Origin: Porphyromonadaceae bacterium H1
GTDB taxonomy: Bacteria; Bacteroidota; Bacteroidia; Bacteroidales; Paludibacteraceae
Assembly: GCA_001653155.1 (NCBI GenBank)
Contig: BDEJ01000041.1
Coordinates: forward strand, 1 to 64,000
Length of the DNA stretch: 64,000 nucleotides
Reading direction: 5' to 3'
Shown here: positions 1 to 64,000 of the stretch, in pieces
How positions within the stretch are numbered: the first letter of the stretch is position 1
How the letters are laid out: each line of letters starts with the position of its first letter
The notes under the pieces: model-generated
What the model saw: only the letters and a program-made list of their open reading frames with translations
Databases searched by the model: none
Told to the model about the DNA's origin: nothing
Made by a program: the position numbers and the translations under genes

Positions 1-110
1 TTGTTCCTTAGTTCTACTTCCTTTTTGTGATGGTTATCAAAATATTTAGGACAACATTGCTCGGCCGTATGAAATCACACCCTTTCCGTCCCTTGAAGTT
101 GAGCCCGGCC

Positions 111-169
111 GCCCTTGCCTGTTTAGGCTACTGGGCAGGTAAGGGCTGAGGCGGTATTACTCCGACCGC
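111..169. other. Two consecutive hairpins, structured leader or small RNA
   Basis: Positions 111-121 and 136-146 form an 11-bp stem with one G-T pair around a 14-base loop. A second short stem follows (151-155 with 165-169). Neither is followed by a run of T, so they are not plain terminators. They lie 60 bases before the first gene and could be a folded 5' leader or the 3' part of a small RNA that begins outside the window. I recognise no known RNA family. Confidence 0.3.
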
Positions 170-213
170 TTGCGCACAGTAGGCCCCAAAAATCGAATCA
201 AAAATCATTTATT

Positions 214-222
214 AAAAGGAGG
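214..222 (+). promoter_or_regulatory. Strong Shine-Dalgarno site
   Basis: AAAAGGAGG sits six bases before the ATG at 229. Most genes in this window lack a clear Shine-Dalgarno, as is usual in Bacteroidetes, so this near-perfect site fixes the start and hints at strong translation. Confidence 0.7.
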
Positions 223-228
223 TTTATT

Positions 229-693
229 ATGTCACAAGACAGTAAAATTTCGGTCAGCCTCGAAAGTTCGAAGCTGGCAGCTGCTCGGTCGAAGCTATCG
301 GGCATACGCGGCGATCTGGCAGAGGTGCTCGTGGTCAGCCTTACCGCCGAGGAGCGGCAAAACATGCTCAAGATGGGCGACAAGACGCTGGCTTTCGTAG
401 GAAAGGCTCTCGAGTTTGCCCGGCAGAATCCGCAACTCGTCCCCTCCTACCTCGACTTGGCGGAGGCTGAAAAGGATTATGACTTAGCTCTAAGCTTGAG
501 CGAGGTACTGAAAGACATCAGCACCCTGCAACGCGGATTGGAAGACACAGCGATGCTCTCAGGTGGCGAGGCCTACAATGCAGCTCTGATTTTCTACACA
601 TCGGTACGAGGAGCCAGCCGCAGCAATCTACCCGGTACTCAGGCCGTGTACGACGAGCTCAAAAAGTGCTTCCCCGGGCGACCTAAAAAATAA
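229..693 (+). CDS. Conserved hypothetical protein, 154 aa
   Basis: A soluble, mostly helical protein without signal peptide or membrane segment. I recognise no catalytic motif. The central stretch around residues 48-75 (KMGDKTLAF, then ENPxLVP-like) and the evenly spread charged residues suggest a compact helical domain. The start is set by the strong ribosome site at 214-222, and a factor-independent terminator follows at once, so it is a single-gene transcript. Strong translation signals plus its own terminator suggest an abundant small protein. Function unknown. Confidence 0.75.
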   Translation: MSQDSKISVSLESSKLAAARSKLSGIRGDLAEVLVVSLTAEERQNMLKMGDKTLAFVGKALEFARQNPQLVPSYLDLAEAEKDYDLALSLSEVLKDISTLQRGLEDTAMLSGGEAYNAALIFYTSVRGASRSNLPGTQAVYDELKKCFPGRPKK

Positions 694-719
694 CCCGAAA
701 TCCGATTTTCATTAGAGTA

Positions 720-756
720 AAGAGCCGCATTTCAACAGTTTGCGGCTCTTTCTTTA
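720..756 (+). terminator. Factor-independent terminator
   Basis: A 10-bp perfect stem (720-729 with 741-750) around an 11-base loop, followed by a T-rich stretch. It ends the 229-693 gene. Confidence 0.85.
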
Positions 757-784
757 ACAAGAAAATATCCTAACCGGTAGTTCT

Positions 785-910
785 TAATACCTCTGAGGCT
801 CCTTTTAATACCTTGGAGCGACTTTTTAATACCTCTGAGCAACCTTTTAATACCTTCGAACTACCTTTTAATACTTCCGAAGTACTTTTTAGTATCCCCG
901 CTTAATGTTT
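785..910. repeat. 21-bp degenerate tandem repeat, six units
   Basis: Six head-to-tail units of exactly 21 bases start at 785, 806, 827, 848, 869 and 890. The first five share the frame TAATACCTnnGAnnnnCTTT; the sixth has drifted. Read on the minus strand, units 1-5 give heptads of the form K-x-x-S-x-V-L, but there is no start codon and stops flank the run, so I do not call a gene. There are no unique spacers, so it is not a CRISPR array. It fills most of the 346-base gap between the terminator and the next promoter. Confidence 0.85.
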
Positions 911-988
911 CAGAGGAGTGTATCCGAAGGCTGAAGAGGGGAAAAGAATTCCCCGTTTTCGGCATTTAAGTCAATAGTTTACTGCACA

Positions 989-1022
989 TTTGGAGGCAAT
1001 TGGATTTTTTCATGTACCTTTG
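989..1022 (+). promoter_or_regulatory. Bacteroidetes-type promoter of the O-acetylation operon
   Basis: TTTG at 989-992 and TACCTTTG at 1015-1022 match the -33/-7 pattern, with a 22-base spacer. Transcription should begin near 1029, so the GTG at 1022, which would lengthen the next protein, lies inside the promoter and cannot be the start. Confidence 0.6.
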
Positions 1023-1039
1023 TGCGTTTTTTGATAAGA

Positions 1040-2485
1040 ATGGGCAAAACAGAGAAAGATTATTTCGGGCAGTTGCTGGTTATCATGCTGATAACGCTGC
1101 TGAGTTGCTTGGGATTGTATTGGCTTCCGAATGAGCTGTTCGGTATTCCGATCAAGAAAGTGGATCTGCTGTCCGATCTGCGCATGAAAGAAAGGCCTCT
1201 TTTGTCCGATTCAGCGGAGCTGTTACTGTCCGGTACGCTGCCTGTGGATTCCTTGCCGACTTCCGACACGCTAAGTATCCGGGGCTTCAACCCGCAAGAG
1301 ATTAGCCGGCGTAATGCGGCTTATCGGAATCGGGCTTCGAGTATGCCGAAAGATACGACGGGCACCCGAATCGAAGATTATTCGGTGGGACATACGGGTT
1401 TGTATCATTTCTTCAAAGCCTTGAACCGCCAGGGAAGCCTCAAGCGCCCGGTACGAATTGCTTTTCTGGGCGACTCGTTTATCGAGGGGGATATTATTGT
1501 GGCCGACTTCCGCGCCAAGATGCAGACCCTGTTCGGGGGGCGAGGCGTAGGCTTTGTCCCGATACTGTCGGAGGTGGAGCAATATCGCCCGACAGTCAAT
1601 CAGCGTTCGAAAGGATGGGTAACCCGTTCGATGCTTAGCGACCGCAAGCATAAATACGTGCTTCCGGGTTTGCTTTTCGATGCCGATCCGGAATCGGGGG
1701 TGCCCTCGATTTCCTTCAAGACGGTGGATAGCTACCCTCGTTTGGAAGCGGTTTCGTCGCTCAAATTCATCTATTCGCGTAACACACAGTCGGAGATACG
1801 CTGGACATGCCGGAGCGATACGATTGTCGATATACTGCCGGTTACCGACTCGATTGTACAGTATGAAGTGAAAGGACGGTTTACGGATGGGCAACTGCGC
1901 TTCCATAAAGCGCGTGGATTGCGGGCGTTGGGGATTGCCTTAGAAGACAGCAGCGGGGTGGTGGTGGATAATTTTTCGCTGCGTGGCAATTCGGGCATGC
2001 CTTTGCGCGATCTGGACGAGTCGAGCTGTATGGCTTTCCGGAACGTGCGCCCTTACGATCTGCTTGTCCTGCAATACGGTTTGAACGTGGTTACGGAGCA
2101 AACGAAGGAATACAGTTGGTATCGCAAACGGATGGTAGAGGCTATCCGTCACGTGCAGCGTTGTTTTCCGGAGGCGGATGTGTTACTGCTCAGCGTGTCC
2201 GACCGCAGTCATTACCGCGACGGAGCCTATCGCACGATGCCGTCTGTACGGGCTTTGCTGCGTGCCCAGCGGGAAGCGGCAGCCGAGGCCCGGGTGCCTT
2301 TCTGGAGCGTTTTCGCGGCAATGGGGGGCGAAGACAGTATGGTACGCTACGTGGAACGACGCTGGGCAAGCAAGGATTATACGCATCTGAGCTTTCGCGG
2401 CGGGCGCGAGCTAGCGGCTTCGTTGTTCGATGCATTGATTTTAGAAAAAGAGTTTTATGATGAAATGGATAAAAAAACATATTAA
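1040..2485 (+). CDS. SGNH/GDSL hydrolase-fold protein with N-terminal membrane anchor
   Basis: 481 aa from the ATG at 1040. Residues 8-30 form one membrane segment, so the rest is probably periplasmic. The SGNH fold shows GDS at 144-146 (nucleophile Ser146) and a DYTH block at 446-449 supplying Asp446 and His449. It is the first gene of a tightly overlapping set with a second SGNH protein and an MBOAT acyltransferase. Such trios resemble alginate- and cell-wall O-acetylation systems, where SGNH proteins (AlgJ/PatB-like) move acetyl groups onto a sugar polymer after the MBOAT carries them across the membrane. The polymer here is unknown. The role is inferred from fold and context. Confidence 0.8.
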   Translation: MGKTEKDYFGQLLVIMLITLLSCLGLYWLPNELFGIPIKKVDLLSDLRMKERPLLSDSAELLLSGTLPVDSLPTSDTLSIRGFNPQEISRRNAAYRNRASSMPKDTTGTRIEDYSVGHTGLYHFFKALNRQGSLKRPVRIAFLGDSFIEGDIIVADFRAKMQTLFGGRGVGFVPILSEVEQYRPTVNQRSKGWVTRSMLSDRKHKYVLPGLLFDADPESGVPSISFKTVDSYPRLEAVSSLKFIYSRNTQSEIRWTCRSDTIVDILPVTDSIVQYEVKGRFTDGQLRFHKARGLRALGIALEDSSGVVVDNFSLRGNSGMPLRDLDESSCMAFRNVRPYDLLVLQYGLNVVTEQTKEYSWYRKRMVEAIRHVQRCFPEADVLLLSVSDRSHYRDGAYRTMPSVRALLRAQREAAAEARVPFWSVFAAMGGEDSMVRYVERRWASKDYTHLSFRGGRELAASLFDALILEKEFYDEMDKKTY

Positions 2486-3818
2486 ATGGCCTGCTTTGCT
2501 ATTAGCCCTACTTGCACTGACCGTAGGGTGGGTTGGCGCGCGTAGCAAAGAGGAAACTTCCATAACTGCTGCTAAAGAGCTATGGACGCCGCGCATTCCG
2601 TTGACGGACGACCTGCGTTCGAATCTTTCCTTCGTTGTCGATTCGCTTTGCCGGATTACGGATCCTGCGCGCTCGCTCGACTCTTTTTTGGAAGAGCTGA
2701 ACCAGTTGATGGCGGGAAAAGACACGACGATTCAGATTGTTCATTTGGGCGATTCGCATGTGCAGGCCGGTTTTTACAGCGGCGAGGCGATGCGTTTGCT
2801 GCAAGGCACTTTCGGGAATGCCGGGCGGGGCTGGATCGCACCCTATAAGCTGGCGCGGGATAACGAGCCGGCGGACTACTTCATTACTTCGTCGCAGGTA
2901 AAAAACTGGACGGTGGGACGTTGTACCCGCCGCACATCGGGCTGTGCATGGGGACCCGGAGGCATCGGAATCCAGACCGATATGCCGGGCGTCGATTTTA
3001 CAATCAGCATTGCTCCGAATAACGGAGCGGATTACGAGTTTAACCAGGTGATTCTCTATCGCAACGAAGCAGCCCTGCCGATGCTCCCTGTCGAGGAAGA
3101 TACGCAGGTGGAGACTGTTTGGGGAACGCTACCTTATTCTCCGGGAGTGCTGGCAGATACCTTTAAGCTGCCGGCCAAGTCCAGCGAGCTGCAACTCTAC
3201 ACCGCTTCGCAGGGAAGATTAAGCCCGGAGCGTCTCTCGTCGCTGCAAAACTGTTATTATGGCTTTGTGTTGACAAACGGGCAGCCGGGCCTCCTCTACC
3301 ACTCCATCGGACAGAACGGCGCCATGTTCGTGAACTACACGAACAAGGAGTACCTCCGGCAACTGTCGCTGCTCGACCCCTCGCTACTGATCGTTACCCT
3401 GGGTACGAACGAGACTTTCGGAGCCAACTTTTCGACCTCCGAATTTCTGTCGCAGGTCGATCGTTTTGTGCGTTTGGTCAAGGAACATCTGCCTCTCACC
3501 ACTTTGGTGTTGAGCACACCAGCTGAGAATTTCCGATCGGTACGCGTACGACGAGGCAGACGAAGCTACAAGCGTAACTTAAACGTCGACTTGGCTGCAC
3601 GCGCCATCAAGGATTACGCCCGGCGCGAGGGAATTGCCTGCTTCGATTTGTACGGGATGACGGGTGGCGCCCATTCGTGCGAGCAGTGGTTGGCCTCGAA
3701 ACATCTGGGGCGCGACCGTATTCATTTCAATGTACCCGGCTATCAGGAGCAGGGTAAACTGCTCTACAAAGCTCTTGTTCGCAGCCAATTGGATTATCAG
3801 AAACGGAAGTCCTTATGA
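2457..3818 (+). CDS. Second SGNH/GDSL hydrolase-fold protein, exported
   Basis: 453 aa. It overlaps the previous gene by 29 bases and starts at ATG 2457 (another ATG at 2460). A basic start followed by a hydrophobic stretch (residues 11-27) is a signal peptide or anchor. The SGNH blocks are GDSH at 98-101, LGTNE in the middle, and DRIH at 420-423 giving Asp420 and His423. With the preceding paralogue it probably forms an esterase/acetyltransferase pair acting on one extracellular glycan. It overlaps the MBOAT gene by four bases, so the two are translationally coupled. Confidence 0.82.
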   Translation: MMKWIKKHIKWPALLLALLALTVGWVGARSKEETSITAAKELWTPRIPLTDDLRSNLSFVVDSLCRITDPARSLDSFLEELNQLMAGKDTTIQIVHLGDSHVQAGFYSGEAMRLLQGTFGNAGRGWIAPYKLARDNEPADYFITSSQVKNWTVGRCTRRTSGCAWGPGGIGIQTDMPGVDFTISIAPNNGADYEFNQVILYRNEAALPMLPVEEDTQVETVWGTLPYSPGVLADTFKLPAKSSELQLYTASQGRLSPERLSSLQNCYYGFVLTNGQPGLLYHSIGQNGAMFVNYTNKEYLRQLSLLDPSLLIVTLGTNETFGANFSTSEFLSQVDRFVRLVKEHLPLTTLVLSTPAENFRSVRVRRGRRSYKRNLNVDLAARAIKDYARREGIACFDLYGMTGGAHSCEQWLASKHLGRDRIHFNVPGYQEQGKLLYKALVRSQLDYQKRKSL

Positions 3819-5386
3819 ATACTCCGGCAAGCATTTCAGAAGCTTCGTCGCCGGGTGCGAATGCCGGATTTGTGTGGGAGAAGCTCGGCGAGCTGCTGCG
3901 TTATCAGCAAGACGCGCCGATGCTCTTCAGTACGGGGCTGTTCTTTTTCCTTTTTATCGTCTTCTTCGCGGTGTACCGGTCGTTACGCCAGGCTACGACA
4001 GCCCGTATCGTTTACGTTACGCTTTTCTCCCTCTACTTTTATTATAAAAGCAGCGGTCTGTGGTTCGTCCTCCTGATTTTTACGGCTACTTCCGATTTTC
4101 TGATTGCCCGTGCAATTGCGCAAACTTCACGCAAGAGTCTGCGCAAAGCCTGGGTGGTGTTGAGTGTATGTATCAACATCGGAATGCTGGCCTACTTCAA
4201 GTACACCAACTTCCTTTACAACGTGGGCGTGATGCTGCTGAGCAGTATAGGGCAATGGATGGGCATCCGTGAACTGGCGCAGCTGAGCTATACTCCGCTG
4301 GATATTTTCCTGCCGGTCGGTATCTCCTTCTTTACGTTTCAGTCGCTCAGTTATACGATCGATGTGTACCGGAAACGTCTGGATCCGTTGAGGCGATGGA
4401 TCGACTATCTGTTTTACGTTTCGTTCTTCCCGGGGTTGGTAGCCGGTCCGATTGTGCGGGCACGCGATTTCATCCCGCAGATGTTTCGCAGCCCGAGGCT
4501 GTCGAAGGAGCATTTGGGCGAGGGGCTTTACCTGATCATCTGCGGTTTGTTCAAAAAATGCGTGATCTCCGATTACATCAGCATCAACTTCGTGGATCGC
4601 ATTTTCGACGCGCCTACGCTCTACACCGGCCTCGAAAACCTGCTCGGGGTTTACGGCTACGCGCTTCAGATCTACTGCGATTTTTCGGGATATTCCGATA
4701 TGGCCATCGGCATAGCGCTGCTGATGGGGATTCGTTTCAACGTCAATTTCGATTCACCTTATCAATCGGCCAGCATCACTGAGTTTTGGCGGCGTTGGCA
4801 CATCTCCTTGTCGAGCTGGTTGAAAGATTACCTGTATATCTCGATGGGCGGAAACCGTAAGGGGAAGTTTCACACCTACGTCAACCTGATCGTAACGATG
4901 CTCTTGGGCGGTCTGTGGCACGGCGCTTCGATGCGTTTCATCCTGTGGGGCGCCCTGCATGGTGTTTCGCTGGCGGTGCATAAGTTTGTGATGGGACGTT
5001 TCAGCAGCTTCAAACCGACAGGGGAAGAGATGTCTTCGGTTCGCCGGTTGGCCGGTATGATTCTGACCTTCCATCTGGTATGTCTGGGGTGGATCTTTTT
5101 CCGGGCCGATACGGTACAAATCGGGATGGATGTGCTGACACGGATTTTCACCGATTTCCATCCGGAGGTTTTCACACAGTTTATTGTCGGTTATCCCGGC
5201 GTTTCGGTTCTTATTGTTACGGGCTATCTGCTTCATTTCGTACCCAAGCGCATCGACTTGAAGATGCAACGTTTGGTGACGGATTCGCCCATGTTGCTTC
5301 AAGCCTTGTACCTGATTCTGGCGATCTTCGTAGTGATACAGGTGAAAAGTTCCGGCGTCGTTCCGTTTATTTATTTTCAATTCTGA
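3815..5386 (+). CDS. MBOAT-family membrane O-acyltransferase (AlgI/DltB-like)
   Basis: 523 aa polytopic membrane protein. The start overlaps the previous stop as ATGA. After a short polar leader of about 35 residues come many hydrophobic helices. The family signature lies in GGLWHGAS with the invariant His369, followed by His382 in ALHG. MBOAT proteins of this branch take acetyl groups from a cytoplasmic donor and pass them across the inner membrane to partner SGNH proteins. The two genes directly upstream fill that role. The cell-surface substrate (capsule, LPS or other glycan) cannot be read from the sequence. It ends 26 bases before the convergent oxyR gene. Confidence 0.9.
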   Translation: MNTPASISEASSPGANAGFVWEKLGELLRYQQDAPMLFSTGLFFFLFIVFFAVYRSLRQATTARIVYVTLFSLYFYYKSSGLWFVLLIFTATSDFLIARAIAQTSRKSLRKAWVVLSVCINIGMLAYFKYTNFLYNVGVMLLSSIGQWMGIRELAQLSYTPLDIFLPVGISFFTFQSLSYTIDVYRKRLDPLRRWIDYLFYVSFFPGLVAGPIVRARDFIPQMFRSPRLSKEHLGEGLYLIICGLFKKCVISDYISINFVDRIFDAPTLYTGLENLLGVYGYALQIYCDFSGYSDMAIGIALLMGIRFNVNFDSPYQSASITEFWRRWHISLSSWLKDYLYISMGGNRKGKFHTYVNLIVTMLLGGLWHGASMRFILWGALHGVSLAVHKFVMGRFSSFKPTGEEMSSVRRLAGMILTFHLVCLGWIFFRADTVQIGMDVLTRIFTDFHPEVFTQFIVGYPGVSVLIVTGYLLHFVPKRIDLKMQRLVTDSPMLLQALYLILAIFVVIQVKSSGVVPFIYFQF

Positions 5387-5412
5387 TTCTCAGTTGCGTC
5401 ATCCGCATGCTT

Positions 5413-6342
5413 TTATATACGTATGCTGAACTTCTTGAGGCGTTCGTCGAGCATTTCCTGCGGAATGATTTTCTTGATACTGTCGGCAACGGCATTGAGA
5501 ACACCTTCGCGCACAAAGTCGTTGCGAATGATTAAGGATATTTCGCGGGTGGCCTCGGGTTTGACCAGGGGGCGCAAGTTACGCTGCTGCTCGTCGGAAA
5601 GCAGCGAGACGTGCAGTTGCGGAATGATGCTGTATCCGCCATTGGTATCCACTATTTTGATAAGCGTATCGATACTTCCGGCTTCGTAACTGCTGCTGTG
5701 TCGCGAAGCGGCTTTTTCGCAGAAGTTGAAAATCTGATTGCGCAGGCAATGCCCTTCTTCGAGCACCCAAAGTCTGTCGAGAGGCATATCGGCAGCCGAT
5801 AATTCCGAATGGGCGTAAAGAGGATCGGAAGGAGCTATGTAAGCAAGAAAACGTTCGTAATAAAGAGGAATCTCCAGCAAGCTGGGATTATGAAGAGGGG
5901 TAGCGAGAATAGCCATGTCAATTTCCGCCAAACGGAGTTTCTCGAGTATGGTATCGGTACGCATCTCACTCATACGAACGGCCAATTGAGGAAAATCCTT
6001 ACGCATCAAACCGATGAGTTTGGGTAACAGGTAAGGTGCCACAGTAGGTATAACAGCCAAATTAAGGCTGCCGCTCACTTGTCCGCGTTTGGCTTCGACA
6101 CCGGCCTTCAATTGATTGACGTGAAAGAGAATGACCTGCGCCTGTTTCAATATCTCGCGCCCGACTTCGGTTACTTCGATAGGATGTTGTGCCCGGTCGA
6201 AAATCTTACTGTCGAGCTCTTCTTCCAGTTTTTGAACCATAGCACTGAGGGTAGGCTGGGTTACACCACACATAAGGGCTGCGCGCACAAAATGCCGGGT
6301 TTTATCCAAAGCCAAGATATATTCGAGTTGTTGCAGAGTCAT
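5413..6342 (-). CDS. oxyR: OxyR, LysR-type peroxide-sensing regulator
   Basis: 309 aa. The N-terminal winged helix-turn-helix (about residues 1-60) is typical of LysR proteins and the rest is the effector domain. Two cysteines, Cys199 in EEGHCLR and Cys208 in NFCEK, fall exactly where the redox pair of E. coli OxyR (C199/C208) lies. That pattern separates OxyR from other LysR regulators. Peroxide should form the disulfide and switch on catalase, ahpCF or dps genes, none of which is in this window. It stands alone, convergent with the MBOAT gene and 55 bases downstream of the porin gene. Confidence 0.93.
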   Translation of the reverse strand: MTLQQLEYILALDKTRHFVRAALMCGVTQPTLSAMVQKLEEELDSKIFDRAQHPIEVTEVGREILKQAQVILFHVNQLKAGVEAKRGQVSGSLNLAVIPTVAPYLLPKLIGLMRKDFPQLAVRMSEMRTDTILEKLRLAEIDMAILATPLHNPSLLEIPLYYERFLAYIAPSDPLYAHSELSAADMPLDRLWVLEEGHCLRNQIFNFCEKAASRHSSSYEAGSIDTLIKIVDTNGGYSIIPQLHVSLLSDEQQRNLRPLVKPEATREISLIIRNDFVREGVLNAVADSIKKIIPQEMLDERLKKFSIRI

Positions 6343-6397
6343 GTTTACTTATTTTTTATAGAGTTAATTTTAATAATCCGGTCTTCTTCTTTTCTCT

Positions 6398-7462
6398 TCA
6401 GAATCCGATTTGTAACTGAGCCAACAGAGTGTTTCCGGCTATCCGCCCGGGAAAGACAGCTTGCTGCATTTCGATGAGGTAGTTGAGCTGAAAACGGCAG
6501 CGGGAGGCAAAACTGTAATTCGCTCCCAATATACCGGTAAACAGCATGTTGGGAGAACTGCTGTCGGGACGGAAGCAGTCTACTTTGGCAAAAGCCCTAA
6601 GGCGCTGGGGCAGAAAATGGTAAAGGGCCATAGCGTAAATTCCATCTTTCCACGTGTCAGCATCGCGGCCTCTCAGGTATTCGCTGCGCGCCTCGAAGCG
6701 TTTCCCTTCGTAGAGGAAACCCACAGCCCAACGATTGCGAATGTGACCGGCCGCTTCCGCTCCGTTGAGAGCATAAACGGCTTCTCCGAGGTAGAGCGAT
6801 CCACCCAGTCGAAGTCCCGGGAAAGCTTCCAAACTCAAGAGCGCGGCAAAATCCTTACGTTCGTTGTTCTCCGGGTTGTTCATCCCCGCTCCTTGAAAAA
6901 AACCGACCCGATAGTGAAGACGTCGCTTTAAGAGGTAGCCGAAAGCATGCACTCCGATGTCGCGGCCCGAACTTTTCAGGGCTACATCCTGAGCCCGTCC
7001 GGCCAAAGCAGCTACGGTGGGACTGTTCTCGATGGACTCGAGCAGGCTGAGAGATATCTGATTTTCGAAGCAGAAAGTTACACGCTGTTGCCCCAAGCGC
7101 AAGCCAAAACCCTCGGAAAAAGCCCACTCCCCATAATACTCGTAGAGCCGCGGTCGTACCAAGTCGACCAAAATGTAATAGCGAAAACGAGGCAGTATCT
7201 GTCCGCCGGCCGAAAGAAAAACAATGCGAGGACGAAAATCGTGGTGTTTGCTCCCCTCTCGATGCCGGTATGTGAGGAGTCCATAGCCACCTAACTTCAT
7301 GTAAGAAGGCAATCTTAGTTCATGCCGCTTAGCTGCCACAATACTATCCGCGGCAGCAGCCGACAGCAAGAAAGGCAGCAGCAAAAAGCAGGCGACGAGC
7401 AAGAGCTTCGGCCTGCTGTCCGTTGCTGCAGGGCAGACGTCTATAATCTTTCCCTGTATCAC
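6398..7462 (-). CDS. Outer-membrane porin-like beta-barrel (phosphate-selective porin O/P type)
   Basis: 354 aa from the GTG at 7462. That GTG overlaps the ettA stop (TGA at 7461-7459) as GTGA, a coupled start. The upstream ATG at 7618 would lie deep inside ettA and add 52 residues of shadow sequence before the signal peptide. A hydrophobic stretch at about residues 20-38 ending in AAAAD is the signal peptide. The mature part is rich in alternating aromatic strands and ends QIGF with a terminal Phe, as barrel proteins do. The layout fits OprO/P-type porins. The substrate is unknown. Confidence 0.7.
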   Translation of the reverse strand: MIQGKIIDVCPAATDSRPKLLLVACFLLLPFLLSAAAADSIVAAKRHELRLPSYMKLGGYGLLTYRHREGSKHHDFRPRIVFLSAGGQILPRFRYYILVDLVRPRLYEYYGEWAFSEGFGLRLGQQRVTFCFENQISLSLLESIENSPTVAALAGRAQDVALKSSGRDIGVHAFGYLLKRRLHYRVGFFQGAGMNNPENNERKDFAALLSLEAFPGLRLGGSLYLGEAVYALNGAEAAGHIRNRWAVGFLYEGKRFEARSEYLRGRDADTWKDGIYAMALYHFLPQRLRAFAKVDCFRPDSSSPNMLFTGILGANYSFASRCRFQLNYLIEMQQAVFPGRIAGNTLLAQLQIGF

Positions 7463-9129
7463 TCCATCAACTTCTTGTAACGGATCCGTTTGGGCGCTTC
7501 GTCGCCGAGACGCATCCGGCGGTTCTCTTCGTATTCGGAGTAAGATCCTTGAAATACGAAAACCTGCGAGTCGCCCTCGAAGGCTATGATGTGGGTACAG
7601 ATACGATCGAGGAACCAACGGTCGTGCGAGATAACTACGGCGCAGCCGGCAAAATTCTCGAGTCCTTCCTCAAGAGCACGCAGGGTGTTCACATCGATGT
7701 CGTTTGTGGGTTCGTCGAGCAACAATACATTGGCCTCCGATTTGAGGGTCAAGGCAAGGTGTAAACGGTTCCGCTCACCTCCCGAGAGGACGCCGCAGAG
7801 CTTTTCCTGATCGCCTCCGGTAAAATTGAAGCGAGCCAGATAAGCACGGGCATTCACCTCACGCCCTCCCACCCGGATGAACTCCGTTCCTCCGGAAATA
7901 ACCTGAAAGACCGTTTTCTGTGGGTCGATGTCCGCATGGCTCTGATCCACATAGCCGAGTCGGACGGTCTCCCCCAATTCGAAACTACCCCGGTCGGGGT
8001 TTTCGATCCCCATCATCAAGCGGAAAAGCGTAGTCTTTCCGGCTCCATTCGGCCCGATGATACCGACAATACCGTTTGGCGGTAAAGTGAAATTGAGGTT
8101 TTCAAACAAGAGTTTATCGCCAAAGGCCTTAGCAACATCGATAGCCTCGACCACTTTATTTCCCAAACGAGGGCCGTTGGGAATAAATAGCTCAAGTTTT
8201 TCTTCGCGTTCTTTCTGGTCTTCGTTCATCAAACGATCGTAGGCCTCAAGGCGGGCTTTCCCTTTGGCATGCCGGGCTTTAGGAGCCATGCGCACCCATT
8301 CCAACTCGCGTTCGAGGGTCTTACGGCGCTTGCTGGCCTGCTTTTCTTCGAGAGCCATGCGGGCGGTTTTCTGTTCGAGCCAGGAGGAGTAATTGCCCTT
8401 CCAGGGGATGCCTTCCCCGCGGTCGAGCTCAAGTATCCAGCCGGCCACATTGTCGAGGAAGTAACGGTCGTGGGTAATGGCAATGACCGTTCCGGCGTAT
8501 TGTTGGAGGTGATGCTCCAGCCACTCGACAGATTCGGCATCGAGGTGGTTGGTCGGCTCATCGAGGAGGAGAATATCCGGCTGCCGCAGCAAAAGGCGAC
8601 AAAGAGCAACACGGCGGCGCTCGCCTCCCGAAAGGTTGGCAACCAAGGCTTCTTCGGGCGGACAACGCAGGGCATCCATGGCACGCTCCAGTTTATTATC
8701 GAGGTTCCAGGCATCTACGTGGTCGAGCTGTTCCTGCAACTCTCCCTGACGGGCGATCAGCTTATCAAAATCGGCATCCGGCTCTGCAAAGGCAGCGTTT
8801 ATCTCATCGTATTCGCGCAGCAAATCCATAATCTCCTGCACTCCTTCCTGAACCACTTCTTTCACTGTTTTCGTATTATCCAGACGAGGCTCCTGCTCCA
8901 AGTATCCGACCGAATAGCCGGGCGAGAAAACCACCTCGCCTTCATAGGCTGTTTCCACACCTGCTATGATTTTCAGGAGGGTGGACTTACCCGAACCGTT
9001 TAAGCCAATGATGCCGATCTTGGCTCCGTAGAAAAAAGAAAGGTAAATATCGTTCAACACTTTTCTCTGAGGCGGAAAGGTCTTGCTAACCCCGACCATC
9101 GAGAAAATTATTTTTTTATCATCACTCAT
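7459..9129 (-). CDS. ettA: EttA-type ABC-F ATPase, translational throttle
   Basis: 556 aa, full length for EttA. Two ATPase cassettes are present: Walker A GLNGSGKST near residue 42 and GPNGAGKT near 355, with signatures LSGGERRR and LSGGERNR. Between them lies a long charged linker, about residues 245-300, that inserts at the ribosomal P/E sites. No membrane segments occur, as expected for ABC-F. EttA gates the first elongation step according to ATP level. The 3' end overlaps the porin start by four bases. Confidence 0.92.
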   Translation of the reverse strand: MSDDKKIIFSMVGVSKTFPPQRKVLNDIYLSFFYGAKIGIIGLNGSGKSTLLKIIAGVETAYEGEVVFSPGYSVGYLEQEPRLDNTKTVKEVVQEGVQEIMDLLREYDEINAAFAEPDADFDKLIARQGELQEQLDHVDAWNLDNKLERAMDALRCPPEEALVANLSGGERRRVALCRLLLRQPDILLLDEPTNHLDAESVEWLEHHLQQYAGTVIAITHDRYFLDNVAGWILELDRGEGIPWKGNYSSWLEQKTARMALEEKQASKRRKTLERELEWVRMAPKARHAKGKARLEAYDRLMNEDQKEREEKLELFIPNGPRLGNKVVEAIDVAKAFGDKLLFENLNFTLPPNGIVGIIGPNGAGKTTLFRLMMGIENPDRGSFELGETVRLGYVDQSHADIDPQKTVFQVISGGTEFIRVGGREVNARAYLARFNFTGGDQEKLCGVLSGGERNRLHLALTLKSEANVLLLDEPTNDIDVNTLRALEEGLENFAGCAVVISHDRWFLDRICTHIIAFEGDSQVFVFQGSYSEYEENRRMRLGDEAPKRIRYKKLME

Positions 9130-9174
9130 ATTTCTGAATCTGTTTTTTCGTTTCTGTAGGAATATCTCCCTTCG

Positions 9175-10848
9175 TTAGAAGGCAAACGAAGCACCGAACA
9201 TAAGGTTGACACCCGGGGCACGATAGCCGTGAAAAATTTGGTAGCGGTTGTTGAAGACGTTGTTCAGCTTCGCAAAGAAAGATAACCAGTCAACGTAGTT
9301 GTAGGAAGCCCCGAGGTTGACATCGAGTTTGGAGCCCATCGGGACGGCAAGCAATTTTCCGGCTGTATTCGGGTCGGCCAAGCGTGCGTAACGCTCGCCC
9401 TCGTAAAGGATATTCAGCGAAAAGGCCAACTCCTTCGTTGCATTAAATCCGGCCGAGAAGTCGGCCTCCCAAACGGGCATTCCCCAAGCTCTTTCGCCCG
9501 GTGTATGAATGTCCCAATCGTTGTATGCGGCTTTCAATTGAAAATCCATCCGGTTTTGATGGTTGTAGCTCATTCGCAAGCCCGATTTGAAATGCGTAGC
9601 TTTAGCATAGAAGGCGTCAAAGCGATTGTCCCAATAGTCAAGAACAGAGGAAGCTTTCAACACAGGACGATTGACAAAGAAGAGGGCATTGTTCTCGAAA
9701 CGATAGTTGGCATACAAGTCAATGAGAAAGCCTGCGAAAGGCTTCACATCCACTCCGGCAAAGAAGAGAAAAGGCGTATATGTATGCTGCAAACGGCTAT
9801 CGAGCATCAAATAAGGATTCAGCGCAGGAATGTCGGCCAAGGCATTGATGCGGTATTCGCCCGTAAGTCCTCCGTAAATCCCCAGCCAGGCAGGAGCCGG
9901 CTTCCAGTCGAAACGGATATCGGGCGAAGGACTGATGACCCGGCCTTGTCCAAAAGCAAAAGCCGCTTTAAGACCAAGGCGGAGCTTCCAGGACTCGCTG
10001 CGGGACAAATCGTAATAAGGATTGACCTGAGCTAACGCGTAGTTTTCCCAAGCTGTTGAGAGAGCTTGGTCATATACGAAGTTTTGCAAATCGGCATCGA
10101 CACCGATGCGGTCGTCGTCGTACATCCAGCTCAAACCACCGCTTAAAGCCACGTTATGCTCGGACAAGCTACCCGGTACGCCGGTAACGCGGTAACGCAG
10201 TCGGGTGTTGTAGTGCCAGCCGTAGGGTTCTTCCACGGAGCGGATACCGACATACATCGCAGCGCGTAGAAAGGCCTGTACTCCCGTTCCGGGAAGCGTA
10301 TCGAGCCCGGTAAGCGGAGCAAAACGCTTACCGTAATACCCCGCCATATCGTGGGCAGCATTCAAGCCGGCACAAAAGGCCAGGCGCTCGAACTGCTTAT
10401 CAAAGTGCAAGGCTGCGGCCGACTTGCTGTAAAGCTCTGTTCCGAAGTTTCCACGATGCCTCAAGGTAAAGTCCAGCTGCATGTCCGGACGCTTCACCAA
10501 GGGATAGGCAAATTCGACAAGAGTGTTGGGATAAAATCCCAATCCGATTTGAGCGAAGCCGTCGCGCAGAAGTTCCACCGGCTGGGAAAGCCGTGCCGAA
10601 GGGAGTTTGTGAATATTGGCCCCCAAAGGCAGAGGCAAGTGAAAATCGGCATAACGCACGTCAATTTTTATTTCACGGGCTTCGGGTATCTGAGGTGTAG
10701 CGGGTATTTTACCGGCATTGTTTACCACCGGAACGTACTCCCGCTCTACGGTTACGTTACGTGTTACAACCGAATCCCTCTCAGCGCCAAAAGAAGCAGT
10801 AAAACCGACCGCCAGAAACAAAAGCGATGCAAAAAGAGTTTTTTTCAT
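9175..10848 (-). CDS. Outer-membrane beta-barrel protein (TonB-receptor-barrel-like)
   Basis: 557 aa with a clear signal peptide (MKKTLFASLLF to FGA). A short acidic/prolyl segment follows, with the phrase EREYVPVVNNAGK. The remainder is many amphipathic aromatic strands ending in FGASFAF with a terminal Phe, a barrel sorting signal. No TonB plug domain is evident, so it resembles the barrel half of Bacteroidetes TonB-dependent proteins. It lies between rbfA (105 bases) and ettA (45 bases), probably in the same transcript as ettA. Specific role unknown. Confidence 0.75.
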   Translation of the reverse strand: MKKTLFASLLFLAVGFTASFGAERDSVVTRNVTVEREYVPVVNNAGKIPATPQIPEAREIKIDVRYADFHLPLPLGANIHKLPSARLSQPVELLRDGFAQIGLGFYPNTLVEFAYPLVKRPDMQLDFTLRHRGNFGTELYSKSAAALHFDKQFERLAFCAGLNAAHDMAGYYGKRFAPLTGLDTLPGTGVQAFLRAAMYVGIRSVEEPYGWHYNTRLRYRVTGVPGSLSEHNVALSGGLSWMYDDDRIGVDADLQNFVYDQALSTAWENYALAQVNPYYDLSRSESWKLRLGLKAAFAFGQGRVISPSPDIRFDWKPAPAWLGIYGGLTGEYRINALADIPALNPYLMLDSRLQHTYTPFLFFAGVDVKPFAGFLIDLYANYRFENNALFFVNRPVLKASSVLDYWDNRFDAFYAKATHFKSGLRMSYNHQNRMDFQLKAAYNDWDIHTPGERAWGMPVWEADFSAGFNATKELAFSLNILYEGERYARLADPNTAGKLLAVPMGSKLDVNLGASYNYVDWLSFFAKLNNVFNNRYQIFHGYRAPGVNLMFGASFAF

Positions 10849-10953
10849 CTGTATATCTTTTTAGTTTTAATAACTGACTAAATTTCGGGAGCGAGCCCAG
10901 ACAGCGATACTCCCACATCATGTATTTAACAACGAATCCGCCGGGTTTTTATT

Positions 10954-11334
10954 TCATTCCTTGTCTTCGGGCTCTTCGCTGCCGGAAGGCGAAGGCGGAT
11001 CGGCTTTCAACAGGCGGTCGATGTTCTCCAGATAATCCAGTGAATCGTCGATGTGAAACGCTAACTCGGGAAGCAAGCGCAATTGATGCCGCACTCGTTT
11101 GCCCAATTCAAAGCGAAAAGATTTCACCTCGGCCTGTATGTTTTCAAGACATTCTGTAGCCTTCTCGCCGGGAAAAATACTCAAATAAGCATGCGCAATA
11201 CTCAAGTCGGGGCTTACCCGTACTTTAGTGACCGTAATAAGTAAGCCCGGTGTTTTGCGGGCATGCAGCAGGAAAATCTCACCCAATTCTTTTTGTAGCA
11301 AACGTGCTATCTTCTGTTGTCGTGTTGTTTCCAT
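10954..11334 (-). CDS. rbfA: Ribosome-binding factor A
   Basis: 126 aa. The opening TTRQQKIARLLQKELGEI and the KVRVSPDLSIAHAYLSI stretch are RbfA hallmarks (single KH-like fold). It matures the 30S subunit by helping 5'-end processing of 16S rRNA. The last 17 residues are an acidic, disordered tail. It follows the lipoprotein gene by six bases and so belongs to the cysS transcript. Confidence 0.92.
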   Translation of the reverse strand: METTRQQKIARLLQKELGEIFLLHARKTPGLLITVTKVRVSPDLSIAHAYLSIFPGEKATECLENIQAEVKSFRFELGKRVRHQLRLLPELAFHIDDSLDYLENIDRLLKADPPSPSGSEEPEDKE

Positions 11335-11340
11335 CAGTTC

Positions 11341-12045
11341 TTATGTTGTTGTATCCAATTTGTAAATTTCATCAATGATTTGCTCGAGCAAGTTGGAGCT
11401 TTGATTGTAAAACTCGTTTTCGAGAGCTTTAAAATACATTTCCGTAAAGGATTCTGTCGAAGTCAGGCTCTTGTTATAAATCATATTTTCATGTTTCACG
11501 CTAATTCTTCCGTTTCTCAGTTCGCGGCCTCCGGCTTCCAGAATCGAATAGGAAAGTTGCAGTTCCGGACGAACGCTGTACATCACTTGTTGCTCGCCGA
11601 ATCCGTAAACAAAGAACAGAAAGAAAAAATACCAACTACTGTCGAAGCGATAGAGATTGGGCAGTTTTTCAAGCGTGATTTCGAGGCTTCGCCCTTCGAG
11701 CAGCTGTTTCAGATTGTAGCTTTTATCCTTTTGCCGCAAAGCTTCGCTAAAAAGATTGATGAAATAGGAATTGTCAATCTCGGTTTGAAGCCTCTCTCCT
11801 CCCATCCAAAAGAGCAATAAGGGGAGAAAAGTGCTGTTCAACCTCTTCGTATTAACAGGTGCTCTTCCGGCAGGTGCAGGTGCAGCCTTGCTGTAAAGTT
11901 TCAGGTAGTCGCTATTGGGGTAGGCTCCTCCGGAGAGTATGGGAGCCATGCTTTTATAAGCCCTCTGCGAAACTCCCTGCGTACTTGTGCAGGAAAAAAG
12001 CAAGACGCTCAACGGAAATATCAGGAGCCCAATCGCTTTTCTCAT
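11341..12045 (-). CDS. Predicted lipoprotein, unknown function
   Basis: 234 aa. A typical lipoprotein signal ends in LLFSC with the modified Cys at residue 19, followed by STQG. The mature protein has a Pro/Ala-rich linker and then a mixed alpha/beta region with two hydrophobic patches (FLPLLLFWM near 73-81 and WYFFFLFFV near 138-146). I recognise no family. It is packed between cysS (18 bases) and rbfA (6 bases), which suggests co-transcription rather than shared function. Confidence 0.75.
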   Translation of the reverse strand: MRKAIGLLIFPLSVLLFSCTSTQGVSQRAYKSMAPILSGGAYPNSDYLKLYSKAAPAPAGRAPVNTKRLNSTFLPLLLFWMGGERLQTEIDNSYFINLFSEALRQKDKSYNLKQLLEGRSLEITLEKLPNLYRFDSSWYFFFLFFVYGFGEQQVMYSVRPELQLSYSILEAGGRELRNGRISVKHENMIYNKSLTSTESFTEMYFKALENEFYNQSSNLLEQIIDEIYKLDTTT

Positions 12046-12063
12046 CGTGCAAGTCTTTAGTTG

Positions 12064-13539
12064 TCAAATTCCGGAAGGAGGCGTCCACTCAAAGCCCTCT
12101 TTACCGTCTTTTATCTCAAAACCCAAGTCGGTCAACTCCTTGCGTATGCGGTCGCTCGTAGCCCAGTCCTTGTTTTGCTTAACTTCTTGGCGAATATTAA
12201 GCAACAAGTCAACCGCTTTTTTATAAGCTTCGTTGTTGGTAGTCGATCCGCTTTCGCTTACAAGTCCCAGGATATCTTCGATGAAAATCCGGAACACTTC
12301 TCGAATTTCCTGCAAATCGGTCTCCGAAATACTTTCCTTTCCGTCGTGTACGAGGTTAATAACCCGTGCGGCATCGAAGAGTTGCGAGATGACAATGGGA
12401 GTATTCAAGTCGTCGTCCATAGCCTCCTCGCAACGCTGCCTGAGTCCTTCAAGCTTCAACGAAGCTTGGGTAGCAGGTTTCAACTTTTCCAGGCGGGCAT
12501 TGGCCTCCATCAAGCGGCTAAGTCCCCGTTCGGAGGCCATAAGCGCTTCGTTACTGAAATCCAGCGTACTGCGATAGTGGGCCTGCAGGATGAAGAAACG
12601 TATGGTCATGGGGCTGTAAGCCTGCGTAAGCAATGCGTGATTTCCGTTGAAAAACTCCTCAAGAGTAATGAAGTTTCCAAGAGATTTCCCCATTTTTTGT
12701 CCGTTGATGGTTATCATGTTGTTGTGCATCCAATAACGTACGGATTCCTTGCCGAGGGCGGCGCAGGATTGGGCAATCTCACAATCGTGATGCGGGAAGA
12801 GCAGATCCATCCCTCCTCCGTGAATGTCGAACTCTTCACCCAAGTATTTTGTACTCATGGCCGAACATTCGAGGTGCCAGCCGGGGAAGCCGATGCTCCA
12901 GGGAGACTTCCAGCGCATGATGTGTTCGGGCGAAGCTTTCTTCCAAAGGGCAAAGTCAAGCGAACGGCGTTTTTCGCTCTGTCCGTCGAGTGCACGTGTT
13001 GTCTCAAGCAATTCGTCGATATTACGTCCCGATAATTTCCCGTAACGGTGGTCGCGGTCGTATTTCTCTACGTCGAAGTAAACCGAGCCTTGACTTTCGT
13101 AAGCATAGCCGGATTCGATAATTTTTTGAATAAATTCAATCTGTTCGGGGATGTGTCCCGAGGCATGAGGTTCGATACTGGGAGGAAGCACGTTTAGCGC
13201 CTCCATCGCACGGTGGTAACGCAACAGGTAGTACTGTACCACTTCCATGGGTTCAAGCGCTTCGAGTTTGGCTTTTTGGGCTATTTTATCCTCTCCTTCA
13301 TCGGCATCGTTCACCAAATGGCCCACATCGGTTATATTGCGTACGTAACGCACCTTATATCCTCGATGCTTGAGGTAGCGAAACAGGATGTCGAAGGTAA
13401 TAGCCGGACGGGCATGTCCCAAGTGCGGATCACCATAAACGGTAGGACCGCAGACGTACAAACCCACATGAGGAGGGTTGAGGGGCAAAAAGGCTTCTTT
13501 CCGGCGCTTTAGCGTATTGTACAGGGATAACTGGCTCAT
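12064..13539 (-). CDS. cysS: Cysteinyl-tRNA synthetase
   Basis: 491 aa. It charges tRNA-Cys. The class I motifs are visible: the HIGH box as HLGH at residues 39-42 and the KMSKS box as KMGKS near 282. Zinc-binding Cys30 is in YVCGPTV, with the CSAMS and HHDCEIAQS elements further on. Length and domain order are normal. It is probably first in the transcript that includes the lipoprotein and rbfA. Confidence 0.97.
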
Positions 13540-13573
13540 AAATTATGTTATCGTTGGATAAAAAGAGGATGGG

Positions 13574-14305
13574 TTAATTGAATCCTCGTTGTTTTTTTAT
13601 TTCTTCGTAAGCTTCGTTTATGCTGCGAAATTTTTCCGCAGCAGCTTTTTTCACATCTTCGCCCAAGCTGTTGACCTTGTCGGGGTGGTGCTTCATAGCC
13701 ATACGGCGGTAGGCTTTTTTCACCTCCTCGGCACTTGCTTCGGGGGTTATCTCAAGGGCTTTATAGGCCCAATTAACATCTTTGCTGCGAACAAACGGCG
13801 CCTTAAGCGATTCGAACTCCATGGGAGATATGCCGAATGTGAAGGCAATGCGCCGGATGAACTCCAATTCGGACTTAACAATCTCGCCATCGGCGTAAGC
13901 TATTTGAAAAAGCAGATGTATCAGCTCCAGCTTCCCGGAGTAAGTCATGTGCTGCGCAATTTGCCGCGCCATCTCATCGGAGTTGATCGGGGTAGCCAGT
14001 AAGTTTTTCAGGATACCCAAAGCCTCGAGAGCGCCGGCCTCTCCGAAGTTGCGCAACAGGAAGCTCTTCACCACTTGAAGTTGCGACTTCTTAGCTTCTC
14101 CGTCAGCCTTCATCACACAGGCAATCAGTACGAGGAGGCTCATTTTGAAATCGCCTTCGGTCGTCCTTCGGCCTCTTGTCTGCTGCACGAGCTCTTCTCC
14201 CCCTGCATCCAGCAGCGAGCCCAATGCAAAGCCCACAACCGCCCCCAATGGGCCTCCTAAGGCCCATCCGAGACCACCGGCTATCCACTTGGCAAATTTA
14301 CCCAT
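13574..14305 (-). CDS. TerB-domain / J-domain protein (DjlA-like co-chaperone)
   Basis: 243 aa. Residues 5-32 form a Gly/Ala-rich hydrophobic segment, probably one membrane anchor. A TerB-like helical domain follows (about 50-165). The C-terminus is a J-domain (about 180-240) with the HPD motif in KHHPDKV, which stimulates an Hsp70. This order matches DjlA-type membrane co-chaperones. A TAnnTTTG box lies 45 bases upstream. Confidence 0.85.
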   Translation of the reverse strand: MGKFAKWIAGGLGWALGGPLGAVVGFALGSLLDAGGEELVQQTRGRRTTEGDFKMSLLVLIACVMKADGEAKKSQLQVVKSFLLRNFGEAGALEALGILKNLLATPINSDEMARQIAQHMTYSGKLELIHLLFQIAYADGEIVKSELEFIRRIAFTFGISPMEFESLKAPFVRSKDVNWAYKALEITPEASAEEVKKAYRRMAMKHHPDKVNSLGEDVKKAAAEKFRSINEAYEEIKKQRGFN

Positions 14306-14349
14306 TAGTGTTTTATCTTTTTATTGATTAATTTTTCGTAAGACGGGCA

Positions 14350-14357
14350 CAAAAATA
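14350..14357 (-). promoter_or_regulatory. -7 promoter element for the TerB/J-domain gene
   Basis: Read on the minus strand it is TATTTTTG, a match to TAnnTTTG, 45 bases before the ATG at 14305. No good -33 TTTG at the right distance. Confidence 0.4.
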
Positions 14358-14455
14358 CAAAATTAAACCGATTATTCACAGCGCTGAGGCCCGAAGGATG
14401 AAGATGCAAACGGCAAAAGGCGGAAATGCGACCGGTAAACCCCGGACAACTTCCA

Positions 14456-15127
14456 TCACATTTCGGCCCCGCCCACAACCAGCACAATCTCGCCTTTGGG
14501 AAGATGCTCTTTGTAATGCTCTGAGAGTTCCCGCAAACTGCCGCGGCGCAACTCCTCGTGCAGCTTCGATATTTCGCGTGAGACGGAGGCCGGACGATCG
14601 GCTCCGAAAAATTCAGCCAACTGGGCAAGAGTCTTAGCCAGGCGGAAGGGCGATTCGTAAAAAACCATTGTCCGTTTTTCGAGTGCAAGTTGCGAAAGCC
14701 GAGTTTGTCGCCCCTTCTTCTGAGGCAGAAAACCTTCGAAGCAAAAACGATCATTCGGAAGCCCCGAGGCTACGAGCGCCGGGACAAAGGCAGTAGCCCC
14801 CGGCAGGCATTCCACCTCTACTCCACGGGATACACAGGCACGTACAATCAGAAAACCGGGGTCGGAAATAGCCGGAGTGCCGGCATCGGAAATCAAGGCT
14901 ATCGTTTCCCCGTTTAGCATCCGATCCACCAGACCATCGACGGTCTTATGCTCGTTGAACTTATGGTGCGAAATCATCGGAGTAGTTATTTCGAAGTGTT
15001 TCAGCAAGAAAGCGCTGGTACGTGTATCCTCAGCCAATATCAAATCGACCTCGCGTAAAACCCTCAAGGCACGAAAAGTCATGTCTTCGAGGTTACCGAT
15101 GGGGGTAGGAACGATGTAAAGCTTCAT
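14456..15127 (-). CDS. rsmI: 16S rRNA (cytidine-1402-2'-O)-methyltransferase RsmI
   Basis: 223 aa. The N-terminal PTPIGNLEDMTFRAL and the AEDTRTS and SDAGTPAISDPG motifs are the SAM-binding signatures of this tetrapyrrole-methylase-fold family. GATAFVPALVASGLP is also typical. It methylates C1402 in the decoding centre together with RsmH. The protein lacks the C-terminal extension of some homologues but is otherwise complete. Confidence 0.94.
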   Translation of the reverse strand: MKLYIVPTPIGNLEDMTFRALRVLREVDLILAEDTRTSAFLLKHFEITTPMISHHKFNEHKTVDGLVDRMLNGETIALISDAGTPAISDPGFLIVRACVSRGVEVECLPGATAFVPALVASGLPNDRFCFEGFLPQKKGRQTRLSQLALEKRTMVFYESPFRLAKTLAQLAEFFGADRPASVSREISKLHEELRRGSLRELSEHYKEHLPKGEIVLVVGGAEM

Positions 15128-15174
15128 AAAATTTGCTAATTAACAGGAAATCAAAAGCGGCCATAAAAGAGACA

Positions 15175-15203
15175 AGGCACTTGCAAAATACCTACAAATG
15201 CCT
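15175..15203 (-). terminator. Possible terminator of tRNA-Thr
   Basis: A weak stem (15199-15203 with 15175-15179 on the minus strand), then a T-rich stretch. It lies 17 bases past the tRNA 3' end. The short stem makes this tentative. Confidence 0.3.
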
Positions 15204-15219
15204 CGTATTCACCTAAAAG

Positions 15220-15292
15220 AGCCTTTTTGGGGACTCGAACCCCAGACCTATTCATTACGAATGAATTGCTCTACCAACTGAGCTAAAAAGGC
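15220..15292 (-). tRNA. tRNA-Thr, anticodon CGT
   Basis: Full cloverleaf on the minus strand. The acceptor GCCTTTT pairs with AAAAGGC, the D arm is GCTCAGTTGGTAGAGC, the anticodon stem ATTCA/TGAAT has loop TTCGTAA, and the T arm is TGGGG/CCCCA with loop TTCGAGT. The anticodon CGT reads ACG, threonine. CCA is not encoded. The coordinates include one discriminator base. Confidence 0.95.
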
Positions 15293-15305
15293 ATTAAAAA
15301 CGCTG

Positions 15306-15313
15306 CAAAGATA
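15306..15313 (-). promoter_or_regulatory. -7 promoter element of tRNA-Thr
   Basis: TATCTTTG on the minus strand fits TAnnTTTG and lies 14 bases upstream of the mature tRNA 5' end. Confidence 0.5.
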
Positions 15314-15504
15314 TTATTTTTTTTCGAGCCGGCAGTCGCATCTCCGCTTTTATCTGAAAAAAATCGTAATCCGCAACTCCCGGTTTCCGTTTTTTCGCTA
15401 CTTTTGCCTTCCGCCTCATGTTCCGATCCAAGCTCCGTCGAGCGGAAAAACAAGAAGATAGCAAGAGAAACAAAGCATTTTTTTGCTGAGGGTTCTCTTA
15501 AGGC

Positions 15505-15693
15505 TTGCAAAGCGCATTGCTATGTTTCCGAAGCAGAAAAATGGGGTTACGAAGCCCAACATCATGCTTCCGAAATCCGAAATTCCGGTTGCGAAGCGAA
15601 AAATTGCGGTTTGGGGAAGGAAATGCGCCCCAAAGAACCCCATCACTCCGCTTCGCGATGGGCTAAGTATGGTTTCGAAACTGCATGGATAAT
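15505..15693. repeat. 21-bp degenerate tandem repeat, about nine units
   Basis: Nine steps of exactly 21 bases start at 15505, 15526, 15547, 15568, 15589, 15610, 15631, 15652 and 15673. Most units open with TTnCGAAGC or a near variant; units at 15610 and 15631 have drifted but the phase is kept. The plus-strand reading frame gives heptads with recurring E-A, but codon use is odd and no conserved protein is visible. It lies between tRNA-Thr and dsbD. Confidence 0.75.
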
Positions 15694-15721
15694 TTTCACT
15701 TTTCGTCCGGAGTTTCTCATA

Positions 15722-15781
15722 CTCCCTGCATCTTACAGGGAGGGTGAACAAATCCTCGGCAAGAATTGTTTTGGAAACAAT
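15722..15781 (+). promoter_or_regulatory. Two palindromes upstream of dsbD
   Basis: CTCCCTG (15722-15728) and CAGGGAG (15736-15742) form one inverted repeat. ATTGTTT (15765-15771) and AAACAAT (15775-15781) form a second, perfect and spaced by three bases. The second lies 38 bases before the dsbD start and could be an operator. Neither is followed by T-runs. Confidence 0.4.
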
Positions 15782-15819
15782 GCAAGTAATTTTAAACGAT
15801 ATATTTAAAACATAAAACA

Positions 15820-17838
15820 ATGATAAAAAGACTCTTACTGGCATCAATAGCCCTTTTGATCTGGACCGGCATCGAAGCTCAGATTCACGAACCGGTTATC
15901 TGGAGCATCGAAAAAAAACAGACCGGTCCTCAAACAATTGAAGTCATTTTCAAAGCCAAAATTGAAGCCGGCTACCACCTTTACGGAACGGAGATTCCGG
16001 AAGACGGCCCACGGGCCACTTCGGTTGTTTTCGAAAAATTGGAAAAAGCGGAAAAGAACGGAAAACTACAAGTCAGTCCACTTTCGAAACCTCACAAGAA
16101 GTACGATTCCAAATTCGAGATGGAGCTGGTCTGGTTCGACAACGAAGCGATATTCATCCAAAAAATCAACAGTCCCGACCCTTCAAAAGCTGTTTTGGAA
16201 GGCTACATCGAATATATGGTTTGTAACGACCAAGTCTGTTTGTCTCCGACTCAGGAACATTTCTCCTTTGGAGCAATCCGGCAAGCGGCAGCAAGCTCTT
16301 CGCTTCCAAAAGCAGAGAAGGCGAGCGCAAGCTCCACCGGAGAGGAAAGCCCTGCCCTTTTCAGCCCTCTCGTATTACCGGCGGCTTCCGAGGAAAACGG
16401 CGAAGCGGATTATTGGAAACCTGTTATCGAAGAGCTCCGCAACATAGATGCAACAGATGCCCCCACTACCCGGGAAGGTTGGGCACTCTGGCTGATTTTT
16501 CTTGCCGGATTGGCCGGTGGTTTCATCGCCTTATTCACCCCTTGCGTATGGCCGATTATCCCAATGACCGTAAGTTTCTTTCTCAAGCGCTCCGAGGATA
16601 AAAAACGCGGACGTCGCGACGCCATCTTTTACGGATTTTCTATCATTATCATCTATCTCACTCTGGGCATTCTCATAACGCTCATATTCGGAGCAAGTGC
16701 CCTAAACAGCCTCTCGACAAGCGCCATCTTTAACCTCTTTTTCTTTGCCCTGCTGGTTGTTTTTGCAGTATCCTTCTTCGGAGCCTTCGAAATCACCTTA
16801 CCTGCCTCATGGACTACAAAGATAGACTCCAAGGCCGAAAACACTGCAGGATTTTTGGGCATATTGCTCATGGCATTCACTCTCGTTTTGGTATCATTCT
16901 CGTGTACAGGCCCCATAATCGGAACCGTATTGGTAGAAGTGGCAGGCAGCGGTTCCATCATCGCACCGGCTTTAGCCATGCTGGGTTTTGCCGTGGCACT
17001 GTCCATTCCTTTTACCCTTTTTGCCATCTTCCCCTCCTGGTTAAAGTCTCTTCCGAAGTCGGGTGGCTGGCTGAATCGAGTAAAAGTAGTACTGGCTTTT
17101 CTGGAGCTCGCGTTGGCGCTCAAATTCCTCTCGGTGGCTGACTTGGCTTACGGCTGGCGCATCCTCGATCGCGAAGTTTTCGTGGCTCTTTGGGTTGTTA
17201 TTTTCTTCCTTTTGGGTGTTTACCTGCTTGGAAAGATACGCTTCCCGCACGACAGCGAACGGGGACATACTTCGGTCGGAGGCGTATTCTTAGCCATCAT
17301 CTCTTTCGCCTTCTCTGTGTACTTAATCCCTGGTCTTTGGGGCGCTCCTCTAAAAGCCGTAAGCGCCTTTGCGCCTCCGCTCTATACGCAGGATTTCAAC
17401 CTCTACAATAAAGAGCTCCATCCGGCCTTTACCGACTACGACCTCGGTATGGCTTATGCGGCCAAGGAAGGAAAGCCCGTTGTGCTCGACTTTACGGGCT
17501 ACGGATGCGTCAATTGCCGTGAAATGGAATCTTCCGTATGGCTGAACGACGAAGTGAAGGAATTGCTTACAAAGGATTTTGTGCTGATAAGCGTCTATGT
17601 CGATGACAAAACAGCTCTTTCGGAGCCCTATGAAGTAACTGAAAACGGCAAGATACGCCGGATAAAAACCGTAGGCGACAAATGGAGCTATCTGCAACGC
17701 TATAAATTTGGAGCCAACGCACAGCCTTTCTACGTCATGCTCGACAACAGCGGGAAACCCATCAACCGGCCTTATGCCTACGACAAAGATCCCGCAAACT
17801 TCATCCAATGGCTGAAAAGTAAAAAATCCGAAAATTAA
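15820..17838 (+). CDS. dsbD: Thiol:disulfide interchange protein DsbD
   Basis: 672 aa, exported (signal peptide to about residue 20). It carries electrons from cytoplasmic thioredoxin to periplasmic proteins. The three parts are in normal order: an N-terminal immunoglobulin-like domain with a Cys pair near residues 134-139, a central membrane domain whose redox cysteines sit in FTPCVWP (near 239) and FSCTGP (near 361), and a C-terminal thioredoxin domain with CVNC near 563-566. The ATG follows a weak leader. A strong hairpin follows the gene. Confidence 0.95.
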   Translation: MIKRLLLASIALLIWTGIEAQIHEPVIWSIEKKQTGPQTIEVIFKAKIEAGYHLYGTEIPEDGPRATSVVFEKLEKAEKNGKLQVSPLSKPHKKYDSKFEMELVWFDNEAIFIQKINSPDPSKAVLEGYIEYMVCNDQVCLSPTQEHFSFGAIRQAAASSSLPKAEKASASSTGEESPALFSPLVLPAASEENGEADYWKPVIEELRNIDATDAPTTREGWALWLIFLAGLAGGFIALFTPCVWPIIPMTVSFFLKRSEDKKRGRRDAIFYGFSIIIIYLTLGILITLIFGASALNSLSTSAIFNLFFFALLVVFAVSFFGAFEITLPASWTTKIDSKAENTAGFLGILLMAFTLVLVSFSCTGPIIGTVLVEVAGSGSIIAPALAMLGFAVALSIPFTLFAIFPSWLKSLPKSGGWLNRVKVVLAFLELALALKFLSVADLAYGWRILDREVFVALWVVIFFLLGVYLLGKIRFPHDSERGHTSVGGVFLAIISFAFSVYLIPGLWGAPLKAVSAFAPPLYTQDFNLYNKELHPAFTDYDLGMAYAAKEGKPVVLDFTGYGCVNCREMESSVWLNDEVKELLTKDFVLISVYVDDKTALSEPYEVTENGKIRRIKTVGDKWSYLQRYKFGANAQPFYVMLDNSGKPINRPYAYDKDPANFIQWLKSKKSEN

Positions 17839-17887
17839 TAAAAAGGAGCGATTTGACAGCTTCGACAGGCTTTGTCTGCCAATATGC

Positions 17888-17919
17888 CATCCCTTTTCTG
17901 ACAAAACAGGAAAGGGATG
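17888..17919 (+). terminator. Hairpin after dsbD
   Basis: A 13-bp stem with one T-G pair (17888-17900 with 17907-17919) around a six-base loop. Only a short T stretch follows, so it may be a terminator or a 3' stabilising structure. It separates dsbD from grpE. Confidence 0.55.
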
Positions 17920-18011
17920 CTTTGGCAACATTATTGTAAGGCAGTGTCCGGCGGCAAACCGACACGAGGAAAGCCGGAAGACGATAAAATCCAAGAACGA
18001 TAAAAAAGAAT

Positions 18012-18572
18012 ATGACTAAGAAAAATAAAAAGCACCTCGAAGATGAGTTGCTGAGGGAAGAAGGTAAAGAAACAGTCGAAACGACACAACCGGAAGGTCA
18101 GGAGCAAAATCAGGAAGCAAGTTCCGAAACGGAAGAACTGAAGAAAACCAACGAAGAACTCAATGAAAAGAACCTCCGGCTAATGGCCGAATTTGACAAC
18201 TACCGGAAACGTACACTCAAAGAACGTATCGAACTGATAAAAACATCCAACGAGAAGTTGCTGCTTGACATGCTGCCTCTTGTGGATGATTTTGAGCGAG
18301 CCATCCAAGCAACCGACAACAGCAACGATATAAAGGCACTCAAAGAAGGCCTGCATCTTATTTACGACAAATTCATTGCCTTCCTTGGTCAGAACGGGGT
18401 AAAATGTATCGAAACGGAAAATCAGGTATTCGACTCGGAGATACACGAAGCGATAAGCTCCTTCCCTACTCCGGATGAAGACATGAAAGGTAAAATCATT
18501 GATTGTGTATCGAAGGGCTATTCACTGAACGAGAAAGTCATACGCTTTCCCAAAGTTGTAGTTGGTGAATAA
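18012..18572 (+). CDS. grpE: GrpE, nucleotide exchange factor of DnaK
   Basis: 186 aa. A charged, disordered head (1-38) is followed by a long coiled coil (about 39-95) containing [10 protein letters not shown], then the beta-rich domain with [13 protein letters not shown] and [11 protein letters not shown], both GrpE signatures. It opens the DnaK nucleotide site. It pairs with dnaJ 47 bases downstream; dnaK is not here. No clear heat-shock promoter was recognised in the 173-base leader. Confidence 0.95.
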
Positions 18573-18619
18573 TAAAAAAGGAAACAAATAATAACAGGAA
18601 GCATCCGAATCGGAGCAAG

Positions 18620-19774
18620 ATGGCAGCAAAAAGAGATTATTACGAAGTGCTTGGCGTAGCTAAAACGGCCAGCGCAGACGAACTGAAAAAGGCATACCGC
18701 AAAAAAGCTATTGAATTTCATCCCGATAAAAATCCGGGCGATAAAGACGCAGAAGAAAAATTCAAAGAAGCGGCCGAAGCATACGAAGTACTGAGCGACC
18801 CTCAAAAACGGGAGCGTTACGACCGCTTTGGCCATTCAGGACTGGGTGGAGCCGGAGGCTTCGGCGCTAGCGGCGGCATGAATATGGAGGACATCTTCTC
18901 GCACTTCGGCGACATATTCGGAGGACACTTCGGAGGTTTCGGTGGCTTTGGAGGCTTCTCTTCTTCACGAGGCGGTCAACGGATGCGCCGGGGAAGCGAT
19001 TTGCGTGTAAAAGTAAAATTGACTCTCGAAGAAATCGCCAACGGAGTCGAAAAAAAGATCAAAGTAAAAAAATACGTAAACTGCCCGCAGTGTCAAGGAA
19101 CGGGAGCTGCAGCCAATACCTCTCCGACAACCTGCAGCACTTGCCAGGGCTCCGGACAAGTTACCCAGGTGCGGCAAACCATACTGGGACAGATGCAAAC
19201 GACCTCCGAATGCCCAACTTGCAAAGGATTCGGAAGCATCATCAAAGAAAAATGCAAACACTGCCAAGGCGAAGGGATCTCTCACGAGGAAGAAATTATC
19301 TCCATCAACATTCCGGCAGGGGTGATGAGCGGCATGCAACTCTCGGTAAGCGGAAAGGGTAACGCCGCACGACGCGGAGGAATAAACGGCGATCTGCTGG
19401 TGCTTATCGAAGAGGAAGAACACCCCGAACTCATACGCGATGAGAACGATCTCATATACAACCTGCTGCTAACTGTCCCTGAGGCAAGCCTCGGCACCTC
19501 GGTCGAAATTCCGACCATAGAAGGAAGAGCCAAAGTGACTATTGCAGCCGGAACTCAACCGGGTAAAGTGCTCCGCCTGCGCGGCAAAGGCTTGCCCAGC
19601 GTCAATCAATACGGGAAGGGAGATTTACTGGTAAACATCGGGGTTTACATCCCCGAAAAGTTGACTAAGGAGGAGAAGAAAAACATGGAAAAACTACTCG
19701 AATCACCCAACGTAAAACCAAGTCCTACAGCAAGTAAGAATTTCTTCTCGCACATCAGAAACATGTTTGAATAA
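18620..19774 (+). CDS. dnaJ: DnaJ co-chaperone, type I
   Basis: 384 aa. The J-domain (1-70) holds HPD at residues 33-35. A Gly/Phe-rich stretch (about 75-115) follows. Next is the zinc domain with four CxxCxGxG repeats, CPQCQGTG near 155, CSTCQGSG near 172, CPTCKGFG near 198 and CKHCQGEG near 212, then the substrate-binding domains. All parts of a type I DnaJ are present. Transcribed with grpE. Confidence 0.97.
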
Positions 19775-19811
19775 ATGCCATCCGCGATAGCGGAGACAAA
19801 ACATAGAAGTT

Positions 19812-20558
19812 ATGAACAGCCCCACCTTCAAGCGAACGGAACTGCTGCTGGGCAAGGAGTTGATGGAGAAGATCGCCGAAAAACGCGTTATCCTTTTCGG
19901 TGTGGGAGGAGTAGGAAGCTGGTGTGCCGAAAGCCTGATCCGTTCGGGTATCCGACAGCTTAGCATCGTTGATTCGGACCGTGTCTGTCCCAGCAATCTC
20001 AACCGTCAACTGATGGCCACTCAGTCCAACATGGGTCGGATGAAGGTAGAAGCCCTGAAAGAACGCTTGCTCGACATCAATCCTCAAGCCGAGATAAAGG
20101 CCTTTGAGCAAATATATTGTGCAGAAACGGCCGCCTCCTTCCGCATCGACACTTACGACTACGTAATCGACGCCATCGACACCCTCTCGCACAAAGCCCA
20201 TCTGATACGCGAAACCTGCAACAGAAGCAAGGCTGTTTTTTTCTCATCCATGGGAGCTGCCCTCAAAATGGATCCTTCCCGCATACAAGTTGCCGAATTC
20301 TGGAAAGTGAAAGGCTGCCCTTTGGCTGCCGCCTTACGCCGAAAATTAAGAAACGGTGAAATGCCGGTACGCAAATTCCAATGCGTATTCAGCGACGAGT
20401 TACTGCCCAACCGCGGAGAAGCAACGGCAGAGCCCGATTGGGAAGACGGATGGACAGGCAGTAAGGCCCGTACGAACGGAACACTCGCACACACAACCGC
20501 TATTTTCGGCTTTACTTTGGCCGGTTTGCTGATACAATCCTTGTACACCGAAAATTAA
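19812..20558 (+). CDS. tcdA: tRNA threonylcarbamoyladenosine dehydratase (TcdA/CsdL)
   Basis: 248 aa, ThiF/E1-like fold. The nucleotide loop is VGGVGSW near residue 30, followed by [13 protein letters not shown], which carries the Asp and Arg that hold ATP. It cyclises t6A at position 37 of tRNAs to ct6A in an ATP-dependent step. Length and the C-terminal [12 protein letters not shown]-type helix fit TcdA better than ThiF or MoeB, which work on sulphur carriers. It follows dnaJ by 37 bases. Confidence 0.88.
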
Positions 20559-20593
20559 AGTCGGACACTCCCAAAATCAAAATAATTGAACAC

Positions 20594-21733
20594 ATGAAAA
20601 CAAACGCCACTCCCCGCAAGAAAGTCCTCTTCATTGATCGCGACGGAACCCTCATCGTCGAACCGCCCGTAAGTTTCCAAATCGACCGGCTCGACCAGCT
20701 GGAATTGCTTCCCGGCGTTATTCGGAATCTTTATTTCATCCGCCATAAACTTGATTTCGAATGGGCTATGGTGAGTAATCAGGATGGATTGGGAAGCAGT
20801 CAGTACCCACAAGAAAATTTCGATACGGTACAAGCCAAGTTACTTCAAATATTGGAAAATGAGGACATCCGTTTCGATCGGATTTTTATCGACAAGTCGC
20901 TGCCCGAGGACAAGCTCCCCACACGAAAACCCGGAACAGGCATGCTCAAGGAATACTTCACGGATGCATACGACCTGAATGCCTCCTTCGTTATCGGCGA
21001 CCGCATAAGCGACGTAGAACTGGCCCGGAACCTCGGCTGCAAAGCCATCTTTCTAAGCGACGATACCGAGGCGCTCGACAAAAACAAGCTGAATGCTTAC
21101 TGTGCTCTGCAAAGCAAGGACTGGAATCGCATTAGTGAATTCTTGTTGGCCGGCGAACGTTCGGCCGAAATACAGCGAAAAACCAAAGAAACCGACATTT
21201 CCATAAAACTCAAGCTTGACGGAAGCGGGAACTGTGATATCGACAGCGGATTGAAATTTTTCGATCACATGCTCGAACAACTCGGAAAACATTCCGGGAT
21301 GGATCTACAAATCCGTATAAAAGGCGATTTACAGGTGGATGAACATCACAGCATCGAAGATACGGCCATAGCTCTTGGCGAAGCGCTGCGGAAAGCGCTT
21401 GGTGACAAGCGCGGCATCGAGCGTTACGGATTCTGCCTGCCCATGGACGACTGCCTCTGCTCCGTAGCTATCGATTTCGGAGGGCGTCCCTGGTTGGTTT
21501 ACAACGCCGATTTCAAGCGCGAATACATCGGAGACTTCCCGACAGAAATGATACTCCATTTCTTCAAGTCTCTAAGTGACTCTTGCCGGATGAACCTCCA
21601 CATCAAGGCCGAAGGCGAGAACGAACACCACAAAATCGAAGGGATTTTCAAAGCCCTGGCCAAAGCGATCAAAATGGCCATCAAACGCGATATTTACCAA
21701 TACGACCTACCCAGCACGAAGGGCATGCTTTAA
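20594..21733 (+). CDS. hisB: Bifunctional histidinol-phosphatase / imidazoleglycerol-phosphate dehydratase
   Basis: 379 aa, a fusion. Residues 1-165 are a HAD phosphatase with the nucleophile motif DRDGT near 15-19 and KPGTGM. Residues 185-379 are IGP dehydratase with metal-binding [22 protein letters not shown] and [12 protein letters not shown]. It performs steps 6 and 8 of histidine synthesis. No other his gene lies in this window, so it is separated from the usual operon. A strong bidirectional terminator follows. Confidence 0.95.
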
Positions 21734-21740
21734 GAAGACA

Positions 21741-21782
21741 AAGGGGCTGTGTCGAATTTATTCATTTTTGACACAGCCCCTT
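21741..21782. terminator. Bidirectional terminator between hisB and gdhA
   Basis: A 13-bp perfect stem (21741-21753 with 21770-21782) around a 16-base AT-rich loop, between convergent genes. The GGGCTGTGTC/GACACAGCCC core recurs at 32683-32717. Confidence 0.88.
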
Positions 21783-21805
21783 CTGCTATTATCCGTATAA
21801 TACTA

Positions 21806-23140
21806 TTACAAAACTCCTTGCGCCATCATAGCTTTGGCTACCTTCATAAAACCTGCGATGTTAGCACCTTTCACATAGTCGATGTATCCGTCGGAACGCT
21901 TGCCGTATCTCACGCATTGTTCGTGTATGCCGGCCATGATGCGTTTGAGTTTTTCATCTACCTCCTCACGGGTCCAGTTAAGCCGCATGGAGTTTTGCGT
22001 CATTTCGAGGCCTGAAGTAGCAACTCCTCCCGCATTGGCAGCCTTTCCTGGTGCATAGAGCAAGCCTGCTTCCTGAAAGACATTGATGGCTTCGGGCGTA
22101 GAAGGCATATTGGCTCCCTCGGAAACGGCGATACAGCCTTGAGCTACAAGCTTTCGAGCATCGTCGCCGTTTAGTTCGTTTTGCGTAGCGGAAGGTAGAG
22201 CAATATCGCCGGCCTCAGCCCAAACACGTCCGCCCTCCACATACTTACAACCGTAATGCTCGGCATATTCGCGAATCCTTCCACGTTGGTTGTTTTTCAG
22301 ATCCATCACGAAGTCGAGTTTCTCGCGCGTAATACCGTCGGGGTCGTAGATATATCCGTTGGAATCGGAGAGAGTAACGGGCAAGGCACCCAGTTCGATG
22401 AGCTTCTCGCAGGTATATTGCGCCACATTACCCGAACCGGAGATGAGACAACGTTTGCCTCGCAGTTCGATACCACGGGTTTTGAGCATCTCAAGCAAAA
22501 AATAAATATTTCCGTAGCCGGTAGCTTCGGGGCGTATGAGCGAGCCTCCGAACTCAAGACCTTTTCCGGTAAAAGTTCCGGTATTTTCGCGAGCCAACTT
22601 CCGGTACATGCCATACATATAGGCCACCTCACGACCACCCACACCGATATCGCCCGCCGGTACGTCCGTATCGGGGCCAATGTGCCGCCACAACTCCAAT
22701 ACGAAGGATTGGCAAAAACGCATGATTTCGGCATTCGATTTTCCACGGGGCATAAAGTCCGACCCTCCTTTAGCCCCTCCCATCGGCAATGTTGTCAGGG
22801 AATTTTTAAAGGTTTGCTCAAAGGCTAAGAACTTCAGGATGGAAGGGTTTACTGATGCGTGAAAGCGTATCCCCCCTTTGTAAGGTCCCAGCACATTGTT
22901 ATGTTGTATGCGGTAGCCCATATTGGTCTGTACCTGCCCGCGGTCGTCCATCCAGGTAATCCGGAAGGAGAAAATACGATCGGGGATGCAGAGGCGTTCG
23001 ATGAGGTTGGCTTTCTCGAATTCAGGATGTTTGTTGTACACCTCCTCTATGGATTCGAGCACCTCGCTCACAGCCTGAAGGTACTCCGGTTCGTTGGGAA
23101 ATCTTCTCTTAAGGTCATTCAATACGTCTTTTGTATTCAT
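21806..23140 (-). CDS. gdhA: NADP-type glutamate dehydrogenase
   Basis: 444 aa from the ATG at 23140, the normal size. An upstream in-frame ATG at 23182 would add 14 unlike residues and is rejected. Catalytic signatures are GYRIQHNNVLGPYKGG and PMGGAKGGSDF with the active-site lysine, followed by the Rossmann motif SGSGNVAQ. It makes glutamate from 2-oxoglutarate and ammonia and is a main nitrogen route in Bacteroidales. The gene stands alone, with a -7 box at 23191-23198. Confidence 0.95.
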   Translation of the reverse strand: MNTKDVLNDLKRRFPNEPEYLQAVSEVLESIEEVYNKHPEFEKANLIERLCIPDRIFSFRITWMDDRGQVQTNMGYRIQHNNVLGPYKGGIRFHASVNPSILKFLAFEQTFKNSLTTLPMGGAKGGSDFMPRGKSNAEIMRFCQSFVLELWRHIGPDTDVPAGDIGVGGREVAYMYGMYRKLARENTGTFTGKGLEFGGSLIRPEATGYGNIYFLLEMLKTRGIELRGKRCLISGSGNVAQYTCEKLIELGALPVTLSDSNGYIYDPDGITREKLDFVMDLKNNQRGRIREYAEHYGCKYVEGGRVWAEAGDIALPSATQNELNGDDARKLVAQGCIAVSEGANMPSTPEAINVFQEAGLLYAPGKAANAGGVATSGLEMTQNSMRLNWTREEVDEKLKRIMAGIHEQCVRYGKRSDGYIDYVKGANIAGFMKVAKAMMAQGVL

Positions 23141-23190
23141 GCTTTCTGTTTTTGGTTTGTGGATTAAAAAATATTTTATCAAATCGAACG

Positions 23191-23198
23191 CAAAAATA
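23191..23198 (-). promoter_or_regulatory. -7 promoter element of gdhA
   Basis: TATTTTTG on the minus strand, 50 bases before the chosen ATG. No clear -33 element. Confidence 0.4.
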
Positions 23199-23289
23199 GC
23201 AATTTTAGAGAAAATTCGGATTATAAAAACAAATTATATCATCCGAAAACTAAAAAACATCGAAAAGATGCAAGCCTGGCAGGAAAAAA

Positions 23290-23841
23290 CTAAAGTTGCT
23301 GCTCGAGCTTTTTAAGAAAATGTTGACGAAACTCGTCCGATTCACTCCCGACTCGCTCGCAGTTAAACCAAGTGACATTTGCAATCCCTATGGGAAGGAG
23401 CATTTGGCGTACAAAACCTTCCTCGATGGACTGCTTATATTGTTCGGTAGGGCTTTCCGAGGTGGTTATTACGGTTGTTTTCTTGATATTGAGCAAGGGC
23501 GTCCAACCGTTTTCGTAATTATGAGAAAAGTTCAACAACATCACTTTGTCGAAAAAGCCTTTTAAATCGGCCGGCATCGTTCCCCACCAAATGGGGAAAA
23601 TAAAAATCATCTCGTCGGAACAACGCATAAATTTCTGATATTTCGCAACGAGCGGATCAGAGGATTCACCTTTGTGGTACAAAGCCAAATCAGCCTCTTC
23701 AAAAGAGGGATTGAAGCCGTCTTTAGCAAGATCGATGAGACAATACTCCCTTCCTTGTTTGTCCAGAGAGTTTGTTAGGGTATCGAGTATGGCCTTATTG
23801 AAGCTCCCATGCCAAGGATGTGCAAATACGATTGTTATCAT
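23290..23841 (-). CDS. NAD(P)H-dependent flavin oxidoreductase (KefF/MdaB-like quinone reductase)
   Basis: 183 aa from the ATG at 23841; a longer frame to 23934 overlaps folA and adds sequence unlike the family. The flavodoxin-like opening ITIVFAHPWHGSFN and the phrase FPIWWGTMPADLKGFFDKV are hallmarks of NQO1/KefF-type reductases that bind FMN or FAD. It reduces quinones by two electrons. It starts seven bases after folA and may share its transcript. Confidence 0.87.
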   Translation of the reverse strand: MITIVFAHPWHGSFNKAILDTLTNSLDKQGREYCLIDLAKDGFNPSFEEADLALYHKGESSDPLVAKYQKFMRCSDEMIFIFPIWWGTMPADLKGFFDKVMLLNFSHNYENGWTPLLNIKKTTVITTSESPTEQYKQSIEEGFVRQMLLPIGIANVTWFNCERVGSESDEFRQHFLKKLEQQL

Positions 23842-23848
23842 CGGGTAA

Positions 23849-24358
23849 TTAATTATTGGTTTCGTTGTGTTTGCGGCGGTATTCCACAAAAGAATAAGGG
23901 TAGGGATTTTTAGCATCGGCATCGAAATCCTCACGACTCACCTCCTCCCATTCGTCAAAATTCACTTGAGGGAAGAAAGTATCGGCATCATCGAAGCGAG
24001 CCTGTATCCAAGTAATATACATCCGATCTACGCGTGGCAGAACATGCCGGTAAACGGATTCGCCTCCAATGATAAAAACCTCCTCTTCAGCGGCACAAAG
24101 TCTCAGCGCCTCGTCCAAAGAAGTAACGCAACGATAAGCCTCTCCGGATTTCAAGGAACGGGAAAGAACAATATTGCAACGCATGGGTAAAGGTCCGGCA
24201 GGCAAACTCTCGAAAGTCCGACGCCCCATGATGATGCTGTGCCCGGTAGTAAGGGCTTTGAAATGTTTCAAATCGGCCGGCAGGTGGCAAAGCAAATCAT
24301 TGTCCCGACCGATGGCATAATTCTCGGCAATGGCAACTACAAGCGATAAACGCGGCAT
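23849..24358 (-). CDS. folA: Dihydrofolate reductase
   Basis: 169 aa. The opening SLVVAIAENYAIGRDNDLLCHLP, MGRRTFES and FIIGGESVY are the classic substrate and NADPH sites. It regenerates tetrahydrofolate used up by ThyA, whose gene lies 36 bases upstream in the same direction. Length is normal. No riboswitch is visible in the short spacers. Confidence 0.95.
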   Translation of the reverse strand: MPRLSLVVAIAENYAIGRDNDLLCHLPADLKHFKALTTGHSIIMGRRTFESLPAGPLPMRCNIVLSRSLKSGEAYRCVTSLDEALRLCAAEEEVFIIGGESVYRHVLPRVDRMYITWIQARFDDADTFFPQVNFDEWEEVSREDFDADAKNPYPYSFVEYRRKHNETNN

Positions 24359-24394
24359 AAGATAAACGGCAAATTAGCAATCGATGGATAAAAA

Positions 24395-25189
24395 TCAGAC
24401 GGCGACCACAGCTTTGATATGCGGATGCGGGTCGTAATACTGAAGCTCAAAGTCAGAATAGCTGAATTCAAAAAGATCTTTCACTTCAGGATTGATGTGC
24501 ATGCGAGGCAAAGGGCGCGGCGAACGGCCAAGTTGGAGCCGTACTTGTTCCATGTGATTGGTATAAATATGCGCATCGCCCAGCGTATGCACAAAATCGC
24601 CCGCTTTCAGGCCCGTTACCTGTGCTACCATCATCAACAAAAGTGCGTAAGAAGCGATGTTGAAAGGCACTCCCAAAAATATATCTGCACTGCGCTGGTA
24701 GAGCTGCAAGCTCAAACGCCCCTCGGCTACATAAAACTGAAAGAAAGCATGACAGGGAGGGAGCTTCATATTGGGCAAATCAGCTACATTCCACGCACTC
24801 ACAATGATACGTCTGGAATCGGGATTACTGCGTATGCTTTCCAACACTTGACTTATCTGGTCGATATGTCCTCCCTGATAATCGGGCCAACTGCGCCACT
24901 GATACCCGTAGATGGGGCCTAAGCTACCGTCTTCATCAGCCCATTCGTTCCAGATGCGAACGCCGTTCTCCTGCAAGTAGACTACATTCGTATCACCCTT
25001 GAGAAACCAAAGCAGTTCGTGAATAATGGATTTAAGATGGAGCTTTTTGGTCGTCAAACAAGGAAAGCCTTCCTCAAGGTTAAAGCGCATCTGATGTCCG
25101 AAAATACTAAGGGTTCCCGTCCCCGTACGATCTTCTTTATGGATCCCTTCGGACAAGACTCTATTGAGCAGGTCTAAATATTGTTTCAT
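24395..25189 (-). CDS. thyA: Thymidylate synthase
   Basis: 264 aa. It converts dUMP to dTMP with methylene-tetrahydrofolate. The nucleophilic Cys is in [11 protein letters not shown], followed by the conserved [18 protein letters not shown]. The protein ends HIKAVVAV, close to the family's usual C-terminus. It sits directly before folA, the common thyA-folA pairing. Confidence 0.97.
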
Positions 25190-25214
25190 GTGAGAGGAAT
25201 TGAGAGTTCCACAT

Positions 25215-27221
25215 TCAATATAATTTGTAAGTCGTTTTGAGTACCCGAAACTCCGTGCGTCGATTAATTTGATTCGCTTCCGCCTGTTGTTCAGGCGTCA
25301 GCGTGGAAATAAGGCTTTCGCTTAGTTCGTCGTTCGGTTTTAGGAAAGGATACTTGGCCGCCAATACGGCATCGACAACAACAGGTTTTTCTTCTCCATA
25401 GCCCACAGCAGTAAGTCTGTCGGCTTCGATACCGGCTTTAATGAGGTAGTTCACTACAGACTGCGCACGCTTGGCCGATAAACTGATGTTATCGGCATTA
25501 CTCCCCACGTAGTCGGTATGGGCACTGAGTTCAATAGTTATGTTAGGATTGTCGTTCAGGAGCTTCACCAGAGCTTGGAGTCCTTCCTCCGAATCGGGTG
25601 TCAGTTCCCAACTTCCGAACTCGTAAAAAATATTATTCATCTGAACGGGCTTCGAAACAGGCATAAGGCTAAAATCGGCCGAAAAGACTTTGCCATCAGA
25701 CAGCCCTCGGGTAGTTATTTCGCTTTTCCGGTTGAGATAGCCTCTGGCAGAAGCCATCATCACATAATCGGTTTCTTTATCGATACGAAAGCGGTAGCTA
25801 CCGTCTTTACGCGTTTGCGTCCGGGCAATGCTTCCGTTGTTGCCCACCATACGGATGATAGCATCGGGAATACGCTCACCGGAAGCATCGCTCACCTTAC
25901 CTTCGACGGCGTATTGCAGTTCGGGTTGTTCAAAACTCCAAATGGCATCGAAGGGCTGTGCCGTACCGCGCGTGTCCGGACGATTGGAAGTGAAGAAGCC
26001 TCGTTCGGCATCGCCCGAGAAGCAAATACCGAAATCGTCCCCCTGCGAATTGATGGGACTTCCCATGTTTTCAACCTGCCAAGTCTTGGCATCCACATCC
26101 TGAGGCAGGGCTCGAAATATATCCAAGCCCCCATGACCGGGTAAGCCGTCGGACGAAAAGTACAGGCTTCCGTCGGAGCGTAGCGCAGGAAACATCTCAT
26201 CGCCGGCCGTATTAATATCGGCTCCCAAGTTTTCAATGAAGCTGCATTCGGTACCATTAAGCTCCGCACGCCAAATATCTTTTCCTCCAAAACCATTCGG
26301 AGCATCGGAAACGAAATAGAGCGTCCGCCCGTCGGGCGAGATGGCGGGATGCGCTACAGAAACCGTCGTATCGGAAAATATTTTCAGTTGCTGGGCCTCG
26401 CTCCAGCTTCCTCCCGCACGTTGCGAAACCAGAATGACCGTGCCTTTATCGGTATTGGCATGCTGGACGGCTCGGGTAAAATACATGCTTCGTCCGTCGG
26501 CAGTGAGGGAACAGACCCCATCGTCGTGTTGCGAGTTGATTTCCCCTTCGATCAATTGAGGCTTCTCCCATTTCCCGAGGGCATTCTTCCGGCTAAGATA
26601 CATCTTACTCAAGGGCATACCGGTTACGCCCTGTCCTTTCTTGCTCTTTTTGTCGGCCGTAGGACGCATGGCGGTAAATACCAGCGCATCGCCCGAGGAA
26701 GACATAAAAGCGGGACTGTAGGACGAGCTGCGCCGTTGGTTAAAGTCGGAAGCACGCGCAATCTTGTAACGAGTGTTTCGCTGCCGCCACTCACCCAACG
26801 AGCGTGCTGCATGCAAACCGTTACGAGCCACCTTGCTTGAACTGTCGTGACTGAGGTAGATTTCGAAGTTCTTTGCCGCTTCGGTTGTTTTTCCGTTGCG
26901 CATCAACACCTGTGCATAACGCAAAAACACGATGCTATCGGGGTAAGCATTCTGAATGGCATTACGATACACACGCTCAGCCTGAGGGTTATTCAGCAAA
27001 CGATAACATTCTCCTTGCTTGAAAGCCACTTCGGCCCGAAGGGACTTGTCCTTATACGAAACGCCCGAGTAGGATTTCTTGTACAGATCACCGGCTACGT
27101 AATACTCTCCTAAGGCGTAGCGCTCATCAGCCTTACGAATGCGACTCTTGATACCGCAGGAAGCGAGCAAAGTAAGAGCCAGGAGGACTAACGGAACAAG
27201 TATTTTCGGCTGTTGGTACAT
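25215..27221 (-). CDS. porE: T9SS outer-membrane lipoprotein PorE-like (TPR, PD40/WD40, CRD, OmpA)
   Basis: 668 aa from the ATG at 27221, which has AAGGAA just upstream; an ATG 15 bases earlier is less likely. The lipobox LLASC puts the lipid Cys near residue 22. Then come TPR-like helices (about 25-150), beta-propeller repeats with [12 protein letters not shown] and [11 protein letters not shown] (about 160-420), a carboxypeptidase-regulatory-like fold (about 430-510) and an OmpA domain with [13 protein letters not shown] and RAQSVVNYL that binds peptidoglycan. This four-part order is that of P. gingivalis PorE (PG1058), which anchors the type IX secretion machine. It starts 52 bases downstream of the DUF1015 gene. 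Confidence 0.85.
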
Positions 27222-27273
27222 AAATTCCTTCAACATGAATCGTTGTAATCCGGTTTTACTCCGGATTTTTTTC

Positions 27274-28521
27274 TTATTGCAGCTCGTGTATCACCAATCC
27301 CGAACGGAGTTTCGGTTCAAACCACGTAGTTTTAGGGGGCATGATATTACCGGAGTCTGCAATATCGATTAACTGCTTCATCGATACCGGATAAAGGGCG
27401 AGCGCCATGCGCATTTCGCCACTGTCCACACGCCGTTTCAGCTCATCCAGACCTCGAATACCTCCAACGAAATCAATTCGTTTATCACTCCGCAGGTCTT
27501 TGATGCCGAGGATTTCATCCAAAATCAACTTGGAGGATACGGTTACGTCGAGTACTCCAATCGGATCGCGATCGTCGTAGCGTCCTTCGCGAGCGGTGAG
27601 GGAATACCAATTGCCCGAGAGATACAACGCGAAGTTGTGCAATTTATTGGGTTTGTAGGTATTTTTTCCTTTACACTCCACTTCGAAATGTTCGGAGAGT
27701 TTATCGAGAAAGGCCTCGTCGCTCAGTCCGTTGAGGTCTTTCACCACACGGTTGTAATCGATAATCGTGAGCTGGTTGTCGGGGAAGCAAACGGCCATAA
27801 AGTAGTTATATTCTTCGTCGCCCTTGTGCTTAGGATTCTGACGACGTTTCTCGGCCCCTACCAATGCAGCGGCGGCACTGCGATGGTGTCCATCGGCAAT
27901 GTAAAGTGCCGGCATACGTTCAAAGACTGCGGTAATACGGGCGATAAATTGCGGCTCGTCGATAATCCAGAAGCGATGCCCAAAGCCGTCGCCCGGAGCT
28001 ATAAAATCGTATTCAGGCTGCTTGCGAATGGTTTCGCCTACGATGGCATCCAGTTCGTCGTTGTGCGGATAGGCGAAAAAGACAGGTTCGATGTTGGCAT
28101 TATTCACCCGGACGTGCTTCATGCGGTCCTCTTCCTTGTCACGGCGGGTAAGTTCGTGTTTTTTTATATTCCCGTTGAGGTAATCGTCCACCGAGGCACA
28201 AAGCACCAAGCCGTATTGCGTATGTCCGTTCATCGTTTGAGCATAGACATAGTAACGTTCGTTGGCATCCTGAATGAGGTATCCCTCGCGTTTGAAGCGG
28301 GCATAATTCTCGGCGGCACGGGCATAGACTTTCTCATCGTGCTCGTCGGTTCCTGCTTCGAAGTCGATTTCGGGTTTGATGATGTGGTAAAGCGAATAGG
28401 GATTCCCTTCGGCTTCGGCACGTGCCTCATCGGAATTCAACACATCATAAGGGCGCGAAGCCACTTGTTCCACCAAATGCCGGGGTGGACGGATACCTTT
28501 AAAGGGTTTTACGATAGCCAT
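27274..28521 (-). CDS. DUF1015 family protein
   Basis: 415 aa. The opening VKPFKGIRPPRHL, SRPYDVLN and the central ADGHHRSAAA motif identify the DUF1015 family, sometimes found near serine or phosphoserine metabolism but without a settled activity. It is cytoplasmic, with no signal peptide. A promoter-like -7 box lies 47 bases upstream. Confidence 0.88.
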   Translation of the reverse strand: MAIVKPFKGIRPPRHLVEQVASRPYDVLNSDEARAEAEGNPYSLYHIIKPEIDFEAGTDEHDEKVYARAAENYARFKREGYLIQDANERYYVYAQTMNGHTQYGLVLCASVDDYLNGNIKKHELTRRDKEEDRMKHVRVNNANIEPVFFAYPHNDELDAIVGETIRKQPEYDFIAPGDGFGHRFWIIDEPQFIARITAVFERMPALYIADGHHRSAAAALVGAEKRRQNPKHKGDEEYNYFMAVCFPDNQLTIIDYNRVVKDLNGLSDEAFLDKLSEHFEVECKGKNTYKPNKLHNFALYLSGNWYSLTAREGRYDDRDPIGVLDVTVSSKLILDEILGIKDLRSDKRIDFVGGIRGLDELKRRVDSGEMRMALALYPVSMKQLIDIADSGNIMPPKTTWFEPKLRSGLVIHELQ

Positions 28522-28567
28522 AAGTCATACAAAGATTTTAATGGAAAGCTGCAGTAATTTTTGTTCG

Positions 28568-28600
28568 CAAAGGTACAACAAATTTCCCGATGTGAGCAAG
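28568..28600 (-). promoter_or_regulatory. Promoter of the DUF1015 gene
   Basis: On the minus strand, CTTG (28600-28597) and TACCTTTG (28575-28568) are spaced by 21 bases, a near match to the Bacteroidetes consensus. Confidence 0.45.
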
Positions 28601-28638
28601 CATTTTATCCGTCGGCCGGCTGCCGCAAAATGGCAAGG

Positions 28639-29298
28639 TTAAAGGCGGAAGCTAAGGCGGTGGTAGGGGCTAATCCCGAAACGTTTGATGGCTTCGCGGT
28701 GTTGCCGCGTAGGGTAAGCCTTGTTCTGCTGCCATTCGTATTGAGGGTAGTCGGCATGAAGGTGGCTCATATACTCGTCGCGATGGGTTTTGGCCAATAC
28801 GGAAGCCGCTGCAATAGAGGCATAACGGGCATCGCCCTTCACGAGAGTCTGATGCGGGATCTGCCGGTAGGCTTTGAAACGGTTTCCGTCTACAATGATA
28901 AATTCGGGTTCGAGGGCTAAAGCGTCGATAGCACGATGCATGGCTTGTATCGAAGCATTCAGTATATTGATACGGTCTATCTCCAAATTATCGACAAAGG
29001 CAACAGCCCATGCCCAAGCCTCTGCTTCGATACGCGGACGCAGGGCTTCGCGTCGGGCCTGGCTGAGCTGTTTCGAGTCGTTCAGCTCTGCGCAACGGAA
29101 ATCGTCGGGCAGGATGACTGCAGCGGCGACCACCGGACCGGCGAGACAACCCCTTCCCGCTTCGTCGCAACCGCACTCAAGGCGAAAAGAAGAGTATCTC
29201 AACCGAAGCCCCTCGAAAGGCTCTTCAGGGAAGAGAAAGGCGGTCTCGGGAAGTTTCCGGGTTTCAGAATTTGCTTTTAATCCGTTTTTCTTGCGCAT
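28639..29298 (-). CDS. rnhB: Ribonuclease HII
   Basis: 219 aa from the ATG at 29298; the in-frame codon at 29307 is TTG. Catalytic signature [15 protein letters not shown], and later [19 protein letters not shown], both typical of RNase HII, which removes ribonucleotides from DNA-RNA hybrids. An extra 35 residues precede the core. It overlaps the cvpA end by 35 bases, so the two are probably coupled. Confidence 0.93.
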
Positions 29299-29779
29299 CG
29301 TATTCAAAACTTTCGTTCCACAGAAAAGGCGCTAATTTGAGGGTTGGTGTGTAAGCAAAGGATGCCTTCCTGTTCTCGGCGGAGAAAACCGAGAAATTCC
29401 AGTCGAAGAAATTCGCTACGTTCAACAGCAAACTGACAAGCAAAGCGAGCTTCAAAGCGCCGAACAAGGCTCCGATCAGCTTATTGGCCAGCCCCAGCAC
29501 AGAGAGCGCAAGCAACTTGTCCACCCAACGAGCCAACAGGAGCAGGAGAAAAGCCAAAACAACAAAGGATAACAGGTAACTCAAGACCGAAGCAATTTTG
29601 GGAGACAGTTCAAAAAACGCCCCGACAAGGGCTGTCAGCTGCGGAGCAGTGTATTGTGCGCCGTAGATCCCCAGCACGAGGGCCAAAAAAGAAGCCAGCT
29701 CGCGTATCAAGCCCCTGAATAAGCCGAAAATAAATCCAAGGGCAAGGGGAAGAAGAATAAAAACATCCAACGAGTTCAT
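29264..29779 (-). CDS. cvpA: CvpA family membrane protein
   Basis: 171 aa. Four hydrophobic segments (about 5-22, 28-47, 60-82, 98-117) precede a soluble tail. The [19 protein letters not shown] opening is typical of CvpA, a protein linked to colicin V production and envelope homeostasis in other bacteria. Its function here is not known. It lies between comM and rnhB. Confidence 0.8.
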
Positions 29780-29802
29780 AAGCTGTTATTTCTTTTCCTT
29801 AG

Positions 29803-31341
29803 CTATCCGGCCCAACCTTCTCGATCGAGGTTGCGATAGTTGATGGCTTCGGCAAGATGCTTGGGAAGTATCTTTTCCGATCCGTCGAGATCGGCAATGG
29901 TACGTGACAGTTTCAGGATGCGATCGTAAGCGCGGGCCGAAAGGTTGAGCCGCGACATAGCCTGCTTGAGCAGTTCGGCCCCGGCAGCATCGGGTTGCGC
30001 ATACTCCCGCTGGAGTTTGGACGACATCTGAGCATTGCAATACACACCCGGTACGTTACGGAAGCGCTGTGCTTGAATTTCGCGGGCACGAATTACGCGC
30101 TCACGGATCTGCGAGCTATGCTCAGCCGTACGTTCCTCCGAAAGTTTCTCAAAAGGAACGGGAACAATCTCGATGTGTATGTCGATACGGTCGAGCAGCG
30201 GGCCGGAAATACGACTCAAATAGCGCTGCACCACTCCGGGAGCACAAACGCAGTCACGCTCGGGATGGTTGTGATAACCGCAGGGACATGGATTCATCGA
30301 AGCTACCAACATAAAGCTGGCAGGATACTCAATAGCGAATTTGGCACGCGAGATACAGATTTTCCGGTCTTCGAGGGGTTGACGCATTACTTCAAGGACA
30401 CTGCGTTTAAACTCAGGAAGCTCATCGAGAAAAAGCACACCGTTATGTGCCAAGGATATTTCGCCGGGTTGCGGGAAAGTGCCCCCTCCGACCAAAGCTA
30501 CATCGGAGATGGTATGATGCGGACTCCGGAAAGGACGCCGGGCAATGAGCGAGGTATTACCGTCCATGCTACCTGCAACGGAATGTATCTTAGTCGTTTC
30601 GAGAGCTTCGTGCAAGGTCAGCGGAGGCAATATGGAAGGCAGACGCTTAGCCATCATCGACTTTCCGGCTCCCGGAGGGCCAACCATAATGATGTTGTGC
30701 CCACCCGCAGCGGCAACCTCCAGGGCTCGTTTGACATTCTCTTGTCCCTTCACATCGGAAAAGTCAATATCCGAAACAGCCAAGTTGCGGTCGAACTCCG
30801 CACGGGTATCAACTACCGTAGGCTCAAGCCGGGAAACTCCGTTGAAGAAATCAATTACCTCGCTGATATTATCCATGCCGTAAACCTCCAGATTGTTTAC
30901 AACGGCTGCCTCACGGGCATTCTGCCGGGGAACAATGAGGCCCTGAAAACCTTCCTCACGAGCTTTGATGGCAATAGGCAATACGCCTTTGATGGCTTGC
31001 AAACTCCCATCGAGCGACAGCTCCCCCATGACGATATAGCGATCGAGCCGGTCGGAAGCAATACATTCCGAAGCCGCCAAAATACCGATGGCTAAGGGCA
31101 AATCATAAGCCGAACCCTCTTTTCGGATATCGGCAGGAGCCATATTAATCATCACCTGCTTGCGAGGCAGCTTGTGGCCGCAGTAACTGAGCGCCGACAT
31201 GATGCGCTCGTGGCTTTCCTTTACCGCACTATCGGGCAAGCCCACGAGAAAAAACTTGATACCCGCACTCACATTTACTTCAATGGTAATAAGAGTAGCT
31301 ACAATACCCTGCACTGCCGATCCATAGACTTTTACCAACAT
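29803..31341 (-). CDS. comM: YifB/ComM-family AAA ATPase (Mg-chelatase-like)
   Basis: 512 aa. An N-terminal Lon-like fold (about 1-190) is followed by the AAA module: Walker A GPPGAGKSMMAKRLP near 218, FLDELPEF as Walker B, and the C-terminal helical domain. It acts as a hexameric helicase that helps branch migration during natural transformation. Full length. It follows the unknown exported protein by 25 bases and precedes cvpA by 23. Confidence 0.93.
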   Translation of the reverse strand: MLVKVYGSAVQGIVATLITIEVNVSAGIKFFLVGLPDSAVKESHERIMSALSYCGHKLPRKQVMINMAPADIRKEGSAYDLPLAIGILAASECIASDRLDRYIVMGELSLDGSLQAIKGVLPIAIKAREEGFQGLIVPRQNAREAAVVNNLEVYGMDNISEVIDFFNGVSRLEPTVVDTRAEFDRNLAVSDIDFSDVKGQENVKRALEVAAAGGHNIIMVGPPGAGKSMMAKRLPSILPPLTLHEALETTKIHSVAGSMDGNTSLIARRPFRSPHHTISDVALVGGGTFPQPGEISLAHNGVLFLDELPEFKRSVLEVMRQPLEDRKICISRAKFAIEYPASFMLVASMNPCPCGYHNHPERDCVCAPGVVQRYLSRISGPLLDRIDIHIEIVPVPFEKLSEERTAEHSSQIRERVIRAREIQAQRFRNVPGVYCNAQMSSKLQREYAQPDAAGAELLKQAMSRLNLSARAYDRILKLSRTIADLDGSEKILPKHLAEAINYRNLDREGWAG

Positions 31342-31366
31342 AAATTTCGTTTTTTATTAGTAACAT

Positions 31367-32443
31367 TTACGGTGTCCGAAAGCGTTTTTTCCACCATCGA
31401 TTCAAGTTTAGCTGCAGCACAAGAAGCTGCTCGAAAAACCACTGCAACTCGGAATGGTGAAAACGCGAAGCTATCTGCAAGTGAAGCGCATCGCTGCGAA
31501 ACACATCCCAATAGAGCTTCGAGCGGAAGTAACTCGAAGCACGTAAAAAGGGATTACCCCAATAGAAAGCATTTCCCAGTTTGGGATAGAGGAGCATGCG
31601 TGGCGCTCCGAAGTAAAATACATTATCGCTGCCTATACGACGAAAGCCAAGCTGCAAACGTCCAATCATTCCAACAGGAAGATGCGTATTTCCCGACACA
31701 TTCCGCTCACGCTCCAGGCCGGCCAGACTGCCGAAAGAAACAAGGACGTTTTCGAAAGGGCCGAGCTTTTCTTTACGAAGCCCCAAGGACAACTCGGTCA
31801 AAGCATAATCGCACACCCGCTGACCGGACACTGCGGAAGCCGTCAACGCAAAATGATATAAGCTGGAACGAAAGTCGGTGAAAAACACTCCCCGTCTCCA
31901 ACCGGCAGACGCACCAAGCCAAAAAGCCTCCCGCGTCGAGGCTGTTTGCCGACCCGTCCAATCGAGCCATAAATTCAGGAAGGAAGCATCCGTCTTTCCC
32001 CACTGCCAAAACAGCCCTTCCAACATAGGACGGAAATATGCAATCGAATCCTGAAAAAAGAAATCCGAATATCCCTTCAGCGCCTCGCTGCGCGGAAAGA
32101 GACCTGCAAACAGACGCTGATCCTTCCGTTCGAAACGGTAATAAGCCACAGGCTGCATGTCGTCCACGAAAGCCGTGGATCCCGTATGACGCAAAGCCGT
32201 GAAACCGGCAACAAAACCGTGTCCTTCGCCCCAATTCAGCTGCAAAGCAGGAGAAAGACGAACCGCCGAAAGCGTCTGATCCTGCGTAAGATTTGAACGC
32301 TTAAATTCCGTATTATCCAGAAAATACTCAAAGCCTACGGAGTAGCCCCAAGCATTTATCTGGGCTCCAAGAGGCAGAAAAGCGCCCGGCGCGAAGAGCA
32401 TGGCGACGGAAAAAACAAAGCTTGTGAAAATCACCCTTCTCAT
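31367..32443 (-). CDS. Exported protein of unknown function, probable envelope protein
   Basis: 358 aa with a signal peptide (MRRVIFTSFVFSV to LGAQ, about 28 residues). The mature part is very rich in aromatic residues in alternating strands (RFERKDQRLFAGLFPR, GWRRGVFFTDF), which looks like an outer-membrane barrel, although the C-terminus (FRTP) lacks the usual final aromatic. No family recognised. It appears to share a transcript with comM, 25 bases on. Confidence 0.65.
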   Translation of the reverse strand: MRRVIFTSFVFSVAMLFAPGAFLPLGAQINAWGYSVGFEYFLDNTEFKRSNLTQDQTLSAVRLSPALQLNWGEGHGFVAGFTALRHTGSTAFVDDMQPVAYYRFERKDQRLFAGLFPRSEALKGYSDFFFQDSIAYFRPMLEGLFWQWGKTDASFLNLWLDWTGRQTASTREAFWLGASAGWRRGVFFTDFRSSLYHFALTASAVSGQRVCDYALTELSLGLRKEKLGPFENVLVSFGSLAGLERERNVSGNTHLPVGMIGRLQLGFRRIGSDNVFYFGAPRMLLYPKLGNAFYWGNPFLRASSYFRSKLYWDVFRSDALHLQIASRFHHSELQWFFEQLLVLQLNLNRWWKKRFRTP

Positions 32444-32486
32444 TAACAGAATCGGAGTTTAGTCTTTTTTTGCGATTTTAAGAAAA

Positions 32487-32494
32487 CAAAAGTA
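32487..32494 (-). promoter_or_regulatory. -7 promoter element of the 31367-32443 gene
   Basis: TACTTTTG on the minus strand, 44 bases before the start. The rest of the 304-base gap holds only the terminator at 32679-32717 and nothing else I can identify. Confidence 0.4.
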
Positions 32495-32678
32495 CGGATT
32501 TTCGACTACATAACGAAAATCCGCCTGTTGAAAAAAAATCGAACGCAAAAAATATAACGGAAGGATAACAGCAATCAAGCACGACAAGCCGATTTTTCGA
32601 AACGGAACACCTTGGCTTTCCCAAGCCGAACTTCAGCACATATCATGCAGCCAAGCGTCCTCCGCCTTTAGAGACAGG

Positions 32679-32717
32679 AAAAGGGCTGTGCCGAAACCAT
32701 TCATCCCGACACAGCCC
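32679..32717 (-). terminator. Terminator of the LRR protein gene
   Basis: GGGCTGTG pairs with CACAGCCC (32683-32690 with 32710-32717), extended by two more pairs after one mismatch. On the minus strand it is followed by TTTTCC. It is a close sibling of the stem-loop at 21741-21782. Confidence 0.75.
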
Positions 32718-32747
32718 ACTCCACACACCCACAGTAATATACTGACT

Positions 32748-33824
32748 TTAGGGCTTTTTCTTAAACACGCGCACGGTCTTTGTGTGACTTGAAGTACACA
32801 GCTTCAGCAGGTACACACCCGCAGGCAAGTGACTGAGCTCAACTTGCCCGGAACGAGCAGCGGCTACTTCAACACCTTGCATGTCGTACACGGTAATGCT
32901 CACTACCGCTTCGTCGCTACGCACATAAAGCATGTCCTCAACGGGATTCGGATAGATTAGAGAGGTGATGCTATTCTCTTCCAAAGCCGTAGCACATGTA
33001 TACTTGCCTGTGCTGACAATATCCTCCAGGCCTATATAGTATTGCACTTCCCACTTTTTGTTGCGGGCATTTTTAGCATCGGAAGCAGTTACTACGTCAG
33101 CGTTTTTGTCCTGCTTGTCAGTCAACGGATAGATCTTTCCCGGTGTTTTTCCATTGCGATCCGGTAAAGAACAGTAGAGATCGTTCAGAGCCTCGGAACT
33201 AAACAGATTCCTCCTGCAATCCAAATAACTCAATTTCGTATTTTTGCTTACATCCAAAGACTTGAGGTCATTCCCATCACAGTCCAATCGCGTCAATTCG
33301 GTATTCCGACTGACATCCAGTAACTTAAATGGATTATCGGAACAGATCAAAACAGAAAGCTTCACATGTTTACTTATATCGAGGGAGCGAAGTCCCAGGT
33401 TCGAACAATCCAGATGCAGTAGCTCTGTATTAGTACTTATATCAAGAGCGGTAAGCGAATTGTTGTAACAGGACAAGAAAGTCAATTGGGGATTTCCCTT
33501 TAAATCCAATGCTACGATTTTCTTATAATTGGCTCCACAATCGAAACCGCTCAGATCACCATAGATGGTAAGCTCCGTGGCACTGGAATCAAACTCTTCG
33601 AGACTCCATTGAGTACCGATGCTAAGGATCTTTTCCGTTGTTCCGTTGGCGATCTTAATCTTCGTCGCGTCTCTCTCAGCCTGCAGTCGGAACCGTAAGG
33701 ATTGCCCCATCTGGACGCTAAGTTTGATATAACGCTTCATGTTTACATCCTGTGCCATAGCAATATCCGCAGTCGTTGCGAGGAAAGCAACAAAACAAAT
33801 TAAAAGCAGTATTCTTTGTTTCAT
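32748..33824 (-). CDS. Secreted leucine-rich-repeat protein with T9SS C-terminal sorting domain
   Basis: 358 aa. A signal peptide (to about residue 25, AMAQ) is followed by a lead domain. Then come about six LRR units of roughly 21 residues (around 105-215) in the Bacteroidales style, LxxLDCxxNxLxxLDVSxNTxL. The end is a type A sorting domain: YPNPVEDMLYV, VYDMQGVEV, HLPAGVYLLKL and TKTVRVFKK. Such domains send cargo through type IX secretion and are cut off by PorU, encoded later in this window. LRRs often bind host proteins or other bacteria, but the ligand here is unknown. Confidence 0.9.
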   Translation of the reverse strand: MKQRILLLICFVAFLATTADIAMAQDVNMKRYIKLSVQMGQSLRFRLQAERDATKIKIANGTTEKILSIGTQWSLEEFDSSATELTIYGDLSGFDCGANYKKIVALDLKGNPQLTFLSCYNNSLTALDISTNTELLHLDCSNLGLRSLDISKHVKLSVLICSDNPFKLLDVSRNTELTRLDCDGNDLKSLDVSKNTKLSYLDCRRNLFSSEALNDLYCSLPDRNGKTPGKIYPLTDKQDKNADVVTASDAKNARNKKWEVQYYIGLEDIVSTGKYTCATALEENSITSLIYPNPVEDMLYVRSDEAVVSITVYDMQGVEVAAARSGQVELSHLPAGVYLLKLCTSSHTKTVRVFKKKP

Positions 33825-33999
33825 GTCTTATTATTTTTTTAAAATCAACATATTAAGTAATCTACATTTCGTATTGTACCGGCCTCCCAACATAACTTAT
33901 TTTCCTACGACACTACCGCAGCAGAGAAAGTAAAAGGCCATCCGTAAAACGAGGCCTTGCTCAAAATCCAAAGCCGACAGCCTGATTTTCAAGGATGAT

Positions 34000-34374
34000 T
34001 TATTCGGTTTTTTCGAAACACAGTTCTTCAAAGGCTTTCTTCAACTCCACACTTGGAGTGAAAATCACTTTAGAGGTTGATATCATCGACTCCGAGAATT
34101 TGTCTTTTTCATCTACCCCTTCGCTAGTAAAAGACAGACGCAGCGTACCCAAATCACCGAAATTGACACTCTTCCCCTGAAAGAGATAACGAGGCACCAT
34201 GCTTATAAACTTCTCAATAACGTGAGATATCTCACCTCGAGACAAGGAAGAAAGTTCAAGGATCTTCACTTCGATTTCACGTTGACTCACGCAGCCTTCG
34301 TTTACAGGAGCAGCATACCATTTACTTTTCTTACGGTCTTGCGGATTAGCCCGCTCAATCAATTTATATTTCAT
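34000..34374 (-). CDS. HU-like DNA-binding protein (Bacteroidetes type)
   Basis: 124 aa. The fold is that of Bacteroidetes HU-family proteins with an extended N-terminus: an opening MKYKLIERANPQDRKKSKWYA, helical middle, and the core phrase VNFGDLGTLRLSFTSEG, then KVIFTPSVELKKAF. It probably binds and bends DNA. It lies 175 bases upstream of the LRR gene with no evident promoter. Confidence 0.85.
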   Translation of the reverse strand: MKYKLIERANPQDRKKSKWYAAPVNEGCVSQREIEVKILELSSLSRGEISHVIEKFISMVPRYLFQGKSVNFGDLGTLRLSFTSEGVDEKDKFSESMISTSKVIFTPSVELKKAFEELCFEKTE

Positions 34375-34492
34375 TTCAATTCAACGAATTAATTTATCAG
34401 CAATAAATTTTACGAGGAGTATTATTGAAATTCATTTTTTTACATTTTTCGGTAATTTTTCCACACAAAGCACGAGCAGTTTCCGAAAGCGC

Positions 34493-34768
34493 TCATGAGA
34501 GCAAATTTTCCCACCAGCTACAGCACTTACTCTTCTTGCCTGCCGGCGGACATTCGGGATAGCAGGAAGGGTCTCGAACTTCCCGCTGCATTTTTTCCCC
34601 GGCAGCGGTTTTACCTTGTTCGGTTCGATACATCCGGCTTACACGTCGTTCCAATTCGGTCTCCATCATTTCTTTAATGGTATCGAGCAATTCCATCCGC
34701 TCTTCGGCAAGACGCAGCAATTCTTCGGTTTTCTGTCGTTGTTTTTCCGTTTGCACTTTCCTTCTCAT
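34493..34768 (-). CDS. Small coiled-coil hypothetical protein, 91 aa
   Basis: Residues 1-50 are a charged helix, probably a coiled coil (QRQKTEELLRLAEERMELL). The rest is Cys-, Pro- and Lys-rich (CYPECPPAGKKSKCC) with four cysteines near the end that could bind metal. I recognise no family and the start lacks a strong ribosome site. It could be a real small gene or chance. Confidence 0.45.
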   Translation of the reverse strand: MRRKVQTEKQRQKTEELLRLAEERMELLDTIKEMMETELERRVSRMYRTEQGKTAAGEKMQREVRDPSCYPECPPAGKKSKCCSWWENLLS

Positions 34769-34796
34769 ATCGCGTCTTGTCTTTCTGCTGCAAAAT

Positions 34797-34892
34797 TACC
34801 CGGTTAAAACTCAAAAAGACTTGCTTTAATCGGACAAAAATCTGCTCAAATCGGACTTTTTGCATCCATACGACTTGCTTTAATCGGACAAA
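34797..34892. repeat. Third 21-bp repeat array
   Basis: Units of 21 bases at 34797, 34818, 34839 and 34872, the last offset by a 12-base insert. The 34818 and 34872 copies are identical; the other two are diverged. On the minus strand they read as heptads such as FVRLKQV and KVRFEQI. The segment lies in the 475-base gap before the hybrid regulator. No start codon makes a convincing gene. Confidence 0.75.
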
Positions 34893-35098
34893 AAGAGGAG
34901 CACAAACAACTATAAAACAAAACATTACAAACAGCATCTTTACATTTATTAGGAAACGGGAAATTCCCTCCGAAAATGCAGCAGTATTCAGGCATATTGG
35001 TAATATTGCAAAATAAAAAATCGGGATTCGAAGCCTCCTCAGTCTTCCTGTTTATGCATAAAAAAGGTCATAATTCCATCCGAACAAACTCACATAAG

Positions 35099-35130
35099 TT
35101 TGGAGATTTAAACACAAAATAGTAATTTTG
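35099..35130 (+). promoter_or_regulatory. Promoter of the hybrid two-component regulator
   Basis: TTTG at 35099-35102 and TAATTTTG at 35123-35130 with a 20-base spacer, an excellent match to the Bacteroidetes consensus. Transcription should start near 35137, giving a leader of about 107 bases. Confidence 0.75.
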
Positions 35131-35243
35131 TAAAAATACAATGGGTGCTGGCCCATCATTCAAAGTCCTTTGCCCGAAAATTTTTCGGGATTGCTTTGGA
35201 AAGCGATTCAGAAGAATTAAAAAACTAATATTAAACAGCTTAC

Positions 35244-38147
35244 ATGCTATTCTACAACAGCAAGCAGTGCCCAAGGAAGATTACTGCCACGTTTAGCTCT
35301 TTTTTCAAATCACATGACCTCTATCAAAGAGGCTGCAGAAGCATATTAGCAGGTGTATTACCCTCCATTTTTATAGTTTTTTCAATTTTCCTATTCTCCT
35401 GCAGCGACAAACAGCGCCGCCCGATCGCAGATGACCAAGAACGAAGGTCTCTGGACAGCCTATTGAAAACCATCCACGAGAAAGATTCACTCCTAAGTTT
35501 GCGTAAACGATTTGAACAAGAGGGTAAGATGATCGCCAGCATTGCCGTACTGAGGGAATTGGGGAAACGTCAACGAAACGAGAGCCGTTTCGACGATGCG
35601 CTGAGAACTCACAATGAGGGCTTGAAACTTGCTGAAGAGGTGAAAGACACAATAGAAATCATACAGGCTCTAAACAACATCGGAACCAACTACCGACGTA
35701 TGGGCGTACTTGATGTAGCTATGGAATACCACTCGCGTGCATGGAAAATAAGCGAAGACTGTACCGATAGCTCTTTATTAATGAAAAAGAACGCTGTAGT
35801 CTCACTCAACGGATTGGGTAACATATACATGTCGATCGGGAACTACGAATATGCCGATAGCGTACTACGCATGGCTTTGGCGGGAGAGACGGAGTTAGGC
35901 AGTGCAACGGGACAAGCCATCAATCACGCTAATCTCGGCTCAATCTTCGAAAGCAAAGGACTTTTAGACTCTGCATGGCTACACTACCGGGAAGCGATGT
36001 CTTTCAATCAAAAGGCACAAAACAAACTTGGCATTTCGCTCTGTCACAGATACTTCGGGTCGATCCACGAAAAAGAAGGGAACTACGACATGGCTATAAA
36101 AGAGTACAATGCAGCTTACCAGCTAATGCAAGCTTCAAAAGACGAATGGCATTCACTCAACCTGCTACTTGACTTAGCACAGATCTATCACAATATCGGA
36201 AAGCTTGAGGAGGCATTAAAACATTTGGATAAAGCCCACGAAATGGCCGAGCGCATCAAATCCATGGAGCATCTTCCGAAAGTCTATCAACACTACTACC
36301 TCCTTCACAAACAGCAGGGCAACTACCGCCAAGCCCTAGACTGTCATGTACGCGCCGCGCAACTCCAAGACAGTCTGGTGGATATGAACAAACTAAACCG
36401 GATACAAAACGTAAGTCTGAGCATCGAGCGCAACCGGCAGGCACAGCAAATGCGCGAAGTCCAGCAGCAATACGAAGCAGAGCGCACAACACGCCGAATC
36501 AGCTACTTGGTCTTCGGAATCGTATTCCTACTGCTCGCAAGCGGTCTTTCGATGATGTATTACATTCTTCGGACACGAGCACGCAACCACCGGATACTGA
36601 AGAATCTGAGCGAACTGCGGGAAAACTTCTTCACCAACATCACACACGAACTGCGTACGCCCCTCACCCTCATTCTCGGGCTAAGCCGCGATATCCGGGA
36701 ACATGCCGGCAGCGCAAAGAAAACAAGCGAGCTGAGTCAAATCATCGAGCGACAAGGCAACAGCCTGCTGAACCTTATCAACCAACTCCTGGATATCTCA
36801 AAAATAAAATCAGCCATAGGAGAACCCGACTGGCGCCACGGAGATGTCACGTCCTACATTCGTATGATTGTAGATTGCTACCGCGAATATGCTCACGAAA
36901 AACATATCGAATTGCAATACATCAGCTATGGACCCATCGAAATGGATTTCGTTCCCGATTATATGGACAAGATGCTCAACAACCTCCTCTCCAATGCCTT
37001 CAAGTTCACCCCCGAAGGAGGTAAAGTGACCATAACGGTTCGAGTCGATGACAAAGAAGTCCTTATCAGTATCACCGATACGGGAATCGGCATCAAACCG
37101 GAAAGTATAGATCATATCTTCGAAGCTTTCTATCAGGCCGAAAGCGAAAACAAACACATCGGAACGGGTGTAGGCCTGGCTCTGATACGACAAATAACTC
37201 AATCCATCAACGGAAAAGTGAAAGTAGAAAGCTCGTGGGGTAAAGGAAGCTGCTTTACACTACGCTTGCCTATGAAGCACGGAAACGGAAAATGGAAAGC
37301 TTTTGAGCAGGGAGGAAGATCTCTCAAGCCTTTGCTGCCGGAGGAAAAAAGGCTCCCCGAAGACAGTAAAACCGAAAAAGACAACCGCATGCGCCTGCTC
37401 ATTGTCGAAGACAACGGAGATGTGGCGCGTTACATCGGCAGCCAACTCTCCGAATCCTACGATATATTCTATGCCCCCGACGGCAAGCTGGGATTGGACA
37501 AAGCACGCGAAACAGTACCCGATCTGATCATAACCGACCTGATGATGCCTGAAATGGATGGCTTCGAACTCTGCCGGCAAATTCGGGCCGACGAACTGAC
37601 CAGCCACGTCCCGCTCATTATCCTTACGGCCAAAATAACGGATACCGATCGCATAAAAGGAATCCAAGCGGGTGCCGATGCCTACATGAGCAAGCCCTTC
37701 AACGGGGATGAACTGCGTATGCGCGTAGAGAAGCTCTTGGAGCAACGCCTGCACTTGCGTGAAAAATTCTCGCAAGCCATTGCCGAAGGTAAAGAGACTG
37801 AAGTACAGCGTAGCGAACTCGACCGCCATTTCCTGAAAAAGACAATCGATGCCATATACCTTCTCATGGACAAAAAACAAGCGGAGGTGAACGCTCTCGC
37901 AGAAAAGCTCTGCATGAGCCCGCGTCAGTTTCACCGCAAAATCTCAGCTTTAACAGGCGAATCTCCTGCCTCCTATCTGCTGCAAATCAAAATGAGAAGA
38001 GCCAAACAACTAATCGACAGCAAACCCCAACTGACGATTGACGAAGTGGCAGAACGTTGCGGTTTCGAACATTACTCCGGCTTCTATCATGCTTTCAAGA
38101 AAACTTATGGAGTTTCACCCTCGCACTACAAAAAGGGAGCAAGATAA
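35244..38147 (+). CDS. One-protein hybrid two-component regulator: TPR sensor, histidine kinase, receiver, AraC
   Basis: 967 aa. A long N-terminal leader ends in a lipobox-like FLFSC near residue 53. TPR helices follow to about 390, then a membrane span (417-441), the HisKA domain with the phospho-His in NITHELRTPL (about His468), an HATPase domain with NLLSNAFKFTPEGG and GTGVGLALI, a receiver with the Asp in DLMMPEMDG (near 764), and a C-terminal AraC helix-turn-helix. Unlike classic polysaccharide-type hybrids it has TPRs rather than beta-propellers outside. Most likely the TPRs face the periplasm and the AraC part acts in the cytoplasm. No target operon lies beside it, so its signal is unknown. 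Confidence 0.92.
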   Translation: MLFYNSKQCPRKITATFSSFFKSHDLYQRGCRSILAGVLPSIFIVFSIFLFSCSDKQRRPIADDQERRSLDSLLKTIHEKDSLLSLRKRFEQEGKMIASIAVLRELGKRQRNESRFDDALRTHNEGLKLAEEVKDTIEIIQALNNIGTNYRRMGVLDVAMEYHSRAWKISEDCTDSSLLMKKNAVVSLNGLGNIYMSIGNYEYADSVLRMALAGETELGSATGQAINHANLGSIFESKGLLDSAWLHYREAMSFNQKAQNKLGISLCHRYFGSIHEKEGNYDMAIKEYNAAYQLMQASKDEWHSLNLLLDLAQIYHNIGKLEEALKHLDKAHEMAERIKSMEHLPKVYQHYYLLHKQQGNYRQALDCHVRAAQLQDSLVDMNKLNRIQNVSLSIERNRQAQQMREVQQQYEAERTTRRISYLVFGIVFLLLASGLSMMYYILRTRARNHRILKNLSELRENFFTNITHELRTPLTLILGLSRDIREHAGSAKKTSELSQIIERQGNSLLNLINQLLDISKIKSAIGEPDWRHGDVTSYIRMIVDCYREYAHEKHIELQYISYGPIEMDFVPDYMDKMLNNLLSNAFKFTPEGGKVTITVRVDDKEVLISITDTGIGIKPESIDHIFEAFYQAESENKHIGTGVGLALIRQITQSINGKVKVESSWGKGSCFTLRLPMKHGNGKWKAFEQGGRSLKPLLPEEKRLPEDSKTEKDNRMRLLIVEDNGDVARYIGSQLSESYDIFYAPDGKLGLDKARETVPDLIITDLMMPEMDGFELCRQIRADELTSHVPLIILTAKITDTDRIKGIQAGADAYMSKPFNGDELRMRVEKLLEQRLHLREKFSQAIAEGKETEVQRSELDRHFLKKTIDAIYLLMDKKQAEVNALAEKLCMSPRQFHRKISALTGESPASYLLQIKMRRAKQLIDSKPQLTIDEVAERCGFEHYSGFYHAFKKTYGVSPSHYKKGAR

Positions 38148-38324
38148 GATGAAACACAAATATTTTCAAGAGTTTCCAATAAATCTATATGAGGCTACCT
38201 CAGGCAAAGAACAGAAAATCTTCTGTAGCCCCCTTGCAATACAATATTATATAAAACCATCGCAAAACAAGCACAAGACTGCCTGTCCGGAATCACAACC
38301 TACTGATTCATTTTTCCATAAGCA

Positions 38325-38357
38325 GGCAATTATCACAATTTGATAATGCCTTCTTTT
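38325..38357 (+). terminator. Terminator of the hybrid regulator, overlapping the next gene's stop
   Basis: GGC(A)ATTATCA pairs with TGATAATGCC (38325-38335 with 38341-38350) with a single bulged A, followed by TTCTTTT. It overlaps the last codons of the convergent gene at 38333, so both transcripts meet here. Confidence 0.6.
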
Positions 38358-38764
38358 ATAAAGGTTTCAAAAGTGTTGATCACTCCGCTGTATTCTACGA
38401 TTTTGGAATCGAACACTTTATCAATATCTACTCCCGTAAATCTAAGGCGTTTGCCTGTGGGGTAATTCCCCCAAAATCGACCCCAATGCGCTCTTTCGGC
38501 GGTAACTTCGGAAATAATATACTCGCCGCCTTGGAACTGGTTGATAACCGGCATCTTGAAATCAGGATAGGTTTTGCTCACCTCAATAATAGTCCAACCA
38601 TTATATCCAATCCTGCAAGATATAATGTCTTCATCAAAACGAACTTTGAAGTCCTTGGAGATATAATGTTTAGCCTCTTCCGTATTTCCATCCCCAAAAA
38701 TGACTTCGTAAAACTGTCTTACTTCATCGCTGTTTTCGATTCCTCTGTTTAATAAAAGTAACAT
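38333..38764 (-). CDS. SnoaL-like / ester-cyclase-fold protein
   Basis: 143 aa from the ATG at 38764, which has a GGGGA just upstream (38794 is an alternative start). The pattern RQFYEVIFGDGNTEEAKHYISKDF and the regular beta strands that follow fit the NTF2-like SnoaL family, mostly small enzymes or binding proteins of uncertain substrate. It begins the AT-rich accessory stretch. Function unproven. Confidence 0.55.
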   Translation of the reverse strand: MLLLLNRGIENSDEVRQFYEVIFGDGNTEEAKHYISKDFKVRFDEDIISCRIGYNGWTIIEVSKTYPDFKMPVINQFQGGEYIISEVTAERAHWGRFWGNYPTGKRLRFTGVDIDKVFDSKIVEYSGVINTFETFIKEGIIKL

Positions 38765-38851
38765 ATATCCCCATATAGACACAATTAATTGCATCTATAC
38801 AGTGGGAGAATATTGTTGTTTGGGGAGGCTGTATTTTTTTTATCTTTAGAG

Positions 38852-39382
38852 TTATTGAAAATCATTGAGTTTTTTCATTGCTTCAACAAGTGAATCGTGT
38901 ATGTAAGTCATATCCGAATCAGGTTCTAATGCCCATACAGCATCGGTTTCTTCGGCAGTCTCTTCTGAAAACCAATCAGATTCGTCATATTCCGACAACT
39001 CAAAAAGCCACCATAAATTGCCTTGCGGGTCGATGAAGCGAGCTAATTTCCCTCCATAAAAATCGGTAGGCTGGGTAACAATAGTGGCTCCGAGTGATTC
39101 GGCGGTTGCGAGTTTTCTATCTATATCATTCACATAGACTTGCAATAGAGAGGGCGTATGTTTCCAACCTTCTTTTCGGTCGAAAATAATCATCGTGGTA
39201 TCGCCAATGGTTACACTGCTATTGAAAATCTTTCCATCGGATTGGCTGATTGCCAAAGCGTTTTTGTCTTCCTGGGCACCAAAGACTTTCTCCAAAAACG
39301 AAATTAAAGCACGCGTATCTTGCGTAGCAATGAGAGCATTTACGATGTGGCTTCCTTGCGGTACATTTACTTTTTCAGTCAT
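38852..39382 (-). CDS. VOC-superfamily (PhnB/glyoxalase-like) protein
   Basis: 176 aa from the ATG at 39382. Residues 12-120 hold one VOC fold: ALISFLEKVFGA, TIGDTTMIIFD, LLQVYVNDIDRKL and FYGGKLARFIDPQGNLWWL. VOC proteins include glyoxalases, dioxygenases and bleomycin-binding proteins; the metal residues here do not settle which. A second VOC gene of the same kind lies at 39664-40152, with a broken AraC gene between them. Confidence 0.75.
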   Translation of the reverse strand: MTEKVNVPQGSHIVNALIATQDTRALISFLEKVFGAQEDKNALAISQSDGKIFNSSVTIGDTTMIIFDRKEGWKHTPSLLQVYVNDIDRKLATAESLGATIVTQPTDFYGGKLARFIDPQGNLWWLFELSEYDESDWFSEETAEETDAVWALEPDSDMTYIHDSLVEAMKKLNDFQ

Positions 39383-39406
39383 TTTTCTGTAAATTAAAAT
39401 TCGAGG

Positions 39407-39414
39407 CAAAGCTA
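39407..39414 (-). promoter_or_regulatory. -7 promoter element of the first VOC gene
   Basis: TAGCTTTG on the minus strand, about 25 bases before the ATG at 39382. No good -33. Confidence 0.35.
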
Positions 39415-39453
39415 CCCCGAATTTGTGTGCTGAAATTGTACCGAAACGACATT

Positions 39454-39612
39454 TTAGATTTTCTGAAATAATTGCAAAGGCGAAAGGTTCGTAAACTCTT
39501 TAAAAGCTCGATTGAAATAAGCTCGATCATAATAATCATATTGTAAGGTAAATTGAGTCAGATTATCGCTTGTTATTGTTTTAACGAAAAATTGATACAA
39601 AAGAAGGACTCC
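39454..39612 (-). pseudogene. AraC-family regulator remnant, C-terminal 53 codons
   Basis: The minus strand reads NLTQFTLQYDYYDRAYFN then FKEFTNLSPLQLFQKI before a stop. This matches the end of the intact AraC gene at 40304-41074 (NLTEIAYRFGYYDQAHFN, FKEFTNLSPLQLFRKI), with near-identical DNA over about 60 bases. The rest of the gene, including the first helix-turn-helix motif, is gone. Confidence 0.85.
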
Positions 39613-39663
39613 TCATTCCTTTGAGATTCTTGCTGGCTATACCGCATATAGCGGCTCGCTGTT

Positions 39664-40152
39664 TTATTTTAGATTCTTCATCGCATTCATTAATGTCGTA
39701 TAGATATCGCTTGGCTTACTATTATGCCAACCAGTATTAGATTTATTCTCAGAAGGTTTATTTGCAACTTTTTCATATAGCCACCAAATGTTACCAAATG
39801 GGTCTTTTAATCTCGCTAATTTTAGCCCATTGTAAAAGTCGCTCAATTCTGTAATAATTTCTGCTTTTTCTGCTTTGGCTTTGTCGAGAATTTGTTGTGC
39901 ATTATCAACATAAATTTGCAGAAATGCAGGTGTAAAAGGCCAGTTTCCTTTTGAGTCAGCCAATAGAATCATTGAATCTCCAATTTGGATTTCTGCGTGA
40001 ATCAGTGTCCCATCTCTATCAGGAGTTCTTACTTGTTTATTCTCCTTCCCATCAAATACCTTTTCAACAAAGTCTATAAACTTAGCAGCACCTCCTTTTA
40101 TAATTACGAAAGGATTTACCTTGTTGTAATGAGGAATTTCTTTTCTTTCCAT
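39664..40152 (-). CDS. Second VOC-superfamily protein
   Basis: 162 aa with the same plan as the neighbour at 38852: KFIDFVEKVFDGKEN, QIGDSMILLADSKG, FLQIYVDNAQQIL and FYNGLKLARLKDPFGNIWWL. It has diverged well beyond a recent copy. It lies 151 bases downstream of an intact AraC gene, in the AraC-VOC order that is repeated, half decayed, just below. Confidence 0.78.
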   Translation of the reverse strand: MERKEIPHYNKVNPFVIIKGGAAKFIDFVEKVFDGKENKQVRTPDRDGTLIHAEIQIGDSMILLADSKGNWPFTPAFLQIYVDNAQQILDKAKAEKAEIITELSDFYNGLKLARLKDPFGNIWWLYEKVANKPSENKSNTGWHNSKPSDIYTTLMNAMKNLK

Positions 40153-40303
40153 AATTGAAATTATCTATTTTGTTATTTAATTTAGTGATGTCGATTTTCT
40201 TACAACAGCTTCTAAAATACGAATATACGAAAACTAATTATATTTTTATTTTTTTGCAAAATTGCATATTATCTGCAAAATTGGATTGTACCGAAACGAC
40301 TTT

Positions 40304-41074
40304 TTAGATTTTCCGGAATAATTGCAAAGGCGAAAGGTTCGTAAACTCCTTGAAATTTCGATTGAAATGCGCCTGGTCGTAGTAGCCAAATCGATAGGCG
40401 ATTTCGGTAAGGTTTTCTTTATTTTTGGTGCTTTGTAAATATCTAAACACTTGTTCAAATCGTTTGATTTTGGTGTATTTTCGCAAAGAGAAACCTGTAA
40501 ACTCCTTAAAATTTCGTTCAAATTGCCGTTGAGAAAGGCAAATATCTTTAGTAGAAATATCGGGACTTAGGAAATTGGTTTTTGATAACCATTTTTCAAC
40601 AGATTCGTATTTCAGAGGTAAATCCGTTGCTTTTTGCATCAAAAAGTTTGAAAAAAGGCTTACAGCTTCAGTCAATGTTTGGGAATTGAGCATTTTTTCT
40701 GTAAGTTGTTTGCCCTCATAACTGAACAAATCCTGCAAAGAGATGCGTTGTCCACTCAATGCAGTTGCAGGGATGTTGTGAGTCAACAGAAAAACAGACG
40801 GACGCACCCGAACCCCAAAAAGTTTGGCTTTGGGAAAAACAGCCTCATAATTATCAAATACTGTTTTTTGACCGAAAATCATTCCACTTTCGGATAATTC
40901 TTCCCGATTTTGAGTGTTTTTCACTGTCCCTTCACAAAAGAAAACCAAATCAGTAAGTGTGGACGCAGGCGAAAAATACCGAAAATATTCGTCGGTCTCC
41001 GCTACCCAAAAATACTCTATATATTTCCGTAAAAATGCGTTGGGTTTACTGATTTGGTATTTTGTAGTCGCCAT
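40304..41074 (-). CDS. AraC-family transcriptional regulator
   Basis: 256 aa. Residues about 1-150 form a cupin-like sensing part (FWVAETDEYFRYFSPA). The last 100 residues hold two helix-turn-helix motifs ending FGYYDQAHFNRNFKEFTNLSPLQLF, the AraC signature. Probably regulates the neighbouring VOC gene; a truncated paralogue lies 0.7 kb downstream. A good promoter lies at 41091-41120. Confidence 0.88.
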   Translation of the reverse strand: MATTKYQISKPNAFLRKYIEYFWVAETDEYFRYFSPASTLTDLVFFCEGTVKNTQNREELSESGMIFGQKTVFDNYEAVFPKAKLFGVRVRPSVFLLTHNIPATALSGQRISLQDLFSYEGKQLTEKMLNSQTLTEAVSLFSNFLMQKATDLPLKYESVEKWLSKTNFLSPDISTKDICLSQRQFERNFKEFTGFSLRKYTKIKRFEQVFRYLQSTKNKENLTEIAYRFGYYDQAHFNRNFKEFTNLSPLQLFRKI

Positions 41075-41090
41075 CCAAGATGCTTTTTTA

Positions 41091-41120
41091 CAAAATTAGA
41101 AATTTTTCTATGTTTTTCAA
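41091..41120 (-). promoter_or_regulatory. Promoter of the AraC gene
   Basis: On the minus strand, TTG (41120-41118) and TAATTTTG (41098-41091) are 19 bases apart. Transcription should start about 12 bases before the ATG at 41074. Confidence 0.55.
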
Positions 41121-41325
41121 TACTTCACAAATAAGGGATAATGTATTTTGTTCCTTATTTAATTGTGGGCGATGATGTTGTTTTTGATTGTGGAAGGAAT
41201 TGAAATTATAAATTACGAGTTATGAGGGGTTATGTGTATAGATGTAATTAACTGCGTATCTACAGAGGGGAGGGATGAATATTGCTTTTGGAGTTTCATT
41301 GCTTCAACCAATGGTTGCCACTTTT

Positions 41326-41484
41326 TTATCTTAAACTTAGTCCGCAGCATTCGAAATAGTCCCGGACGAAAGCGAACGGCTTGGAATAGTTCACCCGCAC
41401 CGTATGGTTATCGACGTAAACGACCTCGCCTTCACCGGCAAGTTTCACCAAAGACTTTCCTCCGATATAGGCGGGCAAAACGAG
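41326..41484 (-). pseudogene. Decayed coding remnant, unidentified
   Basis: After an in-frame stop the minus strand stays open for about 51 codons and reads like real protein (YIGGKSLVKLAGEGEVVYV, SKPFAFVRDYFECCG), ending in a stop. Base composition is more GC-rich than its surroundings. I recognise no family. The remaining 549-base gap holds only the AraC promoter at one side. Confidence 0.45.
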
Positions 41485-41623
41485 CTAAAATCGCACCAAA
41501 GGCTTTTTATAGAAGTTAAACGCCTTTTGGCAGCTACCGTTAAAGTTAAGATATGAGCTTGTTTTTGTTGCCCATTATTCTTCTATTTGTTTATGTGTGA
41601 AGAATTGGGTAATTAAGCTGTTT

Positions 41624-42196
41624 TCATTCTTTAGTTTTCTGAAGATATTGTTCTGCATTATAACCTATGCTTTTCAAAGCATTAAACTGACTTTGCTGGT
41701 GTTCCGCAGTTCCGCCTCCGATTATAACATGGCTGTAAATTTCACTTTCCGGCCAATCATCATAGTAATTGTTTAGGAACTGCGGGATTCTTTCGTACAT
41801 GGGTTGAATGATTGAAATAAAGCCATGTTTAAGACATTGAATATATGTTTTTTTGTCAAGTACTTCCGTATTACCATATCGGTCAAATGCTTCCAGGCGA
41901 CTGAGAGCTCCCTCAATATCCCAAGGCGTGAACACAACCAAATGCTCCGGACGACTCCAACGTTCCGTATCCGTTTTATCGGGAGAGGGAATAATCTTTT
42001 TCCAAAAGCCTCTTTTCACGGCATAACTACCTGTAGAAAAGTATAAGCGATATGGTGTGTTGTCGAACACTTCTTCCGATAATTTGCCGGAGATAGGTTC
42101 GAACACTCCGTATAAATCATGATTCAGCAGGCTTGCATAATATGTTCTCTTGCCTGCCTCTATTTCGTAAATTGCCCCTATTTCATATCGTGCCAT
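41624..42196 (-). CDS. Imm26-like immunity protein candidate
   Basis: 190 aa. The N-terminal half (YEIGAIYEIEAGKRTYYASLL, KRGFWKKI) resembles Imm26-type proteins, small beta-rich factors that neutralise polymorphic toxins. A second helical region follows. A strong Shine-Dalgarno (42203-42207) sets the start. No toxin gene lies beside it, so it would be an orphan immunity gene, as often found in Bacteroidales islands. Similarity is judged by eye only. Confidence 0.4.
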   Translation of the reverse strand: MARYEIGAIYEIEAGKRTYYASLLNHDLYGVFEPISGKLSEEVFDNTPYRLYFSTGSYAVKRGFWKKIIPSPDKTDTERWSRPEHLVVFTPWDIEGALSRLEAFDRYGNTEVLDKKTYIQCLKHGFISIIQPMYERIPQFLNNYYDDWPESEIYSHVIIGGGTAEHQQSQFNALKSIGYNAEQYLQKTKE

Positions 42197-42202
42197 TTTA
42201 TA

Positions 42203-42207
42203 CCTCC
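42203..42207 (-). promoter_or_regulatory. Shine-Dalgarno site of the Imm26-like gene
   Basis: GGAGG on the minus strand, six bases before the ATG at 42196. Such a clear site is rare in this window and suggests an imported gene. Confidence 0.6.
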
Positions 42208-42266
42208 TAATAACTAAAAAAAAACGATTCGTGTGATTGGTAAATGAGTCGTGGTTTGGAAAACCA

Positions 42267-43334
42267 TTATTTTTTGTTCATTATGTAAATCTCATTTGGG
42301 CTATATGTTATTATAATCAGTTCTTTATCAACAAAAATTTCGGCACCTTCCCAAAGTCCATACTGAAATCTTTCATCAAAACTATAATTTGATAAACAAA
42401 TTTCAGTCTCAAGTATCCCATTTCTTTTATTTATAGTTCCAATAAAATATTGTCCGTTTTGATTTTTCAAAATTCCTGCAATACTGTTATTGTTTAGATT
42501 TTTTAGATCGTGTATGTGGTAATTTTGTGTCCACAGCTTTTTCCCATTTTTTATTGTGATTGCCGATAATCTATACACTTGTACACGCTCGACAATAAAA
42601 AACAGTTGATTTTCTTCATCTAAAAGTTGTTGAGGCTCTGTTCCGACTTGTTTTTTCGATCGCCATAATATTTCATTTGTTGATAAATCAAAACAACTCA
42701 CATAAGAGGCATAAGAATTTGAAAGCATTAAATTATTTATAAAACAGGGCGTACAGCCAATTGCCCAAACACCGGGATATTTGAACTCGTTTTCTATTTT
42801 AAGCGAGTCAAAGTTTATTTCAATAATTTTTGAATTTGAAGTAGATATGAAAAGTCTGTTATTATGCTTTATAACTTCGCTGTCTAACCATTCAACTCTG
42901 TATTTTTTTGATTTTATTGTTTTACCATTTTCACTGTTCAATACTATTAATTCGTTGTCATTGGACAAATAAATCAAATTGTCCATCACACTTATATTGG
43001 TTGTCCACAACTTGTGTTTTATCTGCCATAAAACACTTCCATCCTTTCTATTAAGAGCGATAATATAATTATTTGTTGTAAATAAATATTTGTCTTTTTG
43101 TACAATGGGTCTGGAAGTAACATAATCACCTTCGTCTTTTAATGAAAAACTCCATTTGACAGTTGTTGTTTCGGTATTTATACATCTTATTTGTGAATAT
43201 TTGCAGGTGTGCTCACGCAAATGAGATTCTGTAAATCTTAGACATACCAAAACATCTCCATTGTCGTAAATAGGAAAATAAGGGTAACAAAACCCTTCTT
43301 CTATTGTTATTTTATTTTTTATAGTCATACACAT
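42267..43334 (-). CDS. PQQ-like beta-propeller protein
   Basis: 355 aa from the ATG at 43334 (43328 also possible); the only longer start is a TTG at 43367 that lies inside the insertion-sequence end. It has about seven blade-like repeats, each with a phrase such as IIALNRKDGSVLWQIK, LIVLNSENGKTIKSKK and FDLSTNEILWRSKK, the PQQ/YncE type. No lipobox or obvious signal peptide. AT-rich codons mark it as accessory. Function unknown. The IS insertion next to its start may have removed its promoter. Confidence 0.65.
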   Translation of the reverse strand: MCMTIKNKITIEEGFCYPYFPIYDNGDVLVCLRFTESHLREHTCKYSQIRCINTETTTVKWSFSLKDEGDYVTSRPIVQKDKYLFTTNNYIIALNRKDGSVLWQIKHKLWTTNISVMDNLIYLSNDNELIVLNSENGKTIKSKKYRVEWLDSEVIKHNNRLFISTSNSKIIEINFDSLKIENEFKYPGVWAIGCTPCFINNLMLSNSYASYVSCFDLSTNEILWRSKKQVGTEPQQLLDEENQLFFIVERVQVYRLSAITIKNGKKLWTQNYHIHDLKNLNNNSIAGILKNQNGQYFIGTINKRNGILETEICLSNYSFDERFQYGLWEGAEIFVDKELIIITYSPNEIYIMNKK

Positions 43335-43361
43335 TAATAATAAAGTAACAGTTTGGCATAA

Positions 43362-44224
43362 ATTCAATTAGCAAATGCAACTATTAGGGAATAGGTAAGG
43401 ATTGATTTTATCGGACAAAGGAAGAGAAAAAAACTTCTCTATCCTTTGTTCCGAAGGGATAAAATCTCTATCTTGGCCTTCGTCCCAAAAAGTTGCAATA
43501 TGAGACATTTAACCCGGGAACAAAGGTACACAATTTCTGCCATGTATAAGCAGGGTTGTACGCAGAAAATGATTGCACAGGCAATCGGTAAAGACAAATC
43601 GGTCGTGAGCCGAGAGCTCAAGCAAAACCGTAACGAGAAAGAGAAGTACACGTTTTCTTACGCTCAGGATATGGCCGAGATTCGTAAGGAGCGCAGGCGG
43701 AAAACTCTACCTGCATACCCGGCACAAGATGAAACACAGAAAGAGGAAGCAGCTCAAGTCTGTCCCCATTAAGAATCGTGTCGGAATAGAAGAAAGGCCT
43801 CCTGTTGTGGATATCAAACAACGCTTTGGAGATTGGGAGATGGACACCATCATCGGGCCAAACAGCAAAGGAGCTATCAAAGATCGTTTACGCTATGCTG
43901 CCATACAAAGAGCATGTGCACACCATCACTGTAGATAATGGTAGTGAGTCTGCAGATCATCAAACATTAGCCAAGAAGCTGGACACACAGATCTATTTCA
44001 CTCATCCCTATTCCTCATGGGAAAAAGGATTGATTGAGAACACAAACAAACTCATCAGGCAGTACATCCCTAAAAAAATCGAATTTCAATGAACTTAAGA
44101 ACAACGTAATCAAGCAGATACAGTACAGAATCAACGAAAACCCAAGATACAAAGTCAATTTCTATTCCCAAAAAGAAATTTTCTTCTCAAATTTGAAGCG
44201 AAAAGTTGCATTCACTGGTTGAAA
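43362..44224 (+). mobile_element. Degenerate IS30-family insertion sequence
   Basis: Both ends remain. The left end at 43362-43387 and the right end at 44199-44224, read inward, agree at 19 of 26 positions with core AATGCAACT. Inside lies a broken IS30-type transposase. The element is only 863 bases, well short of intact IS30 members. No target duplication is certain. Its left end touches the PQQ-propeller gene start, and its right end lies 13 bases before the -33 of the DUF2147 promoter. Confidence 0.8.
43500..44222 (+). pseudogene. IS30-family transposase, broken into four frames
   Basis: The N-terminal helix-turn-helix (MRHLTREQRYTISAMYKQG, IGKDKSVVSRELKQN) runs in one frame to about 43710. 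The catalytic domain then appears in three other pieces: DWEMDTIIG with the first Asp (43729-43900), TVDNGSESADHQTLAKKL with the second Asp and GLIENTNKLIRQYIPKK with the Glu (43905-44092), then NENPRYK in another frame. Segments between the pieces are missing. The element cannot make an active protein. Confidence 0.85.
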
Positions 44225-44236
44225 CTACACCCTTTA

Positions 44237-44269
44237 TTTGGGGGGTTGAGGAATCTTTTTCTATTTTTG
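44237..44269 (+). promoter_or_regulatory. Promoter of the DUF2147 gene
   Basis: TTTG at 44237-44240 and TATTTTTG at 44262-44269 with a 21-base spacer. The -33 lies 13 bases beyond the insertion-sequence end, so the promoter belongs to the flanking DNA. Confidence 0.65.
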
Positions 44270-44295
44270 TATGCGAAATATTGAAATTGGAAAAT

Positions 44296-44724
44296 ATGAG
44301 AAAGACTGTATTAACTTGTTTGCTCCTAATTATTTCGATGTCTTTTTTACAAGCACAGAATGTGTTGGGCAAGTGGAAAACCATTGATGATGAAACGGGT
44401 AAAGAGAAATCTATCGTGGAGATTTACGAGAAAAATGGCTTGTTGTACGGAAAGATCCTGGAACTTCTGGGAGAAAAAAATAAAAATGCCGTTTGTTCGG
44501 CTTGTTCCGGAAAGAACAAGAATAAGCCCTATGTGGGATTAGTCATCATCACCGATTTGAAAAAAGATGGAGATGAGTGGAGTGGAGGAAAGATTTTAGA
44601 CCCTAAAACCGGGAAAGAGTATAAATGCCACATTGCGCTGGAATCTGCCGACAAACTAAAAGTCAGAGGTTATCTGGGAATTTCTCTTATAGGAAGAACG
44701 CAATATTGGCAACGAGTCAGATAA
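44296..44724 (+). CDS. DUF2147-family exported protein
   Basis: 142 aa from the ATG at 44296, after a consensus promoter. Signal peptide MRKTVLTCLLLIISMSFLQA. The mature part has VLGKWKTIDDETGKEKSIVEIYEKNG, GGKILDPKTGKEYKC and LKVRGYLGISLIGRTQYWQR, the DUF2147 lipocalin-like pattern. DUF2147 proteins are periplasmic or surface proteins of unknown activity. A start at 44206 would run through the insertion-sequence end and is rejected. Confidence 0.85.
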   Translation: MRKTVLTCLLLIISMSFLQAQNVLGKWKTIDDETGKEKSIVEIYEKNGLLYGKILELLGEKNKNAVCSACSGKNKNKPYVGLVIITDLKKDGDEWSGGKILDPKTGKEYKCHIALESADKLKVRGYLGISLIGRTQYWQRVR

Positions 44725-45100
44725 TATCTTTTCTTATCGCCTTCTCTCTCCTTCTCAACACTTCGAATCGGATAAAACGATTCTGAGTTTGATCAATTTC
44801 GATAAAGCATACGCCGATACCGATACTCGTTCATATCTCTGCATTGCTTTCCGCAAGGGTATAAGATGTTCTATAAACACAAAATAATCCATTTTGTATT
44901 TTAGAGAATGCAAAGCATGCCATTTACAGTTTTGTCTATTTCTCCTTCTTTGCAGTACTTATAAGGGATATTAAATGTAGCATTTGCTTATTAATGAAAA
45001 TCAAAATCAGTCAATACGAGATTCTCTATTTCTTTTTTTATTAATTTCGTACTAGTTCCCATTTTTATAATAAAATCCGTTACATTAGGGTTTTCATAGG

Positions 45101-45134
45101 GGTTTACTATGTAGCAAGGTTTACTATGTAGCAA
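45101..45134 (-). repeat. Exact 17-bp tandem duplication truncating the SIR2 gene
   Basis: GGTTTACTATGTAGCAA occurs twice with no gap (45101-45117 and 45118-45134) and eight bases begin a third copy. Because 17 is not a multiple of three, it shifts the frame and creates the stop at 45107. With one copy removed the reading frame continues 36 more codons, to a stop at 44991. Confidence 0.9.
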
Positions 45135-46279
45135 GGTTTACTGGTTCCAAACTCTTCAAGAATAAGGCGATTTATTTCTGTATCCTTACAACCATACCCA
45201 ATGATTATCAACTTTTCCGCTTTTTTCAAGTTTTGTTTGAACAGGTCAAATAATCTTTTGTAGAACAATGGTTCCCTATATCTGCTAATCTTTGAAGTTG
45301 TTCCTGTCAAAAAATCAGGATGATAGTTAATGGGGCAGTTCTCATATTCGACTAATTTACCTTTCTTTTTTATTTCCTTGTAGAAATCCGTGTCACTTAT
45401 TCCCCAACGAGTTTTTATATACGCATCAGAATATGAGCGAAGTCCTTTCGTTGTATAATATACATAATAATCTCTACTCCCATGTAGCTTATAAAGACGT
45501 AGCTTTTTGTTATATTTGCCCGTATATCTTGACAATCTGCAATTATATGTTCTATTATTGCAATATAGTTTACCATAAAACGGAGAACCTAATTCTTCAA
45601 ATCCATCACATAGCTTTCCATCTATCGATTCTGTGCGGTCTAATTGCTCAAAAAACAAGTCGTGATTAAGAGTGTGTACATTTAAAGAGTAGTTCTCCAA
45701 TAATGATTCTATACAATTAAGAAAGCCAGTATATCCACTGAATGATGATTTGGATTCATCATCATAGTAACTTTTACCATCTCGATCCACCAAAAAAAGA
45801 TCAACCAATTGATTGTAAATAATACGATCAATTTGATTTATATACATTTCAAAATTTTCAAATTCATTTTTTTTATAATCTCCTTGATTAAAAAGGCACT
45901 TTAATCCATTGTCATTAACTGCTTTTTCTTTTAAAAAATCATAAAATTCCTCATAATCAAACTCCTTTATTTTCTCATTATAGTAAGCAATCGAATCAAT
46001 ACAAAAATGAAAATACGAATCGTATTGTGATTCATATCCTGCATCAGGTTTTGAGCCATCCTCGTTAAGAACTAAAGTACCACTACTATTAAATGCCAAA
46101 TCATCCTTTCCACAACTCAGTATTTTCTTATTTAGCTGACTTCCTATAGGATATCCTTCAGGAGCTGAAAAACCCGCTCCTAATAAAAATGAAATTGTTT
46201 TCTCACTTTTATAACGTCTCAATATTTCTTGATTCTTCAATATTCGACGCATTCGTTTTTTCCTACCTTTTTTTGCCAT
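45107..46279 (-). CDS. SIR2-domain protein, candidate defence effector (C-terminally truncated)
   Basis: 390 aa as it stands. The NAD-binding SIR2-like core is visible: FLLGAGFS at 31-38, TLNHDLFFEQL with the Asn-Asp pair near 204, KLHGS near 265 and IIGYGCKDTEINRLI near 359-370. Stand-alone SIR2 proteins often deplete NAD when phage are sensed; whether this one does is inference. A basic start (KKGRKKRMRR) precedes the core. The 17-bp duplication replaces the original end; the lost tail, VNPYENPNVTDFIIKMG onward, would end at 44991. The AT-rich neighbourhood supports horizontal origin. Confidence 0.72.
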   Translation of the reverse strand: MAKKGRKKRMRRILKNQEILRRYKSEKTISFLLGAGFSAPEGYPIGSQLNKKILSCGKDDLAFNSSGTLVLNEDGSKPDAGYESQYDSYFHFCIDSIAYYNEKIKEFDYEEFYDFLKEKAVNDNGLKCLFNQGDYKKNEFENFEMYINQIDRIIYNQLVDLFLVDRDGKSYYDDESKSSFSGYTGFLNCIESLLENYSLNVHTLNHDLFFEQLDRTESIDGKLCDGFEELGSPFYGKLYCNNRTYNCRLSRYTGKYNKKLRLYKLHGSRDYYVYYTTKGLRSYSDAYIKTRWGISDTDFYKEIKKKGKLVEYENCPINYHPDFLTGTTSKISRYREPLFYKRLFDLFKQNLKKAEKLIIIGYGCKDTEINRLILEEFGTSKPCYIVNLAT

Positions 46280-46371
46280 ATATCATTTTATTGTTTGCAT
46301 AACGATTTTGTAATCATTCGTTTAACTCATCTTATGGATATTGATCGTTTATTAACATTCCACAGAAAGCG

Positions 46372-46379
46372 CAAATATA
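46372..46379 (-). promoter_or_regulatory. -7 promoter element of the SIR2 gene
   Basis: TATATTTG on the minus strand, 93 bases before the ATG. A CTTG lies 25 bases further upstream, too far for a good -33. Confidence 0.3.
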
Positions 46380-46626
46380 CGAACTTTTGTTTATTTACCT
46401 CCTACAAGATTCATTCGTTTTTATATCGCATTTTTATTTATAATTTATCAAGCGACAAAACATCATTAATGCTTTTATAGAACAAAAAGAACATTAATTA
46501 TCTAACTTCCAAAATCACACAAAAAGAAGTTAAAAAAATTTCACTCAAACAACCAATACCCGCAACCATCCCACCCGGAAAAATAATACAATCCTCTCTC
46601 CCCCCCTTCCTCTCAAAAAAATAAAT

Positions 46627-46634
46627 TACTTTTG
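46627..46634 (+). promoter_or_regulatory. -7 promoter element of the AlkD-like gene
   Basis: TACTTTTG, 17 bases before the ATG, implying a very short leader. The rest of the 372-base gap before this gene is AT-rich and shows only the SIR2 -7 box. Confidence 0.4.
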
Positions 46635-46651
46635 CCTCAAAAACCGAAAAA

Positions 46652-47389
46652 ATGGGAACCAATTACAGCATTACCGAAAAATTCGGAGCAAACCTCGCCG
46701 AACTGTTAGCGGAAAAAATCGGCAAGGTCTATCCTGAGTTTGATGCAGAGCATTTTATACAAGACAGCGACCAGAAAACCCTTGGACAGAGCTACACCCA
46801 ACGCGTGGCTACGCTTGCCGAGCTTCTAAAGAACTACCTCCCGGCAGATTACAAAAAGGCTTTGCCTGTCCTGATGGCTGTTTTGGGTGAGGAAAATCCC
46901 AACGAAACGGGGATGTTTACCCATTTTTATTGGATTTTGCCCATTGGAAAATTTGTGCAGGAATACGGCATCGAGCATTTCGAGCTTTCGATGAAAGCCA
47001 TCGAAGAGATAACCAAAAGGAATACGGGAGAGTACGCCGTTCGGCCCTACATCCGGAAATATCCCGAAGCTTCGCTCAAGATCATTGAAAAATGGGCAAA
47101 ATCTCCTAATTTTCATTTGCGCAGGTTGGCCAGCGAAGGGCTTCGTCCGAAATTGCCCTGGGCGAGCAAACTGGATACCTTTATAGAAAACCCTGCGCCT
47201 GTCTTCCGTGTTTTGGAGTGGCTGAAAGAAGACGAAATACTCTTCGTGAAAAAATCGGTTGCCAACCATCTCACCGACTGGCTGAAAGTGAATCGAGAAG
47301 CCGTATTACCTCTCATAGATCGCTGGAAAAACTCCGCAAATCCGCATACCCAATGGATTATAAAAAGAGCCACACGCAAGATACAATAA
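46652..47389 (+). CDS. AlkD-like DNA alkylation repair protein (HEAT-repeat)
   Basis: 245 aa. A run of helical HEAT-like repeats with LAELLAEKIGKVYPEF, SLKIIEKWAKSPNFHLRRLASEGLRPKLPWA and DWLKVNREAVLPLIDRW, the pattern of the DNA alkylation repair family (AlkC/AlkD type). These glycosylases remove bulky or cationic alkylated bases. The start follows a TAnnTTTG box by 17 bases. No regulator such as Ada lies beside it. Confidence 0.82.
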   Translation: MGTNYSITEKFGANLAELLAEKIGKVYPEFDAEHFIQDSDQKTLGQSYTQRVATLAELLKNYLPADYKKALPVLMAVLGEENPNETGMFTHFYWILPIGKFVQEYGIEHFELSMKAIEEITKRNTGEYAVRPYIRKYPEASLKIIEKWAKSPNFHLRRLASEGLRPKLPWASKLDTFIENPAPVFRVLEWLKEDEILFVKKSVANHLTDWLKVNREAVLPLIDRWKNSANPHTQWIIKRATRKIQ

Positions 47390-47688
47390 GTTCTTCTTGC
47401 CTCTTTATTCCTGTCCGGACTTAGGTGTTTTTACTCTAATTTCGCTCAAAAGTTTATAACCTAGAGGAAAAACCGTGAACGCAGGAATTATCTGCGGGAG
47501 CAAAGCCTTTTATAGCGAAGCGCCGGTATTTTGCATTCATTACAAAGTAGCTGCTCTGTTCGATTGGGATTGGGAGGACTTCCCGAGGCTTTGAAAAACA
47601 GATCTCAAAAGAAATATTTTCCCTAAATTTTTGGGGAAAATCGCCTTTACATACAGTTTGAAACGACACTTTTTTAAAAGTCAAGAAG
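47390..47688. other. 299-base intergenic region
   Basis: No gene or strong hairpin found. It carries no good TAnnTTTG box at the right distance for the DoxX gene. Confidence 0.5.
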
Positions 47689-48102
47689 ATGAAAGTATTT
47701 CAAAACAAAGATTTAGGACTTTTAATTCTCCGGCTTTCCGTAGGCTTGCTAATGCTTCCGCACGGAATCCACAAATTAATGAATCCGGGAGCAATAGACT
47801 ACATCAAGACTTTGCTCGAAGCTAAAGCCTTACCTGCTTTTATCAGCTACGGTGTCTTCATTGGAGAAATCATCGCTCCGATTCTGATTGTGGTCGGATT
47901 GCGGACAAGAGTTTCGGCATTGATACTGGCTGCAACAGCAGTAACGATTCTCTTTTTAGGATATGCCGACAAGCTTTTCACTCTCACTGCACATGGTGGC
48001 TGGGTGGCAGAGCTTCCGGGACTCTTCCTCTTCGGAGCGCTAACACTGGTTTTTACCGGAGCTGGAAAGTACGCCCTATCGACTAAGAATCAATGGGATT
48101 AG
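47689..48102 (+). CDS. DoxX-family membrane protein
   Basis: 137 aa with four membrane helices (about 10-28, 48-65, 71-89, 105-122). The LILRLSVGLLMLPHGIHKLMNPG opening and FIGEIIAPILIVVGLRTR are DoxX signatures. DoxX proteins take part in thiosulphate or redox-linked membrane chemistry in some bacteria; most are of unknown role. A hairpin follows. Confidence 0.85.
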   Translation: MKVFQNKDLGLLILRLSVGLLMLPHGIHKLMNPGAIDYIKTLLEAKALPAFISYGVFIGEIIAPILIVVGLRTRVSALILAATAVTILFLGYADKLFTLTAHGGWVAELPGLFLFGALTLVFTGAGKYALSTKNQWD

Positions 48103-48147
48103 TCCGCTTTTAGATGTGATACAGACAGAAGCCGGCTAAACACTTCT

Positions 48148-48184
48148 CAGCGATATCGTTAGTTACAAACATCGCTGTTGTTTT
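48148..48184 (+). terminator. Possible terminator of the DoxX gene
   Basis: CAGCGAT pairs with ATCGCTG (48148-48154 with 48171-48177) around a 16-base loop, then TTGTTTT. It lies before the convergent ZIP gene end. Confidence 0.5.
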
Positions 48185-48221
48185 GTGAGATCCGCCCACA
48201 AATCATAAAGGGAGAAAGGGC

Positions 48222-48977
48222 TCAATGACTGTGTCCCCCGTGCACGGTAAAGAGAAACATCAAAGCCATACCGGCAAGCATAAATAGGAAATTAAGCCAC
48301 ATACTACGACGGGAAGCCTCTCGAAGCACTTCGGGCAAGAGGTTGGCCGCAGCCAGGTACACGAAACCTCCCGCTGCGAGGGGCAAGATGTATAAAGAAA
48401 GATAGTCGATCGCCTCCCCCATCCACAAAGCCAGGAGCGTACCGAGGATAGCCGTAGAGGCCGAGTAGAAGTTATACAACAAAGCCTTCCCTTTGGAGAA
48501 TCCCGCACGGAGCAAAACTCCAAAGTCGCCGATTTCTTGAGGAATCTCGTGAAGGGCTACAGCCAAAGTAGAAGCAAGCCCCAGCTCAGGCGAAGCCAGC
48601 CAAGCCACAGCAATCAGGATCCCATCGGTGAAGTTGTGAAATGCATCCGCATAGAGGCTTAAATAGCCGTAGGATTTTATCTGATCCTTGTCTTGTCGAG
48701 GTTTGCGGTTTCTCAAATATTGGTCGATCAGTAAAAAGAAGAGAAATCCACCCAAAGTAAGCCAGGAAACTGCAGCCAGATTCTCGATATGAAAATAAGA
48801 CTCCGGCAAGAGATGAAAAAAAGTATTGCCCAATAAAGCTCCAATGGCAAAGGCCACCAACAGCATCAGTATCTTTTTCAATACATCACTTTTGAGCGAT
48901 ATCAAAAAGACCCCCGAAAAAGATATAACACTGACAAACAGCGTACTAATCAGAGCATAAAGCCAAGTTTTATCCAT
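48222..48977 (-). CDS. ZIP-family divalent metal transporter
   Basis: 251 aa with about eight membrane helices. The two metal-binding helices carry HNFTDG and HEIPQEIGD, which define ZIP. It probably imports zinc or iron. A His pair at the end (HGGHSH) may bind metal. A promoter lies just upstream (49003-49034). Confidence 0.9.
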   Translation of the reverse strand: MDKTWLYALISTLFVSVISFSGVFLISLKSDVLKKILMLLVAFAIGALLGNTFFHLLPESYFHIENLAAVSWLTLGGFLFFLLIDQYLRNRKPRQDKDQIKSYGYLSLYADAFHNFTDGILIAVAWLASPELGLASTLAVALHEIPQEIGDFGVLLRAGFSKGKALLYNFYSASTAILGTLLALWMGEAIDYLSLYILPLAAGGFVYLAAANLLPEVLREASRRSMWLNFLFMLAGMALMFLFTVHGGHSH

Positions 48978-49002
48978 ATTACAAGAGCTTCTTAGAGAGG
49001 GA

Positions 49003-49034
49003 CAAAACTACAAAAAGGTTTTTTAACCTGCAAG
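49003..49034 (-). promoter_or_regulatory. Promoter of the ZIP transporter gene
   Basis: On the minus strand, CTTG (49034-49031) and TAGTTTTG (49010-49003) are spaced by 20 bases; the -7 is 26 bases before the ATG. Confidence 0.5.
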
Positions 49035-49057
49035 ATGAATCAGGCCGGAGGGAAGCA

Positions 49058-49540
49058 CTAGGGATTCTTACAAATCAGAACGCTGGCATAAGCAGCAATC
49101 CCTTCCTTGCGTCCTACAAAACCTACTTTCTCACTTGTAGTAGCTTTGATGGATATGCGATCCTCCGGTATTTCCATTACGGCAGTTAAACAAGCCTGCA
49201 TGGCGGGGATATGCGGATTAATCTTCGGTTCTTCCGTACAAAGGGTACAATCGGCATTAACAAACTCGTAGCCTCGTTCTCGCAAAAGGCGCATCGTATC
49301 GGCAAGCAATATCTTACTGTCGATATTCTCAAAAGCTGCCGATGTATCGGGGAAATGGAAACCGATATCGCGAAGATTGGCGGCTCCAAGAATGGCATCG
49401 CAAAGGGCATGAATCAGCACATCTGCATCGGAGTGCCCCTGTAGTCCGCATGTATGTTGGATGCGCACGCCTCCAAGCCAAAGCTCTCGATTCGCTGCGA
49501 AAACGTGCACGTCGTACCCAAAACCAACTCGTATATTCAT
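49058..49540 (-). CDS. ispF: 2-C-methyl-D-erythritol 2,4-cyclodiphosphate synthase
   Basis: 160 aa. The metal ligands lie in GFGYDVHVF and the phosphate/metal loop in GHSDADVLIHALCDAILGAA; the end ISIKATTSEKVGFVGRKEG is also diagnostic. It makes the cyclic intermediate of the non-mevalonate isoprenoid route. It follows porV by 95 bases in the same direction. Confidence 0.96.
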   Translation of the reverse strand: MNIRVGFGYDVHVFAANRELWLGGVRIQHTCGLQGHSDADVLIHALCDAILGAANLRDIGFHFPDTSAAFENIDSKILLADTMRLLRERGYEFVNADCTLCTEEPKINPHIPAMQACLTAVMEIPEDRISIKATTSEKVGFVGRKEGIAAYASVLICKNP

Positions 49541-49635
49541 CGTATTTTATTTAAAAAGGCAAGCGGGAGGACATTCGGGAAGGATCTGCTCCCGAACCGG
49601 TCTCCCGCGTTACCGACAGTTTGCTTTTTATTCGC

Positions 49636-50814
49636 TTAGTTTATCAAATTCTTGAGGCCGAAAACATCGAAAGACAATCCCAATCGCAACGTGCCGTCAA
49701 GCGGATTGGTCTGTGCTACCGAAATTACATAGCCTGCGTCCAACTGCAACACATTTAGCTTAAAACCAACACCGGCGGTGAAGAACTTGCGGTTTCCTTT
49801 ATTCTGATGCTCGTTGAAGTAACCCGCACGAACGAAAAATTGATTGTTATAGGCATATTCGGCACCCACAGACCACATAATTTCTTCCAACTCTTCCTGA
49901 AAACCACGGGAAGCATCTCCGAAGGATTTGAAAATCCCGGCAACGGGCGTAGTGTTGTAGTAATCTTTTAAGGCTTGTTGATGCGCCAGCTTATCTCCGT
50001 TGAAGTTAGACAAACGGGGAACAGAAGGTACGAGCAGTTTAGCCACATCGGCGCTTACCGATATGCGGTTGTAGTTGTCTATGGGATAATCGAAAGAAGT
50101 CCCCAAACGCAAATTTGTAGGAATAAAGTTGTTGGTTTGTCCTCCGTCGTAAGATATCTTGGTTCCGATATTGGAAACATTCAGACCGAAGGCCCAATGA
50201 GCATCGCCGCTGGCCATAGTAATGGGCATTTTGTAGTAGGCCGCTACATCGGCAGCAAAAGAAAGTCCGGGCTCCGTTGTACTTCCTTCCGAAGGGATAT
50301 TACCTAAGTTCGAGTAAATAAAACGCAAGGCTACCGATCCCGACAAACGCTCGGAGAGCAGGAGGCTGTAAGCAGCATCGACAGCCAAATCATTGGGATG
50401 TACGTCATACATAGATTTTCCGTAATGATCCGTCAAGGTAACCTTACCCAGAGAGAAATAACGGAAGGAAGCACTTAAAGTCTGACGTTCGTCAAAACGG
50501 TAGTAACCGGCCAAATAGGACAAATTGATATCACTCACCAAACGGCTGAGCCAAGGGGTAAAAGAAAAGGTAAGACCGGTTTTGCTATCAAGGAAGGCAT
50601 ACTTCGCCGGATTCCAATATTGCGATGCAATATCGGCAGAAGTAGCAGCTCCCAAATCGCCCATCCCTCCGGAGCGAGCATCGGGCGTAATGGTCAGGAA
50701 AGGAACCCCTGTCAAAAGGGGATTCAACTGGTCGTTGGCTTCTTGCTGTGCTTGCAATAAACTTGTAGCGGCAAAAACAGCGGCTGCAAAACTTAGAAAG
50801 ATTCGTTTTTTCAT
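49636..50814 (-). CDS. porV: T9SS outer-membrane protein PorV (LptO)
   Basis: 392 aa, signal peptide to about residue 22 (LQAQ). The opening AFLTITPDARSGGMGDLGAATSADI and the closing FDVFGL-N are PorV hallmarks. It is a 14-strand barrel of the FadL family that takes cargo from the translocon to the PorU sortase complex. Here its gene directly follows porU, 35 bases on, which supports the assignment. C-terminal residues LGLSFDVFGLKNLIN lack a terminal aromatic. Confidence 0.9.
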   Translation of the reverse strand: MKKRIFLSFAAAVFAATSLLQAQQEANDQLNPLLTGVPFLTITPDARSGGMGDLGAATSADIASQYWNPAKYAFLDSKTGLTFSFTPWLSRLVSDINLSYLAGYYRFDERQTLSASFRYFSLGKVTLTDHYGKSMYDVHPNDLAVDAAYSLLLSERLSGSVALRFIYSNLGNIPSEGSTTEPGLSFAADVAAYYKMPITMASGDAHWAFGLNVSNIGTKISYDGGQTNNFIPTNLRLGTSFDYPIDNYNRISVSADVAKLLVPSVPRLSNFNGDKLAHQQALKDYYNTTPVAGIFKSFGDASRGFQEELEEIMWSVGAEYAYNNQFFVRAGYFNEHQNKGNRKFFTAGVGFKLNVLQLDAGYVISVAQTNPLDGTLRLGLSFDVFGLKNLIN

Positions 50815-50849
50815 TAAAAATGATTTTTTAAATATTTGAAGATTCGTTG

Positions 50850-53800
50850 TTATTCGTCTTGTATTATTAATTTATTGGCTTTCGAGGTAAATCGCCCGTC
50901 GGTGGTTTGAACACTGATCCGGTAAAGATACATACCTTTCGACAAGCGACGTCCGTCGGTGGTTGTCAAATTCCAGGTGATGCTTTCGGTAGTTGCCTGT
51001 GCAGAGCTCCACTGCAAGCGTCCCGAGAGGTCGAAGACTTCTACAAGCGTACTTAAGACGGTCTCGGGCCTATCGTGTACAAACTTGAAAACAGTATGGT
51101 TTTTAGCCGGATTCGGGAAGTTCATAATCGAGAAAATCTGGGGATTCAGTCCCTTCACAACCTCAAAATCGACCTTTACAGTACTGGAATTGTTCAGTAA
51201 GTCCCACACTCGGTACATCAAGGAGTGTCTGCCTTCGGGAAGTTCCGGCATTTTGTAAGCCACTCGTCCCTTCTTATAGTTCCCTTCTTCGGACTCGTAA
51301 TAGCTGTTAAGTATGTGAGCCTGCTCAGAATCGTTGTTAATCATCAGCAGCATATCGTGCCCAATTCCACTTCCTACCGTATTGATTCCGTGTTCGTCGC
51401 TCACCCGTGCAACAAAGTAAGGGGTTTCATTCACTTTGTCCCCCGACATAAAGCCGGGATGATTCAAATAGAGCTCCTCGATAACAGGCCCCTCTTTATC
51501 TTCTATCAGGACGGACGACTCTCCTCCTACGACAAAGTCCTCGAAATAGCCCTGCGCTTCATAGTCATTCGTATCGTCCTTTGCATAATAGTTGATGCGC
51601 CCCGTGCCTCGATTGTAGTTGATGTCTTTAGGCATCATGAAAGAAATCTCAAAAGCGCCGTCTTTTACTTCCGCATGACCGGAGAACAAAACATTGGGCC
51701 TGTCCATAAATACAAAAAGGCTATCGGGATTGTTATTAATACGGTCTCCATCGTTATTACGCGTTACAACACGTTGCTCTTTATCAAAAATGGACATACT
51801 GACTTTGCCATTAAAATCCTTCACCTGGTTTCCGGCTTCGTCCTCCACAACACCTTTAATCGTATTCACCGAGAGGGCTGAGAAGAGATCGCCTCCCGGA
51901 GCAGTATTATCGTTTATCTGAACGGTCTTGATTCGATATTGCGTGGGATAGCTCAAGCGCAAGGCCGGATTACCAATCAAAACGTAAGACAGTTTGTTAT
52001 TATCACTTAAAAGATCATTTTTTGCCCTTCTCAGCATGTCGCCCATTGTCAGGTATTTGCCATCTTCTTTGCGAAACAGGTAACGGACGAATTTGTCGTT
52101 GAGATAAAAGTTATCACTTCCATAAACAATTCGGGCTGCAGAAATAACACCAATGGCCCCCCCGACGGGATTTAGCAGCATCTGCTCGCCGGTAGAAATA
52201 TGTTTGTCATCAAAAAGGATAAAGCTACAGGTAGCTGCAAAACACAGTGGCCAGTTCCGATTAGAAAGCCTCAAAACATCATTTGAATTCAAGATCTGCT
52301 CACTTGCCCAACCGTTCGAGCTGGCATGGCCGGTGTAGTTTAAGAAAAGCATCCCGCTCCGAAGGGCATTTTGCAACTTGTCCTTTGCTATCGGATAGCG
52401 CTCCCCGCTGGCTGTCCTTTTCTGCTCGTAGGCATCCAGATAAATCTTCGCGACCTGAAAGCTCTTACTTTGCCCCAAATAGCGCGCTATACTATCGGAC
52501 TGATACATATGCGAATAGGAATCACCGTCGTCGGCTACGAAACAAAGCTGATTTTTCCAGGCCCCTTTATTCCGGTTTTTCATGTAGGTGATATTTTTAG
52601 CCACCACATCCCTAGCTTGCTGCTTGGTAATGACCGAAAAGCGTCCCACTCCAAAGGCCATCCTCTTACCTTGGAGGCGAATACCAGTATCCTTGTCCTC
52701 CATAAAAGCAAAAAAGTCATCGGTCACACGAGAGTTTATTCCATTCGTCAGGTCATAACTTTGTACGGTAAGTATCAGGTTCGTTCTACCGGAGGCAGGG
52801 AGCAAAGCTCGATTGTCGTAAGAACCTTTACCGAAAAGAAGCAGATTTTGAGGATAAGTTCCAAGCGAAGCGGCCCTATCGTAGAACATCTTCATAATCC
52901 AGCGATAGGCCGATGCATCCGGTGTTCCGGACGAGAACTCATTATAGACCTGTTCGGTGGTAACCACCTCGACCAGCATCTTATCCAGCTCCCGATGTGC
53001 AGCAGCCAGCTCCCGAGCCTCGTCCAAAAAATCAGGATGGGTGATGATAAGAAAATCGACCTGAGGCAAGGCGTGCAAGTTCTGATTGGCAACATTTCCC
53101 ACAACAGTTGGTTTGGGAAAATCTGCCCAGGGATTTATGGCCACATATTCCTTTTGTTCCATATTGGAGGACAGGAAACTGAGCTTGTCTCCCTCGCGAA
53201 GGGGTTGGATCTCGCTTATGTTTTGCTGATCGGAAATATCCCAAATGCGAATATTTTCGGAGGCTCCGCTCAGATGGTAACGGGAATAGGAGCTGTTGCC
53301 CCAAAAATCGACATTGCGGAAAGGCATCTCATCGCCCGACATAATCAGTTTCCGGCGGGCATTGACCTCAATAAAGTTTAAATACCCACGTGACGAAAGA
53401 ACGGGACGTTTGTAGGCCAAATTAAAAATCAATGACTCAGAAGATTCCGGAGTGAAAAAATAGGACTCATCCTTCAAAACAGCTCTATCTTCCGAGCTGG
53501 GAACGGAAATATGCATATCTCGCTGCTGCGAGCTTCCTGCCAGTTTCAACACAAAAGAAGAGGATGCCGAAGAAGAGGCTGCTGCAACCAGACGAAGGCG
53601 TACAGAATTTGCTTTCTGCACTATGTTCGGGAAACTGAAAGAGAAGTCGTATGCCAAGGTAGCGTCAAATGTTTCTCCAAAGAAATCGCGGCCGGAGGCA
53701 ATTAGACTCAGAGATTCCTTTTCATGAAGCTGATAGTCTGTAAATTCGTTCACATCATACACGTTTGCAGCTCCGGGATCAACAGAGGGCGCCTGCATGA

Positions 53801-54620
53801 TTCGTTTACCGGATCCGGCATCGGAAGACACAAAATAATATCCGTATTGGGAGTAAGTATTCGTCAAATGGGTGAATTGTTTGCTATATGGATCATAACT
53901 CCATTGGGTAGGCCCTTGTGCATAAAACAAAATATAACTACCCGAATCCCAGATCGAAAGCTCCGGCAAATCATCCGGTTTAGGTTTTGTTATATCATAA
54001 GAAAGCTCGGCGCCTCCATAGCCAAAAATACGTACCCGTTGAGGATCAACTCCCATAGTACGCAGATCATCGTAAGTCAGTTTATAAACCCCACTGTAAG
54101 GCACACGGATTTTCACAAAATGTCCCTGCGCTAAAATCGAAGATTTTACATAATTCCGCTTGGATGCTTCTTTTTTCCGGATAATAATTTCTTTGTTCCT
54201 TTTCACTTGCAGACTGAAAGAAGCAAGTTTCAACAACTCTCCTCCGCGCGAGACAATAGGCAGGATGCGAATCTCAAGATAATGGTTATCTTCTTTTTCA
54301 GTCTTATAGGAGTTTACAAGCGCTTCGGAGGCAAAAGACCCTCCGGCAAGTATTTGTTTCTCCTCCGCCGTAAGGGGTACATAAGAAGTATGCTGAATCT
54401 CGACTTCATACGAAAGGCCTGTTTCGGCAGGCAGGGTCAGCTGGAAGCGAGGGAGGAAATCGGATTCGGGGTATTTTGCATCCTCGAAGGCAAGAACTTT
54501 ACGGGAATAACCAGCAGCAGTCCATGTTTCGCAGGGCTTCCAATGCAGTGAGTATGAAGACGAATCGGCAAAAACCCACACATTCACCAGACTACAAACT
54601 AAAAGTAAAAAGTATCTCAT
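50850..54620 (-). CDS. porU: T9SS sortase PorU, C25-family peptidase
   Basis: 1256 aa from the ATG at 54620; upstream ATGs at 54644 and 54632 add residues before a good signal peptide (MRYFLLLVCSLVNVWVFA). Gingipain-type catalytic residues are visible: His in LNYTGHASSNGWAS near 766 and Cys in CFAATCSFILFDD near 797. The C-terminus has a sorting domain of its own with NFPNPAKNHTVFKFVH and GMYLYRI. PorU removes the sorting domain of type IX cargo and links it to A-LPS. Length fits the family. Confidence 0.92.
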   Translation of the reverse strand: MRYFLLLVCSLVNVWVFADSSSYSLHWKPCETWTAAGYSRKVLAFEDAKYPESDFLPRFQLTLPAETGLSYEVEIQHTSYVPLTAEEKQILAGGSFASEALVNSYKTEKEDNHYLEIRILPIVSRGGELLKLASFSLQVKRNKEIIIRKKEASKRNYVKSSILAQGHFVKIRVPYSGVYKLTYDDLRTMGVDPQRVRIFGYGGAELSYDITKPKPDDLPELSIWDSGSYILFYAQGPTQWSYDPYSKQFTHLTNTYSQYGYYFVSSDAGSGKRIMQAPSVDPGAANVYDVNEFTDYQLHEKESLSLIASGRDFFGETFDATLAYDFSFSFPNIVQKANSVRLRLVAAASSSASSSFVLKLAGSSQQRDMHISVPSSEDRAVLKDESYFFTPESSESLIFNLAYKRPVLSSRGYLNFIEVNARRKLIMSGDEMPFRNVDFWGNSSYSRYHLSGASENIRIWDISDQQNISEIQPLREGDKLSFLSSNMEQKEYVAINPWADFPKPTVVGNVANQNLHALPQVDFLIITHPDFLDEARELAAAHRELDKMLVEVVTTEQVYNEFSSGTPDASAYRWIMKMFYDRAASLGTYPQNLLLFGKGSYDNRALLPASGRTNLILTVQSYDLTNGINSRVTDDFFAFMEDKDTGIRLQGKRMAFGVGRFSVITKQQARDVVAKNITYMKNRNKGAWKNQLCFVADDGDSYSHMYQSDSIARYLGQSKSFQVAKIYLDAYEQKRTASGERYPIAKDKLQNALRSGMLFLNYTGHASSNGWASEQILNSNDVLRLSNRNWPLCFAATCSFILFDDKHISTGEQMLLNPVGGAIGVISAARIVYGSDNFYLNDKFVRYLFRKEDGKYLTMGDMLRRAKNDLLSDNNKLSYVLIGNPALRLSYPTQYRIKTVQINDNTAPGGDLFSALSVNTIKGVVEDEAGNQVKDFNGKVSMSIFDKEQRVVTRNNDGDRINNNPDSLFVFMDRPNVLFSGHAEVKDGAFEISFMMPKDINYNRGTGRINYYAKDDTNDYEAQGYFEDFVVGGESSVLIEDKEGPVIEELYLNHPGFMSGDKVNETPYFVARVSDEHGINTVGSGIGHDMLLMINNDSEQAHILNSYYESEEGNYKKGRVAYKMPELPEGRHSLMYRVWDLLNNSSTVKVDFEVVKGLNPQIFSIMNFPNPAKNHTVFKFVHDRPETVLSTLVEVFDLSGRLQWSSAQATTESITWNLTTTDGRRLSKGMYLYRISVQTTDGRFTSKANKLIIQDE

Positions 54621-54694
54621 TGTACTATACATCGCAATAAACAATAAATAGAAACGAGAAGAATAAAGTCTTATTGTACCCTTCCCTTTTAAAA

Positions 54695-55306
54695 TTATTT
54701 TATCTTAAAATCGAACATTTTACGATCCCGGATATAACCTTCCAGGCGATTCCCTATGCTCACTTTTCCAACACCAGCCGGCGTTCCCGTAAACAAAAGG
54801 TCTCCGATCTTTAAGGTAAAAAAACAACTAACATAAGCGATAAGTTCATCAATGGAGAAAATCATCTCCGAAGAGTTTGCTTCTTGCACAATCTGTTTGT
54901 CAAGTTCCAGACGAAAAGGAATATTATTCACATCATTGAGCTCGCTAAGAGGCATAAATTCTCCGATAACGGCCGATCCGTCAAAAGCCTTGGAGAGCTC
55001 CCACGGTTTCCCTTCGGCCTTCAGTCGACGCTGTAAATCGCGAGCCGTGAAGTCGATTCCCAAACCAATCTCCGAATAATACCGATGAGCAAAACGAGTC
55101 GCTATATTTTTCCCCAAGCGATTTATTTTCACAACAAGCTCTACCTCATGATGCAATTCGGAAGTAAAATCGGGTAAATAAAAAGGCTTATTATTCTTGA
55201 GAATTGCCGAATCGGGCTTCATAAAAATTAAGGGTTCGCGAGGATCCTCCCAACCCATTTCTTTACTATGCTCCCTGTAGTTTTGTCCGACTGCTATTAT
55301 CTTCAT
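54695..55306 (-). CDS. Fumarylacetoacetate-hydrolase-family protein
   Basis: 203 aa from the ATG at 55306; a longer frame to 55459 overlaps rex and adds unrelated residues. The metal-binding HHEVELVVKINRLGKNI, GIDFTARDLQRRLKAEGKPWELSK and LLFTGTPAGVG phrases are typical of YcgM-like FAH proteins, which cleave acylpyruvates or decarboxylate oxaloacetate. Which reaction occurs here is not clear. It begins 29 bases after rex and ends 74 bases before porU. Confidence 0.88.
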   Translation of the reverse strand: MKIIAVGQNYREHSKEMGWEDPREPLIFMKPDSAILKNNKPFYLPDFTSELHHEVELVVKINRLGKNIATRFAHRYYSEIGLGIDFTARDLQRRLKAEGKPWELSKAFDGSAVIGEFMPLSELNDVNNIPFRLELDKQIVQEANSSEMIFSIDELIAYVSCFFTLKIGDLLFTGTPAGVGKVSIGNRLEGYIRDRKMFDFKIK

Positions 55307-55335
55307 CCAAGCATTTGTTAAAAGAGGAAAACAAT

Positions 55336-55974
55336 TTACTCGGGACTTTGGCTGACATCGTTCAAACGATTGAACATCACGGCCAAATGAGCATATATCG
55401 AGGTATTCTGAACAACAATGTTTCGGGGGACACGGATCCGGAAAGGCGTAAAGTTCCAAATAGCCTGAATGCCTCCGTTAACCAGTTTTTCGGAAACAGA
55501 CTGAGCCTTATCCACAGGCACAGTAAGAATGCCGATGTTGACACCCGTTTTCTGCTGTAGCTCGGTAAAGCTATCCAAATGATGTATGGGTATTCGGTTG
55601 ATGCTGGTGCCTACCAATTCGTGTTTCACATCAAAACCTGCGACAATCTCAAGTCCAAACTGCTGCAAACCATTATCATGCAACAAGGCTCCCCCGAGAC
55701 GTCCGACTCCGAACAAAAAGGCTTTATGCGAATTGGCAAAGCCCAAAAAAGCCTCGAGCGTTGCAACCAGCTCCTTCAAGTCATACCCGACTCGGGTTCG
55801 TCCGGCTATATCCACGTAAGACAGGTCTTTAGCGACAATGGATGAATCCACAGCGATGTTCTTAGCTATTTGGGTAGAAGACACATAAAGTTCCCCCTTG
55901 CGCAATTCCAACTGAGCATAAGCCAGATACCAAGGTAAACGTCTAAGCGTTGGCTCCGGGACTTTAAAATCCAT
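55336..55974 (-). CDS. rex: Redox-sensing repressor Rex
   Basis: 212 aa from the ATG at 55974. Winged-helix DNA-binding part (1-80) with VPEPTLRRLPWYLAYAQLE and SSTQIAKNIAVDSSIVAKD, then a Rossmann fold opening FGVGRLGGALL that binds NADH. It represses fermentation and anaerobic genes when NADH is low. A -7 box lies 52 bases upstream. It heads a group with the FAH gene, porU, porV and ispF. Confidence 0.92.
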   Translation of the reverse strand: MDFKVPEPTLRRLPWYLAYAQLELRKGELYVSSTQIAKNIAVDSSIVAKDLSYVDIAGRTRVGYDLKELVATLEAFLGFANSHKAFLFGVGRLGGALLHDNGLQQFGLEIVAGFDVKHELVGTSINRIPIHHLDSFTELQQKTGVNIGILTVPVDKAQSVSEKLVNGGIQAIWNFTPFRIRVPRNIVVQNTSIYAHLAVMFNRLNDVSQSPE

Positions 55975-56025
55975 TTTTTGTCGATTATTTTCCACAAGCA
56001 AAACTTTCCGAAGAATAGGCCGATG

Positions 56026-56056
56026 CAAAAATAAGTGTTTTTTTTGGCCTTTCCAA
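56026..56056 (-). promoter_or_regulatory. Promoter of the rex group
   Basis: On the minus strand, TTG (56056-56054) and TATTTTTG (56033-56026) are spaced by 20 bases, matching the Bacteroidetes pattern. Confidence 0.5.
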
Positions 56057-56133
56057 TAGCTCAGAAGTTACTTGCAAGGAGGCAAACACCCGACAGCAAA
56101 AAGCCTGAAAGCTCCGGGATATGGAAAGTCACG

Positions 56134-57903
56134 CTATTTTCCTTTTCTTCGAGCGGAACTACTTGGAGCATTTCTTTCTCTGTTGCGCCAAGGTTTCTCG
56201 GATTTTGTGGCCGAAGATTTCCGGCCGCTCCCTCCACGCTTACGACCGGGTTCGCCTTTCCGTTGTGCAGCACGTTCTGTTTTTCGATTACTTGCAGCCG
56301 AATAGGATTTACTGCCCTTGGCTTCGGCAAGCTCTATGCCATCCTGATGTAGAAAAGCCTCCATCAGACGCTCGACCTGATCGGCATAGACATCAAAAAA
56401 TGTAAATTTCTTGGCAATCTCTATCGAAGCAATGCTGATGGATTTATCTCCGGTCACATCATTGATAATACCCAAGATGCGTTTAGGGGTCATGGCTTGT
56501 TTCTCTCCCAGATTTATTTTAAGACGAATACGCCGTCCGCTTCTCGCATCGCCTTTCTGCGAGCCACGGGCAGGGGCTTCGGAAACATTCAAGTCCTCCG
56601 CATCTTTGTAATAATTCAAAAACCGGTTGAATTCAAGAGAAACAAAACGCGTCAGCAAATCCTCTTTGGTCAAATACTCCAACTGCTTTACAATCTGCTT
56701 CATGTAAGGTGCTATTTGTTCCTCGTCCACTTCAACCTTTTGCATGCGGTCAATCAAATGAAAGAGCTGTTTTTTACACACCTCCAAGCCATTAGGGATA
56801 GCCTGCCGTTCGAAGGTTTTGCGAAGCATTTTCTCGATATCCCTTATCTTGAATTTTTCCTTCGTGTGTATGATGGACATCGAGACCCCCTTCTTATTAG
56901 CTCGTCCGGTACGCCCGCTCCGGTGGGTGTAAACCTCCACATCGTCCGGCAAATTGTAATTGATTACATGCGTAAGGTTATTAACGTCCAAGCCGCGGGC
57001 AGCAACATCCGTGGCAACAAGCAGCTGGAGGTTTCGGACGCGGAACTTAGCCATCACGGTATCTCGCTGCGCTTGAGACAAATCTCCATGCAAAGCATCT
57101 GCGTTGTAGCCATCCTGCATCAGTTTTTCAGCCACTTCTTTGGTTTCCTGACGCGTTCGACAAAAAACAATTCCGTAAATATCGGGATTCATATCCACAA
57201 TACGCTTAAGCACCAAATAACGATGCCGCGCCTGAGCGATGTAATAAATATGTGCGACATTATCCGAAGCCGAGTTTCGGGCTCCTATCGTTATTTCCTC
57301 GAAGTCTTTCATGTAGCGCCGGGCGATATTCGCAATCTCCTTCGGCATCGTGGCTGAGAACAAGAGAGTGCGCCGGGTATCGGGTGTTTGTTCGAGAATA
57401 GTCTCAATATCCTCCTTAAATCCCATATTAAGCATCTCATCCGCCTCATCGAGAATCAGGAAATCAAGAGCATCCAACTTTACCTTTCCGCGCTCGATAA
57501 GGTCAATCAGGCGACCGGGTGTAGCAACGAGAATCTGAGGAGAGGTATCCAGTTGACGCAGTTGTATGCGGATATCTTCCCCTCCATAGAGAGGAACGAT
57601 GGCAAGTCCGGACATATTTTTCGAATAATTCTTCAAATCCTTCGATATTTGCAAGCACAACTCTCGTGTAGGAGCCAGGACCAAGGCTTGTACACGGCGA
57701 ATTTGAGGGTCTATAAGATGAAGCACCGGAAGGCCGAAAGCAGCGGTTTTTCCGGTTCCGGTTTGCGCCAAAGAAACCAAATCGGAATTGCTTGTCAGCA
57801 CGAAAGGTATGGTTTTTTCTTGAACGGGCGTCGGATATTCGAAGCCCAATTCTTCTACTGCCGAAAGGAGTTCCGGCTTTAAATTCAGTTCTTTAAATGT
57901 CAT
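56134..57903 (-). CDS. DEAD-box RNA helicase (DeaD/CsdA-like) with DbpA-type RNA-binding domain
   Basis: 589 aa from the ATG at 57903. Motifs in order: Q motif (PTPVQEKTIP), Walker A AQTGTGKTA near 50, DEAD in LILDEADEML near 150, SAT, and the helicase C motifs HRSGRTGRA. A DbpA-like RNA-binding domain follows (about 455-530). The last 50 residues are a basic, Arg/Lys/Ser-rich tail. It probably helps ribosome assembly or mRNA turnover. Confidence 0.92.
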   Translation of the reverse strand: MTFKELNLKPELLSAVEELGFEYPTPVQEKTIPFVLTSNSDLVSLAQTGTGKTAAFGLPVLHLIDPQIRRVQALVLAPTRELCLQISKDLKNYSKNMSGLAIVPLYGGEDIRIQLRQLDTSPQILVATPGRLIDLIERGKVKLDALDFLILDEADEMLNMGFKEDIETILEQTPDTRRTLLFSATMPKEIANIARRYMKDFEEITIGARNSASDNVAHIYYIAQARHRYLVLKRIVDMNPDIYGIVFCRTRQETKEVAEKLMQDGYNADALHGDLSQAQRDTVMAKFRVRNLQLLVATDVAARGLDVNNLTHVINYNLPDDVEVYTHRSGRTGRANKKGVSMSIIHTKEKFKIRDIEKMLRKTFERQAIPNGLEVCKKQLFHLIDRMQKVEVDEEQIAPYMKQIVKQLEYLTKEDLLTRFVSLEFNRFLNYYKDAEDLNVSEAPARGSQKGDARSGRRIRLKINLGEKQAMTPKRILGIINDVTGDKSISIASIEIAKKFTFFDVYADQVERLMEAFLHQDGIELAEAKGSKSYSAASNRKTERAAQRKGEPGRKRGGSGRKSSATKSEKPWRNRERNAPSSSARRKGK

Positions 57904-58093
57904 TTGATGTAATGTTACACACATCCGCGTGTGCCATCCGGAAAGTAGCTCTTACGGCATGCAGGGGAATGCGATTCTTTTTTCCGGAGGGATCGATGTC
58001 ATAATTAACAGCAGCGGCTAACTGCTTCTTACGCATGTATGTTAATGGATTGATAATTGATGATGCTTGCCCTGCAATAAAAAAAATTTTCCG

Positions 58094-58101
58094 CAAAGAT
58101 A
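58094..58101 (-). promoter_or_regulatory. -7 promoter element of the DEAD-box helicase gene
   Basis: TATCTTTG on the minus strand, 190 bases before the ATG, giving a long leader. Such leaders are common for cold-shock helicases, but I cannot show that here. Confidence 0.4.
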
Positions 58102-58194
58102 GGCATTTTATTTCATTTCCGTGTGACAAGCGGAAAGCAACGGGAAGTCCGAAGCAAAATAATCATTTCATCAGCAAACAAATATCTTGCAGAT

Positions 58195-58228
58195 TTTGTT
58201 GATTATATAGAAAAAATATGTACTTTTG
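58195..58228 (+). promoter_or_regulatory. Promoter of the ECF sigma gene
   Basis: TTTG at 58195-58198 and TACTTTTG at 58221-58228, with a 22-base spacer, one longer than ideal. It supports the ATG at 58285 as start and excludes longer frames. Confidence 0.55.
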
Positions 58229-58284
58229 TCTCCCCCACCCCTGAGCATAGGGATTTTTTCACACCAAACGGAACCACAATTTTT

Positions 58285-58890
58285 ATGGACACAGGGCAGG
58301 TATTGGAGGAAATCAAAAAAGGAAACTCGGAAGCCTTTAAACTTCTGTTTAAAGCTTACTATCCGCGCTTGCTGGGTTACGCCTTACGTTTTATCCAAAA
58401 CGAAGAAGAAGCCAAAGACCTTGTCCAAGAATGCTTTGCTGTTTTTTGGGAAAAACGCGAACATTTAAATTCCGTATCCCTGGCATCCCTATTGTTTACC
58501 ATCGTGCGCAACAGCTGCCTCAATTACCTGAAACACAATGCCATTGTAAAAAAGCATCGGATCGATTACCTGGTAAATGTTAAGGGTGAGGAACGGCTCT
58601 ATTACTCTGATTTTTTGTTGGACGCCGACAAGAAAATTCTCTTCGACGAGCTGCAAGAGCAAATTAACAGCGTGATCGACAGTCTGCCTCAACGATGCCG
58701 GGAAGTGTTTATCCTCAGCCGCTTCGAAGGGCTCAAAAATCGGGAGATAGCCGAACAGTTGAGCATCTCCACCACCGCAGTTGAAAAGCATATCGCCAAG
58801 GCCGTGAGCAGCTTTTCAAAGCACTTCAAGACAAAGTATCCTACCGAGATATACTTGCTGGTATTGAGCTGGCTGCTCCTCCAAAATTAG
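58285..58890 (+). CDS. ECF-type RNA polymerase sigma factor
   Basis: 201 aa from the ATG at 58285; the 162-base upstream extension lies across the promoter. Region 2 (about 15-80, LLFKAYYPRLLGYALRF, DLVQECFAVFWEKR) and region 4 (LPQRCREVFILSRFEGLKNREIAEQLSISTTAVEKHI) are complete; region 3 is missing as in ECFs. Bacteroidetes ECFs often pair with a FecR-like anti-sigma, but none follows; the next gene is on the other strand. It may answer to a distant partner or be controlled only by transcription. Confidence 0.9.
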   Translation: MDTGQVLEEIKKGNSEAFKLLFKAYYPRLLGYALRFIQNEEEAKDLVQECFAVFWEKREHLNSVSLASLLFTIVRNSCLNYLKHNAIVKKHRIDYLVNVKGEERLYYSDFLLDADKKILFDELQEQINSVIDSLPQRCREVFILSRFEGLKNREIAEQLSISTTAVEKHIAKAVSSFSKHFKTKYPTEIYLLVLSWLLLQN

Positions 58891-58924
58891 TAAGAAACAG
58901 CTCTTCTCCAACCCTAAGGCTCAT

Positions 58925-59596
58925 TTAATTTTGCCTCCGGCGAGCTCTTAGCCAAGCGAACCCGTAATAAGTGAGCGATGCAAACAGGATAAAAATAGAA
59001 AGATAATCGGCCACAAAGCGCAAAAAAGAATCGTTGGCCCGCCCGGGATCGAAAGTATAATACATCGTTATTTTGTAAAGAATGCCGCGATCCACAAATG
59101 CCCAAACTCCATACGCAAGTACCGGAAACAGTAAAGCGTATATCAGGGTAAGTTGCCGGAGGCTTCGCGGACGTTTCTTTGACTTCCGGCTGAGGTTTTG
59201 TTTGAAACGCGACCATTGTATGCCGCCATGTAAAGCAACCAATAGGAACAAACAGTTAGAAGCCCAAATATGGATGCGCGCCAGCTCCATCCCTTCCGAA
59301 AAAGAAATAAAAGGAAACAGCTCTGCAGAAATCGGGACAGCAGCAATAAAAACGACCAAGAAAGATAGCAGTAAAAGCAGGTTGATGGATGTGCTCACAA
59401 TACGCAGAAAACTGTAATGCCCTCTAAAGATTCTTCTCAACCAAGCTCCGTTAAGCAGCAAATGACTTAAAAAAAGCAGACTCAAGAGCATCCCGCTCCA
59501 TTCATGTATGGCGTTTCCGGTAAAGTTGTAGGCCATCACCAGAAACAGTACCAAAAACATACTTACATCTACCAAAAGCCGTAGAATCCGCTTCAT
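58925..59596 (-). CDS. DUF4405-type membrane protein, probable di-heme cytochrome b-like
   Basis: 223 aa, about six membrane helices. His residues in helices near 31 (IHEWSG), 45 (LSHLLLN), 108 (RIHIWASN) and 122 (ALHGGIQW) are placed to bind two hemes, as in DUF4405 and cytochrome b-like domains. The neighbouring gene encodes an exported flavodoxin, so this protein could feed electrons from the quinone pool to it. That link is inference. Confidence 0.72.
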   Translation of the reverse strand: MKRILRLLVDVSMFLVLFLVMAYNFTGNAIHEWSGMLLSLLFLSHLLLNGAWLRRIFRGHYSFLRIVSTSINLLLLLSFLVVFIAAVPISAELFPFISFSEGMELARIHIWASNCLFLLVALHGGIQWSRFKQNLSRKSKKRPRSLRQLTLIYALLFPVLAYGVWAFVDRGILYKITMYYTFDPGRANDSFLRFVADYLSIFILFASLTYYGFAWLRARRRQN

Positions 59597-59626
59597 ACTT
59601 ACTCTTTCCCTTCGAAAAGACAGCCG

Positions 59627-60193
59627 TTATTTAAGCTTTCCAATTTTCCGGAGCCAGTTCTCAACATCTGCACCCGCATCGTTCACACTGCGACCGCGTA
59701 TGGCAATACCCGGAAGAAGCTCTGCCTTAGGAGCCAATTTCTTTATATCGGCCTCACTTTGGCCCATGCGGCTGCCCTCGTGGGTGATGAAAGGAATAAT
59801 GGTTTTTCCTGAAAAATCATAAGTACTCAGGAACCTCATTACTGCAGGAGCGATGGTTCCCCACCAGTTAGGCGATCCGAGATAAATAACGTTGTAATTT
59901 TCAAAATTCTTTACTTGAGTTTTGAGATCGGGCCATGCTCCGGTGTCAAATTCTTTTTTCGCTTGAGCCGTTACCGCACGGTATTCCGAGGGATAGCTCT
60001 GCACCGTCTCGATACGAAAAATATCGCCTCCCACATTCTTTTGTATGTGTTCCGCTGCAATCCGGGTATTACCGTTACGGAGGGAGTAGTATGCAATGAG
60101 AATCTTCTCTTCGGACTTGGGTGTTTGAGAAAAAGCAGAGGATGCGGAAAGAAACGCAAGCACAAAAGCAGTACAAAAAATCTTTTTTTTCAT
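59627..60193 (-). CDS. Exported flavodoxin
   Basis: 188 aa. A clear signal peptide (MKKKIFCTAFVLAFLSASSAFS) precedes a flavodoxin fold: ILIAYYSLRNGNTRIAAEHI holds the FMN phosphate loop, followed by YLGSPNWWGTIAP. Flavodoxins are usually cytoplasmic, so export is unusual. It lies 30 bases before the DUF4405 membrane protein gene and the two probably form a redox pair at the inner membrane. Confidence 0.85.
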   Translation of the reverse strand: MKKKIFCTAFVLAFLSASSAFSQTPKSEEKILIAYYSLRNGNTRIAAEHIQKNVGGDIFRIETVQSYPSEYRAVTAQAKKEFDTGAWPDLKTQVKNFENYNVIYLGSPNWWGTIAPAVMRFLSTYDFSGKTIIPFITHEGSRMGQSEADIKKLAPKAELLPGIAIRGRSVNDAGADVENWLRKIGKLK

Positions 60194-60339
60194 CGTAATG
60201 TATTTTATATTAGAATATTTTCATTGCATTCCCGGAATAACAAACTTCCTTAAAGGAAGCAAGAAAGGGAGGAACACATATCTTTCTTTTTGAACAAATA
60301 AAAATCGGAAAAGTTTGTTTTATCCCTCAAAATGCCTAT

Positions 60340-60630
60340 TCATCGAAATACGATTTCATGGATTACCGTAGCTCCCACCTCTTTGTTGAGGGCTTCCTTT
60401 ATCTTCTCACGACTAAAAAACAAATTCTGCCTCAAGGCTGAGGATGTTATTTGCACATAGAGGGTGCGATTCCGGATACTCAGATCAGCGGTATACGGCA
60501 AGACGTTAGCTCCCAACACATGGGGCCACGCCGCAATAAGGCGCCGTTCGAGCAAGGCTTTGTCGAGGTGATGCTGACTGAGTACACGTCGCAACACATC
60601 TCCAAGGCGTTCGGTATTTTTTCTTCGCAT
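60340..60630 (-). CDS. DciA-like DUF721 family protein
   Basis: 96 aa from the ATG at 60630; the frame open to 60645 begins with TTG. Phrases WPHVLGANVLPYTADLSI and TLYVQITSSALRQNLFF are typical of DUF721. DciA members load the replicative helicase; whether this short one does is unproved. It starts 15 bases after the GH73 gene. Confidence 0.8.
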   Translation of the reverse strand: MRRKNTERLGDVLRRVLSQHHLDKALLERRLIAAWPHVLGANVLPYTADLSIRNRTLYVQITSSALRQNLFFSREKIKEALNKEVGATVIHEIVFR

Positions 60631-60645
60631 AAAGCAACAAGGCAA

Positions 60646-61602
60646 TCAGCGGAGTTTCAGAATTTGATTCATTTGCGGTCCGCTGCTGTAGGCCATGCCG
60701 TTACGGTCGTAAAGCACTTTGAGACGGATACCGTAGTACTGAGCAATATCGTACATACTCTCTCCGGCATGCACTTGGTGCTGCGGATATTTTTTATTAG
60801 CTCTTTTCTTTTTGGGACGGATGTAGACCCAGTCACCCGGTTGCAATTCCTGATCCTGCGCAGCGTCGTTATAACTGCGTATCCGCTTTTCGGAGATATT
60901 GAACTCGTCGGCTATGCTTCCGTAAGTATCGCCCTGTACGGCCACAACACAGCGTACGCCGTTGTTGTAGTAAACGTTGTGACGAGCAACCGCATCGACA
61001 TAGCCCATCACAAACTCCTCGTAGGTGGGAGCCGTAACCGCAGGTTTTGCTTGCGGACTTTCGAAGTCCCTCTGCCTTTTCTCGCCGGTTACTTTATCGA
61101 GGTCGTATTGATGCAAACCATAGGTTTCGATAATGGATATCAACTTATAAGCATAAGCCGGATCGGTAGCATAACCGGCCTTCTTGAGACCATGCGCCCA
61201 TCCTTGATAATCGGTGGGGGAAAGCCGGAAAAGCGAGGCATAACGTTTTCGACCGGTGATGAAGAGGGAATGGTCTTCGTAAGAATCGAGCGGATGTTTA
61301 TACTTACGGAAACACTCGTTGCGGCGATCGTCGTCTCGATATTCGGTCTCTCCGCTCCAATTATGACACTTTATTCCGAAGTGGTTGTTGGCGTTAATGG
61401 CCAGATAACTGGTTCCGGCACTCGATTCGAGCAAGCCTTGAGCCAAGATGATACTGGAAGGGATACCGTAACTGCTTTGCTGGCGTTGAGCGATGGAATG
61501 GTAGCGGCGAATGTAGTCTTCGTAAACTTTGTTACGCTTCTGACTGTGGAGACTGCCAAAACTGAGAAGTAAAAGGAGGGCCAGAACTATTTTAGGATAC
61601 AT
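60646..61602 (-). CDS. GH73 glucosaminidase with two LysM domains
   Basis: 318 aa. Signal peptide to about residue 20 (LHSQ). The GH73 domain (30-180) has the catalytic Glu in AQGLLESSAGTS and then NHFGIKC. Two LysM repeats follow (about 220-265, VVAVQGDTYGSIADEFN, and 275-318, HQVHAGESMYDIAQYYG). It cuts glycan strands of peptidoglycan. It overlaps nothing and shares its transcript with the DUF721 gene. Confidence 0.93.
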   Translation of the reverse strand: MYPKIVLALLLLLSFGSLHSQKRNKVYEDYIRRYHSIAQRQQSSYGIPSSIILAQGLLESSAGTSYLAINANNHFGIKCHNWSGETEYRDDDRRNECFRKYKHPLDSYEDHSLFITGRKRYASLFRLSPTDYQGWAHGLKKAGYATDPAYAYKLISIIETYGLHQYDLDKVTGEKRQRDFESPQAKPAVTAPTYEEFVMGYVDAVARHNVYYNNGVRCVVAVQGDTYGSIADEFNISEKRIRSYNDAAQDQELQPGDWVYIRPKKKRANKKYPQHQVHAGESMYDIAQYYGIRLKVLYDRNGMAYSSGPQMNQILKLR

Positions 61603-61651
61603 TATGCCGATTTTTTCTATGTTTGCTTTTATGTTCGACTTATTTTTTGCA

Positions 61652-61659
61652 CAAAAATA
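61652..61659 (-). promoter_or_regulatory. -7 promoter element of the GH73 gene
   Basis: TATTTTTG on the minus strand, 50 bases before the ATG. Confidence 0.4.
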
Positions 61660-61701
61660 AAGGTTTAAACCGACTTTAAAGGCTACAATTAATATTTTTT
61701 T

Positions 61702-61709
61702 TATCTTTG
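61702..61709 (+). promoter_or_regulatory. -7 promoter element of cdd
   Basis: TATCTTTG, 83 bases before the ATG. No clear -33. Confidence 0.4.
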
Positions 61710-61791
61710 TCGGGACATTTTTCGCATAATTCCTGATTTCCGCCGTTATTTACAGCGAAAAAGTCTTGACAGAAAAACATTTTGTAAGCTT

Positions 61792-62271
61792 ATGGAGGAA
61801 AAGATACTAAGCACCCGAATACAAGTTTGTACGCCCGAGGAGTTGGATGCCCGCTATCGCAACCTGCTCGACCAGGCCAAAGAAGCCGCGGCCTCAGCCT
61901 ATGCTCCCTACTCCGGATTTCACGTGGGAACAGCCGTTCTTTTAGAGAATGGTGAGGTATTTTCGGGTAGCAACCAGGAGAACTCGGCCTATCCTTCGGG
62001 GCTTTGTGCCGAGCGCGTAGCCTTGTTTTTTGCCAATGCACAGCGTCCTCAACTGGCTCCGGAAGCCATTGCAATAGCCGCCTCGGCCCAAGGACGCTTC
62101 TTGGAAAATCCGATCACTCCCTGCGGAGCCTGCCGGCAAGCTTTACTCGAAAGCGAGATGCGTTTCAGAAAAAATATAAAGGTACTCCTCTACGGAAGCG
62201 ATCGAGTATATGTAATAGAATGCATTAAGGACTTACTCCCTCTTTGCTTCGGAAAAGATAGCTTGGTGTAA
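61792..62271 (+). CDS. cdd: Cytidine deaminase
   Basis: 159 aa. The zinc site is complete: CAERVAL with the first Cys and the catalytic Glu, then PCGACRQ with the other two Cys. APYSGFHVGTAVL is the substrate loop. It converts cytidine and deoxycytidine to the uracil forms in pyrimidine salvage. Normal length, single-domain, tetrameric type. Confidence 0.95.
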   Translation: MEEKILSTRIQVCTPEELDARYRNLLDQAKEAAASAYAPYSGFHVGTAVLLENGEVFSGSNQENSAYPSGLCAERVALFFANAQRPQLAPEAIAIAASAQGRFLENPITPCGACRQALLESEMRFRKNIKVLLYGSDRVYVIECIKDLLPLCFGKDSLV

Positions 62272-62340
62272 GCCCTGCGACAGGGAAGGCGAAACCCTGT
62301 GGATGAATTTGTATAACAGACCGAGAAAAGCAAACAGCCC

Positions 62341-62754
62341 ATGAAAAAAGAAAAAATTACCCTCGAATACCCGCTCGGTACGGCCTCACAATCAATACTA
62401 TGGGATGCCATAAGCACTCCCTTGGGACTGGCCGAATGGTTTGCCGAGACAGTAAGCGTCGAAGACAACAAGTACACTTTCAGTTGGGAGGGTGGTACAG
62501 AGCAGGTAGCTTACCTCTGCAAACTGCGCTACAACGAATACGTACGCTTCCAGTGGGAAAACGACTATGGCAGCGAGTATTACTTTGAATTACGCATCGC
62601 TGTTCAAGAATTGGTGGGCGACGTAGCCATTATCATCACCGACTTCGCCGAAGAGGACGAAGAAGAGGACGTAGAGTTGCTTTGGAACAAGCAAATGAGA
62701 GATTTTAAGCGAAAATACGGTCTGCAAGAACACAACAGCCCCAGCACCGTATGA
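62341..62754 (+). CDS. START-like domain protein
   Basis: 137 aa. The pattern LWDAISTPLGLAEWFAETV, TFSWEGG and YVRFQWEND is the START/AHSA1-like fold. An acidic stretch (FAEEDEEEDVELLW) precedes the final helix. Such proteins bind lipids or other small hydrophobic molecules, but no ligand is known for this type. It follows cdd by 69 bases. Confidence 0.75.
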   Translation: MKKEKITLEYPLGTASQSILWDAISTPLGLAEWFAETVSVEDNKYTFSWEGGTEQVAYLCKLRYNEYVRFQWENDYGSEYYFELRIAVQELVGDVAIIITDFAEEDEEEDVELLWNKQMRDFKRKYGLQEHNSPSTV

Positions 62755-62938
62755 CGGAAATTTTACATCCGGAAGGGGAGCGATAAGCAAATGGAAAAAA
62801 GGTGGAGGCGTACAAGATATTCAAAGAGGCCTATGATATAGCATTACAGGATAATACAAACAAAAAGGAGGAAGAAAGGAAGACAACCGCCCTTTTTCCC
62901 GTTGATTATGAAACTTAGAACAACACAACAAAAGACAG

Positions 62939-64000
62939 ATGAAAAAAATTCTTGTATGCCTCACAGCCTTTGGCATGGCTCTAACGAGTAATGCCAGCGA
63001 CCTTCTCGACGACATTTGCGACGGTCGCTATCTATCGAACTCAGGTCAAGTGACGACATTCCGCTCAATGAATGACGGGGAGCGCTATACACGCCTTAGT
63101 CCCGACGGACGTGCATTATTGGCATATCAGTATCGCAACGACCTCAAGCCCGACACCCTTTTTTCCATAAATACGGTAAAGGACTATCCTTTCGAAGACA
63201 TAGCCGGATACACCCTTAGCCCCGACGAAAACTGGGTGTTACTTTATGCGAAGCCCCAAAAACGCTACCGCCACAGCTTCAGCGCCGAATATTATCTCTA
63301 CAACAGGCAGAAGCGACGCTTGGAAGCCCTCTCCGAATACGGAGCTCAAGAGGCGCCTCTTTTCTCGCCCGACAGCCGCTACGTAGCTTTCGGACGCAGC
63401 AACAACCTCTTCATGAAAAAGCTCGACTACGGCACCGAAATAGCCATCACGAAAGACGGAGCTGCGGGAAAAATAAGCAACGGTATCCCGGATTGGCTTT
63501 ACGAGGAGGAGTTTGGTGTAACCCGTTGTTTTGCGTGGAGTCCCGACAGCCGTTTACTCGCCTATCTCAAGTTTGATGAACGGGAAGTGGAAGAGCATCA
63601 CATGCAACTTTTCGCTTTGGGAAACGATGCCGAAAGGCCTGCCTATCCATCGCTACAAAGTTTTAAATACCCCCGTCCCGGAGGAAAAAATCCGAAAGTG
63701 AGTGTCTGTGTGTACGAAGATTTCTACAAGAGCAACAAAGTAATACAACTGGACAAGTCCGAAGAGGATAGCTACATCCCACACATGCAATGGACCAACT
63801 CATCCGATCAGCTTGCCGTTTTCCGCCTCAACCGCAATCAAAACCGCCTGGATCTCTTCCTGTCCAATCCCCGCTCGACCGTCAGCCGTCTTGTACTCAA
63901 TCAAACGGACAAACATTATGTAGACTACCGCAATGCGCTCAATACTTACTTCACACGCGACGGACGCTATTTCATCACTCTGAGCGAGGAAGACGGATAC
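62939..64000 (+). CDS. Dipeptidyl peptidase IV, 5' part
   Basis: 354 codons to the window edge; the rest lies beyond. Signal peptide MKKILVCLTAFGMALTSNAS. The beta-propeller domain includes the substrate-holding double Glu in DWLYEEEFGVT. The serine hydrolase domain is not in the window. DPP IV removes X-Pro dipeptides and is a known virulence factor in related oral Bacteroidales such as P. gingivalis. Confidence 0.9.
   Translation, partial: MKKILVCLTAFGMALTSNASDLLDDICDGRYLSNSGQVTTFRSMNDGERYTRLSPDGRALLAYQYRNDLKPDTLFSINTVKDYPFEDIAGYTLSPDENWVLLYAKPQKRYRHSFSAEYYLYNRQKRRLEALSEYGAQEAPLFSPDSRYVAFGRSNNLFMKKLDYGTEIAITKDGAAGKISNGIPDWLYEEEFGVTRCFAWSPDSRLLAYLKFDEREVEEHHMQLFALGNDAERPAYPSLQSFKYPRPGGKNPKVSVCVYEDFYKSNKVIQLDKSEEDSYIPHMQWTNSSDQLAVFRLNRNQNRLDLFLSNPRSTVSRLVLNQTDKHYVDYRNALNTYFTRDGRYFITLSEEDGY

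Follow-up and report, generated by a model that had tools for sequence, protein, structure and literature searches.

Why an intergenic array of short repeats should keep exact 21-bp phase while its sequence drifts, and what such an array might serve, is the question raised by a locus at the start of contig C41 in the 2.84-Mb draft genome of Porphyromonadaceae bacterium H1, of which a stretch of 64,000 nucleotides (hereafter the window) was analysed. Twenty-one base pairs equal two turns of B-DNA, and the original prediction read the array either as intrinsically curved DNA or as a platform for a protein that binds one face of the helix. The main point of our analysis is a link that this prediction had not seen and that lies beyond the stretch it described, namely that between the array and the gene upstream of it.

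Structure of the window array and its surroundings

The window array was confirmed by TRF (784-874/891, period 21, score 105, 0% indels in the best rows), and scores 133 when read as 42-bp double units (TRF, 784-874). Lag autocorrelation gave z = 9.5 at lag 21 and 8.9 at lag 42, with all other lags at or below 2.5. From both methods, we delimit a non-coding, 21-bp-phased array at 784-891, with no strand assigned, comprising 5.1 units in an alternating 42-bp A/B arrangement. The units differ by substitutions only, and indels are absent. The exact phase and the lack of gaps originally predicted for six units hold. The first five units stand out clearly, and the sixth (889-909, TTAGTATCCCCGCTTAATGTT) is decayed, the part of it beyond the delimited array (892-909) being assigned by sequence reading. 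Direct reading also points to a probable half-decayed first unit at 769-783 (CCTAACCGGTAGTTC versus CCTCCGAGCTACCTT).

Upstream of the array, on the plus strand, lies a gene at 229-693 encoding 154 amino acids (MSQDSKIS...FPGRPKK), predicted to be all-helical with a basic tail and belonging to no known family; it is referred to here as the MSQ gene. The gene ends 91 bp before the array, and the best 126-bp lag-21 window begins 75 bp past its stop codon. Between the two stands an intrinsic terminator of the MSQ gene (721-757, plus strand; AGAGCCGCATTTCAACAGTTTGCGGCTCT followed by TTCTTTAA), with a hairpin at about 721-749 ahead of the T-run and a folding energy of -15.3 kcal/mol; a consensus terminator scan with a loop limit of 8 did not list it. 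On the 3' side, a Bacteroidetes-type promoter of the next gene (989-1022, plus strand; TTTG ... TACCTTTG) has its promoter-like TACCTTTG at 1015-1022, so that the placement of the array between a terminator and a promoter was correctly foreseen. The next gene (1040-2485, plus strand) encodes an SGNH/GDSL-like hydrolase that is 79% identical to a protein of Tannerella forsythia, which points to a Tannerella-like host; the reading frame of the gene opens with GTG at 1022 and has an ATG at 1040, and we regard it as a neighbour outside the module proposed below. The same promoter-like sequence also precedes the T. forsythia orthologue of this gene (L008), where the array is absent, and from the sequence the promoter is probably not part of the module either. 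The sole other strong array in the window is a perfect 17-bp tandem repeat of 2.5 copies at 45101-45142 (GGTTTACTATGTAGCAA).

Association of 21-bp arrays with the MSQ gene

The gene most closely related to that of the window (66% identity), from another family (L064), is followed by a 9.5-unit array 90 bp after its stop codon, a spacing about equal to that in the window, and the units of the two arrays have the core ACCTCCGAAGTAC in common. This resemblance of gene and array led to a direct test of association with the MSQ gene, using a TRF-free criterion of at least 0.5 for the best 126-bp lag-21 identity. By this criterion, arrays were present downstream of 35 of 48 MSQ loci and upstream of 2 of 48 (p = 8.5e-13, loci from related genomes being not fully independent), and downstream of none of 23 recJ genes drawn from these genomes (p = 1.2e-9 against MSQ downstream). 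The upstream flank of the MSQ genes is the better control, because recJ has a housekeeping role and more densely packed surroundings. The period is sharply defined: at lags of 18 to 24 bp the downstream counts among the 48 loci were 0, 0, 1, 35, 7, 0 and 0. Stacked autocorrelation downstream of the MSQ genes, taking the best locus per genome, gave mean z values of 5.5, 4.9, 4.2 and 4.2 at lags 21, 42, 63 and 84, against -0.15 +/- 0.30 at other lags. TRF gave a concordant picture, with arrays of class 21n downstream of 18 of the 30 best loci and of 12 of 19 paralogues, at a median distance of 160 bp from the stop codon, upstream of 3 of 30 and 0 of 19, respectively, and downstream of none of 27 recJ loci in the same genomes (p = 3e-7). 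Several loci that lack a TRF array still carry a decayed 21-bp signal in the autocorrelation, and a terminator consisting of a hairpin and a T-run separates gene and array in 12 of the 15 loci checked.

Across Bacteroidales, then, 21-bp-phased arrays are associated with the MSQ gene. The association also appears from the opposite direction: a translated-heptad search across the order, which is biased towards this period, recovered 21-bp arrays in 17 further genomes, and the gene was enriched where arrays had been found (10/17 genomes versus 32/375, p = 8e-7). Thirteen of the 48 loci have no 21-bp array, and some of these have arrays of 22 or 43 bp. Arrays of 22 bp were seen beside the MSQ genes of L281, L283 and L219, with 18-31 copies in two cases and an upstream position in L283. 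One further MSQ locus has, beyond its array, an ORF similar to REP-associated Y1 transposases (L210:2879-3346, genome G306).

The MSQ protein and the array units

Of 393 Bacteroidales genomes, 43 carry the MSQ gene, frequently in multiple copies; its distribution is patchy, and some genomes hold 3-8 paralogues. The proteins are 150-175 amino acids long, with conserved G-D-K, F-V and P..P motifs, a conserved Y and often a basic tail. Searches of Pfam-A, NCBIfam and PADLOC with the window protein and its relatives (25 members scanned) matched no family, and no known DNA-binding domain was found; a single member hit a PHROG of unknown function. A single-sequence structure model was all-helical at low confidence (pLDDT 62) and had no fold match in the PDB. 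Known plasmids and phages gave no match to the family, and a viral scan with a smaller MSQ profile found none; the lone viral match (L289) sits in a tape-measure-like ORF and was rejected as spurious.

The array units are mostly different between loci, although some pairs from different families are clearly alike, and no k-mer was common to all units above the level of shuffles. Dyad symmetry averaged 5.37 of 8 pairs over 35 units, against 4.85 +/- 0.10 in shuffles (0/500 as high), the window unit being only average in this respect (5/8 pairs). Furthermore, unit similarity tracks protein identity (Mantel r = 0.28, p = 3/2000, same-genus pairs included).

Arrays elsewhere in the same and related genomes

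A second array of the window unit lies on contig C48 of the same genome, between recJ and a gene for an outer-membrane beta-barrel protein (G000:C48:17187-17438; 12 units, or 6.0 x 42 bp, 96% match). The alternating A/B 42-bp unit is clearer there than in the window. The two arrays have unrelated flanks and share the repeat alone, and no terminal repeats were seen around either. DNA homologues of the window array were absent from 199 other genomes of the family, T. forsythia, viral contigs and plasmids, and searches of T. forsythia found neither the MSQ gene nor the array.

The expectation that arrays elsewhere in the genome would keep the same period was largely borne out: in 660 kb sampled, the other strong non-coding arrays had periods of 21 or 42 and units unrelated to that of the window, with one 7-bp-based variant and, as the exception, one short array of period 17. 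Further 21-bp arrays were observed in this genome at L105:18421-18674 and 19614-19721 (C7), L108:29-304 (C10) and L101:8700-8758 (C3), likewise with unrelated units and with no MSQ gene found nearby. In 600 kb of the related genome G002, most strong non-coding arrays had base periods of 20-21 or 41-42. Its intergenic arrays (L079, L081, L085, L086, L182, L188, L190 and L197) have periods of 21, 41, 42, 61, 63, 82, 84 and 123, that is, multiples of about 20.3-21 bp; an explanation by codons is ruled out there because of the 41- and 61-bp periods. Eight other sampled genomes of the family showed little 21-bp periodicity, and G490 was mixed, with some arrays of period 41-42 yet no MSQ match reported. 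Many arrays in the window genome and G002 are far from any MSQ gene, and arrays in general showed no preference for gene orientation above baseline.

Alternative explanations

As 21 bp corresponds to seven codons and the unit can be read through without a stop in several frames, the array might encode a heptad-repeat peptide. The minus-strand K-x-x-S-x-V-L heptad of the original prediction does exist as a reading, but it is one of several open ones and bears no protein-level constraint. Synonymous change, assessed by pairwise unit comparisons frame by frame, was inconsistent: the most favourable frame of the C48 array is interrupted by a stop codon in each unit, and the most favourable one of the window array ranks last in C48. 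Three-base periodicity was absent downstream of MSQ genes (-0.04, versus 0.64-0.73 in recJ flanks), and the periods of 20, 22, 41 and 43 bp in related arrays argue against heptad coding. Frame comparison and three-base periodicity gave no sign of translation across the array, as had been anticipated, and a coding role can be set aside almost entirely. It is also very unlikely that the array acts on the promoter of the downstream SGNH gene as intrinsically curved DNA or as an insulator, even though it stands about 105 bp ahead of this promoter and its T-tract is phased. Its predicted bend, calculated with wedge parameters, was 52 degrees (column-permuted arrays, 62 +/- 33; AT-rich genome windows, 42 +/- 22); 31% of the AT-rich windows and 56% of the column-permuted 21-bp arrays exceed it, and the intrinsic curvature originally proposed was not upheld. 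The C48 array ranks in the top 2-5% of AT-rich windows, yet not above its own periodic null. Moreover, T. forsythia has a similar promoter without the array, and the 66% relative is followed by an unrelated, convergent gene. A repetitive RNA with hairpins, transcribed from the array and acting together with the MSQ protein, would be consistent with the dyad symmetry of the units and with the RNA folding of the C48, L105 and L108 arrays, which is significant for one strand or both. This appears unlikely, given that a terminator stands before the array, that the window array folds like shuffles (z = -0.97 and -1.39), that an Rfam search of the array gave no match, and that an RNA has no need of an exact 21.0-bp phase.

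An ordinary minisatellite, arising by slippage or unequal exchange in a long intergenic gap next to an incidental gene, would account for the tandem arrays far from MSQ genes in the window genome and G002 and for the variable number and sequence of units, and Bacteroidales minisatellites are already known (BrickBuilt, PMC4596501). Chance proximity is, however, difficult to reconcile with the contrast between downstream (35/48), upstream (2/48) and recJ (0/23) flanks, or with a period that is practically 21 alone and coherent over four units even when arrays are decayed. Because of this downstream association and the observations on C48 and T. forsythia, both a minisatellite origin, which we consider improbable, and an element belonging to the next gene fit poorly. 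A mobile or self-spreading module similar to a REPtron, in which arrays are made or spread by the protein or by an activity associated with it and seed gene-less loci such as C48, retains a small chance. It would agree with the occurrence of the window unit at two unrelated loci without a common flank, the dispersal of other units in G002, the patchy distribution and the 3-8 paralogues of the gene in some genomes, and the genome-level co-occurrence of gene and arrays. Against self-spreading are the absence of a transposase-like motif or family from the MSQ protein, the lack of terminal repeats or shared flanks at the window and C48 arrays, and the searches of known plasmids and phages, which gave no match.

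A putative protein-DNA module

We favour, with a probability of about 0.6, a two-part module consisting of the MSQ protein gene, its terminator and, beyond it, a non-coding cognate array phased every 21 bp. Two-turn spacing, dyad symmetry, position beside one gene family and co-divergence with the protein are what would be expected if each array were bound by the protein encoded next to it, and we put even odds on binding of the array by the MSQ protein. In such a mechanism, the MSQ protein, probably as a dimer, would bind its own array unit by unit on one face of the helix, and by analogy with iteron- and centromere-binding proteins the bound units might build a phased nucleoprotein filament or cluster. 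Other arrays of the window unit, such as that on C48, could be dispersed sites of the same protein. The phased platform for a protein, as originally proposed, is supported indirectly by the exact 21-bp arrays behind one gene family, the lack of a codon signal and the dyads. More broadly, and at a little short of even odds, these observations would suggest a new and widespread module of Bacteroidales, in which each MSQ copy has its own palindromic array beyond a terminator and protein and array co-diverge; paralogues may recognise different arrays, same-unit arrays dispersed in the genome would offer further sites, and the module might act as a chromosomal filament, as a centromere-like system or as an array-creating agent. 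The complex may have roles in chromosome organisation, silencing, copy control or mobility.

Comparison with known systems

Plasmid iterons with Rep, ParR/parC and TubR/tubC all comprise a gene beside tandem direct repeats that are spaced near whole helical turns and bound cooperatively by the product of that gene. The MSQ arrays share with iterons direct repeats of 17-22 bp at about two helical turns. However, iteron replicons have a Rep initiator beside the array, whereas the MSQ protein and its relatives had no match in Pfam or NCBIfam, and the ParR or TubR family proteins of ParMRC and TubZRC are not matched by the MSQ protein; as no Pfam family matched, the Pfam models of Rep, ParR and TubR gave no match either. 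The MSQ loci further differ from iterons and centromeres in having the array 3' of the gene, usually past a terminator, in matching no plasmid record, and in the occurrence of several paralogues, each with a different unit.

A REPtron consists of a RAYT gene flanked by REP palindromes, together with dispersed solo REPs. Similarly, the MSQ gene stands beside palindromic repeats (weakly so in the window unit), and arrays of the same unit are dispersed in the genome. In contrast to REPtrons, no HUH/Y1 transposase family was detected in the MSQ protein (25 members scanned), the arrays are tandem at 21-bp phase in place of REP doublets, and they lie nearly always 3' only.

BrickBuilt, a MITE minisatellite of Porphyromonas gingivalis, has a 23-bp period, a leader and tail with IS5-like terminal inverted repeats, and about 19 copies of one unit (PMC4596501). 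The window array resembles it in being intergenic and gapless, with a unit of about two helical turns, dispersed loci and a host of a related genus, but differs in its period of 21/42 and in the lack of shared leader or tail flanks, and no partner gene has been described for BrickBuilt. Heptamer-based intergenic tandem repeats were abundant among prokaryotes in the SPADE survey, their fixed period being unexplained (PMC6344855); seven is one third of 21, yet the signal downstream of MSQ genes lies at 21n and not at 14 or 28.

No description of intergenic 21-bp arrays in Bacteroidales was found in the open literature searched, where absence is no proof; BrickBuilt and the heptamer survey came nearest. 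The same literature and the databases searched yielded neither the MSQ family nor its tie to 21-bp-phased DNA. Should the MSQ protein bind its array, about one in ten of the sampled genomes of Bacteroidales, an order that includes major gut and oral commensals, would carry a helically phased nucleoprotein system that is so far undescribed. If so, it would often occur in several, possibly orthogonal, versions per genome. The module would also give one testable reason for the two-helical-turn period of some intergenic minisatellites.

A different association of 21-bp units was observed in genome G387, where a dispersed element of about 200 bp occurs in about 14 places (for example L060:1440-1650 and L078:1440-1650). 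It holds nearly three perfect 21-bp units (TTTGATTCCTCCGAAGTTTCA) between inverted copies of TTCCTACCTAGGAA-type repeats and resembles a MITE with a 21-bp core.
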